This document shows positions 1-38,978 of a DNA stretch of 38,978 bases, piece after piece; within the stretch, counting starts at the first letter, position 1; every line of letters begins with the position of its first letter. This stretch comes from Gemmatimonadales bacterium (GTDB taxonomy: Bacteria; Gemmatimonadota; Gemmatimonadetes; Gemmatimonadales; GWC2-71-9). The DNA is taken from contig JACDBX010000097.1 in NCBI GenBank assembly GCA_013694695.1, positions 1-38,978 on the forward strand, given 5' to 3'. The notes under the pieces are model-generated. The model was not told the origin of the DNA and made no database searches. It was given only the letters and a program-made list of their open reading frames with translations. The position numbers and the translations under genes were made by a program.

Positions 1-2189
1 GGCGCGAGCTGTCGACACTGCCCGACAACCAGGTATTCGGCCTCGGCGACGCCGACAACTTCTGGCAGATGGGCGACACGGGTCCGTGCGGTCCGTCGTC
101 CGAGATCTTCGTCGACCTGGAGTGGCAACCCGGGATGCCGCCGGCCACGCTGTCACGGGCTGAGTTCGAGGCGGCGACCGAGGCGGGCCGTTTCCTGGAG
201 ATCTGGAACCTGGTCTTCATGCAGTTCGATCGATCGGCGGACGGCACCCTGACCCCGTTGCCGAAGCCAAGCGTGGACACCGGCGCCGGACTCGAACGGA
301 TCACCGCGGTGATGCAGGGCAGGGACGACAACTTCCACACCGACCTCTTCATGCCGTTGATCGAGGGTGTGGAGCGCGTCGTCGACGCACCGTATCCGGG
401 CGGTCCAGCCGGAACCGGTATCTCGTACCGTGTGCTCGCCGACCACGCCCGGGCCGTTGCGTTCCTCCTGATCGACGGTGTCTACCCGAGCAACGAGGGG
501 CGCGGCTTCGTGCTTCGCCGTATCCTGCGCCGCGCGGTGCGGCACGCGTGGCTCCTCGGCCGGCGCGATCCCACCCTGGTCGAGCTGGTACCGACCGTGG
601 TCGAGCTGATGGGCGAGGCCTACCCCCAGCTTGTCGAGAAGCAGGAGTACATCACGGGGATCGTGCGCCGCGAGGAGGAGCGATTCCTCGACACCATTGG
701 CGCCGGCCTCACCCGCCTCGACGCGATCTTCGCCGAGGGGATGACGACTATCAGTGGCGAGGAGTCATTCCAGCTCTTCGACACCTTCGGCTTCCCGATC
801 GACCTCACCGAACTGATCGCCGCCGAGCACGGCGTTGCCGTCGACATCGCCGGCTTCGATCGCGCGATGACCGCACAGCGCGAGCGCAGCCGCGCGGCGC
901 GCCACCGCGCCGGCGACGACACGAGTGGCGTGAGTGTTCACGTGGCGGGATCAGCCCACGACACCAGCCGCTTCATCGGCTACACCGACCTCGATGCCGA
1001 GACGGCCGTGCTCGGCGCCGACGTCGAGCACGGCGTGCTCGTGCTGCGCGACTCGCCATTTTACGCCATGTCGGGCGGACAGGTGGCGGACACCGGCGTG
1101 GTACGCGGTGACGACTGGGAGTTCGACGTCACCGACGTGATGAAGGATTCCGCGACCGGCCAGCGACTGGTGGGGCACTTCCGCGGTGAGGGCGCCCCAT
1201 GGGGTACGGTGACGGCGTCGGTCAATGCGGTGCGACGGAATGACATCGCTCGGAACCACTCGGCGACGCACCTCGCGCACCTCGCATTGCGCCGTGCACT
1301 CGGCGACCATGTCAGGCAGCAGGGTTCGCTGGTGGAGCCCGGCCGCCTGCGATTCGACTTTTCGCATCACGGCCCGGTCGAGGCGATGCAGCTCGCCGAG
1401 ATCGAGGATGCGATCAACGCCCTCGTTCTCGCCAATGATGCCGTCGATACCGAGGAGATGGCGTACCCCGATGCGCTCGCGCGTGGCGCGATGGCGTTCT
1501 TCGCCGACAAGTACGGCGACCTGGTGCGGGTCGTGAGTATTGGCAATTCGATCGAGCTCTGCGGCGGCACGCATGTGCGCACCGCAGGTGAGGTGGGCCT
1601 CTTCCGGTTCACCGCACAGGGCGGAGTGGCGGCCGGCGTTCGGCGGGTCGAGGCGGTGACTGGTCGAGGTGCCCTCGATTCCGTGCGTGCGGTCGAGGCC
1701 CGACTTGCTGCACTCGGATCGCTCCTCAAGACGCAGCCGGAGCATCTCGAGCGCCGGATCGACGCGCTGCTCGCCGAACGGGATAGGCTCGAGGCGCGGC
1801 TGCAGGAGGCACTGCGTGGTGGCGCCACGGGGGAGGCGACCGATCACCAGCTTGGCGACGTCATGCTGCGCGTGGCCAGCACCGTCGCCGAGGATCGCGG
1901 TGAACTCGGCAAGGTCGCCGACGAGTTCATCCAGTCGGCTGCGGGCGATGCGATCCTGGTGCTTTTCAGCCGAGCGGTCCCCACCGCACTCACGGTTGCC
2001 GTTACGCCTTCCCTCGCGGCACGCGGGCGTGACGCCAACCGGCTGATGAAACTTCTCGCCGAGCGCTGGAATGGTCGTGGTGGCGGCAAGCCGGGCTTCG
2101 CCAGTGGTTCGCTGGCCGTTGCGAGCATCGAGGAAACGGTCGTTCCCGTGCTGCCCGCGGTGGTGCAGGAATGGCTGCAGGCACCATGA
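1..2189 (+). CDS. alaS: Alanine--tRNA ligase, 3' part (5' end outside window)
   Basis: Cytoplasmic enzyme that charges tRNA-Ala with alanine and hydrolyses mischarged Ser/Gly-tRNA-Ala. The frame is open from base 3 with no start, so the N-terminus lies upstream. The visible part begins in the catalytic domain (DNFWQMGDTGPCGPSSE, class II core), passes through the tRNA-recognition helices (NEGRGFVLRRILRRAVRH), and reaches the editing domain with zinc ligands in SATHLAHLALRR and ELCGGTHV. It ends in a DHHA1-type C-terminal domain rich in glycine. About 728 residues are visible against a usual length near 875, so roughly 150 are missing. The stop overlaps the next ATG as ATGA. The identity is certain from motifs and length. 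Confidence 0.97.
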   Translation, partial: RELSTLPDNQVFGLGDADNFWQMGDTGPCGPSSEIFVDLEWQPGMPPATLSRAEFEAATEAGRFLEIWNLVFMQFDRSADGTLTPLPKPSVDTGAGLERITAVMQGRDDNFHTDLFMPLIEGVERVVDAPYPGGPAGTGISYRVLADHARAVAFLLIDGVYPSNEGRGFVLRRILRRAVRHAWLLGRRDPTLVELVPTVVELMGEAYPQLVEKQEYITGIVRREEERFLDTIGAGLTRLDAIFAEGMTTISGEESFQLFDTFGFPIDLTELIAAEHGVAVDIAGFDRAMTAQRERSRAARHRAGDDTSGVSVHVAGSAHDTSRFIGYTDLDAETAVLGADVEHGVLVLRDSPFYAMSGGQVADTGVVRGDDWEFDVTDVMKDSATGQRLVGHFRGEGAPWGTVTASVNAVRRNDIARNHSATHLAHLALRRALGDHVRQQGSLVEPGRLRFDFSHHGPVEAMQLAEIEDAINALVLANDAVDTEEMAYPDALARGAMAFFADKYGDLVRVVSIGNSIELCGGTHVRTAGEVGLFRFTAQGGVAAGVRRVEAVTGRGALDSVRAVEARLAALGSLLKTQPEHLERRIDALLAERDRLEARLQEALRGGATGEATDHQLGDVMLRVASTVAEDRGELGKVADEFIQSAAGDAILVLFSRAVPTALTVAVTPSLAARGRDANRLMKLLAERWNGRGGGKPGFASGSLAVASIEETVVPVLPAVVQEWLQAP

Positions 2190-2473
2190 CCGACGATGCA
2201 TGGTTTGCACAACGCACCGACGGCGCACCGGCGCGGTTGCGCGAGCGCGCCGCCCGGTATTTCAACGCCACCACCCACGCCGCGTTGCCGCGCCGCCTCG
2301 CGATTGCGGGCAACGCGGCGCTCGCCACCGCCGCCGGCGCGTCCTCGCGCGAGGCGGCGCTGGACCTCCTCGCAGCCGATGCGCTGATCACGCTGGCGCT
2401 GCTCGCCGCCGCAGAGCGCAACCCGGCCTCCCTGGCCGATGAGGCACGTGCACTGCGCGAGGTGGCTGCGTGA
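2186..2473 (+). CDS. Small helical protein of unknown function (95 aa)
   Basis: I do not recognise this family. The ATG at 2186 overlaps the alaS stop as ATGA, and the TGA overlaps the GTG of the next gene as GTGA, so it looks translationally coupled on both sides and is likely real. An in-frame ATG at 2171 would add five residues; I prefer 2186 because of the 4-base overlap. The protein is Ala/Arg/Leu-rich with no cysteine, no signal peptide and no clear membrane segment. The alanine- and leucine-rich middle and end (LLAADALITLALLAAAERN) should form amphipathic helices. Its place between a tRNA synthetase and a PHP phosphatase does not define a role. Confidence 0.7.
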   Translation: MTDDAWFAQRTDGAPARLRERAARYFNATTHAALPRRLAIAGNAALATAAGASSREAALDLLAADALITLALLAAAERNPASLADEARALREVAA

Positions 2474-3225
2474 TCGACCTGCATTCGCACCTCCTGCCGG
2501 GGGTCGACGATGGCTCGAAGTCGGTGCGGCAATCCGCTCGCGTCCTCCGGCACTTTGCCGATCGCGGCGTGACCCACGTGGCCTGCACGCCGCACCTGCT
2601 CGCCTCCCAGGTGCCGGCGGGGTTTCCGCCGGCGTACCAGCAGGCGTGGGACGCGCTGCAGCCGGCCTGCCCCGCGGAGATCACGCTGCACCGCGGCGTG
2701 GAGTTGATGCTTGACCGCCCCGTGCCCGATGAGGTCGCGGAGCGACGCCTGACCATCGCGGGGTCACGATACCTGCTGGTCGAGTTCGCGCGGCTCGTGC
2801 CCGCGGAGATCGTCGCCCGTGCGCTCAGCGATGTCACGGATCATGGCCTCATCCCGGTGCTGGCGCATCCCGAACGCTATTCGTCGTGCAGCGTCGACAC
2901 GGTCCGGTCGTGGCGCGAGCTGGGCACCATCATGCAGGTCGATGCGACCACGCTCACGGCGGAGAGCACCCGGGGTGAGCGCGCGCGCGACCTGGTGCGC
3001 GGGGGACTGGCAGACATCCTCGCCGGCGACAACCACGGCGATGAACGATGCATCGCAACGGCGCTCGACTGGCTCACCGAGCAGGACGGTGGCGACCAGG
3101 CAGTGATGTTGCTCGACACCAACCCTCGTGCGATCATCGAGGACCGGACACTCTACGAGGTTGATCCGCTGCCGATGGCGCGTTCGATCTGGCGACGGAT
3201 GCGCAACATGCTGGGGAACGAATGA
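2470..3225 (+). CDS. PHP-family protein-tyrosine phosphatase (CpsB/YwqE/Wzb-like)
   Basis: Metal-dependent phosphatase of the PHP superfamily. In Gram-positive homologues (CpsB, YwqE) it dephosphorylates the BY-kinase that controls capsule polymer export. Metal-binding motifs are all visible: DLHSHLLPGVDDG (residues 3-15), CTPH (39-42), GVELM around Glu78, AHPER (132-136) and GDNHGDE (186-192). Its 251 aa is the usual family size (about 250). The GTG start at 2470 overlaps the previous stop as GTGA, and the stop overlaps the gmhA ATG as ATGA. Sugar and envelope genes nearby fit a role in polysaccharide control, but no tyrosine kinase gene is present in the window. A phosphoesterase acting on another substrate is possible. 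Confidence 0.85.
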   Translation: MIDLHSHLLPGVDDGSKSVRQSARVLRHFADRGVTHVACTPHLLASQVPAGFPPAYQQAWDALQPACPAEITLHRGVELMLDRPVPDEVAERRLTIAGSRYLLVEFARLVPAEIVARALSDVTDHGLIPVLAHPERYSSCSVDTVRSWRELGTIMQVDATTLTAESTRGERARDLVRGGLADILAGDNHGDERCIATALDWLTEQDGGDQAVMLLDTNPRAIIEDRTLYEVDPLPMARSIWRRMRNMLGNE

Positions 3226-3797
3226 GCGACATCGAACGGATCGCCGCCGGCCTGCGCGGGCTCGCCCGTGACGCGGGGGATGCGGCCGGTCGCGTGGACG
3301 GGCTCGCTCCCGTGGTGGCGGTGATGCGCCGCACCCTGCAGCAGGGCGGGACATTGTTTTTTGCCGGCAACGGCGGCTCCGCGGCGGATGCGCAGCACAT
3401 CGCCACCGAGTATGTCGTGCGCTTTCACGCCACCCAGCGTCGCGCGCTCCGCGCCATCGCGCTCACCACTGACACGTCGCTGCTCACCGCGGCCGCCAAC
3501 GATCTCGGCTTTGCAGAGGTGTTCGCCCGGCAGGTCGAGGCGCTGGCCCGGGCCGGCGACACGCTGGTGCTGCACAGCACGTCGGGCAACAGCAACAACC
3601 TCGTGCGCGCGGCGCAGCGGGCACGGACGATGGGCGTGACGGTGGTGGCGCTATTGGGCGGCGACGGCGGTGAGCTGGCCGGGTGCGTCGACCACGCGTT
3701 CGTGGTCACCGGGAACGGAACGGCGCGGGTGCAGGAGCTGCAACTCGCCATCCAGCACCAGATCGCCGACATCCTGACGGCAGAGTTCGGCAGGTGA
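3222..3797 (+). CDS. gmhA: SIS-domain phosphoheptose isomerase (GmhA-like)
   Basis: GmhA converts sedoheptulose 7-phosphate to D-glycero-D-manno-heptose 7-phosphate, the first step of ADP-heptose synthesis for LPS. The 191-aa protein is one SIS domain. It has the sugar-phosphate loop AGNGGSAADAQH (48-59), His59 and Glu63 in the position of the GmhA metal and catalytic residues, STSGNSNN (119-126), and a C-terminal helix with Gln171 and His179 spaced like the E. coli Gln/His zinc ligands. The start overlaps the previous stop (ATGA). The matching heptose kinase lies about 10 kb away at 13135-14139 on the other strand, which supports the heptose assignment. Close relatives (DiaA and other SIS isomerases) look similar, so substrate is inferred. 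Confidence 0.82.
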   Translation: MSDIERIAAGLRGLARDAGDAAGRVDGLAPVVAVMRRTLQQGGTLFFAGNGGSAADAQHIATEYVVRFHATQRRALRAIALTTDTSLLTAAANDLGFAEVFARQVEALARAGDTLVLHSTSGNSNNLVRAAQRARTMGVTVVALLGGDGGELAGCVDHAFVVTGNGTARVQELQLAIQHQIADILTAEFGR

Positions 3798-4546
3798 TCT
3801 CGCTCGCGGGCAAGCGCGTCCTGGTCACCGGCGGCTCGCGCGGCATCGGGCGGGCCGTCGCGTTGCTCTGTGCGCGGGCAGGCGCGGATGTCGGCGTGAC
3901 CTATCACACCCGGCGCGCGGATGCAGAGGTCGTGGCCCGCGAGATCCGGACCATGGGCCGCCGGGCGTATGTTGGCGGGGGCGACCTCTCGGACGCCAAC
4001 CGAGTTCACCAGCTCTTCGCCGAGGTGAAGGCGGCATTCGGTGGCCTCGACGGTTTCGTGGCCAACCACGGGGTGTGGCCGGTCGCCGAGACGCCGCTCA
4101 CATCGATGGCCCCGGAGCGGTGGCGGCAGACAATGCGCGTCAACCTCGACGGCATTTTCCACACGACGCGTGCCGCTCTCGGACTGATGGAGGCCGGTGG
4201 CAGGGTCGTCATGATCGGCAGCACGGCGGGCCAGCGTGGCGAGGCCTTTCACGCTGACTATGCAGCGACCAAGGGAGCGATCGGGGCTCTCGCGAAGAGC
4301 CTCGCGATCGAGTGCGCACCGCACATCACCGTCAACTGCGTGGCGCCCGGATGGGTCGACACCGAAATGTCAGCCGCTGCCTTCGAGGGCACCGAGCGTG
4401 CGCGGGTCGCATCGACGATCCCGCTGCAGCGGATCGCGACGGCGGAGGATATCGCCGGGCCGGTGCTCTTCCTGCTCTCCGATCTCGCCCGTCACGTGAC
4501 CGGCGAGATCCTCAACGTGAATGGCGGGAGCGTGCTGTGCGGATGA
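3794..4546 (+). CDS. Short-chain dehydrogenase/reductase (FabG-like SDR)
   Basis: NAD(P)-dependent oxidoreductase of the classical SDR family, 250 aa. Visible motifs are the Rossmann TGGSRGIG (12-19), NHG in place of the usual NAG (91-93), Asn117, and the catalytic Ser143, Tyr156 and Lys160 (DYAATKGAIGALAKSLAIE). The C-terminal GWVDTEM and NVNGGSVLCG match FabG-type enzymes. The GTG start at 3794 overlaps the gmhA stop as GTGA and gives a normal N-terminus (ISLAGKRVLVTGG); a longer frame reaching back into gmhA reads as the shadow of gmhA. The substrate is unknown: the coupling to a GmhA-like gene suggests a sugar or fatty-acyl role, and the housekeeping 3-oxoacyl-ACP reductase is also possible. 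Confidence 0.85.
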   Translation: MISLAGKRVLVTGGSRGIGRAVALLCARAGADVGVTYHTRRADAEVVAREIRTMGRRAYVGGGDLSDANRVHQLFAEVKAAFGGLDGFVANHGVWPVAETPLTSMAPERWRQTMRVNLDGIFHTTRAALGLMEAGGRVVMIGSTAGQRGEAFHADYAATKGAIGALAKSLAIECAPHITVNCVAPGWVDTEMSAAAFEGTERARVASTIPLQRIATAEDIAGPVLFLLSDLARHVTGEILNVNGGSVLCG

Positions 4547-4564
4547 CGAGGACGGAGCGGACGC

Positions 4565-5746
4565 TTGGGCGCTGACCTCGGCCGGCGCACCATGGAGGTT
4601 CCACCGCCCGTGCTCGACATCCTGCGACAACTTGAGGGTGCGGGGCACGAGACGTGGTGTGTCGGCGGCGCGGTGCGCGACGCCCTGCTGGGCAACCCGC
4701 AGCAGGACGTCGACCTTGCCACGGCGGCGCTGCCTGCGGAGGTGCGCCGCCTCTTTCGTCGCACGGTGCCCGTGGGGATCGAGCATGGCACGGTGGGCGT
4801 GCTCGACGAGGAGGGCGTCCTCCACGAAGTCACGACATTTCGCCGCGATGTGACCACCGATGGACGGCACGCGGTGGTCGCCTTTGGTGTTTCGCTTGAC
4901 GACGATCTCGCGCGGCGCGACTTCACGATCAACGCCATCGCATACCACCCGATCCGCGAGGCCTTCAAGGATCCGTTCGACGGTCGCGGCGACCTCGCCC
5001 GCCGCTTGGTCCGCGCGGTGGGGCACCCGTTGGACCGGTTTCGTGAGGACCGACTCCGGATCTTTCGCGCGCTCCGCTTCGCGGCACGGTTCGATTTCGA
5101 GATCGATGCCGATACCTTCGCGGCGGCGCGGAGCGAGGCTGCCGCGACCGACCACCTCTCGGCTGAACGGGTGCGCGAGGAATGGGTGAAGGGCATCGCC
5201 ACCGCCGCGGAGCCGGCGGCTCTGGCGGCGCTGTGGGATGGTGCGGGTGTGGCGGCTGTGTGGCTTGCGGCGACGGAGGTGCAGCCACTCACCGTCCTCC
5301 CCCGTGATCCCGTGCTCGCTCTCGCCGCGTGGCGACGGCCGGTGGAGCCGATCCTGCGGCGCCTGCGCATGAGCGGAGCGGAAATCACGCGCGGGCGGCT
5401 GATCGACCGCGGGCCGGCGGCGCCACCGTCGGCGGGATCGCGCGACGTGCGGCGGTGGCTGGCGGCGATCGAGCCGGCAGCGGACGACCTGATGCAGCTC
5501 GCTGAACTGGCCGGTGAGGGGAAGGACTGGCGCGCCGAGGTCGACGCGGTTCGTTCGCGCGGGGACGCCACCTCGCGCGGCGCGCTGGCCGTCACCGGCG
5601 ACGGCTTGGTGCAGGCCGGACTCGCCACACCGGGCCCGCGTCTGGGCCGCGTCCTTGCCCGGTTGCTCGATCACGTGCTCGATCACCCCGGGGAGAACAC
5701 GCCAGCCGATCTCCTGCGGATCGCAGCGACGGTCACCGACGACTGA
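4565..5746 (+). CDS. cca: CCA tRNA nucleotidyltransferase (class II polymerase-beta fold)
   Basis: Adds CCA (or A only, where two enzymes share the task) to tRNA 3' ends. Motifs are GGAVRDALLG (34-43), the catalytic DVD (Asp48, Asp50), RRDFTINAIAY (117-127), DPFDGRGDLARRLVRAVG and REDRLRIFRALRFAARF (160-176), all typical of class II enzymes. There is no C-terminal HD domain, unlike E. coli Cca. I chose the TTG at 4565 because GGAG at 4554-4557 sits 7 nt before it; the ATG at 4592 lacks a Shine-Dalgarno sequence but is a possible shorter start. The gene follows the SDR by 18 nt. Both tRNAs in this window lack an encoded CCA, so this activity is needed here. Confidence 0.92.
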   Translation: MGADLGRRTMEVPPPVLDILRQLEGAGHETWCVGGAVRDALLGNPQQDVDLATAALPAEVRRLFRRTVPVGIEHGTVGVLDEEGVLHEVTTFRRDVTTDGRHAVVAFGVSLDDDLARRDFTINAIAYHPIREAFKDPFDGRGDLARRLVRAVGHPLDRFREDRLRIFRALRFAARFDFEIDADTFAAARSEAAATDHLSAERVREEWVKGIATAAEPAALAALWDGAGVAAVWLAATEVQPLTVLPRDPVLALAAWRRPVEPILRRLRMSGAEITRGRLIDRGPAAPPSAGSRDVRRWLAAIEPAADDLMQLAELAGEGKDWRAEVDAVRSRGDATSRGALAVTGDGLVQAGLATPGPRLGRVLARLLDHVLDHPGENTPADLLRIAATVTDD

Positions 5747-5837
5747 TCGCGCCGTGCGCGGTGTGCCAACGGCGCCCCGCAGCCGTCTCATCGTTGCAGT
5801 GAGGTGGACCTGAGTTCCTCGCCCGATGGAGGGGGCC

Positions 5838-6725
5838 GTGAAGCAGTGCCCGCAGTGCAGCCGCACCTATCCCGACTCCACGCAGTTCTGTGGCACGGAC
5901 GGATCGCGCCTCGTGGCCGGGCCGCCCGACGCCGCCGACGACTCGCGCTGGAAGCCCCAGCCACCGGGTGAGCGCGTGATTCCACCATCGTCATCACCGC
6001 CACTCCCACCGCCACCGCCGCCAGATCCGGTCATCGTATCGGCGGAGGCGCCCGTGGTGGACTCCGGTGCGGTCACCCCACCGTTCCGGCCATCGCGCGG
6101 GAAGCGCCGCGAGACACGGTCCGGCCCGATTGCGCTGATCGCTGGCCTGGTGATCGTGATCGGCGGACTGTGGTGGTTCTGGGCGCATCCGAATGTGGAG
6201 CTGGTGAACCGGCTCGCGACCACTGCGACGGTGACGCTGCCATCAGGTGACATCGTCGCGCTCGCTCCCGGGGCGCATCATTCGGTGCGACTCAACCGCC
6301 GCGAGCGTGCCATGCGATGGCAGGTCTCCCCTGATCGCAGCGTGACGCCCTCCGCGGCCGCCATCGACCGCACCTCCCGGATCGCATTCCCGTCGCTGCC
6401 GCTGGGTCGGGCCCGGGTCGAGCTCGTGGCCGACGCGGGTCGCGATCGATTCCTGGCACCGCTGATCACCAACCGCACCTCGGGCGACCTCTGCATCCTC
6501 GTCAATCGCGTCGAGCGCCCGACCGGGCCGCGATGTGATGCGCGCGTGCCACCCGGCAGCCGGGATGTGTTCATCGGCTATTACCCGCTGGGTTCGAACT
6601 CGTCGGTTCGCGCGCTGCGCCAGGACGGTGCGGGGGCGACGTACCCGCAGGTCGCGGGACAGGTGCGCCAAGGGTCCGGTGCGGTGCCGCTGTTGTTCGC
6701 TGACCGGGACTTCGGCGTTCGGTGA
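5838..6725 (+). CDS. Zinc-ribbon, proline-rich, single-pass membrane protein of unknown function
   Basis: The role is unknown. The N-terminus is a small zinc-ribbon-like motif, CPQC (Cys4, Cys7) and FCGTDGSRL (Cys18), in which the fourth ligand is Asp, as in many C-x2-C...C-x2-D ribbons. A low-complexity proline-rich linker follows (about 50-66), then one hydrophobic helix (about 97-115, IALIAGLVIVIGGLWWFW). A C-terminal domain of about 180 residues has alternating hydrophobic residues and is likely beta-rich. No cleavable signal peptide is seen, so the ribbon should be cytoplasmic and the large domain extracytoplasmic. I prefer GTG 5838, which follows a GGAGGGGG run by 2 nt; ATG 5826 adds four residues. 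The stop overlaps the rarA GTG (GTGA). Confidence 0.72.
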   Translation: MKQCPQCSRTYPDSTQFCGTDGSRLVAGPPDAADDSRWKPQPPGERVIPPSSSPPLPPPPPPDPVIVSAEAPVVDSGAVTPPFRPSRGKRRETRSGPIALIAGLVIVIGGLWWFWAHPNVELVNRLATTATVTLPSGDIVALAPGAHHSVRLNRRERAMRWQVSPDRSVTPSAAAIDRTSRIAFPSLPLGRARVELVADAGRDRFLAPLITNRTSGDLCILVNRVERPTGPRCDARVPPGSRDVFIGYYPLGSNSSVRALRQDGAGATYPQVAGQVRQGSGAVPLLFADRDFGVR

Positions 6726-8026
6726 GCAGCAGCGAGCCCTCGCTGTTCGCCCTGCCGGAACCGCTCGCAGCACGACTCCGTCCGCGAACGCTCGACGAGG
6801 TGGTCGGGCAGGCACACCTCCTCGTGCAGGGGAAGCCCCTGGGTGACGCCATCCGCCGCGGCGACGTCGGCAGCATCATCCTCTGGGGCCCTCCCGGCAC
6901 GGGAAAGACCACACTGGCGAGGGTGGTGGCCGCCCACACCGCTCGTGCGTTCGTGCCGTTCAGCGCGGTGTCCGAAGGGGTGCCGCGGGTGCGAGAGATC
7001 CTCAGGGAGGCGGAGGACCGGCAGCGCCTGGGGCGGGGCACCATCCTCTTCTGCGACGAGATCCATCGCTTCAATCGGGCGCAACAGGACGCGTTTCTTC
7101 CCGCGGTGGAGCAGGGACTCGTCACACTCATCGGTGCCACGACGGAGAACCCATCGTTCGAACTGAACAGCGCGCTGCTGTCGCGGGCGCGAGTCTGGGT
7201 GCTCCAGCCGCTCGCACCCGGCGACCTCCGCCGGCTGATCGATCGCGCGCTCGCCGATGCAGACCGCGGTCTCGGCACGATGCACCTTGCCATGGCTGAC
7301 GACGCGCGCGACGCCCTCGCCGCGTCAAGCGACGGCGACGCTCGGCGGGCGCTCTCGGTGCTGGAGGCCGCCGCGCAGCATGTCGGCCCCGGCGGCATCG
7401 TCACGCGGGAACTGGCGCTTGAAACGCTTGCGCAGCGCCTCGCCGTTTTCGACAAGAACCGTGAGGCCCATTACGACCTCATCTCCGCACTGCACAAGGC
7501 CGTTCGCGGGAGTGATCCGCACGGTTCCCTCTACTGGCTTGCCCGCATCCTCCAGGGCGGAGAGGATCCGATGTTTGTCGCACGGCGCGTGGTGCGCATG
7601 GCGAGCGAGGACATCGGCCTGGCCGATCCCGAGGCGCTCCGTGTGGCCATCGCCGCGCGCGACGCCTTCCATTTTCTCGGATCACCTGAGGGCGAGCTCG
7701 CCATCGCGGAGGCCGTGGTCTATCTCGCGACCGCTCCGAAGTCGAATCGCGTATATCTCGCGTGGAAGGCCGCGAGCGCGGCAGCCGCGGAGACCCCCGC
7801 CGCCGCAGTGCCTCTGCCGATCCGCAATGCGCCGACAGCCCTGATGAAGGATCTGGGTTATGGGGCGGGATACCGAAACGCGCACGATGAGGCATCGGGG
7901 TACGTTGCGCAGCAGTACCTTCCCGATGAATTGCAGGGAGCCGTGTTCTACGAACCGGGTGTGTTCGGCCACGAGCGCCGGATAGCGGAACGTCTCGGAT
8001 GGTGGGCCGAGCACGGCACCCCATGA
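6722..8026 (+). CDS. rarA: Replication-associated recombination protein A (RarA/MgsA AAA+ ATPase)
   Basis: AAA+ ATPase of the clamp-loader/RuvB-like group that acts at stalled replication forks with SSB. Its 434 aa match the usual length (about 440). Visible are the N-terminal PLAARLRPRTLDEVVGQAHLL, Walker A GPPGTGKT (56-63), Walker B ILFCDE (108-113) followed by IHRFNRAQQDAFLP, and the ATTENPSFELNSALLSRARV segment (sensor 1 and arginine finger). The MgsA C-terminal tetramerisation domain follows, with HYDLISALHKAVRGSDP and GYGAGYRNAHDE. GTG 6722 overlaps the preceding stop as GTGA. The identity is firm. Confidence 0.96.
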   Translation: MSSSEPSLFALPEPLAARLRPRTLDEVVGQAHLLVQGKPLGDAIRRGDVGSIILWGPPGTGKTTLARVVAAHTARAFVPFSAVSEGVPRVREILREAEDRQRLGRGTILFCDEIHRFNRAQQDAFLPAVEQGLVTLIGATTENPSFELNSALLSRARVWVLQPLAPGDLRRLIDRALADADRGLGTMHLAMADDARDALAASSDGDARRALSVLEAAAQHVGPGGIVTRELALETLAQRLAVFDKNREAHYDLISALHKAVRGSDPHGSLYWLARILQGGEDPMFVARRVVRMASEDIGLADPEALRVAIAARDAFHFLGSPEGELAIAEAVVYLATAPKSNRVYLAWKAASAAAAETPAAAVPLPIRNAPTALMKDLGYGAGYRNAHDEASGYVAQQYLPDELQGAVFYEPGVFGHERRIAERLGWWAEHGTP

Positions 8027-8070
8027 TTGTCACGTGACGCGCCGCTGGTCGCGCATTCCCACCACTGAGA

Positions 8071-8079
8071 GGGAGAGGG
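8071..8079 (+). promoter_or_regulatory. Shine-Dalgarno sequence of hflX (decides an ATT start)
   Basis: GGGAGAGGG at 8071-8079 is a strong purine-rich ribosome-binding site. The last G is 4 nt, and the GGAG part 8 nt, before ATT 8084. The first standard start in this frame is GTG 8123, more than 40 nt away and without its own Shine-Dalgarno sequence. Confidence 0.55.
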
Positions 8080-8083
8080 CAAC

Positions 8084-9412
8084 ATTCGCAACCTGATCGA
8101 TGTCGTCCCGCCGCGCGAGCGCGTGGTGATGGTGGCCGCGCCCCGCAAGGGCACGCCCGACGCGCAGAAGATCGACGAACATCTCGCGGAACTCGCCCGC
8201 CTCGTCGACACCGCCGGCGCCGAGGTGGTGGGGCGGTTGCACCAGCAACTCGCGTCGTCCAATGCCCACACCCTCATCGGCGAGGGCAAGGTCGAGGAGC
8301 TGCGCCAGCTCGTCGTGGCCACCGACGCCACGCTGGTCGTCTTCGACGAGGAGCTGTCGCCGGCGCAGGGTCAGTCGCTGGAGGAACTGCTTGGCACCCG
8401 CGTGATGGACCGCGCCGAGGTGATCCTCGACATCTTCGCCACCCGGGCCCGAACCCACGAGGCGAAGCTGCAGGTGGAACTCGCGCAGCTCCAGTACCTC
8501 CTGCCGCGCCTCACCCGGATGTGGACCCACCTCTCGCGCATCCGGGGCGGCATCGGCCTGCGCGGCCCGGGTGAGACTCAGCTCGAGACCGACCGTCGAA
8601 TGATCCGCAACAAGATCGCGCTGCTGCGCGACAAGCTTGCCGACGTCGAGCGCCACCGCGAGACGATCCGCGCCGGCCGCACGCCGATGCTCACCGCGGC
8701 GCTCGTGGGGTACACCAACGCCGGCAAGTCGAGCGTCCTGCGGGGGCTTTCTGGCGAGCACGCGATCCTGGTGGAGGACCGGCTCTTCGCAACCCTCGAC
8801 ACCCTGACGCGCGAGGTCGATCTGGGGGACCTGCTGCGGGTCCGCATGAGCGACACCGTCGGATTCATCCGCAAGCTGCCGCACCACTTGGTGGCATCGT
8901 TCCGTGCCACGCTGGAGGAGGTGGGGCAGAGTGACATCCTGCTCCACATCTGCGATGCATCGCATCCCGAATGGCAGGACCACCTCGACACCGTTCAGGA
9001 CGTGCTTGTGGATCTGGGCCTGGCCGAGCGCCCTCAGATGATCGTGTTCAACAAGCTCGACGCGCTGGACGACCCGACGGAGTTCGCGCTGATGGCGCGG
9101 GACCGTTACCCGGGCGCGATCTTCACCAGCACGATGCACACTGATGGCCTGCAGCCCCTCAAGGCGGAGCTGCGCGGCCGTGCCGAGGCGATGCGCCCCA
9201 CAGTGCGGATCCTGCTTGATCCCTCGGATGGGAAGCGGCTCGGCTTCCTCCACCGCGAGGGCGACGTGCTGCAGCAGGAAATGGCTGGCGAGCGTCTTGC
9301 AGTGGTGGTGCGTCTTGAACCCTGGCGGGCGGAACAGCTCCGTCGCGACGGACTCGATGTGCAGGGTACCGCGGGCACCGGCAACGGCGATTCGTCGCCA
9401 CAAGAGGACTGA
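8084..9412 (+). CDS. hflX: Ribosome-associated GTPase HflX (apparent ATT start)
   Basis: GTPase of the OBG-HflX class that splits stalled 70S ribosomes. Counted from ATT 8084 (442 aa): the N-terminal HflX domain has GEGKVEEL (66-73). The linker RTHEAKLQVELAQL and GGIGLRGPGETQLETDRR are diagnostic. The G domain has GYTNAGKS (209-216), FATLDTLTR, DTVGF (257-261) and NKLD (323-326). I favour ATT because it fits the Shine-Dalgarno sequence at 8071-8079. It also restores an N-terminus (RNLIDVVPPRERVVMVAAP) like the lead-in to the first beta strand in known HflX. The conservative alternative is GTG 8123 (429 aa). The gene follows rarA by 57 nt and abuts the next gene. Confidence 0.93.
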   Translation: MRNLIDVVPPRERVVMVAAPRKGTPDAQKIDEHLAELARLVDTAGAEVVGRLHQQLASSNAHTLIGEGKVEELRQLVVATDATLVVFDEELSPAQGQSLEELLGTRVMDRAEVILDIFATRARTHEAKLQVELAQLQYLLPRLTRMWTHLSRIRGGIGLRGPGETQLETDRRMIRNKIALLRDKLADVERHRETIRAGRTPMLTAALVGYTNAGKSSVLRGLSGEHAILVEDRLFATLDTLTREVDLGDLLRVRMSDTVGFIRKLPHHLVASFRATLEEVGQSDILLHICDASHPEWQDHLDTVQDVLVDLGLAERPQMIVFNKLDALDDPTEFALMARDRYPGAIFTSTMHTDGLQPLKAELRGRAEAMRPTVRILLDPSDGKRLGFLHREGDVLQQEMAGERLAVVVRLEPWRAEQLRRDGLDVQGTAGTGNGDSSPQED

Positions 9413-10432
9413 ATGGCAACACTGGTGACCGGGGCGGCAGGATTCATCGGCTATCACGTCGCGCAGAAGCTGCTCGAGCGGGGCGACGAGGTGATCGGCC
9501 TCGACAACGTCAATCCCTACTACGATCCGGCGCTCAAGGAAGCCCGGGTGGCGCGGCTCGAGCGCTTCCCGGGTTTCCGCCTGCACCGGATCAACCTCGA
9601 GGATCGCGCAGCAGTAGAGGCGCTCTTTGCCGAGCACCGCTTCCCCCGCGTGATCCACCTGGCCGCGCAGGCCGGCGTACGGTACTCCGTGACCAACCCC
9701 CATGCCTACATCGACAGCAACATCACCGGGTTCCTGCACGTCCTGGAGGGCTGCAGGCACAACGGCTGCGAACACCTGACCTATGCCTCGACCTCCTCGG
9801 TGTACGGCTGCAACACGGAGATGCCTTTCACGGTGCACAAGGGTGTCGATCATCCGGTGTCGCTGTACGGTGCGACGAAGAAGGCCAACGAGTTGATGGC
9901 GCACTCGTACAGCCACCTCTATCGCCTCCCGACCACCGGCTTGCGCTTCTTCACTGTTTACGGTCCGTGGGGGCGCCCCGACATGGCGCTCTTCCTGTTC
10001 ACGCGCGCGATCCTCCAGGGTCGGCCGATCGACGTGTTCAACAACGGCCAGATGCAGCGCGACTTCACCTACGTCGACGACATTGTCGAGGGAGTCGTGC
10101 GGATCTCCGATCGGACGGCAGCGCCCGATCCCGACTGGAACGGCGATGCCCCCGACCCGGCCACCAGCAGCGCGCCGTACCGGCTGTACAACATCGGCAA
10201 CAGCGCCCCGGTCGAGCTGATGGACATGATCGGTGCGCTGGAGGATGCGCTCGGCCAGAAAGCAGTGAAGAACTACCTGCCGATGCAGATGGGAGATGTA
10301 CCGGCGACGTTCGCCGACGTGGATGATCTCGCGCGCGATGCCGGCTTCCACCCGGCAACGCCAATCCGCGACGGGATCGGGCGGTTCGTCGACTGGTACT
10401 TCGAGTACTTCGGGGATCCGCGCAGCCGCTGA
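9413..10432 (+). CDS. UDP-glucuronate 4-epimerase-like NAD-dependent epimerase
   Basis: Extended SDR that interconverts UDP-glucuronate and UDP-galacturonate, supplying acidic sugar for envelope polysaccharide. The 339-aa protein shows GAAGFIG (7-13), [13 protein letters not shown] (34-46, characteristic of glucuronate epimerases), [20 protein letters not shown] (125-132), the catalytic Tyr152/Lys156 in YGATKKANE, and [20 protein letters not shown]. It has YGATKK where relatives usually have YAATKK. ATG 9413 follows the hflX stop directly. It converges on the GT4 gene with one base between the stops. A related UDP-glucose or UDP-GlcNAc epimerase is less likely given the YYDP and GRPDMA signatures. 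Confidence 0.87.
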
Positions 10433-10433
10433 C

Positions 10434-11498
10434 TCAGCCCGTGCCGAGTGCCTTCCGCCACAGCACCACGAGGCGTTCGGCGATCGCCACATCTCCGTAT
10501 CGTTCAAGCACCCGCAGGCGCGCAGCGTTGCCCATGGCGATCGCGCGATCGGGTGAATCAACCACCTGCTGCAACCCCGCCGTGAGCGCCCCGACGTCCT
10601 CCGGGTCAAACACCAGCCCGGTGTCGCCAGCGACATCCGGAAGTGCCCCCGAGCGCGAGACCATCGGCGCCACGCCGTGTGCCATCACCTCGAGCACCAC
10701 CTGACCGTTTGGCTCGACCCATGACGGCGTGACGCGCGACGGGGCGATGAGCGCGTCGACCGCAGGCCAGAGTGTACCAAGGGCTTCCCGCGGCACCGCG
10801 CCAAGCCATTCGATCCGACCCGACAGACCGAGCCGCTGGGCGTGCGCCTCGAGCGACTCCTGTTCGGGTCCGGTACCGATCACCTTGAGCTGCCAGGTGC
10901 CGTAGGTCGACCCCAGCGCGTCGAGAAGCAGGTCGATACCGCGTTCCCGGATCAGCCGCCCGGCGGCCGCAAACGTCGGCGTTGCTCGTGCATGCCGGCG
11001 AACCGTTCCGGGAATGGTGATGCCGCCAGGCGGAACAACGCCCACCGGGCGGTCGGTCGATCCAGCCACGAGATGATCGAGTGCTGGGCGGGTGATCCCA
11101 CCAAGCGCCGCCGCGCCCTCTCGTACCCGCTTCGCCTGCCACCGCGCGGTCATCCCCCCGGGCCCGCCGATGCTGGACGTGCCGACAAGCGCATACGGCA
11201 GCTTCAGGTCGCGCGCCGCTGCCGCGCCAGCTTCCGCCGTCGGCGTCCACGGGTCGCCGACGATGTGCAGCAGCGCCGGCCCGACCTCCCGGATCGCTGC
11301 CCGCAGTGCCTTCCGCGACCAGCGGAGGTCCAACGGATCACCGGACTGGCCACGAGCGGTGACATGTCGGTAGTGCACGCCGGATTCGCTCATCGACTCG
11401 GCGCGCACCATGGCCACGGTCGGCTCGACGCCCAGTGACGTGAGGTGGTGCAGGACAGAGGGCGGTGGTGGCTCGGGAGCGAGGATGAAGATCTTCAC
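10434..11498 (-). CDS. Glycosyltransferase family 4 (GT-B fold)
   Basis: Retaining GT-B glycosyltransferase, 354 aa, probably cytoplasmic or at the inner face of the membrane. The N-terminal half is a divergent acceptor domain (MKIFILAPEPPPPSVLHHL, GVHYRHVTARG). The C-terminal half is a clear Glycos_transf_1 domain: FAAAGRLIRERGIDLLLDAL, VIGTGPEQ (207-213) and the EX7E motif Glu262...Glu270, then VMAHGVAPMVSRSGALPDV. The start is GTG at 11498. It is transcribed away from the next GT4 gene across only 38 bases, so the two promoters must overlap or be very short. Donor and acceptor cannot be told from sequence; envelope or O-antigen assembly is inferred from the neighbours. Confidence 0.85.
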   Translation of the reverse strand: MKIFILAPEPPPPSVLHHLTSLGVEPTVAMVRAESMSESGVHYRHVTARGQSGDPLDLRWSRKALRAAIREVGPALLHIVGDPWTPTAEAGAAAARDLKLPYALVGTSSIGGPGGMTARWQAKRVREGAAALGGITRPALDHLVAGSTDRPVGVVPPGGITIPGTVRRHARATPTFAAAGRLIRERGIDLLLDALGSTYGTWQLKVIGTGPEQESLEAHAQRLGLSGRIEWLGAVPREALGTLWPAVDALIAPSRVTPSWVEPNGQVVLEVMAHGVAPMVSRSGALPDVAGDTGLVFDPEDVGALTAGLQQVVDSPDRAIAMGNAARLRVLERYGDVAIAERLVVLWRKALGTG

Positions 11499-11536
11499 CC
11501 GACAAAGATGCCGCGGCCGCCGTTAACTTCCACCCC

Positions 11537-12616
11537 ATGCGCATCCTCCAGCTCGCGAAGTACTACTGGCCGCGGTCCGGTGGCATGGAACGCGTGGTGC
11601 AGGGACTCGCCGAAACGATCGCAGAGCGCGGGCACGAGGTGGAGGTCGTCGCCGTCACGGCCTTTGGCGATCCGCGGCCGGGGCAGAAGCGCCGCGCGTC
11701 GGTGAAGCGGGCGTGGTCGTTTGCGCCGATGGGCAGCCAGGAACTCGCACCGGCGTACATCGCGGCGGCGTGGTCGCGCGCCGACGTGATTCACCTCCAT
11801 CACCCCCATTCGCTGGCCGATGTCGCGTACGCGTTCCGTCCATCGCTGGCGCCGCTGGTGGTGACCCAGCATGCCGACTATCCGAGCTTCCTCTACAAGC
11901 TCCCCGGGCGCTACGCCCTCCACCGGGCCGAAGCGATCATCGTCCCCAGTTTGGCACACATCGCGCTGTCTCGCGAGCTGAAGGGATTCGAGCACAAGGT
12001 GCACGTCATCCCGTTCGGCATCGATGAACGCCGCTGGGAGGTCGTGCCGCCACCGCCGCCAGGCAACCCGCCTCGCGCGCTGTTCATCGGACGGTTGGTG
12101 GCGTACAAGGGTCTCGACTTCCTCCTCCGCGCCCTCGAGCAGGTGCCGGAACTCCGGCTCGACATTGTGGGCACTGGGCCGGAGCGCAATCGCCTGGAGA
12201 CGCTCTCTCGCGCCCTCGCGATCTCCGATCGGGTGAAGTGGTGGGGCGAGTACCCCGACGCCGACCTGCCCCGGCGAATGGCGGACGCCGACTTCCTGGT
12301 GCTGCCCTCGGTGAGCGTCGAGGAGATGTTCGGCCTGGTGCTGCTCGAGGCGATGGCGGCCGGCCGACCGGTGATCACCACCGCCGTGCCGTCGGGGGTG
12401 CGCGAGGTGAACACCCACGGCGAGACAGGGCTCGAGGTACCGATTCGTGAGGTCGATGCGCTGGCTGCGGCGATGCGCGAACTCGCCAACAACGCCGAGC
12501 TTCGCGACCGGCTCGGCAGGGCAGGGAGGCAGCGCGTCCGCGACCGGTTCTCGCTCGACGCGATGACCACCGCACACCTTGAGCTGTACGCCAAGGTCCG
12601 AGGCCCGAAGAACTGA
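11537..12616 (+). CDS. Glycosyltransferase family 4 (GT-B fold)
   Basis: Retaining glycosyltransferase of 359 aa. The N-terminal Glyco_transf_4 domain begins MRILQLAKYYWPRSGGMERV, with the GGxE acceptor loop, and contains VIHLHHPHSLADV and VVTQHADYPS. The C-terminal domain has IPFGID (158-163), FIGRLVAYKGLDFLLRAL (183-200), VGTGPERNRLE (211-221) and the EX7E motif Glu263...Glu271 in EEMFGLVLLEAMAAGRPVI. It resembles rhamnosyl/mannosyl transferases of WbnK/PimB type more than the divergent neighbour at 10434-11498, so the two are not recent duplicates. The start is ATG 11537. The gene ends about 110 bp before the first tRNA, with no obvious terminator between. Confidence 0.88.
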   Translation: MRILQLAKYYWPRSGGMERVVQGLAETIAERGHEVEVVAVTAFGDPRPGQKRRASVKRAWSFAPMGSQELAPAYIAAAWSRADVIHLHHPHSLADVAYAFRPSLAPLVVTQHADYPSFLYKLPGRYALHRAEAIIVPSLAHIALSRELKGFEHKVHVIPFGIDERRWEVVPPPPPGNPPRALFIGRLVAYKGLDFLLRALEQVPELRLDIVGTGPERNRLETLSRALAISDRVKWWGEYPDADLPRRMADADFLVLPSVSVEEMFGLVLLEAMAAGRPVITTAVPSGVREVNTHGETGLEVPIREVDALAAAMRELANNAELRDRLGRAGRQRVRDRFSLDAMTTAHLELYAKVRGPKN

Positions 12617-12671
12617 TCGAGCACTGGATCAGGGGCGGAATCGACGGGGTGGGGGGTATACCAGTCTTCCG

Positions 12672-12680
12672 TGTGGAAAA
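12672..12680 (-). other. DnaA-box-like 9-mer (TTTTCCACA on minus strand)
   Basis: TGTGGAAAA on the plus strand equals TTTTCCACA on the minus strand and fits the relaxed DnaA-box consensus TTWTNCACA. It lies at the edge of an AT-rich stretch (about 12676-12729) and belongs with the two sites at 13110-13134. Binding is inference only. Confidence 0.35.
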
Positions 12681-12694
12681 ACAAGTTACTTTAA

Positions 12695-12723
12695 TTGACG
12701 ACTGTAGTGTGTTGTAATAAAAG
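12695..12723 (+). promoter_or_regulatory. Probable sigma-70 promoter of the anticodon-CAT tRNA
   Basis: A -35 TTGACG (12695-12700) and a -10 TAAAAG (12718-12723) are separated by 17 nt, inside an AT-rich island in otherwise GC-rich DNA. The -10 ends 6 nt before the tRNA 5' base at 12730, the spacing expected if transcription starts at or next to the mature end. An overlapping TAATAA at 12715-12720 is an alternative -10 with a short spacer. Confidence 0.55.
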
Positions 12724-12729
12724 AAGTTA

Positions 12730-12803
12730 GGCCCCGTAGCTCAGGTGGTTAGAGCAGCGGACTCATAATCTGAAGGTCGAGGGTTCGAACCCCTCCGGGG
12801 CCA
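12730..12803 (+). tRNA. tRNA with anticodon CAT, probably tRNA-Ile2 (lysidine type)
   Basis: 74 nt that fold as a full cloverleaf: acceptor GGCCCCG/CGGGGCC, D-arm GCTC...GAGC, anticodon loop CTCATAA (anticodon CAT), T-arm GAGGG-TTCGAAC-CCCTC and discriminator A. CCA is not encoded. The anticodon alone fits elongator Met or Ile2, whose C34 is changed to lysidine by TilS. The acceptor has C4-G69 and C5-G68, which are TilS identity pairs, and it resembles E. coli ileX (GGCCCC...), whereas E. coli elongator Met has T4-A69 and A5-T68. Pair 27-43 is G-A, a mismatch. Ile2 is favoured but not proven. An initiator is excluded, since 1-72 is paired and the GGG/CCC anticodon stem is absent. Confidence 0.9.
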
Positions 12804-12829
12804 TCGCGGGAAACTCGTTTTGGGGCCGC

Positions 12830-12858
12830 TTGTTTGGGCAGAGTGGAAATGGTATCAT
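12830..12858 (+). promoter_or_regulatory. Probable sigma-70 promoter of tRNA-Val
   Basis: TTGTTT (12830-12835) and TATCAT (12853-12858, one mismatch to TATAAT) are separated by exactly 17 nt. The -10 ends 18 nt before tRNA-Val, leaving a short leader for RNase P removal. A separate promoter suggests tRNA-Val is not only read through from the first tRNA. Confidence 0.5.
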
Positions 12859-12876
12859 CCCCACGCGATCAGTCGC

Positions 12877-12950
12877 GGGCGATTAGCTCAGTTGGTTAGA
12901 GCGCGCGCCTCACATGCGCGAGGTCGGGGGTTCGAGCCCCTCATCGCCCA
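12877..12950 (+). tRNA. tRNA-Val (anticodon CAC)
   Basis: 74 nt with all arms paired: acceptor GGGCGAT/ATCGCCC, D-arm GCTC...GAGC, anticodon stem CGCGC/GCGCG around the loop CTCACAT (anticodon CAC), T-arm GGGGG-TTCGAGC-CCCTC with one G-T pair, and discriminator A73. CCA is not encoded and must be added by the enzyme at 4565-5746. CAC reads GTG, a favoured valine codon in GC-rich genomes. Confidence 0.95.
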
Positions 12951-13036
12951 TCGGCCCGAACCATCCCGCTGGATGGCGTAGGGTCGCCGAGTCAGTCAGT
13001 GAGTGGAGCCTCCCGGGCTGGCTCGGAACGGGAAGA

Positions 13037-13075
13037 CACGATGGCCACGACCCCTTCGGAGTCGTGGCCATCGTG
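13037..13075. terminator. Strong hairpin, possible bidirectional terminator without a T-tract
   Basis: A perfect 15-bp inverted repeat, CACGATGGCCACGAC (13037-13051) with its complement at 13061-13075, encloses a 9-nt loop with CTTCGG, which can form a stable UUCG-type tip. It lies between tRNA-Val (plus) and the 3' end of hldA (minus), where both units must end. Neither side has a run of T residues, so Rho-independent action is uncertain; it may instead block readthrough or protect RNA 3' ends. Confidence 0.5.
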
Positions 13076-13109
13076 GTGTTACGGCGATCTGTCCCCACCG
13101 AATGTGCGT

Positions 13110-13134
13110 TGTGGATAATTACCCTTGTGGAAAA
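13110..13134 (-). other. Two DnaA-box-like 9-mers in tandem
   Basis: TGTGGATAA at 13110-13118 is the exact complement of the consensus DnaA box TTATCCACA. TGTGGAAAA at 13126-13134 (TTTTCCACA on the minus strand) fits the relaxed consensus. They have the same orientation, 7 nt apart, and end directly against the hldA stop codon. With the site at 12672 this makes three such sites in about 460 bp. Function is inference. Confidence 0.4.
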
Positions 13135-14139
13135 CTATTCGTCCCCCACGGCCTCATCCCACGCCAGCAGTACCTCGTCCGTCGCGACCGTCGCAGTCCC
13201 GCGTTTCCCGACTTTCACTCCTGCCGCCAGGTTCGCCAGCCACGCCGCTTCGCCGATCTCGGCCCCGGCCCCGAGTGCCGCGCCCAGCCACGCAGTCACG
13301 GTGTCTCCCGCTCCCGAGACGTCGAATACCTCACGCGCGTTGCTGGGGGTCCGCCGCAGGGCGGCCCCCGCCGAAATCAGCGCCATGCCGTCGGCGCCCA
13401 GGGTGAGCAGCATGTGGTCCACCGCGAGGCGCTCACGAGCTGCCGCGAGGTCGGCGTCGTCTCCCATGAAGTGGGTGCCGAACGCGGCCTCAAGTTCACG
13501 CCGGTTCGGCTTGAAGACAGTCGCGCCCGCGTAGTCGAAGAAATGCCGCCGTTTCGGGTCGACCACGATCGGCACGCCCTGCTCGGCGGCCGAATCGATG
13601 AGCGCACGGGCGAACATGGCGTCGATGACCCCCTTGTCGTAGTCCTCCACGACCACCACGTCGGCCTCGGCGATCGCGTGGTGCGCCGCGGCATGGAGAT
13701 CATCCCTGTGGCGATCGGGGACCGGGTTGGTGACTTCCCGGTCGATCCGGACGATCTGCTGGCCCTGCGCGACGATCCGGGTCTTGGTGGTCGTCGGCCG
13801 GCCGGTCACGGTGAGCAACCCCGAAGTCGCGATGGCGCGCGCGCCGAGCGCCTCGCGGAGCGCGTCTCCCGCACTGTCGTCGCCCACCACCGCCACCAGT
13901 TCTGCGGAGGCGCCGAGCGCCGCGATGTTGGCAGCGACGTTGCCGGCGCCGCCGGGAACGGCGACCTCCGATTCCATGGTGACCACCGGGACCGGCGCCT
14001 CCGGGGAGACCCGATCGGCATCACCGATCAGGTAGCGGTCGAGCATCGCATCGCCCACGACCACGACTTGGACATTGCGCATGGCTCCCAGGATCTCCAG
14101 GAGGCGGTCGCGGCTGAGCGGGGCGAGAATGTCGATCAT
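13135..14139 (-). CDS. hldA: D-glycero-beta-D-manno-heptose-7-phosphate kinase (HldA/RfaE domain I)
   Basis: PfkB-family kinase that phosphorylates heptose 7-phosphate at C1 on the way to ADP-heptose for LPS. Its 334 aa cover only the kinase domain; the bifunctional E. coli HldE has about 475 aa with a nucleotidyltransferase half, so the adenylyl-transfer step must be elsewhere. Motifs are VVVVGDAMLDRYLIGDADRVSPEAPVP split over 25-51, PGGAGNVAANIAALG (62-76), DYDKGVI (166-172), DPKRRHF and the catalytic GAGDT (276-280). The start at 14139 (ATG ATC GAC) has GGAG a few bases upstream. A longer frame to 14313 runs over the inverted repeat and into ansA and is rejected. Confidence 0.9.
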   Translation of the reverse strand: MIDILAPLSRDRLLEILGAMRNVQVVVVGDAMLDRYLIGDADRVSPEAPVPVVTMESEVAVPGGAGNVAANIAALGASAELVAVVGDDSAGDALREALGARAIATSGLLTVTGRPTTTKTRIVAQGQQIVRIDREVTNPVPDRHRDDLHAAAHHAIAEADVVVVEDYDKGVIDAMFARALIDSAAEQGVPIVVDPKRRHFFDYAGATVFKPNRRELEAAFGTHFMGDDADLAAARERLAVDHMLLTLGADGMALISAGAALRRTPSNAREVFDVSGAGDTVTAWLGAALGAGAEIGEAAWLANLAAGVKVGKRGTATVATDEVLLAWDEAVGDE

Positions 14140-14175
14140 CGGGTCTCCAGGGTGATCACCATGGTGCAAAACTAT

Positions 14176-14220
14176 CGGCGAAGGGATGACGGGCGCGACC
14201 GCGCCCGGGTATCTTCGCCG
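14176..14220. repeat. Nested inverted repeats ahead of the asparaginase gene
   Basis: The outer arms CGGCGAAG (14176-14183) and CTTCGCCG (14213-14220) enclose perfect inner arms CGGGCGCG (14190-14197) and CGCGCCCG (14200-14207) with a 2-nt loop. The structure ends 3 nt before ATG 14224, and no Shine-Dalgarno sequence lies between. It could be a leader hairpin that controls translation, an operator in the divergent hldA-ansA promoter region, or an attenuator. Confidence 0.6.
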
Positions 14221-14223
14221 CTC

Positions 14224-15225
14224 ATGCCGGAACTTACCGTACTGACGACCCGCGGCCCCCTGGTCGAGTCTCGCCATCGCATTTCGGCGGCGATCGTCGA
14301 CCCATCGGGGCATCTCGTGGCCGAGGCAGGTAATCCCGATCTGGTGACGTTCTGGCGCTCGGCGTCGAAGCCGTTCCAGCTCCTCCCCCTGGTTGCGTCG
14401 GGCGGTGTCGAGCGCCTCGGACTCGACGCCCCCATGCTCGCGCTGGCGTGCGGCTCACACAATGGTGAGTCGGTACACCGCGAGGTCGGCGCTCGCTGGC
14501 TCGAAGCAGTCGGCCTTCGTGAAGACCAGCTTGCGTGCGGCGGACATCCGTCGCTCCTCCCGCGGTTCGCCAACGACATGATCCGCAGGGGGACCACCCC
14601 AACGCCGCTGTGGAGCAACTGCTCCGGCAAGCACGCGTCGCTGCTGGCCCAGGCCACGCTGGAAGGTTGGCCGCTCGATGGGTACGAACAGCGTGGGCAT
14701 CCGGTGCAGGAACGGGTCGAGGCGACCGTCTCCCGGTGGACAGCCACACCGCGCGGCGAACTGGAGTGGGGAATCGACGGCTGCACCGCCGCGGCGGTGG
14801 CACTGTCACTGCGCGGCATGGCCACGGGGTATGCCCGTCTGGGTGCCGATCCGGATCCGGCGCTGGTCGTGGTCCGCGAGGCGATGATGCAGGAGCCGTA
14901 CATGGTCGCGGGCGCCGACCGCCTCGACACGGCACTGATGGAGGCGTGGCCGGACCGGATCGCCGTCAAGATCGGCGCGGGCGGGGTGTATAGTGCGGCG
15001 CTGCCGACCCTCGGGCTCGGCGTCGCGCTCAAGGTCGACGACGGCGACATGAAGGCCGCCGGCCTCGCACTCGTCGCCATGCTGCAGGACCTCATCGCTC
15101 AGGTCGATCCTCATGGCCACTGGCCGATGACCGGGCTCGATCGGTGGATCGCGCCGCCGATCCGCAATACCAGGGAAGAGATCACGGGTGGGTGGGACGT
15201 GCAGGGCCGCCTGCGATACTGCTGA
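14224..15225 (+). CDS. L-asparaginase, Rhizobium etli type (class 3, AnsA/ReAV family)
   Basis: Hydrolyses asparagine to aspartate and ammonia. The 333-aa protein belongs to the R. etli-type family, unrelated to E. coli AnsA/AnsB. It keeps SASK (Ser46, Lys49), CGSHNGE (76-82, Ser78), NCSGKHA (132-138, Cys133, Lys136) and GIDGC (Cys187). Each is shifted by two from the ReAV residues I recall as catalytic and zinc-binding (Ser48, Lys51, Ser80, Cys135, Lys138, Cys189). The start ATG 14224 has no Shine-Dalgarno sequence and follows a nested inverted repeat directly. A longer frame from 13003 is the shadow of hldA. There is no signal peptide, so the enzyme is cytoplasmic. Confidence 0.88.
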   Translation: MPELTVLTTRGPLVESRHRISAAIVDPSGHLVAEAGNPDLVTFWRSASKPFQLLPLVASGGVERLGLDAPMLALACGSHNGESVHREVGARWLEAVGLREDQLACGGHPSLLPRFANDMIRRGTTPTPLWSNCSGKHASLLAQATLEGWPLDGYEQRGHPVQERVEATVSRWTATPRGELEWGIDGCTAAAVALSLRGMATGYARLGADPDPALVVVREAMMQEPYMVAGADRLDTALMEAWPDRIAVKIGAGGVYSAALPTLGLGVALKVDDGDMKAAGLALVAMLQDLIAQVDPHGHWPMTGLDRWIAPPIRNTREEITGGWDVQGRLRYC

Positions 15226-15242
15226 CTTCAGGGAGGAAGAGG

Positions 15243-15887
15243 ATGGCTGAACCACGCAACGTGCTCGACGAGCGCACCGAGGCACTGGTGGCGCTGGCCG
15301 CCGCGATCGCTCAAGGTGAGGAAACCGGCATTCGGGAACGGGTCGGTGACGCAGTCGAAGCCGGCGTGCCCCGCTTGTGGGTGGACGAGCTCATCCTGCA
15401 GTCAGTGCTGATGGTTGGGTACCCCCGCACGCTGATTGCCGCCGGGCTCTGGCGCAAGGCCGCCGGGGTGCCTGCAGCGAACGGTGAGTCCGATATCAAC
15501 TACGACGCGCACGCCGAGTGGACCGCGCGCGGCGAGGTGACGTGCCGCGAGGTGTATGGCGACAACTACACCAAGCTTCGCCGCAACGTCGCCGAGCTCC
15601 ATCCCGCGCTCGATGCATGGATGCTCACCGAGGGTTACGGACGGACCCTTTCCCGACCTGGCCTCGAACTCAAGTTGCGCGAGTTCTGCGTGATCGTGCA
15701 GACCGCCGTGCTCGATACGCCCCGCCAGCTTCATTCTCATCTTCGCGGCGCGCTCAACGCCGGCGCCACGTTCGACGAGGTCGAGGCGGTGCTCGGCATC
15801 GCCAACCCGCTCGTTGCCCTCGATCACTGGACCGCGGTCAAGGACCTCTGGGAACAGGTGCAGGACGCCTGGAACATCCTGTCGTGA
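15243..15887 (+). CDS. Carboxymuconolactone decarboxylase (CMD/AhpD-like) family protein
   Basis: A 214-aa helical protein of the CMD/AhpD fold. The C-terminal half carries the CMD-like stretch LKLREFCVIVQTAVLDTPRQ followed by LHSHLRGALNAGATFDEVEAVL. The N-terminal half (LVALAAAIAQGEE...DELILQSVLMVGYP) looks like a second, degenerate CMD repeat. It lacks the CxxC of AhpD peroxidases; a lone Cys sits in EFC. A peroxidase role is therefore doubtful, and a decarboxylase-like or binding role is possible. The start ATG 15243 has a strong GGGAGGA site (15231-15237); upstream starts overlap ansA and are rejected. The stop overlaps the obgE GTG as GTGA. Confidence 0.78.
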   Translation: MAEPRNVLDERTEALVALAAAIAQGEETGIRERVGDAVEAGVPRLWVDELILQSVLMVGYPRTLIAAGLWRKAAGVPAANGESDINYDAHAEWTARGEVTCREVYGDNYTKLRRNVAELHPALDAWMLTEGYGRTLSRPGLELKLREFCVIVQTAVLDTPRQLHSHLRGALNAGATFDEVEAVLGIANPLVALDHWTAVKDLWEQVQDAWNILS

Positions 15888-16951
15888 GCTTCGTCGACCA
15901 GGTCACGGTGGAGATCAAGGCAGGGCGAGGCGGCGACGGGGCATCGTCGTTTGCGCGGTTCAAGTTCAAGCCGAAGGGCGGACCCGACGGCGGTGACGGT
16001 GGACACGGCGGCTCGGTGTATGTGCGGGCTGATGCCAACCTCTCAACACTGCTCGACTATCGCTATCGCGCGTCGTGGAAGGCCGATGACGGGGTGCACG
16101 GCAAGGGGCGCACCTGGACCGGCGCCACTGCTGATGACATCCGCCTCCCCGTACCGCCGGGGACGGTGATCACCGATGCAGATACCGGCGAGACCGTTGG
16201 TGAAGTGTTGCACCCTGGCGATGAGTTGCTCGTGGCTCGGGGCGGGGGCGGAGGCCGGGGCAACGCACGATTCGCCACGGCGACCCATCAGGCGCCGCGC
16301 GAGTGTGAGCCCGGCCGTGCAGGAGAGGAGCGTCGACTCTCCCTCGTCCTGAAGCTCATCGCCGATGTGGGCCTGGTCGGAGAACCCAACGCAGGAAAAA
16401 GCACCCTCCTCTCCGTGTTGAGTGCCGCGCGACCCAAGATCGCGGACTATCCCTTCACCACGCTCGAGCCGAACCTCGGCGTCGTTGGCCTGTCGGGGTC
16501 CCGTTCGTTCGTGGTGGCGGACATTCCAGGGATCATCGAGGGCGCCCATGCAGGCAAGGGCCTCGGACTCAAGTTCCTCCAGCATGTCGAGCGCACCCGC
16601 TTGCTGGCGTTCATGGTTCCGGTCGATTCAGAGGATCCGCAGGCCGTCTTCGAGCAGCTTCGTCGCGAGGTGCGGCTGTACTCGCCGGTGCTTGCCGAAA
16701 CGCCGCACCTGCTCATCCTGACCAAGCGAGACCTGCTCCCCGACGAGAGCCCGGTCCCGGTGGTCGATGCACCGGATGCGCAATTCACGATCACCATCTC
16801 GAGCGCGGCTGGCACGGGCCTCGATGACCTGAAGGAATCCCTCTGGACCGCAGTGCAGGCGGTTCGCGACACAGAAGAAGGAACCGCCGAGCGCTCCGAT
16901 GCCGATCTCTTCGACGATCTCCCCAGCGATGGTGGCCACCTGTCCCGTTGA
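15884..16951 (+). CDS. obgE: GTPase ObgE/CgtA
   Basis: Essential GTPase involved in 50S subunit maturation and stress control. Its 355 aa hold the glycine-rich Obg fold (GRGGDGASSFARFKF, GPDGGDGGHGGSVYV, GGGGGRGNARFATATHQAPR). The G domain follows with GEPNAGKST, ADYPFTTLEPNLGVV and ADIPGIIEGAHAGKGLG. G4 reads TKRD instead of NKxD, a variant seen in some Obg proteins. The extra C-terminal domain is short and acidic (DADLFDDLPSD). GTG 15884 overlaps the previous stop as GTGA and gives the standard N-terminus (SFVDQVTVEIKAG). The upstream extension in this frame is out-of-frame CMD sequence. Confidence 0.96.
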   Translation: MSFVDQVTVEIKAGRGGDGASSFARFKFKPKGGPDGGDGGHGGSVYVRADANLSTLLDYRYRASWKADDGVHGKGRTWTGATADDIRLPVPPGTVITDADTGETVGEVLHPGDELLVARGGGGGRGNARFATATHQAPRECEPGRAGEERRLSLVLKLIADVGLVGEPNAGKSTLLSVLSAARPKIADYPFTTLEPNLGVVGLSGSRSFVVADIPGIIEGAHAGKGLGLKFLQHVERTRLLAFMVPVDSEDPQAVFEQLRREVRLYSPVLAETPHLLILTKRDLLPDESPVPVVDAPDAQFTITISSAAGTGLDDLKESLWTAVQAVRDTEEGTAERSDADLFDDLPSDGGHLSR

Positions 16952-18029
16952 CCAGGACGAGCGCGGTGCGTGGCTCACCCTTGCCGCGATCCCCGGCCTC
17001 GGCCCGCGCCGCATGGCCGCACTGCTCACCGAGTTCGAATCTGCATGCGGCGTCCTCCGGGCGCCGCATCGTGCGTTGCGGGATCTCCCCGGCATCCCGT
17101 CGGCACTTGCACGCGCGATCGGCCGCACCGATGGGTCTGACGGTGCGGCGCTCGAACACGCCGCCAGCGAAGCGGGTCAGCAGGTGCTCACTCCCGCCGA
17201 TCCGGCGTATCCCGCGTTGCTTCGTGCCATCCCCGACCCGCCCCTCATCCTGTTTGCGGTCGGTGATCCCGCCATCCTCAACCGGCCAGCCGTCGCGATC
17301 GTCGGCAGCCGCAATCACACCAGTTACGGCGAACGCGTGGCCGCCACGATGGGCGGTGCCGCAGGCGCGGCCGGTGTCGTGGTTGTGAGTGGACTGGCAC
17401 GGGGTCTCGATGCCGTGGCACAGGCTGCCGCGCTCGACGCCGGTGGCACCACAATCGGCGTTCTCGGGAACGGCGCCGACATCATTTATCCGCGCGGGAA
17501 CGCCGTGTTGTACCGTCGCGTCGTCGAGCTGGGCGTTCTCCTCAGCGAATACCCACCTGGCGCGCTGCCCACGGCGGGATCATTTCCCCGCCGCAATCGG
17601 CTGATCAGCGGCCTCGCGCGCGCACTGGTGGTGGTGGAGGCGGCCGATGGCTCAGGCACCATGATCACCGTTGCAATGGCGCTCGAACAGGGACGCGACG
17701 TATTTGCCGTTCCCGGGCCGATCATCGGAGCGTCATCGCGCGGCACGAATCGCCTGATTCGCGATGGTGCCACCCCGTTGCTCGGCCCCGAAGAGCTGCT
17801 CGCGATATTCGGCGCAACGGCGCGCGTCCACGCGCCGGCGTCTCCCGAATGCACCCTGAGCGTCACGGAGGCCCGGGTGTTCAGCGCACTGGACGCCGAG
17901 CCGCGCCACCTCGACGAGGTCGCGCTCTCATCGGGCCTCCCGGTGGGCGAACTGCTCGGCACACTTCTGGGCCTCGAACTCGGCGGTCTCGTCGAACAGC
18001 TTTCCGGGTCACGCTACCAACGACGTTGA
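16929..18029 (+). CDS. dprA: DNA-processing protein DprA (Smf)
   Basis: Binds incoming single-stranded DNA and loads RecA during natural transformation. 366 aa: helix-hairpin-helix region (AAIPGLGPRRMAALL, 19-33), Rossmann-type DprA domain with GSRNHTSYG (126-134), SGLARGLDAVAQ (154-165), YPRGN (187-191), FPRRNRLISGLA (219-230) and VPGPIIGASSRGTNRLIRDG (261-280), then a winged-helix C-terminus (VTEARVFSALD). The start is uncertain: ATG 16929 overlaps obgE by 23 nt and keeps the N-terminus short; ATG 16899 is also open. Neither has a clear Shine-Dalgarno sequence. Presence of DprA suggests, but does not prove, competence. Confidence 0.93.
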   Translation: MVATCPVDQDERGAWLTLAAIPGLGPRRMAALLTEFESACGVLRAPHRALRDLPGIPSALARAIGRTDGSDGAALEHAASEAGQQVLTPADPAYPALLRAIPDPPLILFAVGDPAILNRPAVAIVGSRNHTSYGERVAATMGGAAGAAGVVVVSGLARGLDAVAQAAALDAGGTTIGVLGNGADIIYPRGNAVLYRRVVELGVLLSEYPPGALPTAGSFPRRNRLISGLARALVVVEAADGSGTMITVAMALEQGRDVFAVPGPIIGASSRGTNRLIRDGATPLLGPEELLAIFGATARVHAPASPECTLSVTEARVFSALDAEPRHLDEVALSSGLPVGELLGTLLGLELGGLVEQLSGSRYQRR

Positions 18030-18066
18030 ACGAGACCCGCGCCTCTCTGCTTACGTTTGACCTGCC

Positions 18067-19164
18067 ATGCATCTCTACGTCCATGTCCCGTTCTGCGCAC
18101 GTCGCTGTTCGTACTGCGATTTCTCGATCGCGGTGCGGCGAAATGTGCCCGACCAGCGGTTCGTCGACGCGGTCCTCGCCGAGTGGCGGGCGCGGATCAC
18201 CGCCACCGCCGCCGATGCGCTGCAGACCGTCTATTTCGGCGGCGGCACGCCGTCACGCCTGGCGCCGGCCGCGCTCGCGGCGCTGCTCGGCGGCATCACC
18301 CGTGACCGCCCGCTCGCACCGGGCGCGGAGGTCACGATCGAGGTCAATCCCGACGACGTGAACGCCGATGCGGTCGCAATATGGGCGACGGCGGGCATCA
18401 ATCGCGCTTCACTTGGTGTCCAGAGTCACGATCCCGCTGTGCTGGAATGGATGCACCGGACGCATCGTGCGGAACAGGTTGGACCGGCGATGGCGCTGCT
18501 CCGCGACGGCGGCATCGGCAACATCTCAGTCGACTTGATCTTTGCGTTGCCTCCCGAGGTGCGGCGCGACTGGGATGCGGACGTCGACCGCACCCTCGCC
18601 CTCGAACCAAGCCACGTCTCGCTCTACGGACTCACCACGGAACCGCACACGCCGCTGGCGCGATGGCGTGAGCGCGGTGCGGTCACGTGCCTCCCCGACG
18701 AGGTGTACGCCGCGCAGTATCTCGCGATCAATCGTGCTCTGCGCGCGGCGGATTACGAGCACTACGAGGTGTCGAATGCCGCCCTTCCCGGGCGTCGCTC
18801 CCGCCACAATTCGATGTACTGGAGCGGCGCGGATTACCTGGGCCTCGGGCCGTCTGCCCATTCCCTGGACGGCGCCACTCGGTCATGGAACATCCGGGCC
18901 TGGGAAGCCTACGCGACCGCAATCGAAGCGGGGCGGGGCGGCCGGGAGGGATTCGAGGTACTCGGGCCCCGGGAGCGGGAGCTTGAATCGGCGTACCTGG
19001 GGCTGCGCACCGATGCCGGACTTGACCGCAACCGGATGGGCGAATCCGCCCTCCAGCAGTGGGTTGAGGCCGGGTGGGCGGAGGAGCTGGGGGGTCAGGT
19101 GCGCCTCCGGGCCGAAGGCTGGCTTCGCCTTGATGCGCTGGTGGCTTCGTTGGTGGATTTCTAG
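18067..19164 (+). CDS. hemW: Heme chaperone HemW (radical SAM, oxygen-independent coproporphyrinogen-III oxidase-like)
   Basis: Radical SAM protein that holds heme and delivers it to respiratory enzymes. The [4Fe-4S] motif is C10-x3-C14-x2-C17 (FCARRCSYCDF), followed by VYFGGGTPS (55-63), EVNPDD (92-97), SLGVQS and DLIFALPPE. HNSMYW (247-252) and GPSAHS (261-266) mark HemW. The genuine HemN enzyme has an extra N-terminal stretch and a fourth cysteine one step on (CxxxCxxCxC), while here Cys17 is followed by Asp and Phe. The length, 365 aa, fits HemW. The start ATG 18067 follows dprA by 37 nt. Confidence 0.92.
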   Translation: MHLYVHVPFCARRCSYCDFSIAVRRNVPDQRFVDAVLAEWRARITATAADALQTVYFGGGTPSRLAPAALAALLGGITRDRPLAPGAEVTIEVNPDDVNADAVAIWATAGINRASLGVQSHDPAVLEWMHRTHRAEQVGPAMALLRDGGIGNISVDLIFALPPEVRRDWDADVDRTLALEPSHVSLYGLTTEPHTPLARWRERGAVTCLPDEVYAAQYLAINRALRAADYEHYEVSNAALPGRRSRHNSMYWSGADYLGLGPSAHSLDGATRSWNIRAWEAYATAIEAGRGGREGFEVLGPRERELESAYLGLRTDAGLDRNRMGESALQQWVEAGWAEELGGQVRLRAEGWLRLDALVASLVDF

Positions 19165-19173
19165 CTTTACCCC

Positions 19174-20205
19174 ATGGCAGACGCTGAACCACTCACCGAT
19201 CGTGAACGCCGTGTCCTCGAGGCGGTCGTCGAGATCTACATCGCGACCGCGGAACCGACCGGCAGCCAGACGGTTGCCCGTCGCGCCGCGCTGGGGATTT
19301 CTCCCGCCTCGATTCGCTCGTCGATGAGTGACCTCGAGGCAAAGGGGTACCTCTACCATCCGCACACCAGCGCGGGACGGATTCCAACCGACCGGGCATA
19401 CCGGATCTATGTCGATGCCCTGATGCGGCGGCTGCCGCCCGACCTGCGGGCGCGTGAGACTCTGGAGGTGGAGCTGGGAGCTGCCGCCGCCAGCGAGCGG
19501 CTCGTCGCGCGCGCCGCGCAGGTGCTCGGCATCCTGACGCAGGAGCTCGGCGTTGCCGTGGCACCGTCACTCGATGAGATCGTGCTCGACCGGATCGACC
19601 TGGTTGCCGTGGCGTCCGACCGCATCCTGTTGGTGCTGAACCTCCGGAGCGGCGCGGTCCGCACGATCTATGTACGGGTGCCCGGCACGATCCCGCGCGG
19701 GCAGGCCGATGCGGTGCAGCGGATCCTCAACGAGCGACTGTCCGGTCACACGCTTCGCGAGATTCGCGCAACCGTCGCCGAGCGGCTGCGGGATGTCGGC
19801 GGGCGCTCCGACGTGGCCGAGTTGCTCGACATCATCCTGGCGGAGGGTGACGGCCTCTTCGATCTCGAGGAGAGCGAACCGGTGATGCTGGGCAGTGCGT
19901 CGATGCTCGTCGACCAGCCGGAGTTCTCGTCGAGCGAACGGATGCGCAACCTGCTCACGTTGACGGAGCGGCGTGACGTGCTGCGCGAGGCGCTGGCGCA
20001 GCGGCGGCACGAGGGAATCACGATCACGATCGGCGATGAGCATGGGGAACCGGGGCTGTCCGGCTTCACGCTCGTCACCGCGACATACCGACGGGGTGGC
20101 GCAACCGGCGTCATCGGTGTGCTTGGACCAACCCGCATGCCATATGAAAAGATCATCGGACTGGTGGAGCACACCGGCCGGCTGGTTGAGGACTTTCTGC
20201 AGTGA
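19174..20205 (+). CDS. hrcA: Heat-inducible transcription repressor HrcA
   Basis: Represses groE and dnaK operons by binding CIRCE elements, with GroEL as its cofactor. 343 aa: N-terminal winged helix (LTDRERRVLEAVVEIYIAT, GSQTVARR, SPASIRSSMSDLEAKGYL, HTSAGRIPTDRAYRIYVD), then a GAF-like domain and a C-terminal segment GVIGVLGPTRMPYEKIIGLV, all standard for HrcA. ATG 19174 lies 9 nt after hemW. The stop overlaps the dnaJ GTG as GTGA. I find no CIRCE (TTAGCACTC-N9-GAGTGCTAA) in front of this operon, so it does not appear to be autoregulated at this site. grpE and dnaK are not in the window. Confidence 0.95.
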   Translation: MADAEPLTDRERRVLEAVVEIYIATAEPTGSQTVARRAALGISPASIRSSMSDLEAKGYLYHPHTSAGRIPTDRAYRIYVDALMRRLPPDLRARETLEVELGAAAASERLVARAAQVLGILTQELGVAVAPSLDEIVLDRIDLVAVASDRILLVLNLRSGAVRTIYVRVPGTIPRGQADAVQRILNERLSGHTLREIRATVAERLRDVGGRSDVAELLDIILAEGDGLFDLEESEPVMLGSASMLVDQPEFSSSERMRNLLTLTERRDVLREALAQRRHEGITITIGDEHGEPGLSGFTLVTATYRRGGATGVIGVLGPTRMPYEKIIGLVEHTGRLVEDFLQ

Positions 20206-21326
20206 TCGATTACTACGAGGTACTGGAAGTGACGCGCGACGCGGGCGGCGACGAGATCAAGAAGTCGTACCGCCGCCTGGCAATGGATTACCATCCTGAC
20301 CGGAATGCATCGCACGACGCGGAGGAGAAGTTCAAGGAGTTGTCCGAGGCCTACCAGGTGCTGTCGGATTCCAACAAGCGCGCCCACTACGACCGCTTCG
20401 GCACCGCACCGGCGGGGGCCCACGGGTTTGGCGGGTTCGAGCACATCGACCTGAGCGAGGCGCTCAACATCTTCATGCGCGACTTCGGCGGCTTCTCCGG
20501 CTTCGACGGGATCTTCGGGGGACGCGAGCAGGCCGATCCGCGGCGAGGGCAGGACATCAAGATGACGGTCCGTCTGACGCTGCAGGAGGTTGCACAGGGC
20601 GCCAAGCGCAGCATCAAGCTGAAGACCCTGATCACATGTGACGCATGTGCGGGCAACGGTGCGGCCGCGGGGACGACCCCGGCGCGTTGCGGAACCTGTT
20701 CGGGAAGTGGCGAGGTCCGCCGCGCCGCGCGATCGATGTTCGGCCAGTTCGTGCAGGTCGGGCCGTGCCCGACCTGTCATGGTGAGGGGACGACAGTCTC
20801 CAGCCCGTGCGAAGTGTGCCGTGGCGACGGTCGCACCAAGGGGGAGCGCACCGTGTCGGTGGACATCCCGGCGGGCGTGTCGAGCCAGAACTACCTCACG
20901 CTGCGCGGCCAAGGGGCGGCGGGTCCGCGCGGTGGCCCGAACGGTGACCTGATCGTGATGCTCGACGTCAAGGAAGACGATCGGTTCACCCGCGACGGCG
21001 AAGACCTGATCCACGATCTCCCGGTCTCGTTTTCGCAGGCAGCTCTCGGTTGCACAGCGACGATCCCGACGCCCTGGGGCGACGAGCCACTTGGCGTCCC
21101 TGCCGGCACCCAGAACGGCACCGAATTTCAGGTTCGTGGCAAGGGGCTTCCACGCCTGGGCGGCAAGGGTGTCGGGGATGTGCTGGTTCGCGTGCACATC
21201 TGGACGCCCGACGACCTGAATGACGAGCAGCGACGGCTCTTCGCCGAGCTCGCGATGCACGAGGGCGAGGGGCCGAACCGCAAGGGTGGCTTCTGGACCA
21301 AGCTCAAGCAAGCGTTGGGGGCGTGA
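20202..21326 (+). CDS. dnaJ: Chaperone protein DnaJ (type I)
   Basis: Hsp40 co-chaperone that stimulates DnaK ATPase and binds unfolded protein. 374 aa with full type I layout: J domain with HPD at 31-33 (MDYHPDRN), Gly/Phe-rich linker (about 67-108), and four CxxCxGxG zinc repeats at Cys146, Cys163, Cys189 and Cys203 (CDACAGNG, CGTCSGSG, CPTCHGEG, CEVCRGDG). The C-terminal substrate-binding domains contain IPAGVSSQNYLTLRGQG and PTPWGDEPLGVPAGTQNG. GTG 20202 overlaps the hrcA stop, and its own stop overlaps the prmA GTG (GTGA), so hrcA-dnaJ-prmA are coupled. Confidence 0.97.
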   Translation: MIDYYEVLEVTRDAGGDEIKKSYRRLAMDYHPDRNASHDAEEKFKELSEAYQVLSDSNKRAHYDRFGTAPAGAHGFGGFEHIDLSEALNIFMRDFGGFSGFDGIFGGREQADPRRGQDIKMTVRLTLQEVAQGAKRSIKLKTLITCDACAGNGAAAGTTPARCGTCSGSGEVRRAARSMFGQFVQVGPCPTCHGEGTTVSSPCEVCRGDGRTKGERTVSVDIPAGVSSQNYLTLRGQGAAGPRGGPNGDLIVMLDVKEDDRFTRDGEDLIHDLPVSFSQAALGCTATIPTPWGDEPLGVPAGTQNGTEFQVRGKGLPRLGGKGVGDVLVRVHIWTPDDLNDEQRRLFAELAMHEGEGPNRKGGFWTKLKQALGA

Positions 21327-22159
21327 GCGATGCCTGGTGGCGACTCGCCGTGTCATGCAACTCCATTGATACGGAATTGCTTGCGGCGGAACTGGTGACG
21401 TTGTCTGGTCACGCCGTCGAGGAAGCCGCGCCCGGTAGCGTGCTGGCGATCGCGGGATCGGAGCCGGCGGCTCGCGCGATCTTCGACACCATCAGCGCTC
21501 GACGCCCCGACATCACGGGCACGATCACGCAGTTGGCGCCGGTGGATTGGTCGGTTCAGTGGCGCGACGGGATCACCGCGCGGCGCTTCGGCCGACTCGT
21601 CCTCTCGCCGTCGTGGATCGTGCCCGAGCTGGGGCCTGGCGATGTCGGTGTGGTGCTCGATCCGGAGAACGCCTTCGGCAGCGGTGAACACGGTTCGACC
21701 CGGGCCGCGCTCGCGCTCCTCGAGCGTCAGCTGCAAGCGGGCGACACCGTGCTCGACCTCGGCAGCGGATCGGGCATCCTCGCCATTGCCGCGGTGCAGC
21801 TCGGCGCCGGCAGCGCGATCGGAATCGAGGTGGATCCGGATTCCAACACCGTGGCCGACTCCAACGCCGCCCGGAACGGGGTCGCGGACCGTGTCGCGTT
21901 CCTGCTGGGCGACGCGGGCGAGCTGGCCGTCCTCGCCGGACCCGCCCGCATCGTCTGCTCGAACATCCTGCGCACCATCAACACGATACTCCTGCCGCAG
22001 GTGGCCAAGGCGCTGGCACCCGGCGGCATCGCGATCTTCGCAGGGATGGAGGACATCGAAGAGGACCTCTTCCGACCGGTGCTTCAAAGCGCGGGGTTCG
22101 TGATCGTCGACGACCAGCACGACGCCGGATGGTGGGGCGTGGCAGCCCGGCTCGCATGA
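21323..22159 (+). CDS. prmA: Ribosomal protein L11 methyltransferase
   Basis: SAM-dependent methyltransferase that trimethylates ribosomal protein L11. 278 aa: a divergent N-terminal substrate-binding domain (SDAWWRLAVSCNSIDTELL), linker WSVQWRDGITARRFGRLVLSPSW, then the class I methyltransferase domain. That domain has LDPENAFGSGEHGSTR (112-127; usually FGTGxHxTT), motif I DLGSGSGILAIAA (145-157) and SNILRTINTILLPQ, in which the canonical NIL motif is present. GTG 21323 overlaps the dnaJ stop, and the prmA stop overlaps the rsmE ATG as ATGA. The dnaJ-prmA-rsmE order is a common bacterial arrangement, supporting the call. Confidence 0.92.
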   Translation: MSDAWWRLAVSCNSIDTELLAAELVTLSGHAVEEAAPGSVLAIAGSEPAARAIFDTISARRPDITGTITQLAPVDWSVQWRDGITARRFGRLVLSPSWIVPELGPGDVGVVLDPENAFGSGEHGSTRAALALLERQLQAGDTVLDLGSGSGILAIAAVQLGAGSAIGIEVDPDSNTVADSNAARNGVADRVAFLLGDAGELAVLAGPARIVCSNILRTINTILLPQVAKALAPGGIAIFAGMEDIEEDLFRPVLQSAGFVIVDDQHDAGWWGVAARLA

Positions 22160-22854
22160 TCACCGTGATGGTGCCACCCGGCGAGCACGCGGTTGGCGGG
22201 GTTGTCGAGCTCGACGATGAGGAATCGCATCACCTGCAGGTGCGCCGCGTCCGCGAAGGCGAACGCTGCACCGCGCTCGACGGCGCCGGCGCCGTCATCG
22301 AGGGTCCACTGCAACGCGGCATGCGTCGCTGGCAAGTCGCGATCGACAAGCTCACCATGCATGCGCCCCCTGCGGGGACGATTCTCGCCGTGGCAGCAGG
22401 CGATCGTGACCGCTTCCTCCTGCTCGCCGAGAAGGCTGGGGAACTGGGCGTGACGCGGATCATTCCGCTGGTCACGGCGCGGCAGCGCAGCGTGGAGACG
22501 CGGCTGCGAGACGTGGTACTCGACCGCGTACGCCGACGCGCGCTCGAGGCGTGCAAGCAGAGCGGCAATCCGTGGATTCCCGATGTCGACCCGATCACCC
22601 CGCTCGAGGAACTCACGCGCGGATCGGGATGGTTCGTCGCGGCGCAGGGCGGCGCGAGCTGCCCTACGATCGCCGCCCACACTGTTGCATCATGGTTGAT
22701 CGGACCCGAAGGGGGATGGACCGAGCCCGAAAGTGAGTTCATCCACGGAACACTCGGCGCGATCGATGTCGGCCTCGGGCAATTCGTGCTACGCTTCGAG
22801 ACAGCCGCGATCGCCGCGGCAGTGCTGACGATCGACCGCCGCGCACGAGCGTGA
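22156..22854 (+). CDS. rsmE: 16S rRNA (uracil-1498-N3) methyltransferase RsmE
   Basis: Methylates N3 of U1498 in 16S rRNA, using a SPOUT knot. 232 aa: N-terminal PUA-like domain (ELDDEESHHLQVRRVREGE), then the SPOUT domain with AEKAGELGVTRIIPLVTARQ (91-110), EACKQSG (131-137), LIGPEGGWTEPE (181-192) and LGQFVLRFETAAIAA (207-221; usually LGxxILRxETA). ATG 22156 overlaps the prmA stop as ATGA and gives the normal N-terminus; the earlier ATG at 22129 is inside prmA and is rejected. Confidence 0.93.
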   Translation: MITVMVPPGEHAVGGVVELDDEESHHLQVRRVREGERCTALDGAGAVIEGPLQRGMRRWQVAIDKLTMHAPPAGTILAVAAGDRDRFLLLAEKAGELGVTRIIPLVTARQRSVETRLRDVVLDRVRRRALEACKQSGNPWIPDVDPITPLEELTRGSGWFVAAQGGASCPTIAAHTVASWLIGPEGGWTEPESEFIHGTLGAIDVGLGQFVLRFETAAIAAAVLTIDRRARA

Positions 22855-22906
22855 CGCACCACCCCCATCATCCGCCACCTGTCATCGGTCAACGGTTATA
22901 GGTTCG

Positions 22907-22946
22907 CTAGTCTCTCTTCTCTCTTCTCTAGTCTCTAGTCTCTCTC
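22907..22946. repeat. 40-bp polypyrimidine CT-repeat with three CTAGTCTCT units
   Basis: An almost pure C/T tract between rsmE and the HIT gene, with CTAGTCTCT at 22907, 22929 and 22935 (the last two overlapping) and CTCTTCT units between. It ends just before an AAAGG Shine-Dalgarno-like site and ATG 22957, so it would lie in the HIT 5' leader or promoter. Such tracts can change length by slippage. Confidence 0.75.
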
Positions 22947-22956
22947 AAAGGCTCCC

Positions 22957-23301
22957 ATGTCCTGCATCTTCTGTCAGATCGCGGCCGGTGAGATTCCCGC
23001 TGAGATCCTTGGCCGCTCCGAGAGCGCCGTTGCATTTCGTGATGTCAATCCGCAGGCGCCTGTTCACGTCCTCGTGATCCCGGTCGACCATCTCGGAAGC
23101 GCTGCCGAGGCGCGGGGCGACGCCGGAGAGGCCACCCTGGGCGCAGTCATGCGCCTGGGGGTCGAGGTCGCTGCGGGCCTCGGGTTGGTGGAGGGCGGGT
23201 ACCGGTTCGTGATCAACACCGGGGCCGACGGCGGGCAAACTGTGCCCCACCTCCATCTGCACCTCCTGGGGGGCCGCCAGATGCGGTGGCCGCCCGGCTG
23301 A
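22957..23301 (+). CDS. HIT family protein (HinT-like purine nucleoside phosphoramidase)
   Basis: Small nucleotide-binding protein of the histidine-triad superfamily that hydrolyses AMP-amino or AMP-lysine conjugates. 114 aa with N-terminal CIFCQIAAGEIPAEIL, a typical HinT start (Cys3, Cys6), RDVNPQAPVHVLVIPVDH (28-45) and the triad HLHLH (98-102) in TVPHLHLHLLGGR. The start ATG 22957 has AAAGG (22947-22951) upstream; the preceding 100 bp carry the CT repeat. It is separated from rsmE by 102 bp and from rpsU by 104 bp, so it may be its own unit. Confidence 0.93.
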   Translation: MSCIFCQIAAGEIPAEILGRSESAVAFRDVNPQAPVHVLVIPVDHLGSAAEARGDAGEATLGAVMRLGVEVAAGLGLVEGGYRFVINTGADGGQTVPHLHLHLLGGRQMRWPPG

Positions 23302-23310
23302 GCGGCCCCC
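23285..23310 (+). terminator. GC-rich hairpin overlapping the HIT stop codon
   Basis: GGTGGCCGC (23285-23293) pairs with GCGGCCCCC (23302-23310) with one mismatch and an 8-nt loop that contains the TGA of the HIT gene. There is no following T-tract, so this is at best a weak terminator separating HIT from rpsU. Confidence 0.35.
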
Positions 23311-23405
23311 CGCCAGCTTGCCGTATCTCCGCCCGAGGCCTAGGTTTGCGGTCTATCCATTGACCGGTCCCCTGGCGGGGGCTTTGAGAGAGGTGATTTC
23401 AGGAC

Positions 23406-23597
23406 ATGTCAGAAGTCGTCATCCACGAGGATGAGAGTTTCGAACGGGCGCTCAAGCGTTTCAAGAAGAAGTGCGAGAAGGCCGGGATCCTCTCCGACCT
23501 CCGCAAGCATCGGCACTACGAGAAGCCGAGCGAGAAGCGGAAGCGCAAGATGAACGCCGCGCAGCGCAAGACGCGCCGCGGTCGCTCGCATGCCTGA
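23406..23597 (+). CDS. rpsU: 30S ribosomal protein S21
   Basis: Small basic protein of the 30S head and platform, important at initiation. 63 aa: [20 protein letters not shown], then [20 protein letters not shown] and a lysine/arginine-rich tail ([20 protein letters not shown]). Length and sequence match S21. ATG 23406 follows a 104-bp leader with no other gene. The last 8 nt overlap yqeY, which makes the frequent rpsU-yqeY pair. Confidence 0.97.
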
Positions 23598-24030
23598 GCT
23601 TGCTGATCGCCTCCGCGCCGATCAGGTGATCGCGCGGAAGGAATCGAACAGGGACCGGACCGTGTTGCTCGGGACGGTCCTTGCTGCATTGAAGAATCGC
23701 GAGATCGAGTTGTCGCGTCCACTTGTCGATGACGACATCGTGGAGATTCTCCGTCGGCAGATCAAGCAGCGGCACGACTCGATCGAGCAGTACACGGCGG
23801 GCAACCGCCCCGACCTGGCCGACTCGGAATCCGCGGAGCTGGCAGTGTTGCGGACTTACCTGCGGCCCGAAGTCGATCCCTCGGAGATCCGGGCCGCGGC
23901 CCAGCGCGCGGTGGCCGATGGACAGACCAGCCTTGGTGGGGTGATGGGCGTGCTCATGGCGCAGTTCAAGGGGAAGGCTGACGGCCGCACCATCAACGAG
24001 ATCGCCCGCGAGGCGCTGCAGCAGGGATGA
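23590..24030 (+). CDS. yqeY: GatB/YqeY domain-containing protein
   Basis: Stand-alone YqeY domain, 146 aa, related to the C-terminal tRNA-binding tail of GatB (Asp/Glu-tRNA amidotransferase); its own cellular role is not settled. Visible family features are the [21 protein letters not shown] start, [38 protein letters not shown], and the closing [33 protein letters not shown] 23590 overlaps rpsU by 8 nt, and its stop overlaps mutS2 as ATGA. In many bacteria the gene sits between rpsU and dnaG, as here. Confidence 0.93.
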
Positions 24031-26468
24031 GCGCCACTCCCCTCTCCCGACACGGGGTGTCGTCCTCCAGCGAGGGCGACACCCCGTCGACATTGCACCC
24101 CGTCCCGTCAGAGGGCGCGCTGCAGTCGATCGAGTTCGATGCGGTCCTTGAACTCGTGGCCGATCACGCTGCCGGCGCCCTCGGTGCGTCGGCGATCCGC
24201 GCGCGCCGGCCGGGCACCGACGTGTCGTGGATTCGATCCGAGCTCGCCGACGTTGGAGAAGTGCTCGCGGTACTGCGGCGCGGCGACCTCGTCGTGGTCT
24301 CTCCTGTTCCCGACATTCGTACCGCGCTCGGTCGCCTCCGCCTCGATGGTGCGGTGCTCGAACTCTCCGAGCTTGTCACCGTGCGGCTGACCCTCCTCGC
24401 CACCCGGACGATGCTGCGGGAGATGGACCGACTTGCCGAGGTGTGTCCACGGCTGGCGGCACGCCGCGCGGCGCCGATCGATCGCGCCCTCGAACGCGCG
24501 CTCGAGCAGTCGGTCAGCGAGGACGGTGAACTGCTCGACAGCGCCAGCCCGGCACTCGCGGCGGCACGTCGGGAGGTTCATGCTTCCCGGGAGCGCCTGC
24601 TGCGGCGGCTCGAGGGCATGTTGCGCGAGATGGACGCGACCGCGCTTCCGTCGGGGGCGACCGTCACGATGCGCGGCGGACGGTACGTGATACCGGTGCG
24701 GCGTGATGCGCGCCAACGCCCCGACGGCATCATCCACGACGAGTCGGGCAGTGCCGGTACGCTGTTCATCGAGCCGACTGCGGCGATTGCGCTCGGCAAT
24801 GCCATGCGCGCGGCCGTGCTCGACGAGGAACGGGAAACGTTGAAGGTGCTGCGGGAACTCACTGAACTGCTCCGTCCGGCGCGCCCCGCGATCGCAGCGC
24901 TGCACACGATGGCAGTGGACGTCGACGTGATCAGTGCCCGCGCCGCGTGGGCGCTCGCGAGCGCAGGCGAGGTGCCGGTGGTGCACGACGTTGGTGGGCC
25001 GATCGCGCTCCGCGATGCGCGGCATCCGTTGCTGCTCGCCCGCGAGATCCGTGTCGTCCCATTCGACCTCGAGCTGGAGCCCGGCGAGCGCACCCTCCTC
25101 ATCTCGGGGCCCAACACCGGCGGCAAGACGGTGCTCCTCAAGGGCACGGCGCTCATGATCGCCCTGGCGCAGGCGGGCATCGTGCCGCCGGTGGGCGCCG
25201 GTACGGAGCTGCCCGTGGTGCACCACATGTTCGTCGACATCGGGGATCACCAGTCCCTTGCCGACGACCTGTCGACATTTGCCGCGCACGTCGGCGAGCT
25301 CCGGCGCATCCTCGACCACGCCGACGCGTCGACCCTGGTGGTGCTTGATGAAATCGGGTCCGGCACCGACCCGGCGGAGGGTGGTGCGCTGGCGATGGCC
25401 GTCCTCGAGACGCTCACGCGACGGGGCGTCCTCACCCTGGCCACGACGCACCTTGGAGCGCTCAAGACGTTGGCATCGCGAACACCGGGGGTGGTGAACG
25501 GCTCGCTTCAGTTTGACGCGGCGACCCTCTCCCCGACGTATCGGTTCACCAAGGGGATTCCGGGCCGGTCGTACGGCATCGCGATCGCCCGGCGTCTTGG
25601 CATCGACCCCGAGGTGGTGGCTGCCGCAGAGGCGCTCGTCCCGGAAGCCGAACGCGATCTCGACCAGTTGATTGCATCGGTGGAGGCGCGCGAGCAGTCG
25701 CTTCACAAGCTCGAGGCGACGCTCCAGGAGCGCACCATCGACATCGAGACGCGCGAGGCGGTCGCCGTAAGCCGTGAGTCGATTCATGACGAGCGCGACG
25801 CCGCCCTGCGCACTCGAGAGAAGGAGGCCGAGCGCGAGCGTGCCCGGCAGGCCAAGGCCTACCTGCTGGAGGCCCGCAAGCGCGTCGAGGCCGCGCTTTC
25901 GCTGGCACGTGGCGCTGTGGATGAGGCGGCAGGGAAGGAGGCCCGGCGCCTCGTCGAGGAGGGAGTTCGGGAGGAATCACTTCGCGCCGACGAGAACGTG
26001 GTGGAGCGTGGCGGCGATCGTTCGGCGATCAATGTCGGGGATCGGGTGCGGATGGGAACCGGCAGTACCGGCGACGTGGTCGAGATCCGCGGTGACGGGC
26101 GGGCCGTGGTCCTGGTCGGCGCAATGCGATTGGTGGTGCAAGCCGCCTCACTCACGCCGATCGCAGCCCGCGAGCGGCGCGCCGCCGCCGAGGCTCCGAT
26201 GCTTGGTGACGCCGCCGAGCGGGACGCGGTGCATGAGCTCGACCTGCGTGGCATGCGCGCCGACGAAGCCGAGTCCATGGTGCTCGGTGCGGTGGACGCC
26301 GCTGTGCTCTCGGAGCAGCCGACCTTGCGAATCATTCATGGAATGGGCACGGGCGTGCTGCGAGACGTGGTGCGCAGGCTCATGCAGTCGGACAAGCGGG
26401 TGGCGTCGTTCGATTTCGCGCCGCGGCAGCAGGGTGGCACGGGCGTCACCGTCGTGGTGCTGCGCTGA
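24027..26468 (+). CDS. mutS2: Endonuclease MutS2
   Basis: MutS-like ATPase with an Smr nuclease that restrains recombination and, in B. subtilis, rescues collided ribosomes. 813 aa: N-terminal core and clamp helices, P-loop GPNTGGKTVLLKG (about 361-373), Walker B VVLDEIGSGTDP, ATTHLGALKTLA, GIPGRSYGIAIARRLGI, then a long coiled coil rich in Arg/Glu (about 550-660) and the Smr domain (about 734-813: HELDLRGMRADEAE, IIHGMGTGVLRDVV). As in other MutS2 proteins, the mismatch-recognition domain I is absent. The stop overlaps the dnaG ATG by one base (TGATG). Confidence 0.96.
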   Translation: MSATPLSRHGVSSSSEGDTPSTLHPVPSEGALQSIEFDAVLELVADHAAGALGASAIRARRPGTDVSWIRSELADVGEVLAVLRRGDLVVVSPVPDIRTALGRLRLDGAVLELSELVTVRLTLLATRTMLREMDRLAEVCPRLAARRAAPIDRALERALEQSVSEDGELLDSASPALAAARREVHASRERLLRRLEGMLREMDATALPSGATVTMRGGRYVIPVRRDARQRPDGIIHDESGSAGTLFIEPTAAIALGNAMRAAVLDEERETLKVLRELTELLRPARPAIAALHTMAVDVDVISARAAWALASAGEVPVVHDVGGPIALRDARHPLLLAREIRVVPFDLELEPGERTLLISGPNTGGKTVLLKGTALMIALAQAGIVPPVGAGTELPVVHHMFVDIGDHQSLADDLSTFAAHVGELRRILDHADASTLVVLDEIGSGTDPAEGGALAMAVLETLTRRGVLTLATTHLGALKTLASRTPGVVNGSLQFDAATLSPTYRFTKGIPGRSYGIAIARRLGIDPEVVAAAEALVPEAERDLDQLIASVEAREQSLHKLEATLQERTIDIETREAVAVSRESIHDERDAALRTREKEAERERARQAKAYLLEARKRVEAALSLARGAVDEAAGKEARRLVEEGVREESLRADENVVERGGDRSAINVGDRVRMGTGSTGDVVEIRGDGRAVVLVGAMRLVVQAASLTPIAARERRAAAEAPMLGDAAERDAVHELDLRGMRADEAESMVLGAVDAAVLSEQPTLRIIHGMGTGVLRDVVRRLMQSDKRVASFDFAPRQQGGTGVTVVVLR

Positions 26469-28282
26469 TGGGACGGATTCCCGACGAGCTCGTGGAGCAG
26501 GTGCGTGACACTGCCGACCTTCTCGAGATCGTGCAGGAAAGCGTGCAGCTCAAGCGCCAGGGAAGTGACTATCGCGGTCCGTGCCCGTTCCACGGCGGCA
26601 CCAACCGCAACTTTGCCGTCATCCCGAAGAAGAACCTCTATTACTGCTTTGTCTGTCATGCTGCGGGCGACGTGTTCACGTGGTACCGGGAACGATTCGG
26701 CCTCGATTATCCATCGGCAGTGCGCGAGGTTGCCCGGCGATGTGGCATCGTGATCCCCGAGGCGGTCGAGCGCGCGGGGCCGGACCCCCGCGAACCGCTG
26801 TATCAGGCGTGTGACGCCGCGCAGGGCTGGTACGCCACCCAGCTTCGCGATCTCGCCGAGGCCGAACCCACCCGGCGCTACCTCCTCGAACGGGAGTTGT
26901 CGCTCGACGCGGCGGCAGAACTCGGGCTCGGCTACGCACCGCGCGGGACGCAATTTGTCGAGGCGATGACTCAGCTCGGCATCGACGAGGCCGTGTTGGT
27001 CGAAGCCGCGCTGCTCAGTCGTCGCGAGGATGGGACGGTGTACCCACGGTTTCGGGGTCGGCTCCTCTTCCCGATCCACGACCTGCGTGGGCGCGTCGTC
27101 GGGTTCGGCGGACGCATCATCGGAGCGGGTGAGCCGAAGTACCTCAACTCGCCAGAGTCGCCGATCTTCCACAAGGGTGAGCAGCTCTACCACCTGCACC
27201 TTGCTCGCAACGCCATCAGGAAGGAAGGGTACGCGATCCTCGTCGAGGGATACTTCGACGTGCAGCGCCTCGCGCTGGCCGGCATCGAACATGTCGTGGC
27301 ACCGCTCGGTACCGCGACCACCGAGTCGCAGGCGATTCTGCTCAAGCGGTATGCCGCCGAGGTGGTGGTGATGTATGACTCCGATGCGGCCGGGCTCAAG
27401 GCGACCTTTCGCGCGGCCGACATCCTCGTGTCACACGGTGTACGGGTGCGCGTGGCGACGATGCCCGCTGGCGAGGATCCCGACACGCTGGCGAGGCGCG
27501 GCGGCGCGGCGGCCATCAGGGCGATCGTCGCCGATGCCGAGGATGTGCTCGAACGCAAGCTGCACATGCTTGAGGTGAAAGGATGGTTTGGCGACGTGCG
27601 GCGCGCGCGCGAGGCGCTTGATCGCGTCCTCCCGACACTGCGGGCCGCGTCGGACCCGGTGATGAAGGAGCTCTACATCTCCCGCGTCGCCGACCGACTC
27701 GGCATTCCCCGGGACACCGTGGCCGCCGAGGCGACAGCACCAATCCGGCCCGTGCCGTCACTCGTTCACCACGCCCCATCGCGACCCACCCGTCGAGCGG
27801 CCGGCAGTTCAGGCGACGCGGCCCCGACCCGGGTTGCCACCGCGGAGGTCGAGCGCTTCCTCCTCCGGCTCTTCCTCAACCATCCCGGATGGCTTGATCG
27901 CGCCCGCGACGAGCTCGCCCCGGACCTGTTCGTGGTGCGCAGCCACCGGATGCTGTACGCCGCGCTGCTCGCAACTCCTCCGGGATCGACGCCGCCGGTC
28001 ATGCCGCCCGAGCTGCACCCGCGACTCCAGGAGCTGTCCGAACGGATCGGCGGGCCTGGCCCGTTCGAACCGGAGTTCGACATCGATCGCTCGTATGTCG
28101 GTTCATTGAGCGCGCTGGAGGAACGGTCCGACTTCGAGAGCATCGCGGCGGATCCCGATCCGGCCAGTCGGGTGCGACGTCGCCAGGCGCTGAGCCGCGA
28201 GGGAAGTGCCCGCTTCTCCATGTATCTTAGGAATCGTTCCCGACCCGAGACCGACCGGGTTCCGCCGCCTGAGGAGGACTAG
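26468..28282 (+). CDS. dnaG: DNA primase DnaG
   Basis: Makes RNA primers for replication. 604 aa. CHC2 zinc finger with Cys39, His42, Cys60 and Cys63 (CPFHGGTNRNFAVIPKKNLY, YCFVCHAAGDVF), then the catalytic core (AAELGLGYAPRG, GRIIGAGEPKYLNSPESP, FHKGEQLYHL). TOPRIM has VEGYFDVQRLALAG (about 259) and the VVMYDSDAAG metal motif. The C-terminal half is low-complexity linker and a helical region that should bind the DnaB helicase. ATG 26468 overlaps the mutS2 stop. Sequence and length are as expected for DnaG. Confidence 0.97.
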   Translation: MGRIPDELVEQVRDTADLLEIVQESVQLKRQGSDYRGPCPFHGGTNRNFAVIPKKNLYYCFVCHAAGDVFTWYRERFGLDYPSAVREVARRCGIVIPEAVERAGPDPREPLYQACDAAQGWYATQLRDLAEAEPTRRYLLERELSLDAAAELGLGYAPRGTQFVEAMTQLGIDEAVLVEAALLSRREDGTVYPRFRGRLLFPIHDLRGRVVGFGGRIIGAGEPKYLNSPESPIFHKGEQLYHLHLARNAIRKEGYAILVEGYFDVQRLALAGIEHVVAPLGTATTESQAILLKRYAAEVVVMYDSDAAGLKATFRAADILVSHGVRVRVATMPAGEDPDTLARRGGAAAIRAIVADAEDVLERKLHMLEVKGWFGDVRRAREALDRVLPTLRAASDPVMKELYISRVADRLGIPRDTVAAEATAPIRPVPSLVHHAPSRPTRRAAGSSGDAAPTRVATAEVERFLLRLFLNHPGWLDRARDELAPDLFVVRSHRMLYAALLATPPGSTPPVMPPELHPRLQELSERIGGPGPFEPEFDIDRSYVGSLSALEERSDFESIAADPDPASRVRRRQALSREGSARFSMYLRNRSRPETDRVPPPEED

Positions 28283-28288
28283 CCGCTG

Positions 28289-29005
28289 ATGCATCCTGAC
28301 CTTCCGAAGTTGCTTGACGTGCAGGCCCGTGATCGCCACCTGGCGGAGCTGACAGCCCAGATGCGGGAGATCGATACCGAAGTGGCGGGACTGGACGCGG
28401 CGCTCGACAGGGTCCGCGCCGATATCGCGTCGACCACCCGCCTGTCCGACGAAGCGGCGCGTCGCCGTGACGAGCTCGAGACGAAGATCGAGGCCGGTCG
28501 GCAGCATCAGGACCGCCGGCGTGAGCGGCTCGAGTTCGTGCGGAATCCGCGGGAGGCAGCCACGCTCATGGGGGACATCGAGGTGGCACGCGGCATCCTG
28601 GCCCAGGAGGAATCGGACTGGGTACGGATTTCCGAGGAGGCGACGGACCGCACCACTGCCGTCCGCAGCACGACCGAACGACTCGCTGCCATGGAGCAGG
28701 ACCAGGCGGAGGGTCGCGAAGGCCTCGCCTCTCGCTCGGCGGTGCTCAAGAGTGAGCTCGACACCGAGCGAGCGGAGCGTGAGCATCTGGCCAGCCAGGT
28801 CGACCGTACCCTCCGGCTGCGCTACGACCGGCTTCGGGGGTCCCGCAAGACCGAGGTGCTCGTCCCGGCCATGAAGGCGACATGCACGGCTTGTCATACA
28901 TCGATCCCCAGCTCGCGCGTCGGCCGACTCGAAGCCGAGGGTATGCTGCTCGACGGCTGCGAGATGTGCGGGGCAATCATCTACTTCGTCGAGGTTCCTG
29001 CCTGA
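28289..29005 (+). CDS. Coiled-coil protein with C-terminal C4 zinc ribbon (COG1579/zf-RING_7 type)
   Basis: 238 aa: a long Arg/Glu-rich coiled coil (about 10-180) followed by a four-cysteine zinc ribbon, Cys199/Cys202 (CTACHTS) and Cys224/Cys227 (CEMCGAI). This is the usual layout of the COG1579 family, thought to bind nucleic acid, but with no firmly assigned enzymatic role. ATG 28289 has GAGGAGGA about 10 nt upstream, overlapping the end of dnaG. It precedes recJ by 2 nt, so a role close to replication or repair is suggested only by position. Confidence 0.85.
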   Translation: MHPDLPKLLDVQARDRHLAELTAQMREIDTEVAGLDAALDRVRADIASTTRLSDEAARRRDELETKIEAGRQHQDRRRERLEFVRNPREAATLMGDIEVARGILAQEESDWVRISEEATDRTTAVRSTTERLAAMEQDQAEGREGLASRSAVLKSELDTERAEREHLASQVDRTLRLRYDRLRGSRKTEVLVPAMKATCTACHTSIPSSRVGRLEAEGMLLDGCEMCGAIIYFVEVPA

Positions 29006-29007
29006 TC

Positions 29008-30705
29008 ATGGGTGCGCGCTGGCGGGTCGTTCCGGCGCCGGACGCAGCCGCGTGCCATGCCATGGCCGCGGAACTCTCCCTTCCGCTGGCCCTCGCGGGT
29101 CTGCTGGTGCAGCGCGGCTTCGACGCTGCCGCTGCCCGCATCTTCCTCCGTCCACCACTCGATGGCCTGTCGACCCCGCACGCGCTCGCTGGCATGGCCG
29201 ACGCGGTGACCGAGGTGGTGAGTGCCGTGTCGAGGCGAATCCCGATCCTCGTCCACGGTGATTACGACGTGGATGGGCAATGCGCCGCGGCGCTGCTCAC
29301 CCGTGCGCTGCGCATCGCCGGTGCCGATGTGCATGCATTCGTTCCGCACCGTGTTGAAGACGGCTACGATTTCGGTTCCGCCGGACTCGCGGAGGCAGCG
29401 AGGATCGGTGCCGGACTGATCATCACCTGCGACTGCGGGATTACCGCCGTCGAGGCGGTGGCACAGGCCCGTTCCCTGGGCATTCGCGTAGTCGTCACCG
29501 ATCACCACCTCCCCGGTGCAGTGCTCCCCGACGCCGATGCCGTGGTTGATCCGCAACGCGCCGACGACACATCCGGCCTCAATGATTTGTGCGGGACCGG
29601 GATCGTATTCAAGCTGGTGCAGGCGCTGGTGGAACCGCTTGGACTCCCCGCCGGCCTGCCGTTCCACTTCCTCGACCTCGTCGCCATGGCGACTGTTGCC
29701 GACGTCGTCCCGCTGCGCGGCGAGAACCGCATACTCGTGAAGCACGGCCTGCGCGTCCTTGCGAGTTCCCGCTGGGCGGGGCTCCGGGCGTTGGTCGCAG
29801 CGACCGGTCTCGGGGGCGCCGCACTCAGGGCCGGGCAAGTGGGCTACATCCTGGCGCCCCGACTCAACGCGGTGGGCCGCATCGCCGATGCGAAGGATGG
29901 ACTCCGACTTCTCCTCACGGACGACGACGCCGAGGCGGGGGCGCTCGCGGTGCGACTCGAGGCGCTCAATCGGGAGCGACAGGCGCTGGATCAGCGGATC
30001 CTCGAGCAGGCTCTGGAACAGGTCGCGACGCACTATGCTGATCCGCGGCAGCATCCCGCGATCGTGCTCGCCAGTGAGGGATGGCATCCCGGTGTGATCG
30101 GCATCGTCGCGTCACGCGTCGTGGAACGGTACGGTCGTCCGACATTCCTGATCGCGCTCGACGGTGAAACCGGCAAGGGAAGTGGGCGCAGCATCACGGC
30201 GTTTGACCTGCATGGTGCACTGCAGCGCTGCGGCGACCTGCTCCTGCGATTCGGGGGCCACCGGATGGCCGCCGGGCTCACCATCGCCCGCGAGGAAGTG
30301 GCAGCGTTCCGGGATCGCCTCAACGAGGTGGCCGCGTGCGAACTGACCCCCGACGACCTCGGCCCAACGCAGAAGGTTGACCTCGAACTTCTGCTGAGTG
30401 AGGTGACGCCGGAACTCGAGGTGCTGCTCCGCCACCTCGAGCCGTGCGGCATGGGCAACCCGGCGCCGGTTTTCGGGGTGCGGGGCGTGCACCTGCAGGA
30501 TCCCCGGGTGGTCGGGACCAACCACCTGAAGGGGACACTCCAGGGAGGCAGCGCGACGATCGATGCGATCGCGTTCGGTTGTGGCGACCAGGTCAGCATC
30601 CTGCACCGCGGACGCATTGATGCGGCCTTCCGCCTCGAGGTGAACGAGTACCGCGGACGGGTGACGCTCCAGGCGAAGATCTGTGCGTTGACGGAGCCGA
30701 CCTGA
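29008..30705 (+). CDS. recJ: Single-stranded-DNA-specific exonuclease RecJ
   Basis: 5'-to-3' ssDNA exonuclease of the DHH family, acting in recombination and base-excision repair. 565 aa: DYDVDG (85-90), CDCG (141-144), DHH (165-167, VVVTDHHLPG), the DVVPLRGENR motif, then DHHA1 with GGHRMAAG (about 416-423) and a C-terminal OB-like domain. I chose ATG 29008 (MGARWRVVP), 2 nt after the previous stop; an earlier in-frame ATG at 28882 lies inside the zinc-ribbon gene and encodes its shadow. The stop overlaps the CTG proposed for rsmD as CTGA. Confidence 0.95.
   Translation: MGARWRVVPAPDAAACHAMAAELSLPLALAGLLVQRGFDAAAARIFLRPPLDGLSTPHALAGMADAVTEVVSAVSRRIPILVHGDYDVDGQCAAALLTRALRIAGADVHAFVPHRVEDGYDFGSAGLAEAARIGAGLIITCDCGITAVEAVAQARSLGIRVVVTDHHLPGAVLPDADAVVDPQRADDTSGLNDLCGTGIVFKLVQALVEPLGLPAGLPFHFLDLVAMATVADVVPLRGENRILVKHGLRVLASSRWAGLRALVAATGLGGAALRAGQVGYILAPRLNAVGRIADAKDGLRLLLTDDDAEAGALAVRLEALNRERQALDQRILEQALEQVATHYADPRQHPAIVLASEGWHPGVIGIVASRVVERYGRPTFLIALDGETGKGSGRSITAFDLHGALQRCGDLLLRFGGHRMAAGLTIAREEVAAFRDRLNEVAACELTPDDLGPTQKVDLELLLSEVTPELEVLLRHLEPCGMGNPAPVFGVRGVHLQDPRVVGTNHLKGTLQGGSATIDAIAFGCGDQVSILHRGRIDAAFRLEVNEYRGRVTLQAKICALTEPT
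30693..30696 (+). promoter_or_regulatory. Shine-Dalgarno sequence of rsmD (decides a CTG start)
   Basis: GGAG lies inside the last codons of recJ, 5 nt before CTG 30702. The alternative GTG 30714 is 17 nt away, too far for this site, and has no other Shine-Dalgarno sequence. Together with the N-terminal match to the family, it supports a CTG start. Confidence 0.5.
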
Positions 30706-31220
30706 CGCGGATCGTGAGCGGTGCCTGGCGTGGGCGGCGGCTGGCGGTGCCGTCGGACCCGGGCGTCCGGCCCACCACCGAGCGCGTGCGCGAAGCGTGG
30801 CTCGCGATCCTCGGTCCCGAGCTGCCGGGGGCCCGCGTCCTCGACCTCTGCGCCGGAAGCGGTGCGCTGGGACTCGAGGCTTTGTCCCGCGGCGCATCCC
30901 ACGCCACGTTCATCGATTCGAGCGCGCGGGCGATCGACACCATCCGCCGCAACATCAACGCGCTCGGCGTTGGCGACCGGACCGTTGCCCGGCGCACCGA
31001 TGTGCTGCGATTCGCCAACACGCTGGGCCGGGGCGACTTCGACCTGGCCCTTGCCGATCCGCCGTTCGCCACCGACCTCGCCGAACGTCTCGCAGCCCGC
31101 TTTCGCGCCGCTCCGTTTGCCGCCGTGTTTGCGGTCGAGCACTCGCCGAACCGCGTGATCGACGGCGACGAGACCAGGCGCTGGGGCGACATCGCCGTCA
31201 CCTTCCTCAGGGCGCCATGA
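30702..31220 (+). CDS. rsmD: 16S rRNA (guanine-966-N2) methyltransferase RsmD (apparent CTG start)
   Basis: Methylates G966 of 16S rRNA. Counted from CTG 30702, 172 aa: TRIVSGAWRGRRL (2-14), the standard RsmD N-terminus; RPTTERVREAWLAIL (23-37); SAM motif DLCAGSGALGLEALSRGA (48-65); and the N6/N2-methylase catalytic motif DPPF (119-122). The CTG overlaps the recJ stop as CTGA and has GGAG 5 nt upstream. The first standard codon, GTG 30714, would remove TRI from the conserved start. I therefore favour CTG, but GTG cannot be excluded. The stop overlaps coaD as ATGA. Confidence 0.92.
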   Translation: MTRIVSGAWRGRRLAVPSDPGVRPTTERVREAWLAILGPELPGARVLDLCAGSGALGLEALSRGASHATFIDSSARAIDTIRRNINALGVGDRTVARRTDVLRFANTLGRGDFDLALADPPFATDLAERLAARFRAAPFAAVFAVEHSPNRVIDGDETRRWGDIAVTFLRAP

Positions 31221-31699
31221 ACCGCATCGCGATCTATCCGGGATCATTCGATCCCCCGACCCGGGGCCACGAGGACCTGATCCGCCGTGCGCTCGGGATG
31301 TTCGACCAGCTCATCGTGGCCGTCGCGATCAATCCGAACAAGGAGCCGCTCTTCTCCGTGGACGAGCGGCTCGCGATGCTCCGGACGGCGTTCGACGGCA
31401 ATCCGAGAATCGAATTCGCGTCGTTCTCGGGACTGCTGGCGGATTTCGCCCGCGCCCGACAGAGCACGATCGTGCTTCGCGGCCTCCGCGCCGTCAGCGA
31501 CTTCGAGTACGAGTTCCAGATGGCAATGATGAACCGGCGGTTGCATGGCGAACTCGAGACCGTGTTCCTCGTACCTGCCGTCGACCTGACCTATCTCTCG
31601 TCATCGCTGATCCGCGAGGCGGCGCGTTTCGGGGCCAATGTCGACGGGCTGGTGCACCCTGCCGTGGCCGACGCGCTTCGCCGCAAGTTTCCGCAGTGA
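31217..31699 (+). CDS. coaD: Phosphopantetheine adenylyltransferase
   Basis: Penultimate enzyme of coenzyme A synthesis: ATP + 4'-phosphopantetheine gives dephospho-CoA. 160 aa, the usual length. GSFDPPTRGH (9-18) holds the HxGH-type nucleotidyltransferase motif; INPNKEPLFS, LRGLRAVSDFEYEFQMAMMN and YLSSSLIREAA (usually ISSTxVRE) follow. ATG 31217 overlaps rsmD as ATGA, and the pair rsmD-coaD is widespread. The long upstream part of this frame is out-of-frame rsmD. Confidence 0.96.
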   Translation: MNRIAIYPGSFDPPTRGHEDLIRRALGMFDQLIVAVAINPNKEPLFSVDERLAMLRTAFDGNPRIEFASFSGLLADFARARQSTIVLRGLRAVSDFEYEFQMAMMNRRLHGELETVFLVPAVDLTYLSSSLIREAARFGANVDGLVHPAVADALRRKFPQ

Positions 31700-32652
31700 C
31701 CTTCCGGGACGTCATCAGGGAGCGAGCCGCCGGCCTGCGTGCCCGGATCGTGATGCCCGAGGGTCTTGACCCCAGGGTGCAGCGCGCCGCCGAGATCCTC
31801 GATCGACTCGGTATTGCGGCGCCGATTGTCGTCAACACCGAGACGGTCGATCCGGGCTCCGACAGCAGGGTCGCGGCGGTCGCGCTGCATCTTCGGAATC
31901 GCCGACCAGATGCCGTGCGCGACGGCCTCCACGCCCTCGACCTGGCCGGCGACCCGATCCGATTCGCGGCGTCGCTGGTGGCGCTCGATGAGGCCGACGG
32001 CTGCGTGGCCGGCGCCGTCGCGACCACCGCCGACGTGTTGAAGGCGGCACTCTGGGCCATCGGCCCGCGAGCGCCTGGCGGGGCGGTGTCTTCCGCGATG
32101 TATCTGGGGATGCCTGATGGCAGCACCTTCACCTTCACCGACATCGCGGTGGTGCCGCGGCCCTCACCCGCGGCGCTGGCCGACGCCGGAGCGGCAGCCG
32201 CCCGCGATCGCGCGCGCCTGGTGGGAGACACCCCGGTTGTGGCATTCCTTTCGTTCGCCACCCACGATAGCGCCACGGGGCAGGATGTTGACCACGTGCG
32301 CGAGGCGGTCGCCCGCTTCCGGGAGATCGCGCCGGACGTCTGTTGCGACGGACCGCTGCAGGTTGACGCCGCGATCATCCCGGCCGTTGCCGCCCGCAAG
32401 TGTCCCGGCTCCCCGGTGGCCGGTGGCGCCAACATCCTGGTCTTCCCGACCCTCGATGCCGGCAACATCGGCTACAAGCTGGTACAGCGCCTCGGAGGGG
32501 CCAGCGCCGCCGGCCCGCTCCTGCAGGGGCTGGCCCGTCCGCTTTCCGACCTGTCGCGAGGCGCCACTCCGGATGATATTGTGGATGTCGCAGCCATGGT
32601 CGCGCTGCAGGGCGCTGTCGAGCCACCCGAACTCCAGGAGTTGCACGGATGA
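31696..32652 (+). CDS. pta: Phosphate acetyltransferase (Pta domain only)
   Basis: Interconverts acetyl-CoA and acetyl phosphate. The 318-aa protein is the short form (E. coli Pta has extra N-terminal domains and about 714 aa). Motifs are RIVMPEGLDPRVQRAAEI, DGCVAGAVATTADVLKAAL, FTDIAVVPRPS, the C-terminal DGPLQVDAA, and CPGSPVAGGANILVFP followed by DAGNIGYKLVQRLGGA. It is distinguished from phosphate butyryltransferase by these. GTG 31696 overlaps coaD (GTGA). No acetate kinase gene is adjacent. The pairing of coaD (CoA supply) and pta (CoA use) may be fortuitous. Confidence 0.93.
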   Translation: MTFRDVIRERAAGLRARIVMPEGLDPRVQRAAEILDRLGIAAPIVVNTETVDPGSDSRVAAVALHLRNRRPDAVRDGLHALDLAGDPIRFAASLVALDEADGCVAGAVATTADVLKAALWAIGPRAPGGAVSSAMYLGMPDGSTFTFTDIAVVPRPSPAALADAGAAAARDRARLVGDTPVVAFLSFATHDSATGQDVDHVREAVARFREIAPDVCCDGPLQVDAAIIPAVAARKCPGSPVAGGANILVFPTLDAGNIGYKLVQRLGGASAAGPLLQGLARPLSDLSRGATPDDIVDVAAMVALQGAVEPPELQELHG

Positions 32653-32984
32653 CCTTTGAATCGAGCCGCGATCCCAGCGGCGTGACGATCCTGACGGTGG
32701 AAGGACAGCTCATCGTGGCCAATCGGCAGGAGCTCAAGCAGCTCGTGGGCGACGCCCTTGATCAGGGTGATCGCAAGTTCGTCCTCGATTTCGACAAGAC
32801 AGCGTACATCGACTCGTCCGGGCTCGGCGCGCTCGTCTCCATCAACAAGAAGGTTCGGGAGGCCGGGGGCGAGCTGCGCCTGTCCGGCCTCAACGAGGAC
32901 CTGAGTTCCCTGTTCGAGCTCACCAAGCTCGACACGCTGTTCGTCATCGCCGACTCCGCGACCGAGGCCCTCGCGGGATTCTAG
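32649..32984 (+). CDS. STAS-domain anti-anti-sigma factor (RsbV/SpoIIAA-like)
   Basis: 111 aa; a single STAS domain. In known systems the unphosphorylated form binds the RsbW kinase and frees a sigma factor. The phosphorylation loop DSSGLGALVSI (55-65) keeps the target Ser56. Other conserved parts are TVEGQLIVANRQELKQ and GELRLSGLNEDLSSLFELTKL. ATG 32649 overlaps the pta stop as ATGA. The next gene is a kinase-like ATPase, making an RsbV/W pair. No sigma factor lies near it. Confidence 0.9.
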   Translation: MTFESSRDPSGVTILTVEGQLIVANRQELKQLVGDALDQGDRKFVLDFDKTAYIDSSGLGALVSINKKVREAGGELRLSGLNEDLSSLFELTKLDTLFVIADSATEALAGF

Positions 32985-33434
32985 GTGGTGATCGATCCCT
33001 CGATGGAGTCGCCACGGCGTCCAGCAGGTCGCGATCATTTCTCGCTCGACCTTGCCACCGACCTCTCGCAGGTGGGAGAAGTGGTCGAGGCGGTCGCGGC
33101 ATGCTGCTTCGCGGGCGTGACCGCCACAACCCGCACCCGCTTCCGTCTTTGCACCGTAGTGGCCGAGGCGGTCGCAAACGCGATGGTGTACGGCAACGGC
33201 AACGACCCCACCCGGCGAGTGCTGGTCGATGTCGAGTTGCACCAGGATCGCGTTGTAGTGGGCGTCACCGACGAGGGTGAGGGCTTCGATCCTGCCGTGG
33301 TGCCCGATCCCACCGACGACGACATGCTCGAATCCGAATGCGGTCGCGGCATCTTCATGATCCGCCGCCTCGCCGATGCTGTTTCGTTCAACGCGCGGGG
33401 AAACACGATCTGGATGACGCTGCCGCGCTGCTGA
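32985..33434 (+). CDS. Anti-sigma-factor serine kinase-like ATPase (RsbW-type HATPase_c_2)
   Basis: 149 aa of the GHKL ATPase fold of RsbW/SpoIIAB-type anti-sigma kinases. The N box EAVANAMVYGN (61-71), the G1 box DEGEGFDP (96-103) and the G2-like ECGRGIFMIRRLAD (118-131) are present. GTG 32985 follows the STAS stop directly; ATG 33003 would remove the first six residues. The protein should phosphorylate the STAS protein and bind a sigma or other target. It is slightly longer than typical because of a 15-residue N-terminal lead (MVIDPSMESPRRPAG). Confidence 0.88.
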   Translation: MVIDPSMESPRRPAGRDHFSLDLATDLSQVGEVVEAVAACCFAGVTATTRTRFRLCTVVAEAVANAMVYGNGNDPTRRVLVDVELHQDRVVVGVTDEGEGFDPAVVPDPTDDDMLESECGRGIFMIRRLADAVSFNARGNTIWMTLPRC

Positions 33435-33448
33435 CCAACCTCGGCAAT

Positions 33449-34954
33449 GTGCTGTCCCCGCTTGGCACCCTGACGGGGGCCACGCTCCGCCTGTGGCGCC
33501 TCGAGGGCGAGCGCTACCGGCTCATCGCCGCACCCCCAGGTGCCGAGCAGCCGAGCGCGCCGCGCGCTGCCGGCGCGGATACAGCGTGGCTCGCACTCCC
33601 CGACCACGATGACGTTTTCCTCGAAGTCGTGTCAACGTCCGACGTCGTGGCCGACGAGATCGGGAGGCGGGTGGTCCCCGTCGTGGGCGCGCTGTTCGAG
33701 GCCGAACGCACCACGCTCACGCTGACCACCGAGCTCGCCGCCCGCTACGAGGAAATCGACCTTCTCTACTCGATCGGCGAGTTGCTCGGTCGTGCCCGCG
33801 CGGTCGAGGAAGTTGCCGCCATCATCCTGCGCGAGGTGACAGGGGTCGTGGGTGCCCGCCGCGCCGGCCTCCGCCTCGTGGATGACACCGCGCAGCAGCT
33901 CCGCACGGTCGCGATGATCGGTGTCGCCGACGGCATCGTCCCGGCCGCGGTGTCGGTGGACGACGAGACGGCGGTGATCGCGCGTGCCTACCGCACCCGC
34001 AAGATCGCGACGGGTCAGCAGCCGGAATGGGTCTCGGGAGAGCTGCTCGCCGTTCCCATCATGTATGCCGCGGCAGGGCAGCCATCGCGCGTGGTCGGCA
34101 CGCTCTCCCTCGCCGATCGCGCCGGCGGTGGATCGTTCACGAGGGAGGAAACGAAACTTGTTTCCGCGGTTGCGACCCAGATCGGCGCGGCACTCGAGAA
34201 TGCGCGCCTGGTCGCTCGGGAGAGGACGCAGCATCGCGTCGAACATGAGCTCAAGCTCGCCCATGATCTCCAGGTGCGTCTCATGCCGACCCCCGAGGTG
34301 GTCCGGGGTGACGCCGACATCGCCGTGCGGACGTTCGCCGCAGAATCACTCGGCGGGGACTTCTACACCTTCCTTCGCCTTGGTCGGGGCCGGGTTGGGG
34401 TCATGCTCGGCGACGTGTCGTCGCATGGTTTCTCCGCCGCGCTCATTGCCGCACAGGTCATGGCTGCTGCCGGCATCCACTCCCATTCGGAATCAACCCC
34501 CGACGCGATGCTCACGCTGTTGCATCGCTCGCTCGCCGCCGAGCTGGAATCGACGGAGATGTACCTCACGATCTGCTACGCGGTGTTCGACCCAACTGCC
34601 GGACGGATCAGCTACTCGAACGCCGGCCACCCCTACGCGTTCCGGGTGCCGCGCTTCGGCCCGGCATCCCGTCTCTCCCCCACATCACCTCCGCTCGGCC
34701 TCGCGGGGACCGAGTTCACCCGCCGCGTGTCACCGTGGCACTTCACGCAGGACCTCCTGGTGGCATTCACCGACGGCCTGGTCGACCAGGTCGGTACCAA
34801 TGGCGAACGGTACGGAGAGGTGCGCCTGCTGACGGTGGTGGAGGAGGAGCGGCTCCGGACGCCAGAGGAGATCGTCGACGCAGTGTTTCACGACCTCGAT
34901 GAATGGGGTGGCGAGATGGGCGATGACCGGACGCTGCTCGTCATGAGGATGTAG
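33449..34954 (+). CDS. GAF-PP2C (SpoIIE/RsbU-like) serine phosphatase
   Basis: About 501 aa: a short N-terminal region, a GAF-like sensory domain (about 115-255), a coiled linker (RTQHRVEHELKLAHDLQVRL) and a SpoIIE-type PP2C domain (about 290-501). PP2C motifs are GGDFYT (302-307; usually GGDFYD), GDVSSHG (321-327), FTDGL (440-444) and DDRT (492-495). It should dephosphorylate the STAS protein and so oppose the RsbW-like kinase. The start is unclear: GTG 33449 is the first normal start after the upstream stop. CTG 33431 overlaps that stop as CTGA but lacks a Shine-Dalgarno sequence; ATG 33338 lies inside rsbW. The stop overlaps rsmA. Confidence 0.85.
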   Translation: MLSPLGTLTGATLRLWRLEGERYRLIAAPPGAEQPSAPRAAGADTAWLALPDHDDVFLEVVSTSDVVADEIGRRVVPVVGALFEAERTTLTLTTELAARYEEIDLLYSIGELLGRARAVEEVAAIILREVTGVVGARRAGLRLVDDTAQQLRTVAMIGVADGIVPAAVSVDDETAVIARAYRTRKIATGQQPEWVSGELLAVPIMYAAAGQPSRVVGTLSLADRAGGGSFTREETKLVSAVATQIGAALENARLVARERTQHRVEHELKLAHDLQVRLMPTPEVVRGDADIAVRTFAAESLGGDFYTFLRLGRGRVGVMLGDVSSHGFSAALIAAQVMAAAGIHSHSESTPDAMLTLLHRSLAAELESTEMYLTICYAVFDPTAGRISYSNAGHPYAFRVPRFGPASRLSPTSPPLGLAGTEFTRRVSPWHFTQDLLVAFTDGLVDQVGTNGERYGEVRLLTVVEEERLRTPEEIVDAVFHDLDEWGGEMGDDRTLLVMRM

Positions 34955-35778
34955 TGCGAGCGAGGAAGATGCTCGGCCAGCATTTTCTTGTCGATCGCAA
35001 CCTGCTCGACCGGATTGCCGGTGCCACCGGCGCCACGGCAGGCGAGGTGGTCCTCGAGATCGGGCCGGGGCAGGGCGCCCTCACCGAGGCGCTGCTCGAC
35101 ACGGGGGCGACGGTTGTCGCCATCGAACGCGACGAGCGCATGACCGCCGCGCTCACCCGTCGGTTTGCCGGTCGCGACTTCGCACTCATCGCCGGCGATG
35201 CGCTCGAGTTCTCGTGGGCGGAACTGGTCGCGCCCTGGACCGCTAGCGGCATGCCGTGGCGTGTGGCGGGCAACATCCCGTACTACATCACCTCCCCGCT
35301 GCTCGATCGGGCCCTGTCTCCGCCACTCCCGGCGAGCGTCACCTTCCTCGTGCAGAAGGAAGTCGCTGATCGCGTGGTCGCGCCCGCCGGGCACGACGAC
35401 TACGGTGCGCTGTCGATCGGCATTCAGGCGGTGGCCGTGCCGACGCGGGAGTTCCTCATTCCCGCGGGCGCGTTTCGGCCCCCGCCACGGGTCGACAGCG
35501 CCGTCCTGCACTTGGTGCCTCGGGCGGTCCCGCTGGTCGAAGCGGACCAGATCGGCGCGCTGCGACAGCTTGTCACCTCGCTCTTCTCATATCGGCGCAA
35601 GCAGATGCATCGGGCCGTTCGGGAGGCCCTCGGTGTTGACGGAACCGTCGCGAGCGCGGTGCTCGAGACCGCCGGGATCGAGCCGTCAGCACGGCCGGAG
35701 GTCGTCCCGGTGGATGGGTTCATCAAGCTTCTCGCTGCAGTGCAAAAGTACCGGGGGGAGCACCAGGCAACGCCGTGA
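34954..35778 (+). CDS. rsmA: 16S rRNA (adenine-1518/1519-N6) dimethyltransferase
   Basis: Dimethylates two adjacent adenines in the 3' hairpin of 16S rRNA (KsgA). 274 aa with ARKMLGQHFLVDRNLLDRI (3-21), SAM motif LEIGPGQGALTEALL (34-48), AIERDERM, catalytic NIPYY (107-111), GAFRPPPRVDSAVL, and the C-terminal FSYRRKQMHRAVREALG. The GTG start overlaps the TAG of the phosphatase (TAGTG). No pdxA or apaG is near, unlike E. coli. The stop overlaps a GTG that could begin a longer version of the next gene. Confidence 0.95.
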   Translation: MRARKMLGQHFLVDRNLLDRIAGATGATAGEVVLEIGPGQGALTEALLDTGATVVAIERDERMTAALTRRFAGRDFALIAGDALEFSWAELVAPWTASGMPWRVAGNIPYYITSPLLDRALSPPLPASVTFLVQKEVADRVVAPAGHDDYGALSIGIQAVAVPTREFLIPAGAFRPPPRVDSAVLHLVPRAVPLVEADQIGALRQLVTSLFSYRRKQMHRAVREALGVDGTVASAVLETAGIEPSARPEVVPVDGFIKLLAAVQKYRGEHQATP

Positions 35779-35864
35779 ACTCCAGGTCGCCTCGCACCCA
35801 CGCCACGGCGTCGGTGGAGCGCGCGGCGAGTGGCGTCTGCGCCCGTACCGGGCTAGATCTGGAG

Positions 35865-36500
35865 ATGCCCTCCCGTACATGGCTCATCCCGGTGGCCGCT
35901 GCCGTTGGCATCGCGCTCCTGATATCCGGGATCAACCCGCACGAACGGTCAACCTGGCTGATGGAAGTCGCGCCGGTCCTCGCGGTGTTCCCCCTGCTGA
36001 TCGTCACCGGTCGTCGATTCCCGCTCACGTCGTTGCTCTACCTGCTCATCGCCGCACACGCCGCCATCCTGATCCTGGGCGGTGCCTACACCTACGCCCG
36101 GGTACCCCTCGGCGCGTGGGTGCAGGAGTGGCTCGACCTCTCCCGCAATCCGTACGACAAGCTGGGACACCTTGCCCAGGGCTTGGTTCCGGCTCTCGCA
36201 GCGCGAGAGCTGTTCGTGCGCCGGGAGGTCGTTCGCGGCCGATCGTGGATTGGCGTGCTCGCCGTCGCCGTGGCGCTGTCGGTGAGCCTGTTGTACGAGC
36301 TGGTTGAATGGGCTGCGGCGCTGATGCTCGGACAGGGCGCCGACGCCTTCCTTGGCATGCAGGGCGATCCATGGGATACCCAATCCGACATGGGCATGGC
36401 ACTGCTCGGCGCGCTCTGTGCGGTGGTTCTCCTGGCCGGCATTCACGATCGCCAGCTTGCCCGGATGTCCCGCCCCGTTTCCCACGGGGAGGCAGGCTGA
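35865..36500 (+). CDS. DUF2238 (YjdF-like) membrane protein
   Basis: Integral membrane protein of unknown function, 211 aa from ATG 35865, close to E. coli YjdF (about 209). About five hydrophobic segments are seen, including LIPVAAAVGIALLISG, SLLYLLIAAHAAILILGG, VLAVAVALSVSLLYELVEW and MALLGALCAVVLLAG. Conserved polar motifs between them are DKLGHLAQG, YELVEW and GDPWDTQSDM, diagnostic for the family. GTG 35775 (overlap with rsmA, GTGA) would add a 30-residue tail without family similarity, so I prefer ATG, although GGAG abuts it too closely. The next gene overlaps by one base. Confidence 0.85.
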   Translation: MPSRTWLIPVAAAVGIALLISGINPHERSTWLMEVAPVLAVFPLLIVTGRRFPLTSLLYLLIAAHAAILILGGAYTYARVPLGAWVQEWLDLSRNPYDKLGHLAQGLVPALAARELFVRREVVRGRSWIGVLAVAVALSVSLLYELVEWAAALMLGQGADAFLGMQGDPWDTQSDMGMALLGALCAVVLLAGIHDRQLARMSRPVSHGEAG

Positions 36501-36889
36501 TGCAGCGAGAACCCGGCCGTTCACCCGGGCCCGCCGTGATCAACCTCGCCGACAAGCTCGCCCTGGTCGACGCGCCTTGGTCGCCGCGAGTCGTTGCCAC
36601 GCTCAACGACTACGACGTGAAGGTCGCTCGCGTGACCGGCGAATTCATCTGGCACGCGCACGACGACACCGACGAGATGTTCCTTGTGGTGTTCGGCATC
36701 CTCGGCATCGAGTTTCGGGACCGCACGGTGGAACTGCGCGTCGGGGAGATGATCGTGGTACCGCGTGGCGTCGAGCACCGGCCGTTCGCCCGGGAAGAAT
36801 GCCATCTCCTGCTGATCGAACCGCGCGGCACCGTGAACACCGGCGATGCTGATTCGCCGCTGCGTGCGCCGAATGACGTATGGGCGTGA
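36500..36889 (+). CDS. Cupin-domain protein
   Basis: 129-aa single-domain cupin. The metal-binding motif is HxHx4E: His52, His54, Glu59 (WHAHDDTDEMFLVVFG), with the second motif GEMIVVPRGVEH (82-93, His93). It is thus likely to bind Fe, Mn or Ni. The ligand or reaction is unknown; small cupins of this type include isomerases, dioxygenases and sensors. ATG 36500 overlaps the upstream stop (TGATG) and has a strong GGGGAGG site (36486-36492), 7 nt before. An upstream in-frame extension overlaps the DUF2238 gene and is rejected. Confidence 0.88.
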   Translation: MQREPGRSPGPAVINLADKLALVDAPWSPRVVATLNDYDVKVARVTGEFIWHAHDDTDEMFLVVFGILGIEFRDRTVELRVGEMIVVPRGVEHRPFAREECHLLLIEPRGTVNTGDADSPLRAPNDVWA

Positions 36890-36965
36890 GTGGTCGCGCA
36901 GCCTCACTGACACACCTTCCCCGCGCGCTTGCCGCCCGGGTATCAGACACTGAGAGGATCCCGCA

Positions 36966-38045
36966 ATGAGTCTCCCCCCGGTTCGCACGCGCGACGAGTA
37001 TGTCCCGCTCACGCATGAACAGTTTCGCGAGCGATTCATGGCACGATTTTTTGACCCGGTGTTCGAGGAAGTCTCAGCTGAGCTCGAGCGGGTGTTCGAG
37101 AAGGCCTGGGACGGATACATCCAGTACCGCAAGTCTCCGCGTAAGCAACCGGCCGGCGAGGGATTTGCCGACCCAGGGTTCGAGTTGCCGGTGGAGTGGT
37201 TGGCGACGCGCGATGCCATTGCGAGGGCCGAGCACCGCCATCGCGATCCGGCATCCCCGTCGCGCATCCTCGTGGTGAACGGATCGACCAGGAGCGAGCA
37301 TACCTGCCCGGGAGAGATCTCGAAGACCCGCCGACTCGCCGAGGCCGCGCAGGCGATCATCGAGTCGGTCGACGGATTCGAGGTCGACTTTCTCGACCTC
37401 TCGACGCTCGCCGACGAGCCGTGGAAGGTGATCCATCCCTGCAAGGCATGTGTGTCTACCACGATGCCGCTCTGTCACTGGCCCTGCTCCTGCTATCCCA
37501 ACCACGCCCTCGGCCAGACCAACGATTGGATGGCCGAGATCTATCCGCGCTGGACCGCCGCCCACGGCGTGATGTTGGTCTGCCCCGTGCACTGGTACCA
37601 GGCGCCGGCCAGCCTCAAGCTCATGATCGATCGACTGGTCTGCGCGGACGGCGGCAATGCCGATCCCACGACCACGCGTGGCAAGGACCCGGCGCTGGCC
37701 AAGTCGCTGGAGCTCGAGGGATGGGATTATCCGAAGCACCTGGCTGGTCGCGGGTTCGCGGTCCTCACCCACGGTGATGCATCGGGACCGGAGACGCTCC
37801 GGCGGCTCCTCGCAGAATGGCTCACCGACATCGGGATGATTCAGGCGGGAGCCCAGGCGGTCGTGGACACGTGGATCGGATACTACAAGCCATACGCGAC
37901 GAGCCACGAGGATCTCGACGCCAGCCCAGAGACGTTCGCGCTGGCAGAAGCCGCCGCCGCATCGCTTGTCGGCCTCGTCAGGCAGCTTCGTAGCGGGACG
38001 TACCACCGCCCCGACGAGCACGTCGAGGCGCCACGCGAGAAATGA
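36966..38045 (+). CDS. Flavodoxin-fold NADPH-dependent FMN reductase-like protein with N-terminal extension
   Basis: 359 aa. About 98 N-terminal residues, rich in charged and aromatic residues ([19 protein letters not shown]), precede a flavodoxin-like domain. Its phosphate loop is VVNGSTRS (103-110) and the second flavin segment is [18 protein letters not shown] (206-223). Between them is a Cys-rich insert, [20 protein letters not shown], with Cys159, Cys162, Cys170, Cys174 and Cys176, reminiscent of iron-sulfur flavoproteins, though the spacing is not a standard ferredoxin motif. Predicted to bind FMN and possibly a metal or cluster. ATG 36966 has GAGAGGA 7 nt upstream. The next gene is a nitroreductase that needs reduced FMN, so it may be the redox partner. 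Confidence 0.82.
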
Positions 38046-38070
38046 TCACCCGAACCACATGGAACACCGC

Positions 38071-38748
38071 ATGAGCAACGAACTGAATCAGCCGGGGTTC
38101 GTCCCGCTGGCTTCATACGAGGAATATTCGCCGGCGGAAATGGAAACACGGAGTCGTGCGTTCGCGGCCGCCATGCAACGCAGGCGGACGATCCGGCAGT
38201 TCAGTGACCGACCGGTACCCGAATCGGTGATCGCAGCGTGTGTCGAGGCCGCCGGCACGGCGCCCAGCGGTGCGCACCAGCAGCCGTGGCACTTTGTCGT
38301 GGTTGGCGATCCCGGTACCAAGCGGGCGATCCGCGAAGCGGCCGAGGCGGCCGAAGCGGAGTTCTACGCCACCGCTCCCGCCGAGTGGCTCGCGGTGCTG
38401 GCGCCGCTCGGAACCGACAGTCACAAGCCGTATCTCGAGATGGCACCGTACCTGATCGCGGTATTCGCTGAGCGGTACGGACTCAAGCCCGACGGGTCGC
38501 GCCAGACGCACTACTACGTGTCGGAGTCGGTCGGTATCGCCACCGGGTTCCTGCTTGCCGCGCTGCACCATGCGGGGCTCGCCACGCTCACCCACACTCC
38601 CAATCCGATGGCGTTCCTGTCCACAATCCTGGACCGCCCCGCCAACGAGCGCGCCGTCATGCTGGTCGTGGCAGGATACCCGGCCACCGGCGCGCGGGTC
38701 CCCGATCTCAGCAGGAAGCCGCTTGGGGAGATCGCGACCTTTCGCTGA
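38071..38748 (+). CDS. Nitroreductase-fold flavoprotein, iodotyrosine deiodinase-like
   Basis: 225 aa with the nitroreductase FMN fold. [36 protein letters not shown] (61-78), [19 protein letters not shown] and the closing VPDLSRKPL follow human iodotyrosine deiodinase (IYD) closely ([18 protein letters not shown] as I recall them). The Glu-x3-Tyr and Lys that in mammalian IYD grip the halotyrosine zwitterion (Glu157, Tyr161, Lys182) appear as Glu95, Tyr99 and Lys119. That suggests a substrate like a halogenated tyrosine or phenol; activity is inferred. There is no membrane anchor. ATG 38071 was chosen over ATG 38059 (adds MEHR). It converges on egtD with no intergenic base. Confidence 0.87.
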
Positions 38749-38978
38749 TCAGGTAGCGTCGAGGAATGCCACCCAGAACCGTTCCCCCGGATCGGTCCAG
38801 AGGCATACCACGGTAAATCCGGCGTTCCTGACCAGCGCGTCGAGCATCGGCCGGTCGTACTTGTAGGACGACTCCGTCCAGATGGTCTCGCCGGCGTCGA
38901 ACCGCACCTGCCGGCCCGCCACCTCGACCTCCTGGGCGATCAGCGATTCGAGGTGCATCTCGATCCGCGACTCCGTGC
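38749..38978 (-). CDS. egtD: L-histidine N-alpha-methyltransferase EgtD-like, C-terminal part (5' end outside window)
   Basis: Only the last 76 residues lie in the window; the frame runs out at the right edge. The visible part ([50 protein letters not shown]) matches the C-terminal region of EgtD-type enzymes, which trimethylate histidine to hercynine in ergothioneine synthesis; SRIEMHL and GETIxTE-SYKY are characteristic. It could also be another DUF2260 methyltransferase acting on a different substrate. The internal ATG at 38958 lies within the conserved block and is not a true start. Its stop abuts the nitroreductase stop. Confidence 0.82.

Follow-up and report, generated by a model that had tools for sequence, protein, structure and literature searches.

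A conserved group of DnaA boxes around a two-tRNA operon in a Gemmatimonadota genus: a candidate DnaA control locus outside oriC

Three DnaA-box-like sites flank a small tRNA operon in a Gemmatimonadales bacterium. Their sites, their fixed orientation and their spacing recur across the genus, in which the same box also stands about 90 bp before dnaA. The window, meaning the whole stretch of DNA that was analysed (38,978 nucleotides, contig JACDBX010000097.1), holds an intergenic arrangement that can be compared with known DnaA-binding regions. The reading that we favour, with belief and doubt in about equal measure, is a chromosomal DnaA-binding control locus outside oriC, built around the two-tRNA operon and datA-like in part; we infer both its binding and its function from sequence. 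DnaA-box loci outside oriC are already known. What is new, judged against open-access papers, is that a tRNA operon has a direct pair of boxes beyond its terminator and one further box ahead of its promoter, and that this arrangement occurs in Gemmatimonadota.

The three boxes all read TTWTCCACA on the minus strand and span 463 bp. One of them (TTTTCCACA, 12672-12680) precedes the tRNA-Met(CAT) gene by 49 nt. The other two form a direct pair on the far side of the operon: the first member (TTTTCCACA, 13126-13134) starts at the base adjoining the stop codon of a kinase gene, and the second (TTATCCACA, 13110-13118) is placed 16 bp from it, start to start. These positions and their common orientation were given correctly in the first-pass annotation, as was the AT-rich stretch beside the first box; the AT content of the intergenic spacer is higher than that of the genome. 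That annotation had noticed no other match in the window, but a fourth TTWTNCACA is present (TTTTCCACA, 4155-4163, plus strand), within an open reading frame translating ...NLDGIFHTTRAALGLM..., which from its translation we take to be a short-chain dehydrogenase. The cluster had also been called unexpected in GC-rich DNA. The window holds four TTWTNCACA, against a mean of 0.15 in dinucleotide shuffles of the window. The genome scanned is a Gemmatimonadota MAG (G000) of 2,804,215 bases in 195 contigs. Over these 2.8 Mb, TTWTNCACA occurs 13 times and TTWTCCACA nine times, versus 22 and 13 for the respective reversed control patterns. Because the genome total is just nine, three TTWTCCACA within 463 bp are conspicuous. 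The genome-wide scan that had been proposed brought no second tight cluster to light: among the 13 matches, only the window trio sit within 500 bp of one another, and an intergenic region on contig C170 carries several looser boxes. Consensus boxes at a density far above the genome rate, together with conservation, are the general mark of a DnaA-box cluster outside oriC, and both are found here. Eight of the nine genomic TTWTCCACA are intergenic or at promoter positions, as called with a simple ORF and GC3 script and open reading frames rather than a gene caller, the remaining one being the site at 4155. Three of these eight belong to the window locus, one lies before dnaA, one is in the gap between an aldolase and a pyruvate kinase, and the other three stand before one gene each; going by their translations, these genes are presumably nrdJ (for a class II ribonucleotide reductase), prfC and the gene of a sigma factor.

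On the plus strand the locus reads, in order, as the stop codon of a glycosyltransferase, a ATACCCCC-type element, the first box, tRNA-Met, tRNA-Val, a structured trailer, a hairpin, the box pair and the kinase stop codon. The GT4-type glycosyltransferase gene (11537-12616, plus strand) lies upstream of the tRNA operon. The first tRNA (12730-12803, plus strand, anticodon CAT) is called Met by ARAGORN and matches the Rfam tRNA family; to our eye it resembles tRNA-Ile2. The second (12877-12950, plus strand) is a tRNA-Val (CAC) by ARAGORN and again an Rfam tRNA. A strong terminator-like hairpin with a weak T tract (13039-13073, z -6.0) separates the tRNA operon from the box pair, and a PfkB-family carbohydrate kinase gene, which we assume to be HldE/RfaE-like, converges with the operon from the other side (13135-14139, minus strand). 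Between tRNA-Val and the hairpin, segment 12951-13037 (plus strand) contains a core (GAGTCAGTCAG..GTGGAGCCTCCCGG..) that is near-identical in all ten genus copies and forms two stems on folding. The fold of 12951-13075 scores z -6.2, the hairpin supplying much of that score. No Rfam family matches segment 12951-13037 at gathering score. At a permissive threshold Rfam returned only sub-threshold matches, to sbcD, Scr3920 and others, which were taken as chance. The segment is a candidate small RNA or tRNA-operon trailer. The ATACCCCCCACCCC element on the minus strand at 12646-12659 (ATACCCCCNNCCCC) is likewise conserved at the locus: nine copies in the genus have it, as does a comparable locus of G065. 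In G000, G061, G066 and G067 it is also flanked by the -35- and -10-like hexamers of a gene with a heavy-metal domain; we take this gene to be CopZ-like (a copper chaperone) and the placement of the element to be like that of a CsoR-type operator.

Whether the motif is a DnaA box in this organism can be judged from the other places where it stands. Each of the ten genus genomes has a TTTTCCACA placed 86-94 bp before the point where its TIGR00362 DnaA match begins. In all nine displayed copies (L141-L149) it is flanked by TTTGAC on one side and by a hexamer resembling TAGAAT on the other (in one copy TAAACT), and this position within the apparent dnaA promoter suggests DnaA autoregulation. G000 and G064 share a TTWTCCACA placed before a gene that resembles class II ribonucleotide reductase (L007:2017 and L139:1788). 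Because TTTTCCACA precedes dnaA and TTWTCCACA lies upstream of the ribonucleotide-reductase-like gene, DnaA is the most likely reader of the motif, and TTTTCCACA is a credible DnaA box here. A second box-rich region occupies the gap that separates an aldolase-like gene from pyruvate kinase (seen at L008, L132, L133, L135 and L140). The gap is several hundred bp long, AT-richer, and contains 5-9 TCCACA cores (for example G000:C170:5650-6420). Its conserved inverted core, GTGGNNAAGTTTTCCAATCCACA, was found with up to two mismatches in 6/10 genus genomes and in 0/92 of the other family genomes searched. DnaA-like matches outside dnaA occur in nine of the ten genus genomes; in G000, a 654-aa protein on contig C179 (L009:739-2703, minus strand) has two DnaA-type AAA+ domains (PF00308 twice) and may act on DnaA as Hda does.

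The kinase is present in nine of the ten genus genomes, in ten copies (two in G055), while G065 has no kinase match; the relatives' proteins are 61-68% identical to that of the window. A direct box pair follows the kinase stop codon in 8/10 copies, always 15-17 bp start to start. Both boxes are perfect in five copies (G000, G061, G062, G063 and G067), the pair in G066 combines one perfect and one degenerate box, and in both copies of G055 the two boxes are degenerate (TTTTCAACA twice in one, TTCTCCACA with CTGTCCACA in the other). The direct pair is absent after the kinase stop codon in G035 and G064. On the other side of the operon, a box is found 47-49 nt upstream of tRNA-Met in five of the nine readable copies (G000, G061, G062, G066 and G067), degenerate in G061 and G066; G063 is left out of this count, its contig ending before tRNA-Met. 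A degenerate box is placed 28-29 nt upstream in G035, G055b and G064, and a box at 91 nt in G055a. In all, the relatives' copies carry one to five boxes or near-boxes each. The sequence of the spacers between the boxes varies widely among the copies. The relaxed box definitions used here (TTNTCMACA and wider) were picked after viewing the sequences; the strict TTWTCCACA counts are independent of them. The two kinase/tRNA loci of G055 (on C10 and C24) have diverged and both carry boxes, either as a true duplication or as two strains in one bin.

Since the spacer is AT-richer than the genome and the pair is missing in two copies, the sites could be box-like 9-mers arising by chance in AT-rich intergenic DNA. 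We consider this very improbable. In the spacers of nine copies (G035 omitted, the spacer ends being set by the conserved ATACCCC element), 16 TTWTCCACA are present, all 16 on the kinase strand, whereas 1000 dinucleotide shuffles of the spacers average 0.05 and never exceed 3. In the same spacers TTTTCCACA occurs 12 times, and the commonest of 300 letter-permuted 9-mers only 3 times. These figures are to be read with the relatedness of the genomes in mind, as the genus copies share a common ancestry and so are not independent trials. The recurrence of the positions in relatives also argues against chance. Another explanation, which we rate as rather unlikely, is that the main role of DnaA at this locus is to regulate transcription: through the upstream box, which keeps a fixed distance from the tRNA gene, it would repress or activate the tRNA operon and leave replication timing unaffected. 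The boxes at 47-49 nt before the tRNA in five readable copies and the degenerate ones at 28-29 nt in three more are consistent with this, and the boxes before dnaA and the class II RNR-like gene are at positions of the DnaA-regulon type. However, this would leave the pair beyond the terminator-like hairpin unexplained, and the promoter hexamers of the tRNA operon are indistinct. The pair might instead be a DnaA roadblock that halts transcription where the kinase gene and the tRNA operon converge. It does lie between the kinase stop codon and the hairpin, in constant orientation relative to the kinase, and DnaA near the asnC terminator has been reported to block RNA polymerase (work cited in PMC10950094). 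A strong hairpin is already present at this place, though, two genus copies lack the pair, and the third box would be left unexplained; we hold the roadblock to be improbable.

The remaining alternative is that the locus serves, or once served, as a replication origin; in its favour, DnaA boxes adjoin an AT-rich stretch. A remnant or secondary origin element was among the proposals of the first-pass annotation, whose observation that dnaA is not nearby is right: the window has none, and dnaA lies on another contig (C190). The gap between dnaA and dnaN is where the clear oriC candidate is found. In nine of nine genomes this gap contains a conserved GTCCACA-type box, then CCCTCTACTACTACTAC (on the other strand, repeated TAG), then AT-rich DNA, so that CTACTACTAC repeats (DnaA-trios) stand beside a DnaA box in every case. 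A DnaA box plus DnaA-trios is the layout of the basal unwinding system, as described in PMC8287927. At the window locus, DnaA-trios were not seen on inspection by eye. GC skew, which had been suggested as a check, gives the origin reading no support, there being no lasting sign switch at the homologous locus in G067 or G035. To the left of the homologous locus, G067 has negative skew over some 200 kb, and to the right the skew is mostly negative, with a weak positive stretch at 305-355 kb (40-90 kb away); in G035 both flanks have positive skew. Little weight can be put on skew in these genomes, because dnaA of G067 falls inside a positive-skew block, which begins about 135-170 kb away, and not at the block edge. 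A remnant is moreover a poor fit, since the sites have been retained although the DNA separating them has diverged. The window locus is thus probably not the origin, and we find the idea that it is one, or was one, hardly credible. The aldolase/pyruvate-kinase gap was also considered as oriC and rejected, as there is no lasting skew sign change there (G067 contig C1) and the DnaA-trios are at dnaA-dnaN. Two of the readings first offered, a datA-like titration site and a DnaA-regulated site, are still the leading candidates, and the conservation seen in the genus speaks further for them; the origin or remnant reading is disfavoured by the trios at dnaA-dnaN and by the skew.

In the DnaA control locus that we favour, DnaA would bind one box just upstream of the promoter region of the tRNA operon and two tandem boxes just beyond the terminator-like hairpin. 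By holding or inactivating DnaA, the locus would help to time initiation, like datA and the DnaA-box clusters of Bacillus subtilis. Transcription of the tRNA operon and DnaA binding would then affect each other, as does read-through from the tRNA-Gly operon at datA. Against this reading stand the absence of the pair in 2/10 copies and the degenerate boxes of the pair in 3/10, and three boxes are few for a titrating site. A bolder version is possible but doubtful in our estimate: the locus may be an independently evolved, datA-like replication-control locus wired into the tRNA operon, with DnaA on both sides sensing or limiting tRNA transcription, which in turn would set the amount of DnaA held.

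The closest comparison is with datA of Escherichia coli, a locus that promotes the hydrolysis of DnaA-ATP. As described in PMC10950094, datA follows the tRNA-Gly operon; transcription running on from the tRNA promoter works against the binding of IHF, and DnaA box 2 together with the operon terminator keeps this read-through low. Both loci are intergenic DnaA-box clusters outside oriC that come directly after a tRNA operon and the terminator of that operon (PMC10950094). However, datA has five boxes and the window copy three TTWTCCACA; the window locus has an extra box upstream of its operon, and the tRNAs and the neighbours are different. datA requires an IHF-binding site between its functional DnaA boxes; by a consensus scan, the IHF motif WATCARNNNNTTR is absent from eight of nine copies of the window-type locus, with one match in G055b. 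There is no sign of common descent between the two loci, and because the IHF consensus and the box number differ, the window locus should not be filed as datA. The B. subtilis DnaA-box clusters, the removal of all six of which is reported to cause early initiation (PMC5295017), are also groups of DnaA boxes outside oriC, and as a looser class they would suit the window locus; B. subtilis has six, whereas here there is one tight cluster plus the looser aldolase/pyruvate-kinase region. DARS1 and DARS2 of E. coli are described as non-coding DnaA-box loci that modulate DnaA (PMC4585315). The window locus resembles them in being non-coding DNA that carries DnaA boxes. The genus also resembles species with DnaA-controlled dnaA and nrd promoters, in having TTTTCCACA before dnaA and TTWTCCACA before the RNR-like gene (the latter in two genomes), but the window locus differs from such promoters in carrying a pair beyond the operon and not a promoter box alone.

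Beyond E. coli, B. subtilis and a handful of other bacteria, little is known about how initiation is controlled. Among open-access papers, going by titles and the opening of abstracts, we found none on DnaA, oriC or a DnaA box in Gemmatimonas, Gemmatimonadetes or Gemmatimonadota. The locus provides a small, testable candidate DnaA site in Gemmatimonadota, alongside an oriC candidate and the DnaA box before dnaA. If the coupling to tRNA is true, it would be a second, unrelated case after datA in which tRNA transcription and control of the initiator meet at one locus. If its independent origin is also true, the link between tRNA operons and DnaA boxes would be a recurrent design rather than a peculiarity of E. 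coli. Within the genomes searched, the arrangement is confined to this genus. At the kinase loci of the family outside the genus, TTWTNCACA was found in 0/24, looking about 1.5 kb to each side (less at contig ends, three short loci being left out). A phylum scan of 395 genomes, looking for two TTWTCCACA that point the same way with 5-9 bp between them, found such a pair in eight, the reversed control pattern giving 0. Five of the eight are members of the genus, all with the pair at the window-type locus; the other three (G328, G169 and G241) belong to other genera and have the pair at unrelated genes, one of them next to a recA-like gene.
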